25,534 nucleotides of DNA from a virus. The DNA is taken from positions 1 to 25,534 of the IMG/VR virus record IMGVR_UViG_3300042860_000809; one strand, written 5' to 3'. Shown piece after piece: positions 1 through 25,534 of the stretch (position 1 is its first letter; each line of letters begins with the position of its first letter). The notes under the pieces are model-generated. The model made no database searches, was not told where the DNA came from, and worked only from the letters and a program-made list of their open reading frames with translations. A program made the translations under genes and the position numbers.

Positions 1-2436
1 GTCGTTCATGTACTGGGCAAGCACATCGAAGCAATCCATCTTGGTGGATGTGGCTGCAGCGCGGAGCGGGCTGAGCTGGCCGAGGATGTACCGGGTCGGA
101 ACTTCCGGATCGTACTGGATCAACCCAAGCGACTGAGCCAGCCTGTTGCCAAGATCAGCGAGAATGATGGCCTGCTCCCAGAAGCGTTCTTGTCCTGAGA
201 AGTTCGGATTATATGACTGCTTGAACGTGACAATATGTTCTGCAATCATTGCCCTGATGGCCGTGTCGCCTAACGATACGAGATGTTTTATATAAACCTC
301 GCCAACCACACCATAACAAGTCGTGGTGAAGTTATACATCTTGCGCCCGGCCTCAGTCGAACGAGTGAAGAGCGGATGCGGCATCATATGGATTTCCAAC
401 AGACGCGCCATCTGTGCGTCCGTATCCATGCCAGACGAGTAGAGCTTGGATGCCATCGACCTGTTGGCGCTCATGGTGCAGATCGTTGCCCATGTCTTGG
501 CGTCCTTCTCCTCCGAGTTCTTGGTCAGCCGCGCCTTGTCGCGGCCCTGTGATACCCAGTACGTGAAGTCACCGACTTCCTTGTCTGGCATCATGGTGGC
601 TTCGTCAATCGTGACAGGCAGGTTATTATACAAGCCGAAGCGGGAGAAGGCAGCGTTCTGTGTAAACTTGGCAGAGAAGTGCAGCTTGGTGGGGTCGCCA
701 TAGATCGACTGCTGCATCATCTGGGCCAGCGTCTTACCGCATCCGGTCGGCCCGCAGAGATTTACTGTCAGGCCCTTGAGCCCAGTGAACTGGAACAACG
801 GCGAAGCAAAGCCCAGCCCCAGCACAAACATATGCACAGGCATGTTGGCCTTAGTCAGCAGCGATGTAAACTTGGACCACTCGTCCACGGTGCCAGCCGT
901 TCCGTATAACTGCTCACCCACCCGCTGCGAATGCGCAGCAAGGCTGATGTTCTCTGTTCGTACTAAGCCCTGCTCGTCTGTCTTAAATAACTTCTCACCC
1001 AGCAGGAAGCTGGAGTTGTCGTCTTTCCACCCCATCGTGGAGTACAGGTTCGTGACTGACCTGATCTGTCTCAGGCTGTCCATGTACGTGCGAAGCATTG
1101 TCTGAAAACCCTCTGTCTGCTTCTTACCCGCAAGCACAATGCCCTTGTCTGCCACGGCAGTGGCAAACTCTCTGCCGCTGTGCTCAGCGAGGAATGCTTG
1201 GCGGAATGCCAGTTCTGTCCAGCCCACATGTGGGCGCTTCCAGTGATATCGTACAGTCTCGAAACCCAGCGTCTCATCGTAACCGTAGCCAACCGGGTAG
1301 ATGTCAAACTTGCATATGTCGATATCGGTTCCGTCAGTGGCAACCTTGATGCCATCGGCTGTGCGCTTGTACGGCTTGGGGATCGGCACCTCGAACGCTT
1401 CCTTGTCCGGTGCGTCCCGTGCAATCTCCACCTCTTGGTACTGCAGCCCCAGTCTGGCAGGCGAACCGATGCGTCCCTTGAACCGGCACTTCTTGCAACC
1501 GTCTTCGCGTTCGCTCTCAAACTTACTGCACGTTGTCGGACCGGTAGCGGCTCGCTGCCAGTGGGTCAGCTTCTTCAGCGTCTTGGTCTCATCGAAGTCG
1601 GGGTGATCCTTGGACCACTCGACGGCTACCTCTTCAGGTGTTTCACAGTAGGCTGCGATACCCATCAGGCCATACCAGAACGGCTCTGGCACATCCGCTT
1701 GGTTGTTCACGGCCCATGCGATCTGTGCGCACTTCGCAACCAGTATCGTTGCGTTGGCTGGGGGATAGTCTTGCTTGACGGCTAGGTTGTCGAGGAGGGT
1801 GGTTGTTCGCTTGGGTACATGAACTGTAACTGGTGCTGTTATATATTTCTGCAACGCCGCCGTCATGTCTGTGACAGTAACTTCTGGTGCGTTGAGCAGA
1901 AGTTTTACAGTGTTATCTCCTTTGTAGTTCACAGTACCAGTTGCTCTCAGGACACGAGCACTGTCGGTAATGACGACCGGGTCGACATTGAAATCGTGCT
2001 GCTTGGTGGCATCTTTCAGCGCCTGTGCCAGCGGCTTCCATCTATCTTGTGTGAGGTCTTCATCGAGCACCCAGTACACATGCAGGCCGTTGCCGCTGTG
2101 TACGATCATTGGCTTAGGTAACTTAGTTGTTGCGAGGAAATCACCGAGCGCCTTGAGCCCGTCTTTCCACGTGTCATATGGTTTATCTTCGCCGCAGTCT
2201 ACGTCCAGATACAGCGCCTTTGTGAACGCTGTGTGTTCCTGCTTACGATGTTCCTTGGTGAACGATGACACAGCATAGTAAGTATTGTAGCCCTTATCGC
2301 TCATCTGCTGCAGATGCAAAGCTAACTTATCTATGTCATCGAAAAACTTTTGTCGGGGGTACTCACCAACAAGTGTGAAGGCGCAGTACATACCACTCGA
2401 CGGTAGCACGTGCCGAAGAAAGCCCGGCGTATCCAT
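1..2436 (-). CDS. Primase-helicase (AEP primase domain plus DUF927-type ATPase), 3' end cut by window
   Basis: Probable replicative primase-helicase. The 812 visible codons start at ATG 2436, preceded by an AGGGAGA ribosome site, and run off the left edge. The N-terminus has archaeo-eukaryotic primase motifs: LDVDCG at about 78-82, SGNGLHVYW at 114-122, and an RVLRATGTVNYK segment at about 161-172. A Cys cluster (CSKF...GCKKC) lies mid-protein. The C-terminal half has a Walker A GPTGCGKT at about 562-569 and a Walker B-like TIDEA near 610, in a context typical of DUF927 helicases. Primer synthesis joined to helicase activity is known for such fusions and inferred here. It is the most downstream leftward gene visible, separated from its upstream neighbour by a hairpin. 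The true C-terminus is not seen. Confidence 0.85.
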   Translation of the reverse strand, partial: MDTPGFLRHVLPSSGMYCAFTLVGEYPRQKFFDDIDKLALHLQQMSDKGYNTYYAVSSFTKEHRKQEHTAFTKALYLDVDCGEDKPYDTWKDGLKALGDFLATTKLPKPMIVHSGNGLHVYWVLDEDLTQDRWKPLAQALKDATKQHDFNVDPVVITDSARVLRATGTVNYKGDNTVKLLLNAPEVTVTDMTAALQKYITAPVTVHVPKRTTTLLDNLAVKQDYPPANATILVAKCAQIAWAVNNQADVPEPFWYGLMGIAAYCETPEEVAVEWSKDHPDFDETKTLKKLTHWQRAATGPTTCSKFESEREDGCKKCRFKGRIGSPARLGLQYQEVEIARDAPDKEAFEVPIPKPYKRTADGIKVATDGTDIDICKFDIYPVGYGYDETLGFETVRYHWKRPHVGWTELAFRQAFLAEHSGREFATAVADKGIVLAGKKQTEGFQTMLRTYMDSLRQIRSVTNLYSTMGWKDDNSSFLLGEKLFKTDEQGLVRTENISLAAHSQRVGEQLYGTAGTVDEWSKFTSLLTKANMPVHMFVLGLGFASPLFQFTGLKGLTVNLCGPTGCGKTLAQMMQQSIYGDPTKLHFSAKFTQNAAFSRFGLYNNLPVTIDEATMMPDKEVGDFTYWVSQGRDKARLTKNSEEKDAKTWATICTMSANRSMASKLYSSGMDTDAQMARLLEIHMMPHPLFTRSTEAGRKMYNFTTTCYGVVGEVYIKHLVSLGDTAIRAMIAEHIVTFKQSYNPNFSGQERFWEQAIILADLGNRLAQSLGLIQYDPEVPTRYILGQLSPLRAAATSTKMDCFDVLAQYMND

Positions 2437-2462
2437 GTAGTTCTCCCTGTTGGTAGAGTGGG

Positions 2463-2487
2463 GGTTGGGGATGAAACACCCCCAACC
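2463..2487 (-). other. Intercistronic GC-rich hairpin
   Basis: An inverted repeat (GGTTGGGG at 2463-2470, CCCCAACC at 2480-2487) with a 9-base loop sits between the HTH gene and the primase gene. No U-tract follows in the leftward direction, so it looks like an mRNA stability or processing hairpin more than a terminator. Confidence 0.55.
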
Positions 2488-2494
2488 GATGATG

Positions 2495-2782
2495 CTACTG
2501 CTCCTGACCGAGCAGTTCAAGCAGCCGCTTCACTCGTTGCGGCTGTTCCATCTCAAGCACCTCCGCTGTCGGCCATCCATGTTCAGTCAGGATGGCTAAC
2601 AACTTTTTCAGCATGGCCTTCATCTTTGGAACATTGGTAGAACGCATTGGTTTACCACGAACCCAGAGGTAGTAGGTCATGCGGGAGACGCCGAGAACCC
2701 TCGCCATGTCGGAAGTTGACAGCAGCATATGACGCCGCAGCACCTCGACCTTGGCAAAGTCCACGGGCTGATTATGCGTCAT
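2495..2782 (-). CDS. Small helix-turn-helix DNA-binding protein
   Basis: A 95-aa protein beginning MTHNQPVDF. Residues about 10-50 contain a Cro/XRE-like helix-turn-helix (LLSTSDMARVLGVSRMTYYL), followed by a basic linker and a Leu-rich C-terminal helix ending LLELLGQEQ. A longer start at 2830 is possible, but it would overlap the upstream gene by 59 bases. The ATG at 2782 overlaps it by only 11 bases, like other junctions here. Likely a phage transcription regulator; the target is unknown. It is embedded in the replication operon between the putative ssDNA-binding protein and the primase. Confidence 0.7.
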   Translation of the reverse strand: MTHNQPVDFAKVEVLRRHMLLSTSDMARVLGVSRMTYYLWVRGKPMRSTNVPKMKAMLKKLLAILTEHGWPTAEVLEMEQPQRVKRLLELLGQEQ

Positions 2783-3767
2783 CCGCGTTGGTCTCACCCA
2801 GCAGCGCGGCGATCTCGTCCGCAATGTCAACGGTCGGCGCGGCTACCTTGGGCACAGCCTTGGGCTTGGGCGCAGGAGCGGGGGCCGCAGCAGCGGCAGG
2901 GGCCGCAGTCTTGGCACCGAAACCACGCTTGGGCTCAGCACGGGGCGGCTCTTGGATGTCAACCGGAGCCTCTTCCTCCTCGACCGGAGCCGGGGCAGGA
3001 ATAGCCTTGGGTTTCACCAGCAGGGGCTTGGGCTTCTCGACTTCCAGCTTGGCTACAGGTGCAGCAGTTTCTTCTCCCGTGATTGTCTTCACTTCCGTGG
3101 AACCAAACAGCGCATCGACTGCTTCCATTGCAGCCTCGTCAAGGAAGCCACCGAACCCGAAGTTGAGCTTGGGGAACGAGGCATCAGTGTCAAACGAGAT
3201 GCGGGTCTTCACGATCTCCGGAGCGATGCCACGCATGGCAAGCTCACGCTGGTACTGGTTCAACCCCTTGAGCGCAGCGGGCGTAACCTGCAGCAGGTAG
3301 ATCGGGCCAGTCGGATCATCGGCAGCCACCACGGCAAGGCGCTTCAGGTCAGAGCAGGCCTTGACCTTCTGGCCCATCGGCGTGACCTTGGAGCCCCATG
3401 CATTATGCGGGCAAGTAGCACAGAGTTCGTTCTGCGGGTCGGTGCTGTCAGCACTGGGGCGGATACCATCCAGCGAGGAACAGTCCGGAGCAGACGGCTC
3501 AGCGTCAGGGGTCCATGCCTTGGCGTACCACGTCTTGGACAGGCGGGGGTTGGCACCGACGATAACGATGTCCAGTGTGGTGCTATCCAGCACCGTCTCG
3601 CTCTCGCCTTCCTTGATGCGGAAGCGGGCACCCTTCAGCGAGATGCGGGGGATGCTCTCACCGGAACCGATGCCACCGCCAAGCGCCTGCGCCAGAGCGG
3701 AGGGCTGACCGATACGGCCAGCGAGGTGAGCCGGAACCTTGATGTTAGTCGGGACGATATTGCTCAT
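2772..3767 (-). CDS. Putative single-stranded DNA-binding protein (replication accessory)
   Basis: A 331-aa protein with a strong site (CAGGAGAACAAC) before ATG 3767. It has a folded N-terminal part of about 240 residues, then a long Ala/Pro/Lys-rich linker, then a short acidic tail (IADEIAALLG...NADDA). A globular core, flexible linker and acidic C-terminal tip is the layout of phage and bacterial SSBs, in which the tip recruits partners. Four cysteines (PDCSS, ELCATCPHN, KACSD) could form a metal site, as in T4 gp32. No clear family signature was recognised, so the role is inferred from layout and from the position between polymerase/helicase genes and the primase. It could instead be an unrelated replication accessory factor. 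Confidence 0.5.
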   Translation of the reverse strand: MSNIVPTNIKVPAHLAGRIGQPSALAQALGGGIGSGESIPRISLKGARFRIKEGESETVLDSTTLDIVIVGANPRLSKTWYAKAWTPDAEPSAPDCSSLDGIRPSADSTDPQNELCATCPHNAWGSKVTPMGQKVKACSDLKRLAVVAADDPTGPIYLLQVTPAALKGLNQYQRELAMRGIAPEIVKTRISFDTDASFPKLNFGFGGFLDEAAMEAVDALFGSTEVKTITGEETAAPVAKLEVEKPKPLLVKPKAIPAPAPVEEEEAPVDIQEPPRAEPKRGFGAKTAAPAAAAAPAPAPKPKAVPKVAAPTVDIADEIAALLGETNADDA

Positions 3768-3788
3768 GTTGTTCTCCTGTAATGAGCG

Positions 3789-4082
3789 TTAGTATTTGTT
3801 GGATTTTGCAGCGTAGTCGGAGCCAGTCATAACCATCTGTGCCCCAGTAAGTTTTACTTTGCTGCGATACACGACGATCTTTTCAATCATGTCTTTCTCG
3901 TCAGTGCAGTAGATGATGGGGTTCTGTAGCGTAAGCCCACCACCCATACGCAGCAGGTAGCCGTTGTCAATGCGGTAGGCGACGAATGCCATCTCCGTAC
4001 CAGAGAGTACATCACGTGCTTCGATTGACGACACGGGTTCATAGTGGTCAATACCCAACCACTTACGTAGCATCCGTTTCAT
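3789..4082 (-). CDS. Hypothetical protein, 97 aa
   Basis: Starts MKRMLRKWLGID at ATG 4082 behind a near-perfect AAGGAGG site, and lies 1 base from the preceding gene. The basic N-terminal helix is followed by a mixed alpha/beta sequence (EMAFVAYRIDNGYLLRMGGG, IIYCTDEKDMIEKIVVYRSK). No family recognised and no membrane segment or signal peptide. Its place in the tightly packed replication operon suggests an early/middle phage function. Confidence 0.7.
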   Translation of the reverse strand: MKRMLRKWLGIDHYEPVSSIEARDVLSGTEMAFVAYRIDNGYLLRMGGGLTLQNPIIYCTDEKDMIEKIVVYRSKVKLTGAQMVMTGSDYAAKSNKY

Positions 4083-4083
4083 G

Positions 4084-4482
4084 TCAGTCCTCCTTACTGG
4101 TCGGCTTGCGTACGTTTACTTCTATGCGTGTGCCGTAGTTCACACCGGGCGGCACTGCCTTCGTCTGGTCGATGTACCCGCGCACTGCTGTCTTGCTGAT
4201 GCGCTTCTCGAACATATCGTAGGCATCGTTCTCACGAACGAATGTGAGGACAGCATCCCAGTCAGCCACGTTAGCGAAGTCCACCGTGGTAAGGAACGCC
4301 GTGCCGTGCTTGGTTTTGAAACTGGTGACACCTTGGGTATCTGCTTGCTGCTTCACCCATGTCTCCAGCTTGTCCATCTTGGCCGTGATCTCGCCAGCTT
4401 TTTGGTCAGCTTCAGCTTTGATCTGGGCCTTCTTGTCACGCAGCTTGAGGTAAGCTGCCACCACTTCATCCACTGTTATCAT
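4084..4482 (-). CDS. Conserved phage hypothetical with N-terminal coiled coil
   Basis: A 132-aa protein beginning MITVDEVVAAYLKLRDKK, preceded by CAGGAGAGAAAA. A start 51 bases further upstream is open but has no ribosome site. Residues about 8-50 form a charged heptad-type helix. The C-terminal two thirds (SSFKTKHGTAF-type, NVADWDAVLTF, PPGVNYGTRIEVNVRK) resemble a protein commonly seen in phage replication regions, with no assigned function that I know of. It runs almost directly into the 97-aa gene. Confidence 0.7.
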   Translation of the reverse strand: MITVDEVVAAYLKLRDKKAQIKAEADQKAGEITAKMDKLETWVKQQADTQGVTSFKTKHGTAFLTTVDFANVADWDAVLTFVRENDAYDMFEKRISKTAVRGYIDQTKAVPPGVNYGTRIEVNVRKPTSKED

Positions 4483-4618
4483 TTTTCTCTCCTGTTGGTG
4501 CCAGTCGCGGGCAAGAAGGTATAACTGCCCCACTGGCTGACGGGGTTATTCTCAATGCGTGGTACTCACCGTCCAATCCACGTCTGCTCTTACCGCCTAG
4601 GCGGACCCAGCAGCAGGG
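4483..4618 (-). other. 136-base intergenic segment with hairpins
   Basis: No convincing gene. Contains a hairpin at 4521-4549 (ATAA/TTAT and CCCC/GGGG arms), a 12-base palindrome CCGCCTAGGCGG at 4593-4604, and a GACCC/GGGTC stem-loop at 4604-4620 that overlaps the helicase stop codon. A 10-codon ORF (MTLLLGPPRR) overlaps the helicase stop and has an AGGAG ahead of it, but may be chance. Probably an intercistronic processing or stability element. Confidence 0.4.
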
Positions 4619-6175
4619 TCATCTCTGCATCTCCTGTTGAATAAGATCGAGTAGCACGCCCTGCAGTTTCTGCTTTGTTGCAAGGCGCTGGAATATCTTC
4701 TGCTCCAGTGCTGTGCTTTGGATGTGCACTACGTTGGATACGTGACGCTTGCCGATACGTTCGACGCGCCCATTAGCTTGGGTGTACTGCTCGTTGGACG
4801 CTATAGGTCCGTACCAGATAACAGTGGAAGCAGCAGTAAGAGTAAGGCCATGAGCCATAGTAGCAGGGTGAGCGATAAGGACGCGAGGGTCAGTAGCACT
4901 CTGGAAATTGTAGAAGATTGTGTTGCGTTGGCTAGACGAGACAGAGCCATTGACCACTGCGACGGACCAGTGCTTGCCGAGTTCCCGCTCAAGCATTCGT
5001 AGAGTGCCCGTGAGCGGCACAAAAACAATGACCTTGCCTCCTGCTTCTTCGATAACTTCTTTGACTGCGTTGATCCGTGGGGCGCAGTCCAGTTCGATGT
5101 CATTGCCGTCCTCTCCATATGCTACGCCACAGGCGATCTGAATTAGTTTCATAGCCTTGACTGCTTCGTTAACTGCAGTGATCGTGCCGTCAGCTCCACC
5201 AGTCTCAGTGATGAGATGCTTCATCATCTGCTTGTAGTGTTGCGTCTGCTCCGGTGTCAGCTCTACCTCTCTGGTCTGCAGCACAGTGTCGGGTAAGTCA
5301 AAACACTCATCGCGAGTGAAGCGCACCGCTGGCTGCAGAATATGTTTGACTGTCTCCGGACTGTCGGGCTTGGCGGTGTAACGATACGGACCCAACTTCA
5401 TCATCACTTGATCTTTGAACGCCGTGTAGGTCTTGGTGCAGTACGGACTGTCGATCAGTTTGGCCAATGCCCACGCATCTGTCGGTTCGTTGGGTGTTGG
5501 TGTGCCAGTCATCAGCCACAGGCGGATACCTTTCTCGTTGTCCAGCCAGCGGCGGAATGTCTTGAACCTCTTGGTCGTGGGGTTCCGCAGCACTGCCGCT
5601 TCGTCCACAATAATCAGGTCGAACATACCCTTGGCTTCGTTGGCGATGATAGGAAACCCATCGTGGTTGATGACGTAGAAGTCTGCTTCCTGCCTGAGTA
5701 GTTTCTTCCTGCGCTCTGCTGTGCCGTGCAGTACGGTCGCCCTGCGGTGGGTGAAGTTCATGTAGATGGCATCACCCCACACACGTTCCAGTGTGGACAG
5801 CGGAGATATGACGAGCACCTTGCTAACCGCGCCCACTTCTATCAGGTAGTCTGCCGCCCACAGGGCGCTCTGGGTTTTGCCCGTGCCGATCTCATTCAGC
5901 ACAAGCCCCTTGTCATAGATGGTCAGGAAGGCAGCCGTGTCCTGCTGGTGCTGGTATGGCTTGAACCTGCCCGGCCAATCGTAGTGGTAGAGAATGGGCG
6001 AGGGTGCCTCGATCCCTAGCTGGTTGAGCTGGCTCACTTCGCGCACGCCGTGGGGCGTGACGATTACCTCCTGCCCACGCACAGTAATACGTTGTGCTGT
6101 GCTGATTGATGCAAGCACACGCTCGGGATGGTTGAGCTTCAGCGCCAGCGCCTTGGCTTTCGGAATGACTAACAC
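4619..6175 (-). CDS. SNF2/SF2-family DNA helicase
   Basis: A 518-aa superfamily 2 ATPase. Visible motifs are a Q-motif-like YQHQQDTAAF near 75, Walker A EIGTGKT at 95-101, DEAA box at 191-194, motif III (LMTGTPTPN), a C-terminal RecA domain with VVNGSVSSSQRN and LIAHPATMAHGLTL, and motif VI QANGRVERIGK. This is the order of compact phage SNF2-type helicases that remodel or unwind DNA during replication and recombination. The start is GTG 6175, since GGAGG lies 8 bases upstream; it overlaps the VRR-NUC gene by 7 bases. Pairing of VRR-NUC and SNF2 genes is common in phages and suggests joint action on branched DNA. Confidence 0.92.
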   Translation of the reverse strand: MLVIPKAKALALKLNHPERVLASISTAQRITVRGQEVIVTPHGVREVSQLNQLGIEAPSPILYHYDWPGRFKPYQHQQDTAAFLTIYDKGLVLNEIGTGKTQSALWAADYLIEVGAVSKVLVISPLSTLERVWGDAIYMNFTHRRATVLHGTAERRKKLLRQEADFYVINHDGFPIIANEAKGMFDLIIVDEAAVLRNPTTKRFKTFRRWLDNEKGIRLWLMTGTPTPNEPTDAWALAKLIDSPYCTKTYTAFKDQVMMKLGPYRYTAKPDSPETVKHILQPAVRFTRDECFDLPDTVLQTREVELTPEQTQHYKQMMKHLITETGGADGTITAVNEAVKAMKLIQIACGVAYGEDGNDIELDCAPRINAVKEVIEEAGGKVIVFVPLTGTLRMLERELGKHWSVAVVNGSVSSSQRNTIFYNFQSATDPRVLIAHPATMAHGLTLTAASTVIWYGPIASNEQYTQANGRVERIGKRHVSNVVHIQSTALEQKIFQRLATKQKLQGVLLDLIQQEMQR

Positions 6176-6480
6176 TGCTCAAGCCTCCACTTGAGCCACG
6201 TGCGGAAGTTTGCCACGCCTTCGTCGCTATCCACCACGACACAGTGCGCCCCGGCCTTGACCATATCTGCCATGGTCTTTTCCTGCAGGGGCGTGACCTT
6301 GTACTTGCCACCAGCGGCCTTGACCTCGATACCTATCATGCGCCCGTTCACACAGGCGATCCTGTCAGGGATGCCGGACCTGCCGTATATCCCTGACTGC
6401 GGGGCGAAGTACCACACGCCTGCTTCCTTCAGCACCTTATCCACCTTCTTCTTCATCTTTGCTTCAGGGGTATCTGCCAT
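6169..6480 (-). CDS. VRR-NUC domain nuclease
   Basis: A 103-aa stand-alone nuclease of the PD-(D/E)XK superfamily. The catalytic signature is GIPDRIAC at about 36-43 followed by IGIEVKAAGG at about 49-58 (D...E-x-K), with a QxxW-like PLQEKTMADM helix after it. Length matches phage VRR-NUC proteins, which cut branched or structured DNA. AAAGGTATGCT precedes the ATG. It is coupled to the helicase gene by a 7-base overlap. Confidence 0.9.
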   Translation of the reverse strand: MADTPEAKMKKKVDKVLKEAGVWYFAPQSGIYGRSGIPDRIACVNGRMIGIEVKAAGGKYKVTPLQEKTMADMVKAGAHCVVVDSDEGVANFRTWLKWRLEQC

Positions 6481-6504
6481 AGCATACCTTTACACTGTTG
6501 TCAA

Positions 6505-7164
6505 CTATTGTGCGAAGTCGCATAGGTGTTTGGCCGGACAGAATTTACACAGGCCGCTAGGCTTGGCGGGCCAATCCTCACTGGCAAGGCTGCGCTCAAT
6601 GCGACCGACTTTGTTCAGCAGGTCGGACCACATACCCCCAATGTTGTTGCGGTTATATATCTCCCGGTCCATAGCTTTGTCTTTTAGCCAGACAAAACAA
6701 CTAGATACCTCGTGGATATCTTTATGGTGGGCGAACACCTGCAGTGCGAATAGTTCCAACTGAGCGAAATCGGGACGCCGCTTGCCCGTCTTCCAGTCCA
6801 TGACGATGGCTTTGTTCCCACGTAATACAAGCACGTCAAGTTTAGAGCGCATCCATGCGTCAGCATCCCACCAACCAGTGGGCTTGAGCCCACGGTTAAG
6901 CGTCATCTCCTGCTCCACCATGAGCGTGCCGTCACCCACGCTGCGAACCACAGCGTCGATCATGGGGGCATAGACTGCTGCCTCTGCGGGCAGGTCCGTG
7001 TCGTCGCGCAGCCGCTCTTCGATCATCTTGTGCAGACGTTCGCCGTACAGTGTGGCCTCGCCACCGGGGTCCGTCACCTGCTTGGCAATACGTTGGTGGT
7101 AGTATCGCTTGGGGCAGTTGTCGTACATCTTGATGGATGAGTACGAATGGGTGAGCGATGTCAC
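6505..7164 (-). CDS. RecB/Cas4-like PD-(D/E)XK exonuclease with predicted Fe-S cluster
   Basis: A 219-aa nuclease. It opens with SLTHSYSSIKMYDNCPKRYYH, the usual RecB-family start, then has a LDVLV strand, the catalytic DWKTGK, and QLELFAL (the QxxxY/L-type motif). One early Cys (about 17) and a C-terminal LCKFCPAKHLC group give the four cysteines of a Cas4/AddB-type 4Fe-4S site. It probably resects DNA ends in phage recombination or replication. I chose GTG 7164: it overlaps the previous stop as GTGA and has AAGGA upstream. An ATG at 7203 would add 13 residues but has no ribosome site. Confidence 0.88.
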   Translation of the reverse strand: MTSLTHSYSSIKMYDNCPKRYYHQRIAKQVTDPGGEATLYGERLHKMIEERLRDDTDLPAEAAVYAPMIDAVVRSVGDGTLMVEQEMTLNRGLKPTGWWDADAWMRSKLDVLVLRGNKAIVMDWKTGKRRPDFAQLELFALQVFAHHKDIHEVSSCFVWLKDKAMDREIYNRNNIGGMWSDLLNKVGRIERSLASEDWPAKPSGLCKFCPAKHLCDFAQ

Positions 7165-7364
7165 TTGCGGTTGTCCTTCTTCTTGTAGGGGTTCTTCTGC
7201 CATGCGTCGGCTTCTACCAGCTCGTCCTTCAACGCCTTAACGTCAGGCGGGAAGCACTTGTAGACAATGGTTTCGTTCTTGCCCGGTACGTTTTCCATCT
7301 CGCTGATACAGGGATCGGCGGCTAACAGGGCCAGCATGTAGCTGGCCGACAGCAATGCAAACAT
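7161..7364 (-). CDS. Small protein with hydrophobic N-terminus, possibly exported
   Basis: A 67-aa protein. The first 15-16 residues (MFALLSASYMLALLAA) are hydrophobic and could be a signal peptide or membrane anchor. Two cysteines follow (DPCISE, YKCF), and the tail is strongly basic (NPYKKKDNRK). Its ATG overlaps the deaminase stop as TAATG, and its stop overlaps the nuclease GTG, so it is translationally coupled. Function unknown. Confidence 0.6.
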   Translation of the reverse strand: MFALLSASYMLALLAADPCISEMENVPGKNETIVYKCFPPDVKALKDELVEADAWQKNPYKKKDNRK

Positions 7365-7810
7365 TACACTTCCTCCTTCTGCTTCGTCAAAACGACCAGC
7401 ACTCCGGCTTCGCGGAACATCTGGGTGGCTACGTCGAACTCCTCCTGCGGCATGGACGTGGTGCCATCACCGCAATACACCGTAGATATACCAGCCTGTA
7501 TAAGCATACGGGCACAGCGGCAGCACGGCATGTGAGTTACGAAGGCATGACCACCGCGCAAGCGGGAGCCCACCCGTGCTGCCATAGCGACAGCGTTCTC
7601 CTCGGCATGGCTCGTCCAAAGATATTTGGCTGGGCGTTCCATACGCTCGGGCTTGTCGAGCACATCGCGGGGGATACCGTTGTAGCCAGTGGCGACCACC
7701 ACCTTGTCCTCGGTCGAGATGACACAGCCTACCTTGGTGCTCGGGTCTTTCGAGCGTGTCGCCACCTGCTCGGCCATCTCCAGAAAGTACTTCTGCCATG
7801 AGTGCTTCAT
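7364..7810 (-). CDS. Deoxycytidylate (dCMP) deaminase
   Basis: A 148-aa zinc-dependent deaminase converting dCMP to dUMP and so feeding dTTP synthesis. The zinc/catalytic signature is complete: HAEEN at 68-72 (zinc His, catalytic Glu) and PCCRC at 95-99 (two zinc Cys). The N-terminal KDPSTKVGCVI and GYNGIPR are the usual dCMP-deaminase landmarks. Length is typical of phage enzymes. The ATG overlaps the preceding stop (ATGA). Placement next to the DNA polymerase fits nucleotide supply for replication. Confidence 0.93.
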   Translation of the reverse strand: MKHSWQKYFLEMAEQVATRSKDPSTKVGCVISTEDKVVVATGYNGIPRDVLDKPERMERPAKYLWTSHAEENAVAMAARVGSRLRGGHAFVTHMPCCRCARMLIQAGISTVYCGDGTTSMPQEEFDVATQMFREAGVLVVLTKQKEEV

Positions 7811-7995
7811 GTGTTGTGATCCTCACTGGTTTGAAACTCTTTTAAGTGGCGGGCATACCAGAGTATGAGCCGCCGTGTTTCCTTGGTGCCGGAGCGGGCG
7901 ACCATGCTGCCAAGCAGCAGCTCCAACGTCTTGTGGTGCAGCAGTCTCTCGTGCTTGTCGATTGCCCCGGCTACGCTGCGGTCGAGGTCACTCAT
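7807..7995 (-). CDS. Hypothetical protein, 62 aa
   Basis: A helical, charged small protein (SVAGAIDKHERLLHHKTLELLLGSMVARSGTKETRRLILWYARHL). It is coupled at both ends by ATGA overlaps, with the polymerase upstream and the deaminase downstream. That makes it very likely a real gene. No family recognised. Confidence 0.6.
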   Translation of the reverse strand: MSDLDRSVAGAIDKHERLLHHKTLELLLGSMVARSGTKETRRLILWYARHLKEFQTSEDHNT

Positions 7996-9863
7996 TTCAC
8001 TTCTCCATAATTCTTACCCACGTGCGCTTCACAACTTACTGGCAGGTCTGGTGCCCATGACGGTGGGGTTTTCATCACGTCTTCGATGTATACCAGTGCC
8101 TCATCAGCCTCGTCTTCATCCACCATGCACACGATCTCGTCGTGCACTTGGAGTACCGTCTTGTAGCGTTGCCCGACTTTCACCATCTGCTCGGCCACGA
8201 CGATGCGGGCTAGTGCTTGGACGATGTTCTCCGTGATCTTCCCACCATAAACATATGTCCACTTGACTGGCACATCACCGCCGATGAGCTTGGCCTTGAC
8301 AGCTTGGATGTATGCCCGTGGATCACCCACGAACTTGAAGCCGCCACTCTCCACCTGAAGCAGCGGATAGTTTAGCTGCATACCATTAGGTAGTCTGACC
8401 CACTCAGGTCCGAACGGAAGGTAGGGTTTGATCTCGCCGTTCTTACCCTGTGCCATCTCGCGCAGAGCCCAGCCGCAGCGGTTCCAAAATTGTGGGATGA
8501 GCGGGTACTTCTGCCGATATGTTTGTACGATACGCTTGGCTTCGTCCTCTTCCATCTCGACCTTGATGCCACCAGCGCCAAGAGCCAACGTCACCTTGAA
8601 CTTGGTGAACCCCATGCCATAGCCGAGACCAAGCACAGCAGTCTTACCTACATGGCGCTCCAGCCTGTCAGCCTTAGTAATCGCCCGGCCATAGACCTCA
8701 CTCGCAAACTCGGAGTACACATCGCGCCCCTCACGAAACGCATGGAGCAGGTTCTCCTGCCCTGCCACCCATGCCACGATGCGGGCTTCGATCTGCGAAC
8801 TGTCACTCGCCACAAGAACTTTACCAGCGGGGGCGCACAGCGCCTTGCGTAGTGTGCCACCTCGCGGCAGGTTCTGCAGGTTCATCTTATCGCCACCACT
8901 GAAGCGACCTGTATGCGCACCGTAGTAGTTCAACATAATTGGCAGAGGCCCGCGCTCTGCCACCCCAATGAGTGATGTCGTTCGCGTTTCCTCCAGTGTG
9001 GATTTCACGCCAAGGCGGGCCGCGACCATCACTCTCACATCATCGGACGGGTGATCGAGCAGGTCAGTAAATTCCTTATCAGTCTTGCTGAACGCATACG
9101 TATCTTTGCCTGTAGCCTTGCTCGTCTTCATCGGCGGTTCAACACCAAGGTTGCGAAGCAGCTCGGCAAGCATGGCATTGCTCATCAAGTACATCTTGAT
9201 CTTCTCTTCCGTGTCACCGATCCACGAAAGCTCCTCCATCAGGTCCGACTTGCGGTTCTGCACATCTATCAGGTGCTTCTCCAGCAGTGGTTTGTCGAGC
9301 ACGATGGATGGCTCGGTGTACATGCGGATCGTCTGGTCTATGAGCATAAGTTCTGTTGAGTTGAACCTGCCCTTGAGCAGGTTGAACAGCTTGTGGGTTA
9401 ACTCGATGTCGTTGATGCAGTACCGACCGAACGCATCCAGATCATCGGCTGTGAAGTCACATCTCCGCTTGCCCATGGTGCGGATTACTTCATCGCCCTT
9501 CTCGCCCAGCCTATAGTGTGCGGCCAGTTTCTTGAGCGATCCACCAACAGTGAGCCCATGCCATGGACGTGCCATCGACAGGGTATCCAGCCAGAACCTC
9601 GGGCAGATGCCGAACTTCCACGACAGGATAGCACCATCGAACACTGTGTTGTGGCAGAGGACAGCCCGCTTGCTGTAGTCCAGCGAACGCAGGAACTTAC
9701 CCGGATCACTGCCTGTGTACCAGTCAGCAGGGTGATCGTTAACCTTGATGCCGACACCGATCACTTCAAAGCGAGGGTCACGGACATAGGCTTCCGTTGT
9801 CATCTTCGACAAGCTAAAGTCCTTGTCGTAATAAGTTTCGAAGTCAATGGTAACGATGTCCAT
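7992..9863 (-). CDS. Family-A DNA polymerase with 3'-5' exonuclease
   Basis: The replicative DNA polymerase, 623 aa. The proofreading domain has Exo I TIDFETYY (D7, E9), Exo II CHNTVFDGAILSWKF and Exo III YCINDIELTHKLF. The polymerase domain has motif A SDSSQIEARIVAW (catalytic Asp at about 354), motif B RHVGKTAVLGLGYG, and motif C QVHDEIVCMV (HDE at 574-576). There is no 5' nuclease domain, as is usual in phages. I take ATG 9863, which overlaps the previous stop as TAATG; an upstream in-frame extension to 9911 lacks family sequence. Motif A reads DSSQIE where Pol I has DYSQIE. Confidence 0.95.
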   Translation of the reverse strand: MDIVTIDFETYYDKDFSLSKMTTEAYVRDPRFEVIGVGIKVNDHPADWYTGSDPGKFLRSLDYSKRAVLCHNTVFDGAILSWKFGICPRFWLDTLSMARPWHGLTVGGSLKKLAAHYRLGEKGDEVIRTMGKRRCDFTADDLDAFGRYCINDIELTHKLFNLLKGRFNSTELMLIDQTIRMYTEPSIVLDKPLLEKHLIDVQNRKSDLMEELSWIGDTEEKIKMYLMSNAMLAELLRNLGVEPPMKTSKATGKDTYAFSKTDKEFTDLLDHPSDDVRVMVAARLGVKSTLEETRTTSLIGVAERGPLPIMLNYYGAHTGRFSGGDKMNLQNLPRGGTLRKALCAPAGKVLVASDSSQIEARIVAWVAGQENLLHAFREGRDVYSEFASEVYGRAITKADRLERHVGKTAVLGLGYGMGFTKFKVTLALGAGGIKVEMEEDEAKRIVQTYRQKYPLIPQFWNRCGWALREMAQGKNGEIKPYLPFGPEWVRLPNGMQLNYPLLQVESGGFKFVGDPRAYIQAVKAKLIGGDVPVKWTYVYGGKITENIVQALARIVVAEQMVKVGQRYKTVLQVHDEIVCMVDEDEADEALVYIEDVMKTPPSWAPDLPVSCEAHVGKNYGEVK

Positions 9864-10270
9864 TACTGCTTCTCCTCTGCGAGTGCTGCGCGGGCTTCGA
9901 GTTCCCGGCACAAATCGTAAACCACACGATGTGGTTTATCCTCCCAATCGTACCCGCGTGGTCCTTCGCGGCCCACCGCCAAACGACATTCATACGTCAG
10001 TTGGGTGGGCAGATGCGGCAAACCAGCATCATGCTTCAGTTTGTGGCCTTCTGGTGTGTCGAGTGGTTTTCCCAGCGCCGCCCGCAGCCGCTCGTTGTCA
10101 GCCCACACTTGAGCGTTTGCCTCTGACAGCCGTTCGATCTCGGCGCGGATGAGGTCGACGGCGGCGGTGGCCTCTACAGCATGGCCACTGCAAGTCATGG
10201 CGCACTGGCAATGCTCGGTGATAATGTCAGCCACTTCTCTGATCATCGCGGTGCGGCGGTCAGCGGTCAT
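9863..10270 (-). CDS. Hypothetical coiled-coil protein, 135 aa
   Basis: The N-terminal third has several cysteines (EHCQCAMTCSGH), then a heptad helix (AEIERLSEANAQVWADNERLRAALG) and a C-terminal part ending ARAALAEEKQ. The ATG overlaps the upstream stop (ATGA), and its own stop overlaps the polymerase ATG. The last 25 bases or so of coding sequence are identical to those of the gene at 10484-10729, so the two genes have exchanged or duplicated sequence. Function unknown. Confidence 0.6.
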   Translation of the reverse strand: MTADRRTAMIREVADIITEHCQCAMTCSGHAVEATAAVDLIRAEIERLSEANAQVWADNERLRAALGKPLDTPEGHKLKHDAGLPHLPTQLTYECRLAVGREGPRGYDWEDKPHRVVYDLCRELEARAALAEEKQ

Positions 10271-10494
10271 ATGCTGTCTCCCGCGAGGTCTTCATACATG
10301 AGTTCGATCTGGCGTTCGGCTTCGGCCAGTTCAGCCCGCAGGCGTTCGTTCTCAACATCGGTCTCTGCCACCCGTCGACGCAGTCTATCAATCGTGCCGA
10401 TGTACTCCGCATTGCGCTCGTTCAGTTTCTGAAGATCGGCGCGGAGGGTGGTGTTCTCGCTCACCAACTTGGCCGTCAGTTCGTCATACGCCAT
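10267..10494 (-). CDS. Hypothetical coiled-coil protein, 75 aa
   Basis: Nearly the whole protein is one amphipathic helix with leucines at heptad spacing (ENTTLRADLQKLNERN, RLRRRVAETDVENERL, ELAEAERQIELMYEDL), a parallel leucine-zipper pattern. It probably dimerises or acts as a binding partner. Coupled to both neighbours by short overlaps. No family assigned. Confidence 0.6.
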   Translation of the reverse strand: MAYDELTAKLVSENTTLRADLQKLNERNAEYIGTIDRLRRRVAETDVENERLRAELAEAERQIELMYEDLAGDSI

Positions 10495-10729
10495 CCGTCT
10501 TCTCCTCTGCGAGTGCTGCGCGGGCGATGTCCATCACCGCTATCAATTTTTCATTGAGCGAAACGGCGTGTTCAAACGCATTGTCCGGGTTAATGGTGTT
10601 TCGCCGCGTGTATCGCTGCTGGTCAATCTCCCGCAGCGCCGCCCGCAGCCGCTCGATCTCGGCGGCTGCCTCGTCACACGTTTCGGTGTCAATTGGGCCG
10701 CGCCACAGCCTCTCTACAATGTCAGTCAT
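10484..10729 (-). CDS. Hypothetical coiled-coil protein, 81 aa
   Basis: Starts MTDIVERLWRGP at ATG 10729, directly overlapping the TGA of the 31-aa membrane peptide (TGATG). It has a helix EAAAEIERLRAALREIDQQR and a C-terminal ARAALAEEKTDGV. MTDIVERL-type openings are common in small phage proteins of unknown role. It shares a 25-base identical stretch with the gene ending at 9863. Confidence 0.6.
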   Translation of the reverse strand: MTDIVERLWRGPIDTETCDEAAAEIERLRAALREIDQQRYTRRNTINPDNAFEHAVSLNEKLIAVMDIARAALAEEKTDGV

Positions 10730-10824
10730 CACATATCCTCATCATAGTCAGCACCCACTTTGAACGCTGCAAAGCAGGCAGCAACAAGCACCGCCCACAG
10801 AATTGCTACCGCAAGTATTGTCAT
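10729..10824 (-). CDS. 31-aa single-span membrane peptide
   Basis: A very short gene encoding MTILAVAILWAVLVAACFAA followed by FKVGADYDEDM: one transmembrane helix and an acidic tail. Support comes from exact coupling at both ends: ATGA overlap with the upstream stop and TGATG with the downstream start, in a block where every junction looks like this. Topology and function unknown. Confidence 0.5.
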   Translation of the reverse strand: MTILAVAILWAVLVAACFAAFKVGADYDEDM

Positions 10825-11051
10825 TGCTCACCCACCCTCATTGCGCGCCTGATATCTGCCAGCAGCCATGTCGGCCAGAAGCTGCTGCGTGGTGACAGCG
10901 AGAGGGTTACTCTCGCTATCTTGTTGTCGTGTGCCACTGTCACGTGGATATGTCCCTGCTGCTCGATAGCCAGCACCTCATAGCCAGCACTCTCGCAGAC
11001 CTTGCGAACCTGCCGCTTACTCAGTCCCATAGGGTCTATCATCCGTGCCAT
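10821..11051 (-). CDS. Hypothetical small phage protein, 76 aa
   Basis: Starts MARMIDPMGLSKRQ at ATG 11051, with AAGGG about 8 bases upstream; later in-frame ATGs (11042, 11030) are possible. The sequence (VRKVCESAGYEVLAIEQQGHIHVTVAHDN...ADIRRAMR) has the helix-strand-strand-helix look of HicA-like or small double-stranded-RNA-binding folds often seen in phages. That likeness is a guess from pattern only. It overlaps the diphosphohydrolase gene by 35 bases. Confidence 0.55.
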   Translation of the reverse strand: MARMIDPMGLSKRQVRKVCESAGYEVLAIEQQGHIHVTVAHDNKIARVTLSLSPRSSFWPTWLLADIRRAMRVGEQ

Positions 11052-11508
11052 GGGCACGCCCTTCGTATGACAGCAGGAACAAGATGCAGCACCCAGCGTG
11101 GGCCAGATGCGACAGGCCCGTCTCAGGATCACGGCTCTCACCACGCCACCACGCCCACATGTGGCGCATCAGAGCAGAGAAGGGACGTGACCAGTGCATA
11201 CCCTTCTCCCAGTTGCGGTCGCCGTATTTATTAGCGCCGAACTCCAGCACCTGTGCGATCTGGTTCAGTGCATCGGGTGGCATGAGATGCCATGGCGTCT
11301 TGCCACTGTCATCCTTGCGCCCCTCGCTTGTCGGAGGGGGAGACATGAGTGTCTCCACCGGGGTCTGACGGCTCTCAATAAGTTTCTGTGAGCGATAGTA
11401 CGACAGGCCAGAGTGAGCCATCACCTCCCGCACAGTGGCATTGGGATAGTGTACGAGATAGTTGACGGCATCTTGGTAGTTGCCTTTGCGGATGCTCTTG
11501 CGTTTCAT
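11017..11508 (-). CDS. dATP/dGTP diphosphohydrolase-like protein (DUF5664) with N-terminal HTH-like extension
   Basis: A 163-aa protein. Residues about 65-150 match the phage dATP/dGTP diphosphohydrolase family: GKTPWHLMPPDALNQIAQVL, EFGANKYGDRNWEKGM, LMRHMWAWWRGE, DPETGLSHLAHAGCCILFLL. Members hydrolyse dATP/dGTP to monophosphates and reshape the host nucleotide pool. Residues 1-50 (NATVREVMAHSGLSYYRSQKLIESR) look like a separate helix-turn-helix segment. ATGA overlap with the upstream membrane-protein gene. With the dCMP deaminase it forms the nucleotide-metabolism part of the operon. Substrate specificity cannot be read from sequence alone. Confidence 0.8.
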   Translation of the reverse strand: MKRKSIRKGNYQDAVNYLVHYPNATVREVMAHSGLSYYRSQKLIESRQTPVETLMSPPPTSEGRKDDSGKTPWHLMPPDALNQIAQVLEFGANKYGDRNWEKGMHWSRPFSALMRHMWAWWRGESRDPETGLSHLAHAGCCILFLLSYEGRAHGTDDRPYGTE

Positions 11509-11696
11509 TTGTGCCTCGCAGAGATGGGCGGTTCACTACGAGTGTTAGCAGCAGCGCGGGTCATCTCTTCCCATGGGTTGTACTTTTCCTCGGGTGTAAA
11601 GAAGCGGAAGATGAGATGCGCGATGTAGAGAATACCGCCAAGGGAACCCAGCGCGAAGTACGCTGCGAACGCCCACTGAACATTGTTATCAGGCAT
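11505..11696 (-). CDS. Small single-span membrane protein, 63 aa
   Basis: Begins MPDNNVQWAFAAYFALG at ATG 11696 with GGAGG about 10 bases upstream. One strong membrane segment (about 7-30: WAFAAYFALGSLGGILYIAH and following LIFRFF) precedes a polar tail rich in charged residues. Overlaps the previous gene by 8 bases and the next by 4. A holin-type role is conceivable but unsupported, as it lies in the early block away from any lysis gene. Confidence 0.6.
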   Translation of the reverse strand: MPDNNVQWAFAAYFALGSLGGILYIAHLIFRFFTPEEKYNPWEEMTRAAANTRSEPPISARHK

Positions 11697-11940
11697 CGAG
11701 GTGAACCTCCTCATCGACCTCGGTTTCAGTACCGATAAGTTGTTCGAGGTTATTGCGGCGGGCAGCGAACTCATCCATAAGCTGGAGTTTACGCTCGTTG
11801 ATGCGAGCGATGTCTTCATCAAGGCGCTCCAATAAGTTTACGAGACACTGGTCGCTCATGGCAATCTCGTCTTCGAGACGGGCTGCTGCCCGCTTCACAA
11901 ACGCTGCCGTCTTGCGTTGCATTGCGATAAGGCTAGTCAT
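11689..11940 (-). CDS. Hypothetical coiled-coil protein, 83 aa
   Basis: Mostly one long charged helix (TAAFVKRAAARLEDEIAMSD, LLERLDEDIARINERKLQLM, EFAARRNNLEQLIG) with an acidic C-terminus. The ATG at 11940 overlaps the stop of the HTH gene by 8 bases and has GAGGAAA upstream. Function unknown. Confidence 0.6.
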   Translation of the reverse strand: MTSLIAMQRKTAAFVKRAAARLEDEIAMSDQCLVNLLERLDEDIARINERKLQLMDEFAARRNNLEQLIGTETEVDEEVHLDA

Positions 11941-12175
11941 CTTTTATTTTCCTCACTGTTAGCTTGTACCCAAGTGTCTGGGCGATTGCGTCGAAGTCAA
12001 ACATGCGGGGGGAACGATCCCCCGCACGCCATTTTCGCATGGCACTGGATGAGACACCTGATCTCCTTGCAATATCTTCCTGAGAAGCATGTTGCTCGTT
12101 GATCTCATGCCACATCCAGCGCACCAGTGAATGGGCTCCCTTCTTGGGAACCTTTTGCTTTTGATAAATACGCAT
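11933..12175 (-). CDS. XRE-family helix-turn-helix regulator
   Basis: An 80-aa protein starting MRIYQKQKVPKK at ATG 12175. The core ASQEDIARRSGVSSSAMRKW (about 36-55) followed by DFDAIAQTLGYKLTVRK is a standard Cro/XRE HTH plus the C-terminal helix-strand of lambda-repressor-like proteins. It probably represses or switches phage transcription; operators are not proven. No good ribosome site is seen, so the start is less sure. Its coding sequence contains a perfect GGGGG/CCCCC hairpin near 12006-12022. Confidence 0.75.
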   Translation of the reverse strand: MRIYQKQKVPKKGAHSLVRWMWHEINEQHASQEDIARRSGVSSSAMRKWRAGDRSPRMFDFDAIAQTLGYKLTVRKIKDD

Positions 12176-12197
12176 GGCGGGACAAAAGTACCACCAA

Positions 12198-12914
12198 CTA
12201 TTTCGGGATGTCAATAACCCCGGCCATGCTACGCAGCTCACGACTATGTGACTTGACAGTATTCTCGAACATACGAACCACGGTTTCACCGTAGGAACTA
12301 TCGCCGTTCGATCTCCACGGGCTGGTTGCAGACACAAGCGTAGCAACAGCTTCCGGTGACACAGTGCCGTTCATAATGCAGTCAGAGATATGTTTAAGGC
12401 GCTCGCTGTTCATGTAGACGTAGCCGTCATGCCGTCCTTCAAGTGCACCGACACGTGCCATGGCACGTAGTTGTAACCGGAATGCTTTCAGTCCACGCAG
12501 CCATTGCTTGCGCTTGTCACTATCTACAACGGGCTCCATGTTCTTGGGGTTGGTGATCTCCCCCGTCTTGAGGTTGATCCGCATGTACTGGAAATACTCA
12601 TGCCCTTGGTGTGTCCCACGTGGGCGCACTTTGTAGCGATTGGTAGCGATGCGGATGAACTGCATCGGCAGGACTTTCCAGAAGTTCGTCGATAGAGACT
12701 GACCCTTTGCAGCAACAGTAAAGGTCGTGGCAACAAACTCCACTGTGTTATCAGGGTAGACACGTGCAATCGCGCGTCCGTCGCTGCGTATCTCGACAGT
12801 CCCGGCACACTCGAACAACTTGAACGCAGCCGTTAGCTTGCGCCCCTTGACAACGGGATCACGTGCCCTGCGCAGGTAGTTGCTCAGTTCTTCGTGTGAT
12901 TTATAATAGCTCAT
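12198..12914 (-). CDS. Conserved hypothetical phage protein, 238 aa
   Basis: Good site (GAGGTGAGAG) before ATG 12914. Soluble and basic, with no membrane segment. An N-terminal helical part (YYKSHEELSNYLRRARDPVV) precedes a beta-rich middle (GTVEIRSDGRAIARVYPDNT, FRIA-type strands) and a helical C-terminus (ETVVRMFENTVKSHSRELRS). No family identified. Lies between the Nmad5-like gene and the HTH gene. Confidence 0.65.
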   Translation of the reverse strand: MSYYKSHEELSNYLRRARDPVVKGRKLTAAFKLFECAGTVEIRSDGRAIARVYPDNTVEFVATTFTVAAKGQSLSTNFWKVLPMQFIRIATNRYKVRPRGTHQGHEYFQYMRINLKTGEITNPKNMEPVVDSDKRKQWLRGLKAFRLQLRAMARVGALEGRHDGYVYMNSERLKHISDCIMNGTVSPEAVATLVSATSPWRSNGDSSYGETVVRMFENTVKSHSRELRSMAGVIDIPK

Positions 12915-12922
12915 CTCTCACC

Positions 12923-13546
12923 TCACTTCGCAAACTTGGCTGCAGTTATAGTACCCGTCAGTGCTGTCAGATCGACATCGACCTCAGCCACCTCCGGCTT
13001 GACACGTTCCACCACCTTGCGATGGCGGTTCTTTGTACCCTCGGGCACCAAGTCCCAGAGGGGCGGCCATGCCTTGAGTGCAGGACCAAGGGTTGTGTGC
13101 ATACCGATGATCTTCTTCACGCCATCCACGAACGCATCGCGTTCCTGCTCAACAGCGGCCATGTTGCTGATCCACGCATCGAGTTGTGTCTGGATGTCGT
13201 GCCACTCGTCACCAATAAGTTTCACGTCAAGCCGAAAACGGTTAGACATTTTTGCATTGGTCGTGTCGAGGTCAGTGTTGGGCATAGGTACTTTCTTGGT
13301 GAGCTTGAACCGCTTGCCGTAAGACCTGCCATTGATGTTGTCGATACAAAGCTCATCGGTCCACGATAGGAACTGCTTGGGCAACTGTGCCACGATAGGC
13401 ATGAAGTCCTTGAATATGCGATCTGCCACGTCATCGCCAACAGCGGGCGGGTTATCGTGATATGCCTGCAGCCTTTTGCTGAATAACGCCTTGGCATTAC
13501 TGATGATTTCAGTCTTGAGTTCGTCTGAGAAACGTACGGTAGCCAT
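12923..13546 (-). CDS. Hypothetical protein, weakly Nmad5-like
   Basis: A 207-aa protein starting MATVRFSDELKTEI at ATG 13546, which overlaps the preceding TGA (TGATG) and has AAAGGAG upstream. An N-terminal helix pair, a middle beta region and a C-terminal part (TTLGPALKAWPPLWDLVPEG, then AEVDVDLTALTGTI) recall proteins labelled Nmad5 (nucleotide-modification-associated) in phages. The likeness is from memory of general pattern, so functional assignment is weak. If correct it would point to altered bases or nucleotide handling in phage DNA. Confidence 0.6.
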   Translation of the reverse strand: MATVRFSDELKTEIISNAKALFSKRLQAYHDNPPAVGDDVADRIFKDFMPIVAQLPKQFLSWTDELCIDNINGRSYGKRFKLTKKVPMPNTDLDTTNAKMSNRFRLDVKLIGDEWHDIQTQLDAWISNMAAVEQERDAFVDGVKKIIGMHTTLGPALKAWPPLWDLVPEGTKNRHRKVVERVKPEVAEVDVDLTALTGTITAAKFAK

Positions 13547-13725
13547 CACTTCACTCCTTTGATAATAAGTTTACCGTTGTCGCGGGTAAGCACTGCCTTT
13601 CCATCAGCGATGTTGCTGATGGCATCCATGAGCGCAGCTATATCCTTGTCGCGCTTACGAAGGGATTGATGCAGGTATATTGACCATAGGCACACACCTA
13701 TGGTAGCCATCTCCATATGGAGCAT
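13546..13725 (-). CDS. Small hypothetical protein, 59 aa
   Basis: Reads MLHMEMATIGVCLWSIYLHQ, then SLRKRDKDIAALMDAISNIA, ending LIIKGVK. A short hydrophobic N-terminal stretch (about 7-19) could be a membrane anchor, followed by a charged helix. Supported by AACAGGAGACACGGACA before ATG 13725 and by TGATG coupling to the next gene. An internal perfect 8-bp inverted repeat (CCATCAGC/GCTGATGG) lies at about 13604-13625. Confidence 0.6.
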   Translation of the reverse strand: MLHMEMATIGVCLWSIYLHQSLRKRDKDIAALMDAISNIADGKAVLTRDNGKLIIKGVK

Positions 13726-13748
13726 TGTCCGTGTCTCCTGTTGGTAGT

Positions 13749-13778
13749 GGGCGGGGTCTGATCACCCCGCCCGTTTTT
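13749..13778. other. Strong hairpin with T-tract on the plus strand
   Basis: A perfect 9-bp stem (GGGCGGGGT at 13749-13757, ACCCCGCCC at 13764-13772, 6-base loop) is followed on the plus strand by GTTTTTA. In the plus direction it looks like an intrinsic terminator for antisense transcription. On the leftward mRNA it is an intercistronic hairpin directly after the VWA gene stop and before an AACAGGAG site. Confidence 0.6.
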
Positions 13779-13779
13779 A

Positions 13780-14634
13780 TTACATACGGACAACTTCACC
13801 CCAGTCAGCCTTGTCCGAACCATTCGTCACCCACAACACAGGGTGATCGGGTGCAGGACCAAAGTCATTGCAGTACAGATCGGTCAGAAACACCGTAGCG
13901 ATGGGGTTGATATCCTTCTCGGCCATGTAGCGGAACACCGGGCTGAACGCAGTGCCGCCACCACCACGGGCAGTGATAACCAAGTCCTCATCCCGCTCGA
14001 ACTTATCGTAGTGGCACACAGCGTGGTCGAAGTAGACCACATGCAACCGGGCTGGGATCATATCCTCCCATACGTACCTGATCTCAGCAGCGAACTCCGA
14101 CAGTTCCTTCTCGCCAATGGAACCAGAGCAGTCGATAGCGAACACGATCTCGCCCAGTGCTTCACCGCTAACGGACGGCATGTGGATACCCATCGCAGCC
14201 ATGCGGCGATTGGGACGTGACCACGACCGGGTATCGTTACGCTGCTTCTGCACGAAACGGCGGAGCACATCGCGCCAGTTTACCTTGGGCTGAAGCACTT
14301 GCGTGACGAGACGTTCCATGTTGGCGCTGAGCTTGCCCATCATCTTGGCAGCTTGCGCAGCTTGGGCTACCTTGACCCGCATCTCGGCCTGTTCCTGTGC
14401 CACTTCAGCAGGTGAGCCTTCAGCTTCAACCACGTCATCGCCAGTGCCGGGGATACCGTCACCACCACCATTGCCTTCCGGAGGTTCAGGCAGGATGTCG
14501 TAAATACCGTCAGTGGTGCCCTTGCCAGCGTCATACGTCGCCTTGTTGAGCAGACCACCCTCAATAAATTTACCGATCTTCTCGTCGGTCAGAAGCTGGT
14601 TGATGACGTAATCGCCAGCCATGTTCCACTTCAT
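13780..14634 (-). CDS. VWA domain protein, C-terminal part of a frameshifted CobT/DUF2201-like gene
   Basis: The open frame covers 284 codons from ATG 14634 (in-frame ATGs exist upstream to 14736 but encode non-family Ser-rich sequence). It starts KWNMAGDYVINQLL, a DUF2201 landmark that normally follows the peptidase-like HE motif. A Gly/Pro/Asp-rich linker follows, then a VWA-like domain with a complete MIDAS: DCSGS at 168-172, Thr of GGGGTAF at 228, Asp in LTDLY at 252. The partner N-terminal domain lies in a different frame at 14570-14848. Such proteins work with MoxR ATPases, and the MoxR gene is upstream here. No ribosome site precedes ATG 14634, so expression as drawn is uncertain. Confidence 0.7.
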   Translation of the reverse strand: MKWNMAGDYVINQLLTDEKIGKFIEGGLLNKATYDAGKGTTDGIYDILPEPPEGNGGGDGIPGTGDDVVEAEGSPAEVAQEQAEMRVKVAQAAQAAKMMGKLSANMERLVTQVLQPKVNWRDVLRRFVQKQRNDTRSWSRPNRRMAAMGIHMPSVSGEALGEIVFAIDCSGSIGEKELSEFAAEIRYVWEDMIPARLHVVYFDHAVCHYDKFERDEDLVITARGGGGTAFSPVFRYMAEKDINPIATVFLTDLYCNDFGPAPDHPVLWVTNGSDKADWGEVVRM

Positions 14635-14848
14635 GTGCCATGAGGAACTTGAGCTGCTCATCTTCCAGTTCCTCGCAGAACTTGGGGTTGAAGTCGATCC
14701 ACTTGCCATTGGTTGCAGCCGTGGGGAAGCGATCACTCACACGGATTTCCATGTTGAGCGCCAGTGTGCCGATGAACGGCTGTTCGAGAACGAGTGCAGT
14801 CCGGGCTTTTGCCAGACGCTTGTCGAGCGGCAGTGTGCTATGTTTCAT
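14570..14848 (-). CDS. DUF2201/metallopeptidase-like N-terminal fragment of the split VWA gene
   Basis: 92 codons from ATG 14848 (AGGAG 8 bases upstream, MKHSTLPLDKRLAKARTALV). The sequence FIGTLALNMEIRVSDRF, then WIDFNPKFCEELEDEQLKFL and MAHEVEH, matches the N-terminal putative peptidase part of VWA proteins. After AHEVEH the frame degenerates (GWRLRHQPASDRREDR) and stops, while the +1 frame continues the family sequence. The usual segment between the HE motif and WN-A-DY-IN is missing, which points to a deletion with frameshift. The HExxH pattern is kept, partly perhaps by accident. Confidence 0.65.
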   Translation of the reverse strand: MKHSTLPLDKRLAKARTALVLEQPFIGTLALNMEIRVSDRFPTAATNGKWIDFNPKFCEELEDEQLKFLMAHEVEHGWRLRHQPASDRREDR

Positions 14849-14862
14849 CTGTTTCTCTCCTG

Positions 14863-15711
14863 TCAATTGCCCATGAACACGGCCATGCGGTCCATGATCT
14901 CTTTTGCTTTGGATGCAGTATCCCGGCGCAGATCGGGGTCATTACGCAGTGCATCGGGGTGGTAACTAACCAGCTTCTGCTCGACTTCACGCCGCATGGT
15001 TTCCAGTTCCGGATCATCTGCGAAGTTAAGCCGGGGCAGCAATGCACACAACTCACGTGCATTCTCCAGCATTGTGTCACGGAACACAGCACTGGGATTG
15101 GCCAGACGCTCCTCAATATGTTTCACCTTGTCGAACAGACGCTGCCAAACGTCTTTCATTGCGGAAGCACTTGCTTCCTGCACCCTACGCTCAACATCTT
15201 GCTGGATACGGGACAGCTCATCGCTGGCAATGCTCACACGGAAATCATTGTTCGGTACTGGGAACACAGCGAGGTCCATCTTGAACTTGGTCGAGATGTT
15301 ATCGGGATGCGGGTAATCGCCAGCATCGAACAGGGAACCCAGTGAACGCTTGGCATCGTCAATGTAGCTGGCATAGTTCATCGTAAACACATTGGTCAGC
15401 CACTGCCATTCACCCTTCTTCTTGCGGAAGTTGGTCATGAACTCCAAGTAGTTGGCAGTGGGCAGCAACTGTGTGCCTTCGATGCCCCACGGCAGCGTGT
15501 TCTCGTAGAACTCAGTACGTATGCTATTGGCCTTCCTGTGTACCAGATCGAGCTGGTCGTTCATCGGCAGCAGTGACTTGTTGTAGCGTCCCACCACGGC
15601 ATTGACGTTGTGGGTATCAGCCACTTCCTTGGTGGCACGTTTGTCATACTTGCGCGCAGTCCACTGCGATATGTTGAGCTGCACAAGCAGCGCACGGTCA
15701 TTGAGGTTCAT
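14863..15711 (-). CDS. DUF3150-like protein of the MoxR-VWA module
   Basis: A 282-aa soluble protein with AACAGGAGAAGTGGA before ATG 15711. The opening (LLVQLNISQWTARKYDKRAT...NKSLLP) and the long helical C-terminal part (SRIQQDVERRVQEASASAMK, then KVKHIEERLANPSAVFRDTM, ELCALLPRLNF) resemble the DUF3150 family, which sits between MoxR ATPase and VWA genes in many phages. That is the order seen here. Likely a partner or substrate adaptor of the AAA+ machine. No enzymatic motif seen. Confidence 0.7.
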   Translation of the reverse strand: MNLNDRALLVQLNISQWTARKYDKRATKEVADTHNVNAVVGRYNKSLLPMNDQLDLVHRKANSIRTEFYENTLPWGIEGTQLLPTANYLEFMTNFRKKKGEWQWLTNVFTMNYASYIDDAKRSLGSLFDAGDYPHPDNISTKFKMDLAVFPVPNNDFRVSIASDELSRIQQDVERRVQEASASAMKDVWQRLFDKVKHIEERLANPSAVFRDTMLENARELCALLPRLNFADDPELETMRREVEQKLVSYHPDALRNDPDLRRDTASKAKEIMDRMAVFMGN

Positions 15712-15733
15712 TCCACTTCTCCTGTTGCTATTG

Positions 15734-15937
15734 TTAAACCCAACCCATCACACGGGCATAGGCCAGTGCTTTCTTGTAAACATCCTTATGGTAGATTTGC
15801 ACCCAATGCTGATAGGCGTAGTAACCCTCCGCATCGTTGTCATCCACCGTATCCGCCCATTCCTTGTAGATACGTTCTGCAAACGTATCGCCATGTGTCT
15901 GGCGAATTGCTTTCCCTATGCTCCAAAACGGGCTCAT
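15734..15937 (-). CDS. Hypothetical protein, 67 aa, translated from a ribozyme-embedded ribosome site
   Basis: Starts MSPFWSIGKAIRQTHGDTFA at ATG 15937 and is rich in aromatic residues (YYAYQHWVQIYHKDVYKKAL). An in-frame upstream extension to 16003 would run through the ribozyme and is rejected. The only ribosome site, GAGGU 4 bases before the ATG, consists of core and stem II bases of the hammerhead ribozyme at 15941-15996. Function unknown; it lies between the MoxR and DUF3150 genes. Confidence 0.65.
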   Translation of the reverse strand: MSPFWSIGKAIRQTHGDTFAERIYKEWADTVDDNDAEGYYAYQHWVQIYHKDVYKKALAYARVMGWV

Positions 15938-15940
15938 CGT

Positions 15941-15996
15941 GACCTCATCAGTGCCAGCCTTACTGGCAGACGGGGGATTGCTCCCCCGTTTCGGTC
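15941..15996 (-). ncRNA. Type II hammerhead ribozyme (copy 2)
   Basis: On the leftward RNA, in order: stem II 3' strand GACC (15996-15993); GAA (15992-15990); stem III of 7 bp (ACGGGGG/CCCCCGU, 15989-15970) closed by a 6-base loop; C17 at 15969 of a GUC triplet; stem I of 6 bp (UGCCAG/CUGGCA, 15968-15952) with a 5-base loop; the invariant CUGAUGA (15951-15945); and stem II 5' strand GGUC (15944-15941). Every core base matches the hammerhead consensus, permuted as type II (stem II open). Predicted self-cleavage lies between 15969 and 15968, 31 bases before the ATG of the next gene. Confidence 0.93.
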
Positions 15997-15999
15997 TCA

Positions 16000-16034
16000 C
16001 CACGCGATAGCGGGTACTGCCACGCGATAGCGGG
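16000..16034. repeat. Two 15-bp direct repeats beside the ribozyme
   Basis: CCACGCGATAGCGGG occurs at 16000-16014 and 16020-16034, 20 bases apart. On the leftward strand they fall inside a 13-codon ORF (ATG 16038, stop 15999-15997) whose stop abuts the ribozyme. No ribosome site is seen for that ORF, so the repeats may be a protein or RNA binding element instead. Confidence 0.6.
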
Positions 16035-16042
16035 GCATGTTA

Positions 16043-17089
16043 TTAAAACAGCACATCCTGATGGGCTACTGCCCACTTCGCAAACGCTGCCGTATTGGCC
16101 AGAGTGCTGTCACGCCGTGCTGCCATGCTTATTGCCAGCACACTGAACTCAGGGGGCATACGTTCCACGTACTGGCAAACCCGTTCGAAGTTGGCGTCAG
16201 TGGCACGGTGAGCCAGCGATCCTGCCAGTGCATACAGTGTGCCCGGTTCCTTGGGCACTTCCGCCGTCATGGGGTTAAGCAGGATAGCGTCAGGGTTAGG
16301 CAGTTTCCGCCAGATGCGCAGGTATCCAGTGAACTCTGCAGCAGGGCCTTCACCCACGGCACCTGTGAAGCACTCATATTCGGCCTCACTGGGCACCAGT
16401 CCGATGATATCTGACACACCCTCGACCCATGCACGGGGTGACGGGTTAACGTCCCTGTTGGCATCAAAAGCGTGCAGCATGTCCGGCTTGAACCGCATGA
16501 ACGAAACAACTTCAGGGCACACCTCGTGATCCAGTGCCCATGTGGTCCAGTCGTCAAGGTGTGTCTCGAACTCGATAACAGTCTCACGATTGCGCAGATG
16601 GCTGAGCACCTTGTTGGCACCAGCACGGTCCTTCTGCCTGTTACCAGTGGAGATAACCTGCCAACCGTCCTTCATCCTGACACCATGGAGGTTCCTTGCC
16701 TGACAGATGTTTGCCAGTACCTTCTGCAGGTCAGCACCGCACTGATTGCGGTCATCGAAGCACAGTATGCCGTTCTCGGGGATATCAGTCCGATCCGCTG
16801 CAGGGAACCAATCCGGCACCTTGTAGCCGAACGATGAACCACCCAAGCTGAGATCAGGGATACCGAAATCCTCCACCAGCATCGTAGGTAGATGCTTCTC
16901 GACATAGCCGAACCTGTCGTTGAACACCTCCACAATGCCCACGTGGTGACGTGTCGTGCCACCTGCCAGCTCACTGGCCACTTCGCGGATCAGGGTGGTC
17001 TTACCACCACCGGGTGCACCCTCCACGGCAATGGTGCGCTTTACCGGGAACAGGGACTTGATGGTATTCTTAAGCAGTGTGGGTCGCAT
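16043..17089 (-). CDS. MoxR-type AAA+ ATPase
   Basis: A 348-aa single-domain AAA+ protein. Walker A is GAPGGGKT at 24-31. A Walker B-like ILCFDDRNQCGADLQKVL and sensor 1-like VISTGNRQKDRAGANKVL follow, then an arginine-finger/lid region (LRNRETVIEFETHLDDWTTW) and NPSPRAWVEGVSDI, as in phage and bacterial MoxR proteins. These ATPases act as chaperones with VWA partners; both the VWA and DUF3150 genes lie downstream. ATG 17089 has AAGGA 11 bases upstream, a loose spacing. The 5' leader begins with a hammerhead ribozyme and the 3' side meets a second one. Confidence 0.87.
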   Translation of the reverse strand: MRPTLLKNTIKSLFPVKRTIAVEGAPGGGKTTLIREVASELAGGTTRHHVGIVEVFNDRFGYVEKHLPTMLVEDFGIPDLSLGGSSFGYKVPDWFPAADRTDIPENGILCFDDRNQCGADLQKVLANICQARNLHGVRMKDGWQVISTGNRQKDRAGANKVLSHLRNRETVIEFETHLDDWTTWALDHEVCPEVVSFMRFKPDMLHAFDANRDVNPSPRAWVEGVSDIIGLVPSEAEYECFTGAVGEGPAAEFTGYLRIWRKLPNPDAILLNPMTAEVPKEPGTLYALAGSLAHRATDANFERVCQYVERMPPEFSVLAISMAARRDSTLANTAAFAKWAVAHQDVLF

Positions 17090-17119
17090 TGAAACATATA
17101 TCCTTGTGTTGGTTGTTGT

Positions 17120-17173
17120 GGTCTCATCAGTGCTGGCGATACCAGCAGACGGGGTTAGAACCCCGTTTCGACC
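17120..17173 (-). ncRNA. Type II hammerhead ribozyme (copy 1)
   Basis: Leftward RNA reads: stem II 3' strand GGUC (17173-17170); GAA (17169-17167); stem III of 6 bp (ACGGGG/CCCCGU, 17166-17149) with a UUCUAA loop; C17 at 17148; stem I of 6 bp (UGCUGG/CCAGCA, 17147-17131) with loop UAUCG; CUGAUGA (17130-17124); stem II 5' strand GACC (17123-17120). All invariant hammerhead bases are present. Predicted cleavage is between 17148 and 17147, 58 bases upstream of the MoxR start. Its first base is the last base of the preceding gene's stop codon. Confidence 0.93.
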
Positions 17174-17577
17174 TATGCTGCCTCTCCCCTAAGTCCGGCC
17201 AACAGCTCGGCACGCTGTTCCATATCGTTATCTGTGATCCGCCACTCTGCTAGTGCTGTGTATCCAGCGGCTACCAGTTTCTTCATTGCAGTGCAGGACA
17301 GGTGAATAGGTGTGACGTGGAAGGGATGTGCCTTGCCATAGTGCTTGCTTGTCGTGGTGCCGTACTTGTCCTCATTGGCGAACCAGCGGGAGGTTGTCGG
17401 TTCGTAGACGAACAGAGGCCAGTGCTGGCCATAGCTGAACACGGCGTAAACGCCGGAGGTGCACCAGTAGCCGAACAGTTGCTTGTTGGTGGTGTGGAAG
17501 GGAACCCTACGTTCCACGTATTGGCGGCACTCGCCAACGGTGGTCTCATGTGCCGTAACGCCATTTATCGTACCCAT
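17173..17577 (-). CDS. Hypothetical protein, 134 aa
   Basis: Starts MGTINGVTAHETTVGECRQY at ATG 17577 (TAATG overlap with the upstream gene). Rich in aromatic residues and His, with beta-type segments (GVYAVFSYGQHWPLFVYEPT, then HPFHVTPIHLSC). The C-terminal helix EQRAELLAGLRGEAA ends exactly at the start of a hammerhead ribozyme. The type is common in phage early regions; no function is known to me. Confidence 0.65.
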   Translation of the reverse strand: MGTINGVTAHETTVGECRQYVERRVPFHTTNKQLFGYWCTSGVYAVFSYGQHWPLFVYEPTTSRWFANEDKYGTTTSKHYGKAHPFHVTPIHLSCTAMKKLVAAGYTALAEWRITDNDMEQRAELLAGLRGEAA

Positions 17578-17801
17578 TACAGTGTCTCCCTAAGCCAGTG
17601 GTTTGCGGTATCGTGGGCATCATCCCAGTCAGGGGTGTAATAGTCTGCCTTGTGCAGGTACTTGCCATCTTCGAAGTGCTGCACGATGTACTCACCCCAC
17701 TCACGGTTGTGCCTAATGAAGGCTTCCCGCTTAGTGGTGGGATTAGACGCCCTGTGGACGATATCCGCCGTAATGGCGTGGGTGTTATCCATCTTACCCA
17801 T
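17577..17801 (-). CDS. Hypothetical protein, 74 aa
   Basis: Begins MGKMDNTHAITADIVHRA at ATG 17801, chosen because AAGGAGG lies 6 bases upstream; a start at 17828 would overlap the previous gene. His/Trp/Asp-rich (FIRHNREWGEYIVQHF, YYTPDWDDAHDTANHWLRET), probably a small soluble protein. No family recognised. Confidence 0.65.
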   Translation of the reverse strand: MGKMDNTHAITADIVHRASNPTTKREAFIRHNREWGEYIVQHFEDGKYLHKADYYTPDWDDAHDTANHWLRETL

Positions 17802-17802
17802 A

Positions 17803-18045
17803 TCAGACCTCCTTAGCGAAGTTGACAAACAGGACCGTGTTCATCCCACGGGGGGTAAACTTGAGCGTATCGCCCATATCTTCCCACGTCCCACGGATGC
17901 CCTTCAGTCCCACCAAGTCCTTGGCAAAGCGCCTAATGAACGACTGCTTCCAGTCCTTGCACACCATGAAGCTATCACGCTTCACCCAGCAGTAATTGGC
18001 CTCACCTGCAAACGTATCGGTGTACTCTATCTCATACTTATACAT
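17803..18045 (-). CDS. Hypothetical protein, 80 aa
   Basis: ATG 18045 is preceded by GAAGGATGTAAAG. MYKYEIEYTDTFAGEANYCW and WKQSFIRRFAKDLVGLKGI suggest a small alpha/beta protein. Its stop overlaps the SD (AAGGAGG) of the next gene. No family recognised; part of the first leftward operon after the control region. Confidence 0.65.
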   Translation of the reverse strand: MYKYEIEYTDTFAGEANYCWVKRDSFMVCKDWKQSFIRRFAKDLVGLKGIRGTWEDMGDTLKFTPRGMNTVLFVNFAKEV

Positions 18046-18047
18046 CT

Positions 18048-18242
18048 TTACATCCTTCCCTTGTTGTTGATGCCGATCAGATCGGCACGGTTGGTGACAA
18101 CTGTATAATTGCTCTTATGCATGGGGACCACTGTAAACTTTACACTGGCAGCTTCGCGTGATCCACAAGTTATACATGTGTCTGCTATTGTAGCCCGTTT
18201 GAGGGGCAGTATTGGTAGCTTGCAGACTTTACATTGCGACAT
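18048..18242 (-). CDS. Small zinc-ribbon protein, 64 aa
   Basis: MSQCKVCKLPILPLKRATIA followed by DTCITCGSREAASVKF: two CxxC knuckles about 18 residues apart, a typical small zinc ribbon, then a beta-rich basic tail. ATG 18242 is picked over 18248 because AAGGA lies 5 bases upstream of it. First gene of the long leftward block, so probably expressed early. It might bind nucleic acid or a host protein. The palindrome TGTAAACTTTACA lies inside it at 18132-18144. Confidence 0.65.
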   Translation of the reverse strand: MSQCKVCKLPILPLKRATIADTCITCGSREAASVKFTVVPMHKSNYTVVTNRADLIGINNKGRM

Positions 18243-18253
18243 ATACATCCTTG

Positions 18254-18271
18254 GCCCGGTCCTCGCCGGGC
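18254..18271 (-). promoter_or_regulatory. 5'-leader hairpin of the long leftward operon
   Basis: GCCCGG/CCGGGC 6-bp stem with a 6-base loop, ending 7 bases before the zinc-ribbon gene's SD. It would lie at the very 5' end of the mRNA started from the promoter candidate at 18276-18305, a place where hairpins commonly protect phage mRNA. Confidence 0.5.
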
Positions 18272-18275
18272 TTCC

Positions 18276-18305
18276 AGCGTACCACGAGGCGAGCCGCCGC
18301 GTCAA
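18276..18305 (-). promoter_or_regulatory. Candidate sigma70-like promoter for the long leftward operon
   Basis: On the minus strand, TTGACG (18305-18300) and TACGCT (18281-18276) are 18 bases apart, just upstream of the first gene of the block. The -35 is good and the -10 is weak. Other TATAAT-like sites in the adjacent AT-rich region could equally serve. Confidence 0.4.
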
Positions 18306-18312
18306 AACGTAG

Positions 18313-19047
18313 CCAGCAATTGATACGATGGGGATATATTCTGTAAAGTGTACAAAGTGTAATGCGGAATTGAGGATTGGGAAATGCTAAGTGCTTGGTA
18401 TGCCACAACTATCTATGGGGCCTTGTGTATAAATGGGGCTATAGATAGTTGAATGGATAGCTAAAAGCCAATAAAACCGGGCCTTAAATAGAAGTATCTA
18501 AACTATCTGCGATTTCTGAGATGATGTGGCCCCAAAATAAATGAGAGTAGATATTTTACTCATGTAAAGTTATACATGTATAAGTGTACATTATACGGGG
18601 GTATTGGGAGATTGTATAATGTATAGTTCCCTATTTGTTCCAAGCACGCAAATCAGGCGCGTAGCTATTCAAAAAACGTATATAGTTTAGATAGTTTGGA
18701 TAGATGATAATAATAATAAAGCAGTCCCCGTGGTATTTCAAGCACTTACAGGGTTTACATTATACAAAGTGTAAGCCAATAGGAATTTATCTATGTATAA
18801 TCCAGCGTAGATAGTTGGGATTTGCCATATAGCTGCCACAATTGACCCCTTTTTGCTGTATAATATGGCAGAATTGTGATTATACACTGTATAAAAGCCA
18901 CAATTGCCCTAGTTTGCGGCCAAATTGAGGCAGCTAGAGGCCATTATACGCAGGATTATACACACAGCGGAGCTATAGGCCCCCGACGTATAGTCGAGCC
19001 GAAGGCGAGAGCAAAAAACAAACAAACTTTACAGTGTAAAAGACAAT
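18313..19047. other. AT-rich gene-free control region, candidate replication origin
   Basis: About 735 bases without a credible gene, clearly richer in A+T than its flanks. GTATAAT occurs eight times on one strand or the other between 18590 and 18961. AACTATCT/AGATAGTT occurs five times (18407, 18443, 18501, 18689, 18809). There are palindromes TTATACATGTATAA at 18570-18583 and TTTACAGTGTAAA near 19028. GCCACAATTG is repeated at 18835 and 18897, TACAAAGTGTAA at about 18351 and 18763, and small hairpins lie near 18983-19003. Dense iterons, an AT-rich stretch and its place between operons fit an origin and/or a cluster of promoters and operators. No initiator gene was recognised. Confidence 0.5.
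18407..18450. repeat. 10-bp inverted repeat AACTATCTAT/ATAGATAGTT
   Basis: Arms at 18407-18416 and 18441-18450 with a 24-base spacer, built from two of the five AACTATCT motifs in the control region. Could be a protein-binding site or a cruciform/hairpin. Confidence 0.6.
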
Positions 19048-19076
19048 AAAAAAGGTGGGGGCTCACGCCCTCCACC
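19048..19076 (-). terminator. Intrinsic terminator of the short leftward operon
   Basis: On the minus strand, a stem of 9 bp with one bulged A (GGTGG-A-GGGC, GTGA loop, GCCCCCACC) is followed by six T. It overlaps the last codons and stop of the 22-aa peptide gene. It isolates the three-gene operon on the right from the control region on the left. Confidence 0.8.
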
Positions 19077-19131
19077 CGTAAATGATGACCAAACCGATTG
19101 CGATGTATAATAGATAGAATGCGAGTGTCAT
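19063..19131 (-). CDS. 22-aa membrane peptide
   Basis: MTLAFYLLYIAIGLVIIYGW plus RA: essentially a single transmembrane helix. AAGGTACTGAC precedes ATG 19131. It is the last gene of a small operon, with its stop inside the terminator stem. Tiny, but gene-like because of its ribosome site, spacing and following terminator. Confidence 0.5.
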   Translation of the reverse strand: MTLAFYLLYIAIGLVIIYGWRA

Positions 19132-19153
19132 GTCAGTACCTTTCTGAGTGGTT

Positions 19154-19173
19154 GGGGCGGCTTGCGCCGCCCC
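19154..19173 (-). other. Intercistronic hairpin with GNRA-type loop
   Basis: A perfect 8-bp stem GGGGCGGC/GCCGCCCC closed by GCAA on the leftward RNA, between two small genes. No T-tract follows on the minus strand, so probably a stability or processing element. Confidence 0.6.
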
Positions 19174-19178
19174 TTGGT

Positions 19179-19343
19179 TCACTTGTTGACTTGATAAAGG
19201 ACGTGGCCTTCGTCGGAGACGATGATCACAGGGCAGGAACGAGCGTCCAAAGCCTTGCGTGAGGCAAGCATGATGGCCTGCGTCCACGTGGTGACGGTCT
19301 TGTTCCTAACATAGCCGTGCTTGTCGTAATAAGAGACGATCAT
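19179..19343 (-). CDS. Hypothetical protein, 54 aa
   Basis: MIVSYYDKHGYVRNKTVTTW, then TQAIMLASRKALDARSCPVI, ending QVNK. A small alpha/beta protein with strand, helix and strand (VIIVSDEGHVLYQV). AAAAGGAAAACCACA precedes ATG 19343. It lies between two perfect intercistronic hairpins. No family recognised. Confidence 0.55.
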   Translation of the reverse strand: MIVSYYDKHGYVRNKTVTTWTQAIMLASRKALDARSCPVIIVSDEGHVLYQVNK

Positions 19344-19367
19344 TGTGGTTTTCCTTTTAGGGGTTGA

Positions 19368-19389
19368 GTGGCGGGATTATTCCCGCCAC
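19368..19389 (-). other. Intercistronic hairpin, 9-bp stem
   Basis: GTGGCGGGA/TCCCGCCAC with a 4-base loop, between the 90-aa and 54-aa genes. Same placement as the hairpins at 19154, 13749 and 2463. Confidence 0.65.
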
Positions 19390-19398
19390 CCGTTATTG

Positions 19399-19671
19399 TT
19401 ACTTACCCAGCTTGAAGGTGTTCTTGGCCGAGGCCTTGGGCTTTTCCATCGGCACGATTGCCACGGAAATCTTACCAAAGCGATACGAGAAGGCGAGATC
19501 GCTACCTTCAGGTACCAAGGAAGCAGCCTGCTTCCGAATGGCGGCCTCGAAATCCGACCTAATCTTGGCCGTCTGCTCCTGCGCCTTCTTAAGCGTGGCA
19601 TAGAGCTTCTGGTTGTCCGAGGTCAGATCGGCCACGGAGATTTCCAGCCAAGAGAGCTTGTCGTTGGTCAT
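19399..19671 (-). CDS. Hypothetical coiled-coil protein, 90 aa
   Basis: MTNDKLSWLEISVADLTSDN opens a helix with heptad character running to about residue 45 (KLYATLKKAQEQTAKIRSDF), followed by a beta-type segment and a basic tail (KASAKNTFKLGK). The TTG at 19686 is a possible alternative start; neither has a clear SD. First gene of the short leftward operon. Confidence 0.6.
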   Translation of the reverse strand: MTNDKLSWLEISVADLTSDNQKLYATLKKAQEQTAKIRSDFEAAIRKQAASLVPEGSDLAFSYRFGKISVAIVPMEKPKASAKNTFKLGK

Positions 19672-20029
19672 TTTTAACACTTTCAATCAGCAGGGACCTT
19701 TGAAGGCCCGGTCCCTTTCGGGGCCGTCTCGGCGTCACCGCTTCGACATCTCCAATATGGCTGGATTGTACCGAATTTGCAAAACGCCCCAATCTGCGGG
19801 CTTTTGGGCGCGCCTATCCCGTACCCCTTTTGTTCCAGTTCACGCTTGCTTGCGCCGCATGGGGGTACCCCACCGGGGGGCACATGGATTGGAAAATTCT
19901 AGGCCCCCTCCATTTGTAGGCAAACTCTCTAACTACGACCCATTTTTTCAATTTCAACTTTTGCGTGTGTAAATTTTAGGCGCGACCCATTTTTCCTGTT
20001 ACAACTCTAGATTGTACCCAGTCCGCCCG
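19672..20029. other. Divergent intergenic region
   Basis: About 390 bases separate the leftward and rightward blocks, with no credible gene. Contents: GGGACC/GGTCCC inverted repeat and a GGCCC-type hairpin at 19691-19725, palindrome GGGGTACCCC at 19862-19871, CGACCCATTTTT directly repeated at 19936 and 19983 (47-base period), and promoter-like sequences for both directions. Confidence 0.5.
19754..19782 (-). promoter_or_regulatory. Candidate leftward promoter
   Basis: On the minus strand TTGCAA (19782-19777) and CATATT (19759-19754) are 17 bases apart. An overlapping choice is TTGGGG (19792-19787) with TACAAT (19770-19765), spacer 16. Either would drive the three-gene leftward operon. Confidence 0.4.
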
Positions 20030-20058
20030 TTGACACCCACCCGGCTTTCCAGCATATT
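20030..20058 (+). promoter_or_regulatory. Rightward promoter of the terminase/late operon
   Basis: A perfect -35 TTGACA (20030-20035), 17-base spacer and -10 CATATT (20053-20058). The expected start point (about 20065-20066) coincides with the ATG of the first gene at 20066, so the mRNA may be leaderless. Confidence 0.55.
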
Positions 20059-20065
20059 TCCCTGC

Positions 20066-20551
20066 ATGGACTTGAGCCCATTCAATTACACCAAGTGGTC
20101 AGACAGGCTGGCATTTGACATGGCCCTCCTGCTGGAAGGCAGTGGAGAAACGATCAAGGAGATCGTCCAGCGCCACAGGCTGGGCCCGACAGACCTCGTG
20201 GATTTCTCGAAAGACCCGGTGTTCCTCAAGAAGGTGGAGCACTATCGGGGCGAGGTTCGTGAGAAGGGGCTCACATTTAGAATGAAGGCTCGGGCGCAGG
20301 CAGAGGAACTTCTTGTCACGAGTTGGACGCTCATACATAGCCCGGATGTCTCTGCAGCCGTTAAGGCCGATCTTATCAAGAGCACGGTCAAGTGGGGCGG
20401 ACTGGAACCCAAGAATGATGCCGAGGCGACCGCTGGCGGCGGCGTGAAGATCACGATCAACCTAGGCCAGCCCGTGGAGTATGAGGTGGACACGACGCAG
20501 GTTATCGAGCATGACGAGTACGACGAGCCTGCTGTCGATGATCTTGCCTGA
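20066..20551 (+). CDS. Putative terminase small subunit
   Basis: A 161-aa protein starting MDLSPFNYTKWSDRLAFDMA. The N-terminal helical part (LLLEGSGETIKEIVQRHRLG) looks like the DNA-recognition helix-turn-helix of small terminases. The middle (KARAQAEELLVTSWTLIHSP, VSAAVKADLIKSTVKWGG) is the helical oligomerisation part, and the tail is acidic (HDEYDEPAVDDLA). It lies just before the large terminase with two small genes between. No SD precedes the ATG, and a promoter lies immediately upstream (see findings). Assignment rests on layout and pattern. Confidence 0.7.
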   Translation: MDLSPFNYTKWSDRLAFDMALLLEGSGETIKEIVQRHRLGPTDLVDFSKDPVFLKKVEHYRGEVREKGLTFRMKARAQAEELLVTSWTLIHSPDVSAAVKADLIKSTVKWGGLEPKNDAEATAGGGVKITINLGQPVEYEVDTTQVIEHDEYDEPAVDDLA

Positions 20552-20750
20552 CACCCTGATGGATGTATTTGGTGAAGACGCCGAGACTGGTTGCTTATCT
20601 GCTCGGGTTTATTCAGCGGTGGCGGCACGTGAAATCGAGCGAAGTCTTGCCGAGGCCAGTATCAGTTACCAGACCCGGATTATTCGTTCCCGCAAGCGTG
20701 GCATTTATTACCAGATCGCCATCTTGGGAGGAGATTTCGATGGAACCTGA
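20538..20750 (+). CDS. Hypothetical protein, 70 aa
   Basis: MILPDTLMDVFGEDAETGCL then SARVYSAVAAREIERSLAEA. Overlaps the end of the terminase small gene by 14 bases; ATG 20559 is an alternative start. A helical first half precedes a basic beta-like second half (RIIRSRKRGIYYQIAIL). No family recognised. Confidence 0.5.
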   Translation: MILPDTLMDVFGEDAETGCLSARVYSAVAAREIERSLAEASISYQTRIIRSRKRGIYYQIAILGGDFDGT

Positions 20751-20922
20751 ACGTGTCTATCACGTGGCTCCATTGTACGATCTCTACCTTCACGAGTTCA
20801 ACAGGGACGGCGACTGCTGGTGCTGCCCGGAACTTGACTACGACAGTGACGAGACGACATACGTGCACCACGCCTATGACCGCAGGGAAGATTACGAGGA
20901 AGGGTGGCGCAAGCCGCATTGA
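20740..20922 (+). CDS. Small acidic hypothetical protein, 60 aa
   Basis: Excellent ribosome site (GGGAGGAGATTTCG) before ATG 20740. MEPERVYHVAPLYDLYLHEF then DGDCWCCPELDYDSDETTYV: very acidic, Tyr-rich, with a CWCC group that could bind metal. Located directly before the large terminase gene. Function unknown. Confidence 0.6.
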   Translation: MEPERVYHVAPLYDLYLHEFNRDGDCWCCPELDYDSDETTYVHHAYDRREDYEEGWRKPH

Positions 20923-20928
20923 TAGCCG

Positions 20929-22320
20929 ATGGCAATCGAGATCAGCTACACGCCTCCGCCCACGGGCAAGTTGTTCATGGAATGCGGCAGCAAGATGCGT
21001 GTCCTCATGGGGCCGGTTGGCTCCGGCAAGAGCGTCACGTGCTCGTTTGAGATCGTGCGCCGGGCGTCCATGCAGAAACCTGACGCCTCTGGCAGGCGGC
21101 GGTCGCGCTGGGCCATCGTTCGGCAGACGGCGCGGCAGTTGCAGGATACGACGGTAAAGACGTTTCTGGACTGGTTCCCGCCGGGCCCGTGCGGACAGTT
21201 CATGCGCACGACGAAGACGTATTTGTTCAAGGTTGGGGATGTCGAGGCGGAGATCATGTTCCGCGCTTTGGATGACGCCGATGACGTGGCGAACCTGAAC
21301 TCACTGGAACTTACTGGTGCGTGGTTCAACGAGTGCCGGGACATCCACCCCGACATTATCGACGCGATGTCCAAGCGTATCGGACGTTTTCCGTCGTCCA
21401 AGGACGGCGGGCCGACGTGGCATGGGATGTGGGGAGACACGAACCCGCCGATCATGGATAGCTGGTGGTACTACCAGATGGAGAAGCTGGACCCCACGGA
21501 TGGCGTCAGCTACAACGACAATGGCTGGGAAGTGTTCAAGCAGCCGTCAGGGCGCAGTGTCTACGCCGAGAACATCGAGAACCTGCCGGAGGGATACTAT
21601 GACACTCAAGGTCGATCAGACGAGTATATCCGCGTCTACATTGACGGCGAATATGGCCTTAGCCTCGCTGGTATGCCTGTCTACAAGTACTTCCGCCCTG
21701 ACTACCATATGGCTCACGAGCATATTCGACCTTTCATTGGCGGCATTCGGCCTATCATCGTCGGTATGGACTTGGGGCTCACGCCCGCCGCCCTGATCGG
21801 GCAGCAGGACCCCCGTGGACGAGCACTGATTATGGCTGAGTGCGTCAGCTACGACATGGGTATCCAGCGGTTCGTCAGGACGCTGCTTAAACCGCTGCTG
21901 TATGAGCGGTTTTCGGGGTGCCCCGTGCTCGTCGTGGTTGATCCGGCAGGTACGGCGCGGGCCCAGACGGACGAGCGGAGCGCGGTTGACATCGTTAAGG
22001 CCGAGGGTTTTAAGGTCATTCCGGCCAAGACCAACGCCATTTCGGCCCGCATCAGCGCCGTCGATGACTATCTCATGCGACAGGTGGACGGCGACCCGGC
22101 GTTTCTGGTCGATCCCAGTTGCACGCATCTCAAGGCGGCCATGATGGGTGGCTACCGGTACAAGCCCACGGGCGACAACGTGATCGACAAGAACAAGCAC
22201 AGCCACGTGGCTGAAGCACTACAATATCTTTGTCTGCATTTGAACAATGTCAGCGGGGATACACTCTATCAGAACTTCAAACGGAATATCCGGCCCATCT
22301 CGGCAGCAGGATGGACTTGA
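20929..22320 (+). CDS. Terminase large subunit
   Basis: A 463-aa DNA-packaging motor (ATPase plus nuclease). Walker A GPVGSGKS at 28-35. A Walker B/coupling region LELTGAWFNECRDI, then a C-terminal RNase H-like nuclease with VGMDLG (Asp about 281), LVVVDPAG (Asp about 338) and a final acidic/His site in KNKHSHVAEALQY. Length is normal for compact terminases. Starts at ATG 20929, six bases after the previous stop and with a weak SD, suggesting coupled translation. Confidence 0.93.
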   Translation: MAIEISYTPPPTGKLFMECGSKMRVLMGPVGSGKSVTCSFEIVRRASMQKPDASGRRRSRWAIVRQTARQLQDTTVKTFLDWFPPGPCGQFMRTTKTYLFKVGDVEAEIMFRALDDADDVANLNSLELTGAWFNECRDIHPDIIDAMSKRIGRFPSSKDGGPTWHGMWGDTNPPIMDSWWYYQMEKLDPTDGVSYNDNGWEVFKQPSGRSVYAENIENLPEGYYDTQGRSDEYIRVYIDGEYGLSLAGMPVYKYFRPDYHMAHEHIRPFIGGIRPIIVGMDLGLTPAALIGQQDPRGRALIMAECVSYDMGIQRFVRTLLKPLLYERFSGCPVLVVVDPAGTARAQTDERSAVDIVKAEGFKVIPAKTNAISARISAVDDYLMRQVDGDPAFLVDPSCTHLKAAMMGGYRYKPTGDNVIDKNKHSHVAEALQYLCLHLNNVSGDTLYQNFKRNIRPISAAGWT

Positions 22321-22345
22321 CCGGAACGGGTATTTGAGGTAGGGT
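22317..22345 (+). promoter_or_regulatory. Candidate promoter overlapping the large terminase stop
   Basis: TTGACC (22317-22322), 17-base spacer, TAGGGT (22340-22345). A strong -35 with a weak -10. A transcript started here would meet the terminator at 22405-22430 after roughly 80 bases. Confidence 0.3.
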
Positions 22346-22404
22346 AATTGTGCTCGGGGTGTATATCCACCCACCCTTGGTGACGTTTCCTCCCTGTTGA
22401 ACTT

Positions 22405-22430
22405 ACCGGTAGGTAACTACCGGTTTTTTC
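22405..22430 (+). terminator. Intrinsic terminator after the terminase operon
   Basis: A perfect 8-bp stem ACCGGTAG/CTACCGGT with a GTAA tetraloop followed by a run of six T. Ends the terminase transcript or limits read-through into the virion genes. Confidence 0.88.
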
Positions 22431-22483
22431 TACAAGTTGGGTTATTCAGAGTTTTCCGGCTCAGCCTTCCTTTGACGTGAATG

Positions 22484-22509
22484 TCCCCGGTAGCCCCCGT
22501 TGCCGGGGA
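22484..22509 (+). other. GC-rich stem-loop with two alternative pairings
   Basis: TCCCCGG (22484-22490) can pair with CCGGGGA (22503-22509). Alternatively CCCCG (22495-22499) can pair with CGGGG in the same 3' arm. No T-tract follows. It precedes a promoter-like sequence. Confidence 0.45.
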
Positions 22510-22516
22510 TTTCCTG

Positions 22517-22545
22517 TTGCGAACATATTGTATTTGGTGTAGCGT
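22517..22545 (+). promoter_or_regulatory. Candidate promoter for the virion gene operon
   Basis: TTGCGA (22517-22522), 17-base spacer, TAGCGT (22540-22545), followed about 37 bases later by the first virion gene. A weak match, supported by its place after the terminator. Confidence 0.35.
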
Positions 22546-22581
22546 GCGTCCGACTGGCTCATAACCACAAGGACTTAGCCT

Positions 22582-22935
22582 ATGGCGACCGTCTCTCCTG
22601 CGTTTGACTTCGTTCAGGCGCAGTCCGCAAAAATCCCCCGTGTCATCTGGGCCGATATCGTGACCGGTGACACCATCGTATCATTCCCCGTTGTCGCACA
22701 GGCGGCTGTGGCTGGTGCCGTCCAGTTTGACGGTACGTTTGGTGGTGCCACTGTCGGCTTGCAGGTATCCAACGACGGCGTTACATTTTTCGACATGAAA
22801 GATTTGGGTGGCACTGTCGTGAGTGCCACATCGGCTGGGCTGTTTGAGTTCACCACTGCGGCGGCTTATCTCCGCCCGGTTGTGACTGGCGGCGCGGCTA
22901 ACGCTATCGACGTTACTGTAGTTCTGCGGGGGTGA
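22582..22935 (+). CDS. Probable virion structural protein, beta-rich, 117 aa
   Basis: AAGGA precedes ATG 22582. The sequence is Ala/Val/Thr/Gly-rich with alternating strands (FPVVAQAAVAGAVQFDGTFG, GLQVSNDGVTFFDMKDLGGT, YLRPVVTGGAANAIDVTVVL), like small beta-sandwich decoration or fibre-associated domains. The motif LQVSNDGVTF is typical of discoidin/jelly-roll-like phage proteins. Located just after the terminase, so virion-associated by context. Exact role not determinable. Confidence 0.6.
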   Translation: MATVSPAFDFVQAQSAKIPRVIWADIVTGDTIVSFPVVAQAAVAGAVQFDGTFGGATVGLQVSNDGVTFFDMKDLGGTVVSATSAGLFEFTTAAAYLRPVVTGGAANAIDVTVVLRG

Positions 22936-22936
22936 C

Positions 22937-23062
22937 GTGCTCAACATCGTCCTGATCATGCGGCGTGTAAGGAGGCAGACATCTGCGCTCCTGAACAATC
23001 TGCTGTCTGAGGACGGTGACGACCTGCTGCAGGAAGACGGTACGTACATTCTCTTGGAGTAG
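22937..23062 (+). CDS. Small hypothetical protein, 41 aa
   Basis: GTG start at 22937 just after the previous stop, overlapping nothing and ending 2 bases before the next ATG. The C-terminus repeats the pattern SEDGDDLLQEDGTYILLE, an E-D-G-x-x-L-L motif seen in small phage structural or fibre-linked peptides. The N-terminus is basic (LIMRRVRRQTSALL). No ribosome site beyond weak GGGGG, so translation is probably coupled. Confidence 0.5.
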   Translation: MLNIVLIMRRVRRQTSALLNNLLSEDGDDLLQEDGTYILLE

Positions 23063-23064
23063 GC

Positions 23065-23748
23065 ATGGGCATTCAGCTCAAGAACAACGTCAACAGCCTG
23101 ATCGTCGGAGACCTCAGTGCTGCTGCCATATCCGTGACTGTTACGGCTGGCTCTGGGGCTAATTTTCCATCTCCCGGTGGCGGAGAATATTTTTACGTCA
23201 CCCTTATTGCTCCCACTGGCGTAATTGAGATCGTCAAGTGTACCGCACGCGTTAACGATGTTTTGGCCATTGTGCGTGCGCAGGAAAACACACTAGCTAT
23301 TCCATTTCCTAGTGGCAGCCGGATCGAGTTGCGCATTACGGCTAAGTCCATACGTGACCTCGTTGAGGAGTACAACGCGGCTTCCGAGATCAGCTTTACA
23401 CCGACTGGCGCTATTACTTCGACCAATGTGCAAGATGCCATTGCTGAAGTATCGAATGATTCCAACAATGCGTCCGCGATTAATATTGCCGATGCCGGTA
23501 ATGTCTATATTGGCGCGTCAGTTGAGGCTGCACTCCAAGAACTGCGCACGCCCAGCATCAGTACGTTTATCGGCAACGGTTCGACGGTGATCTATACACT
23601 GTCTTCGACGCTCGGTGTTCGCAATCTGACCAGCGTTCATATCAACGGCGTCTATCAGAACAAAAGCACCTACACGCTGTCTAGCACGACCCTGACTTTC
23701 TCCGAAGCTCCGCCGCTGAACACGGTTATTGAGGTGCTGACGCGATGA
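23065..23748 (+). CDS. Tail-fibre-like / virion protein, 227 aa
   Basis: MGIQLKNNVNSLIVGDLSAA begins a small beta domain (SVTVTAGSGANFPSPGGGEY, then FYVTLIAPTGVIEIVKC). A hinge follows (SEISFTPTGAITSTNVQDAI, VEAALQELRT), the type common at phage tail-fibre and baseplate junctions. The beta-rich C-terminal part (IGNGSTVIYTLSSTLGVRNL, INGVYQNKSTYTLSSTTLTF) resembles fibre/adhesin modules. The same N-terminal domain recurs in the gene starting at 25409. The host-binding role is an inference. Confidence 0.65.
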   Translation: MGIQLKNNVNSLIVGDLSAAAISVTVTAGSGANFPSPGGGEYFYVTLIAPTGVIEIVKCTARVNDVLAIVRAQENTLAIPFPSGSRIELRITAKSIRDLVEEYNAASEISFTPTGAITSTNVQDAIAEVSNDSNNASAINIADAGNVYIGASVEAALQELRTPSISTFIGNGSTVIYTLSSTLGVRNLTSVHINGVYQNKSTYTLSSTTLTFSEAPPLNTVIEVLTR

Positions 23749-23930
23749 AGTCCGGCAAATCCAAGGTCAATGCGGCTGGCAACTACACCAAGCCCGGTAT
23801 GCGCAAGACGCTGTTCGAGAAGATCAAGGCAGCTCCGGTGCAGGGTACCAAGGCAGGGCAGTGGTCCGCCCGTAAGGCACAGCTTCTGGCCAAGCAGTAC
23901 AAGTCCAAGGGCGGGGGCTACACGTCGTGA
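23745..23930 (+). CDS. Small basic phage protein, 61 aa
   Basis: MKSGKSKVNAAGNYTKPGMR then KTLFEKIKAAPVQGTKAGQW and LLAKQYKSKGGGYTS. Overlaps the previous stop (ATGA). This KSGKSKVNAAGNYTKPGMRK-type protein recurs in phages of aquatic bacteria beside structural genes. Very Lys-rich, so a DNA-binding or virion-internal role is possible. No experimental function known to me. Confidence 0.75.
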   Translation: MKSGKSKVNAAGNYTKPGMRKTLFEKIKAAPVQGTKAGQWSARKAQLLAKQYKSKGGGYTS

Positions 23931-24160
23931 GAAACCCGCAGCAGTCGCTCAAGGACTGGACGGCGCAGAAATGGCGCACGAAGTCCGGCAAGCCGTCTTC
24001 CAAGACGGGCGAGCGATACCTGCCGGAGGCGGCTATCAAGGCTTTGTCTTCATCAGAATATGCTGCTACAACCAAGGCCAAGCGTTCTGGCAAAGCCAAG
24101 GGTAAACAGTTCGTGCCTCAACCGGCGACCATCGCCAAGAAAACCTCTAAATTTCGATAG
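23927..24160 (+). CDS. DUF5872-like small basic protein, 77 aa
   Basis: The SLKDWTAQKWRTKSGKPSSK, RYLPEAAIKALSSSEYAAT and GKQFVPQPATIAKKTSKFR sequence resembles the DUF5872 family of phage-encoded basic proteins. It overlaps the preceding gene by 4 bases (GTGA/TGAG context, ATG read as GTG at 23927). It belongs to the Lys/Arg-rich cluster 23745-25408. Confidence 0.75.
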   Translation: MRNPQQSLKDWTAQKWRTKSGKPSSKTGERYLPEAAIKALSSSEYAATTKAKRSGKAKGKQFVPQPATIAKKTSKFR

Positions 24161-24168
24161 GATAGATT

Positions 24169-25038
24169 ATGGCGAAGAACGTAACGAGGATGCCCAACAG
24201 AAGCCCCGGCGTAAATACCACGATGGCTACTCGCGGGACTGTTAAGTCTTTTGGTTCTAAGCCCGACAGTTCTTATAAGGGACTGCTGCGTACACTCGAC
24301 TCCGCACGCAAACCCGCAAATCAGAATGTCCGCCCCAAGCTCGATGTTACTGACCGCGAATTTTCGTCAAAGCCAAGCAACGTAGACAAATACGGAAAAA
24401 TTACAACCGGACCTAATAAGGGATACACAATAAACTCTGGCAAATATGCCTATGGCCCGAAGCCCCCCTCGATGGCTTCAAAGGTCGCCAATGCTGCCAA
24501 AACTGTTGCTGGTGGTGTTGCTCGCGGTGCGATGCGTGCCGCTGGTCCGGCTGGTGCCTTGGCGAGCATGACCACTCCGGCAGGCACGGGTTCAGACAAG
24601 CCCAAAGGCCCGCTCATGACCGGAAATTCAAAGGGTAAAGGCCCCGGCGGCGGTTCGCTCAGCGCACCCAACCGCACAGCACCATCTAAATCCAAAATGT
24701 CTGTAACCGGCGGGCGAGGCGTTACCGCGTTTGGCGGGTACGCATCAGGCCCCAAGGTCGCAGGCGGCAAAGGTGACTTGCAATCATCCAATCGCACAAC
24801 GCCGTCTCGTTCGGGCGGAGCAAGCAACAGCAAGGGACCAGCAGGTCCGCTTGGGGCTAACAGCAGCCCGTCCCGTTCGGGCGGAGCAAGCAACAGCAAG
24901 GGACCAGCAGGTCCGCTTGGGGCTAACAGTGGTCCGTCGCGCTCCACGACAAGCAGCAAAGGGCCCTCTAGCGGTCCAACTTCGGCACCCAGCCGCACAG
25001 CACCATCTAAAGCTAACCTCGGAACTAGCCGCTTCTAA
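24169..25038 (+). CDS. Low-complexity Ser/Gly/Pro/Lys-rich protein, 289 aa
   Basis: Starts MAKNVTRMPNRSPGVNTTMA after AGGATAGATT. It is largely disordered, built from Ala/Gly/Ser/Pro/Lys, with recurring RTAPSK or RTTPSR units and two 22-residue repeats (RSGGASNSKGPAGPLGANSS type). A short hydrophobic Ala/Gly stretch (about 105-128) lies in the middle. No enzymatic motif. Strong positive charge and low complexity suggest an internal virion, scaffold-like or nucleic-acid-binding protein, or a collagen-like fibre part. None of these can be decided from sequence. Confidence 0.6.
   Translation: MAKNVTRMPNRSPGVNTTMATRGTVKSFGSKPDSSYKGLLRTLDSARKPANQNVRPKLDVTDREFSSKPSNVDKYGKITTGPNKGYTINSGKYAYGPKPPSMASKVANAAKTVAGGVARGAMRAAGPAGALASMTTPAGTGSDKPKGPLMTGNSKGKGPGGGSLSAPNRTAPSKSKMSVTGGRGVTAFGGYASGPKVAGGKGDLQSSNRTTPSRSGGASNSKGPAGPLGANSSPSRSGGASNSKGPAGPLGANSGPSRSTTSSKGPSSGPTSAPSRTAPSKANLGTSRF
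24808..24939 (+). repeat. Tandem repeat, two 66-bp units
   Basis: Two in-frame units with 66-base period; the first 56 bases are identical and the rest diverge. It encodes two copies of a 22-residue Ser/Gly/Pro module in the low-complexity protein. The near-identity implies recent duplication or slippage. Confidence 0.85.
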
Positions 25039-25052
25039 GAAAGGAACACACC

Positions 25053-25154
25053 ATGGCCAAGAAGCCGATGCCGAAGTTTACCCCCTGCTCCAAGTGCCCC
25101 AATCCGGGCAAGTGCAAGGCCATGGGCCGTTGCATGATGAAGGGCAAGAAGTAG
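25053..25154 (+). CDS. 33-aa Cys-rich basic mini-protein
   Basis: MAKKPMPKFTPCSKCPNPGK then CKAMGRCMMKGKK, from ATG 25053 with AAAGGAACACACC upstream. Four cysteines (CxxC, C, C) within 17 residues plus many Lys: a small metal-binding or disulfide knot. Its TAG overlaps the GTG of the next gene. Confidence 0.6.
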   Translation: MAKKPMPKFTPCSKCPNPGKCKAMGRCMMKGKK

Positions 25155-25408
25155 TGGCCAAGACCCCGGCTTGGACGCGTAAGGAAGGCAAGAACCCCAA
25201 AGGCGGTCTGAACGCCAAGGGACGTGCTTCCTATAACGCTGCCAATCCGGGGAAGCCGGGGCTCAAGGCCCCGCAGCCCGAAGGTGGGCCGCGCCGTGAC
25301 AGCTTCTGTGCCCGGATGAAAGGCATGAAGAAGAAGCTGACGAGTGCTAAGACGGCCAACGATCCGAACTCTCGGATAAATAAATCGCTCAGAGCGTGGA
25401 ACTGCTAA
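25154..25408 (+). CDS. DUF6321-like basic phage protein, 84 aa
   Basis: Starts at GTG 25154 (TAGTG coupling). The sequence GLNAKGRASYNAANPGKPGL, KAPQPEGGPRRDSFCARMKG and AKTANDPNSRINKSLRAWNC is highly characteristic of a conserved phage protein (DUF6321) found beside structural genes. Role unknown; probably virion- or packaging-related from context. Confidence 0.8.
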   Translation: MAKTPAWTRKEGKNPKGGLNAKGRASYNAANPGKPGLKAPQPEGGPRRDSFCARMKGMKKKLTSAKTANDPNSRINKSLRAWNC

Positions 25409-25534
25409 ATGACTGTACTCATCGCCAATAACGTCTCGTCCATTCTGACGGCTCCGCTCACGGCAGCCGCAACGAGCATGACTGTTACCGATGGCAGCCG
25501 GTTCCCTGTACTGACACCCGGCAATTACTTCTAC
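25409..25534 (+). CDS. Virion/fibre-like protein with shared N-terminal domain, cut at window end
   Basis: ATG 25409 directly follows the previous stop. The 42 visible codons (MTVLIANNVSSILTAPLTAA, then TSMTVTDGSRFPVLTPGNYF) closely match the N-terminus of the gene at 23065 (NNV.S.L, TVT.GS, FP, G.YFY). A paralogous attachment domain, probably for tail or fibre proteins. Confidence 0.7.
   Translation, partial: MTVLIANNVSSILTAPLTAAATSMTVTDGSRFPVLTPGNYFY

Follow-up and report, generated by a model that had tools for sequence, protein, structure and literature searches.

A phage type II hammerhead ribozyme whose core bases appear to double as the Shine-Dalgarno sequence of the following gene

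A ribozyme and a ribosome site may, in phages, be built from the same bases, with a Shine-Dalgarno sequence (SD) constructed by means of the only core position that is not fixed by catalysis. In the 25,534-nucleotide stretch of viral DNA that was analysed here (IMG/VR record IMGVR_UViG_3300042860_000809, the whole of which is referred to as the window), a complete type II hammerhead is found immediately before a gene encoding a 67-aa protein. That core bases of this ribozyme double as the SD of that next gene is well supported, as judged from sequence. Comparison with other viral hammerheads supports as well such ribozyme-SD overlap being a recurring arrangement across phages, with G at core position 7 (G7) as its signature, i.e., the case seen in the window does not appear to be unique. 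Structure, overlap, conservation of that overlap at its site and the link, seen repeatedly, between G7 and a nearby start codon are all displayed by the sequences themselves. Natural hammerheads might in this way gain a concrete and indeed testable role in phage gene expression.

A hammerhead at the start of a 67-aa gene

The source phage is tailed, with a terminase, a family A DNA polymerase and an SNF2 helicase encoded in the window. Its minus strand carries, in this order, genes for a 348-aa P-loop ATPase (16043..17089; PHROG 1297 'ATPase', E 5e-60), for the 67-aa protein (15734..15937) and, 3' of the latter and in the same direction, for a 282-aa protein (14863..15711, as taken from the list of open reading frames, with its own SD, AGGAG). 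The ATPase has tblastn matches to many phage MoxR-like ATPases, and its gene lies between two type II hammerheads, here called ribozymes A (17120..17173) and B (15941..15996), both on the minus strand as well. The 67-aa gene has no family match in Pfam or PHROGs, and neither a nucleotide search of isolated phages with the locus nor a protein search with the 67-aa gene gave a match. In one relative (L010), a start region homologous to that of the 282-aa gene directly follows the ATPase. Elsewhere on the minus strand of the window there is an intergenic Proteo-phage-1 RNA (4535-4619; RF03044, 61.5 bits) as well as a VWA/metallopeptidase-like gene (DUF2201; 13780-14866) that is split over two frames, one of them with an HEVEH motif (14866-14570) and the other constituting the VWA part (14736-13780), a split that likely represents a frameshift or sequencing error.

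It is ribozyme B that overlaps the ribosome site, and the coordinates given for it in the first-pass annotation are exact to the base. Read 5' to 3', ribozyme B runs from stem II to stem III, cleavage site, stem I, core strand and then stem II again, that is, with stems I and III closed by loops and with stem II open. The 5' strand of stem II (GACC, 15996-15993) pairs over 4 bp with the 3' strand (GGUC, 15944-15941). Next to the 5' strand is GAAA (15992-15989), of which G12-A13-A14 make up 15992-15990, and then stem III (15989-15970), which has 8 bp, including A15.1-U16.1, and the loop GCAA. Beside stem III is the NUH triplet, GUC (15971-15969), with cleavage predicted between C 15969 and U 15968 as based on the C17 position of the hammerhead consensus. 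Stem I (15968-15952) consists of 6-7 bp and leads into the core strand, CUGAUGA (15945..15951, minus strand), in which U7 is 15947, G8 is 15946 and A9 is 15945. All of the invariant bases of the CUGANGA plus GAAA core are present. The downstream mRNA would have 15968 as its 5' end, which is the position that had been proposed upon first reading.

This fold also is the predicted minimum-energy structure (-28.7 kcal/mol, z -4.2), with none of 200 shuffles folding as well. The match to Rfam family RF02276 is full-length and yet scores 31.2 bits (E 0.002) versus a gathering score of 37 bits, the latter a curated threshold rather than a structural feature, and because of this lower score a default Rfam scan misses the hammerhead. 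Ribozyme A, with stem II GGUC/GACC, similarly is a full-length match to RF02276 that scores below 37 (31.3 bits, E 0.002); it folds as expected, with predicted cleavage between 17148 and 17147, and it precedes the ATPase gene, which has its own SD, AAGGA, further downstream. A pseudoknot between loop I and the 3' tail, which is common but not universal in type II hammerheads, was not seen in ribozyme B, nothing in ACGAUGAGCCCG being, by inspection, complementary to loop I (UAAGG).

The SD in question, GAGGU (15942..15946, minus strand), takes in two core bases, G8 and A9, together with three bases from stem II, the first ones of its 3' strand, and has a predicted pairing with the anti-SD tail of -6.8 kcal/mol. 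Four bases (CACG) separate it from the ATG or, as counted from the end of stem II, there is a spacer, ACG (15940-15938), and then the start codon (15937-15935). GAGGU is the sole SD of the 67-aa gene, made of just these core and stem bases, as originally claimed. Two relatives (L002 and L003) are one base shorter between stem II and ATG, as a consequence of which the frame upstream of the ATG meets TGA TGA and so is closed nine bases before the start. The three contigs whose ATPases are nearly identical all lack an alternative start up to 78 bases downstream of the ATG. Orthologues of the 67-aa protein furthermore have the same start, at 84-93% identity in L002 and L003 and at 32-47% identity in L006-L008. 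In-frame stops, lack of an alternative and orthologue starts together make the start at 15937 well supported, and therefore the overlap as well. A different start or SD, for which the first-pass annotation had allowed, was not found, stops and orthologues fixing the start. It follows from the shared bases that ribosome and ribozyme should exclude each other.

The hammerhead upstream of the ATPase is kept in nine of 11 relatives (L001-L009). A second hammerhead is seen at the same site as ribozyme B in L001-L004, with GAGGU kept in L001-L003. In L004 this second hammerhead has different stem III and stem I sequences, a G instead of U7, and, at the same site, the SD AGGAGGU (predicted 16S-tail pairing, -12.9 kcal/mol); the gene behind it encodes 80 aa and is weakly similar to the 67-aa protein. 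L005 possesses a further hammerhead copy at another place, reading CUGAGGAGGUC AU AUG, with a 50-aa frame. Over nine sequences, 100% of 138 pair cells are standard-paired versus 77% in shuffles, and there are 31 double changes versus 7.6 in shuffles, with 10 of 16 pairs showing such changes. Conservation of the stems among relatives is, going by these counts, more than chance. Between the ATPase stop and the second hammerhead the window has two tandem copies of CCCGCTATCGCGTGG (16000-16034, minus strand, 20-bp period), a repeat that is present in four copies in L002.

The hammerhead shape might instead be kept for purposes other than cutting, i.e., as a structured leader (a 5' hairpin, or a means of SD presentation) or as an attenuator. 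An Rfam score below cut-off and an activity that is a prediction from sequence are in keeping with such a role, as is the finding that 4 of 18 consensus-fitting hammerheads were inactive in vitro (Perreault et al., PMC3088659). Selection for a leader hairpin alone, however, does not explain an invariant core and a C17 that are kept while the stems compensate, and we regard a non-cutting element as very improbable. Ribozyme B, by contrast with such an element, presumably is active in self-cleavage.

At the place of the second hammerhead, four relatives display a different structure (L005 5069-5145; L006 5150-5225; L007 5070-5142; L008 5067-5138). This includes a conserved, perfect 10-bp hairpin, GUGGUGGGGC-UAUA-GCCCCACCAC, and a second helix in which CUCCU is paired with AGGAG, the SD of the next gene, which in L006-L008 is the orthologue of the 67-aa gene. 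An Rfam search of this structure in L007 gave no family, its matches being either to the hammerhead that precedes the ATPase or due to chance. As L005-L008 hide the SD in another hairpin, it would seem that hiding of the 67-aa gene's SD persists without the ribozyme.

Core position 7 and the distance to the start codon

Position 7 is the one free base of the hammerhead core, and a G there turns CUGA-N-GA into GAGGAG as read across core and stem II. IMG/VR hammerheads with stem II GACC/GGUC and with stem II GGUC/GACC were fetched while ignoring the start codon, with at least 120 stretches of each. The G7 set takes in every viral hammerhead that has G7 and either of the two stem II types, again with the ATG ignored, and was extended, for one stem II type with G7, to bacterial genomes. 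The survey also took in other hammerheads on the fetched loci, and starts were called by a simple script. It covers mainly stem II GGUC/GACC, with G7 pattern matches of the GACC/GGUC type numbering four, two of them chance. That overlap recurs, and with a signature, goes beyond what had been noticed in the window to begin with.

There are 31 distinct G7 hammerheads with good stems, and 26 of the 31 have, within 45 nt, a frame that begins with ATG and has 40 codons or more. For 23 of these 26 the ATG is located 4-11 nt after A9. Most hammerheads, among the matches listed, are 17-40 nt upstream of the ATG and a minority are at 4-12 nt, and it is within this minority that nearly all G7 hammerheads fall. 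Approximately ten of the G7 contigs constitute one loosely, distantly related group, which makes for fewer independent events. Chance pattern matches in bacterial genomes, i.e., ones without stems (Brevibacterium and others), serve as negative controls; with stems required, only L329 and L347 are left there, both with a close ATG, and L347 matches L290.

The association can be counted in various ways. Taking any ATG 4-12 nt after the core, a close start is seen for 26 of 32 IMG/VR hammerheads with G7 versus 20 of 299 with other bases, among the matches listed. Taking instead the longest ATG-headed reading frame, blind to any SD, the numbers, also among the matches listed, are 21 of 27 versus 6 of 259 (Fisher 2e-21). 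They become 21 of 24 versus 4 of 189 among the matches listed if each contig is given one vote, and 12 of 14 versus 0 of 88 (P 7e-14; among the matches listed) if contigs that share DNA are merged. Close-start G7 hammerheads have an SD of at least 5 nt inside core and stem II in 23 of 23 cases, and none have one outside; distant-start hammerheads have their own SD between stem II and start in 235 of 260 cases, among the matches listed. The proteins encoded downstream of G7 ribozymes are unrelated, one homologous pair excepted. Three phages (L180, L209 and L270) each combine a G7 ribozyme near its gene with a ribozyme that has U or C at position 7 and a distant start. In the GACC orientation, the predicted energy of pairing to the 16S tail is -2.7 kcal/mol without G7 and -8.8 kcal/mol with it.

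Chance overlap, with the gene starting elsewhere or the SD-like bases going unused, can be argued from GAGGU being short, from the core supplying GA by necessity, and from the same 20 of 299 listed matches that have an ATG at 4-12 nt without G7. It hardly merits belief, however, as the start is fixed by in-frame stops and orthologues, as there is no other SD, and as the G7 association holds across unrelated phages. The simplest account of the G7 overlap would be selection for both functions in the same bases. G7 ribozymes, that is, still look constrained as ribozymes in that they keep varied, compensated stems (with C17 in 31 of 31); an A is located 5' of stem II in 23 of 23, and loop I has its usual length of 5 nt in 21 of 23. 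As an observation on the type II hammerheads listed from both stem II scans, A is directly 5' of stem II in 216 of 216, and loop I nearly always is 5 nt long and starts with U, mostly as UNNNG; invariant A and 5-nt loop I look as though they make a tertiary contact, one distinct from the loop I pseudoknot in the literature.

The case seen in the window is a weaker form, with U7 and GAGGU, and is of the smaller GACC/GGUC subset. Beyond L001-L003 this subset includes, among the matches listed, L258, L259 and L262 as likely counterparts with U or C at position 7, plus L004 and L005 with G7. Stem II orientation (GGUC as the 3' strand, giving GAGGU) was rejected as a class marker, close ATGs being as common with the mirror-image GACC; as many of those close ATGs are false starts and several others are G7, the marker is position 7 rather than orientation. 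Also set aside as an overlap, here one with C at position 7, was L113, for which, upon inspection, a start 23 nt away, preceded by an SD of its own, is the better one; the counts given above still include it. Likewise rejected were the best matches from a short-query search of isolated phages, those in Escherichia phage P88 and relatives, which share the stem III hairpin only and have no CUGANGA core there. A 75-kb phage record (L319, IMGVR_UViG_3300049458_000012) possesses at least nine type II hammerheads in approximately 8 kb, including several ribozymes with U7 that are 10-13 nt before an ATG and without a recognisable SD. These the G7/SD account does not explain, and close spacing thus does not always equate with an SD in the core. 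For finding further candidates there is a cheap search signature, which is CUGAGGAG with AUG 4-11 nt after the core.

Cleavage and access to the Shine-Dalgarno sequence

We consider it probable, if far from securely so, that ribozyme B is a processing ribozyme with a built-in ribosome site, the SD being partly held while the RNA is uncut and then freed by cleavage. What we infer in this reading is that the ribozyme is catalytic, that its 5' piece is released and that it is mainly the cleaved RNA that is translated. Ribozyme B would be located between two genes that are transcribed together, and its 3' edge would contain the ribosome-binding site for the second of them; folding would be possible once the 3' strand of stem II leaves the RNA polymerase. 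In the uncut fold the SD bases would be located in core and stem II, with the transcript, given the type II layout, entering and leaving via stem II. Upon cleavage (15969/15968), the upstream mRNA would end in the stem III hairpin and the downstream mRNA would start, with a 5'-OH, at stem I. Stem II then would be a 4-bp duplex between two molecules, from which the 5' piece should come off; the predicted Kd for binding of the released piece is ~2 mM with the 4 bp, or 0.2 mM with flanking bases. GAGGU would at that point be single-stranded, four bases before the AUG. Cleavage, that is, would separate the ATPase message from the 67-aa message and leave the latter capped by a 5' hairpin, with its SD exposed. 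With a start codon nearby, selection may have used the free position 7, as G, for a strong SD (GAGGAG or AGGAGGU) while leaving the invariant core untouched.

Opening the window's SD is predicted to cost 3.1 kcal/mol uncut versus 1.3 kcal/mol after cleavage, and over 31 loci the median goes from 2.5 to 1.4 kcal/mol upon cleavage, with the SD more open in 21 of 31, though these energies are of secondary structure only, leaving out the tertiary core, and the predicted average gain is modest. That tertiary core should hold the SD bases more firmly when uncut. Since opening is cheaper after cleavage and since the tertiary core is left out of the energies, cleavage-assisted exposure of the SD is favoured over cleavage that is blocked by ribosomes. 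The latter is the direction that the first-pass annotation had proposed, with 30S subunits on GAGGU blocking core and stem II such that translation protects the transcript, and indeed the same five bases cannot serve ribosome and ribozyme at once. The ribozyme, however, is wholly upstream of the AUG and, going by the order of synthesis, should be able to fold before the mRNA that a 30S would cover has been made. We view such competition as improbable.

Modelled energetics do not alone settle between cleavage-assisted exposure and its alternatives. From a different perspective, the overlap could be passive, the SD having been accommodated in the edge of an ordinary mRNA-processing ribozyme as a result of phage genome compactness, with cut and uncut RNA translated alike and without coupling. 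With a stem II of only 4 bp, SD opening would cost ~2.5 kcal/mol even in uncut RNA, which is little for a 30S, and most hammerheads in these phages seem not to require coupling, their SD being separate and their start codon 17-40 nt distant. Those same far-start hammerheads nevertheless show that space is available, and the hiding of the next gene's SD by another hairpin in L005-L008 suggests a use for holding the SD. Passive overlap we consider unlikely, albeit not strongly so. Returning to an SD that is freed by cleavage, the same double use before unrelated genes in many phages suggests that cutting and translation are linked. It is possible, as a more tentative extension, that these ribozymes represent a natural class of cleavage-licensed ribosome-binding sites, tuned via position 7, with translation occurring only from self-cleaved mRNA. 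From the overlap it can also be predicted at which single bases catalysis and translation would be separable.

Comparison with known systems

Natural ribozymes that are coupled to expression include glmS and the c-di-GMP-dependent group I intron of Clostridioides difficile. In both, ribozyme action changes downstream expression, with the intron altering a ribosome-binding site. Unlike the hammerheads considered here, for which no ligand domain is evident, both depend on a ligand and belong to other classes of ribozyme.

A 2011 paper (Perreault et al., PMC3088659) described type II hammerheads from both bacteria and phages. Those are like the present ones in their permuted topology with open stem II, in core and GUC site, in being found in phage genomes, and in often being present several per genome. 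They are unlike them in that no SD overlap was reported, the words Shine-Dalgarno and ribosome being absent from that paper, and in that their commonest tertiary contact, the pseudoknot of loop I with the 3' tail, is not seen here. From the same paper, HHphage, of haloviruses HF1 and HF2, is a variant hammerhead that precedes a phage helicase gene, 13 nt before its start codon, with a mapped transcript 5' end within 3 nt of the cleavage site. It thus resembles ribozyme B in being shortly upstream of the start of a phage gene but differs in its variant core, in its archaeal host, and in no core SD having been described. Hammerheads have been associated as well with Mu-like phages (PMC10085705).

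In the open-access papers that were searched we found neither a natural hammerhead core serving as an SD nor the G7 signature, and the initial statement that no description of this arrangement was known agrees with that literature, within which engineered, SD-hiding hammerheads do exist. With engineered twister switches in E. coli, self-cleavage frees the SD and turns translation on, by up to ~100-fold (PMC5052635), and an engineered hammerhead with a sequestered SD, also in E. coli, is cited there as ref. 13. As is predicted for ribozyme B, the SD of these switches is held in the ribozyme and freed by self-cleavage; unlike ribozyme B, they are man-made. In the twister constructs, moreover, the SD is in a stem with an anti-SD strand and not in the catalytic core, whereas here the arrangement is natural and it is core bases that are in the SD. 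Phage hammerheads of this kind may, that is, be a natural counterpart to the engineered switches.
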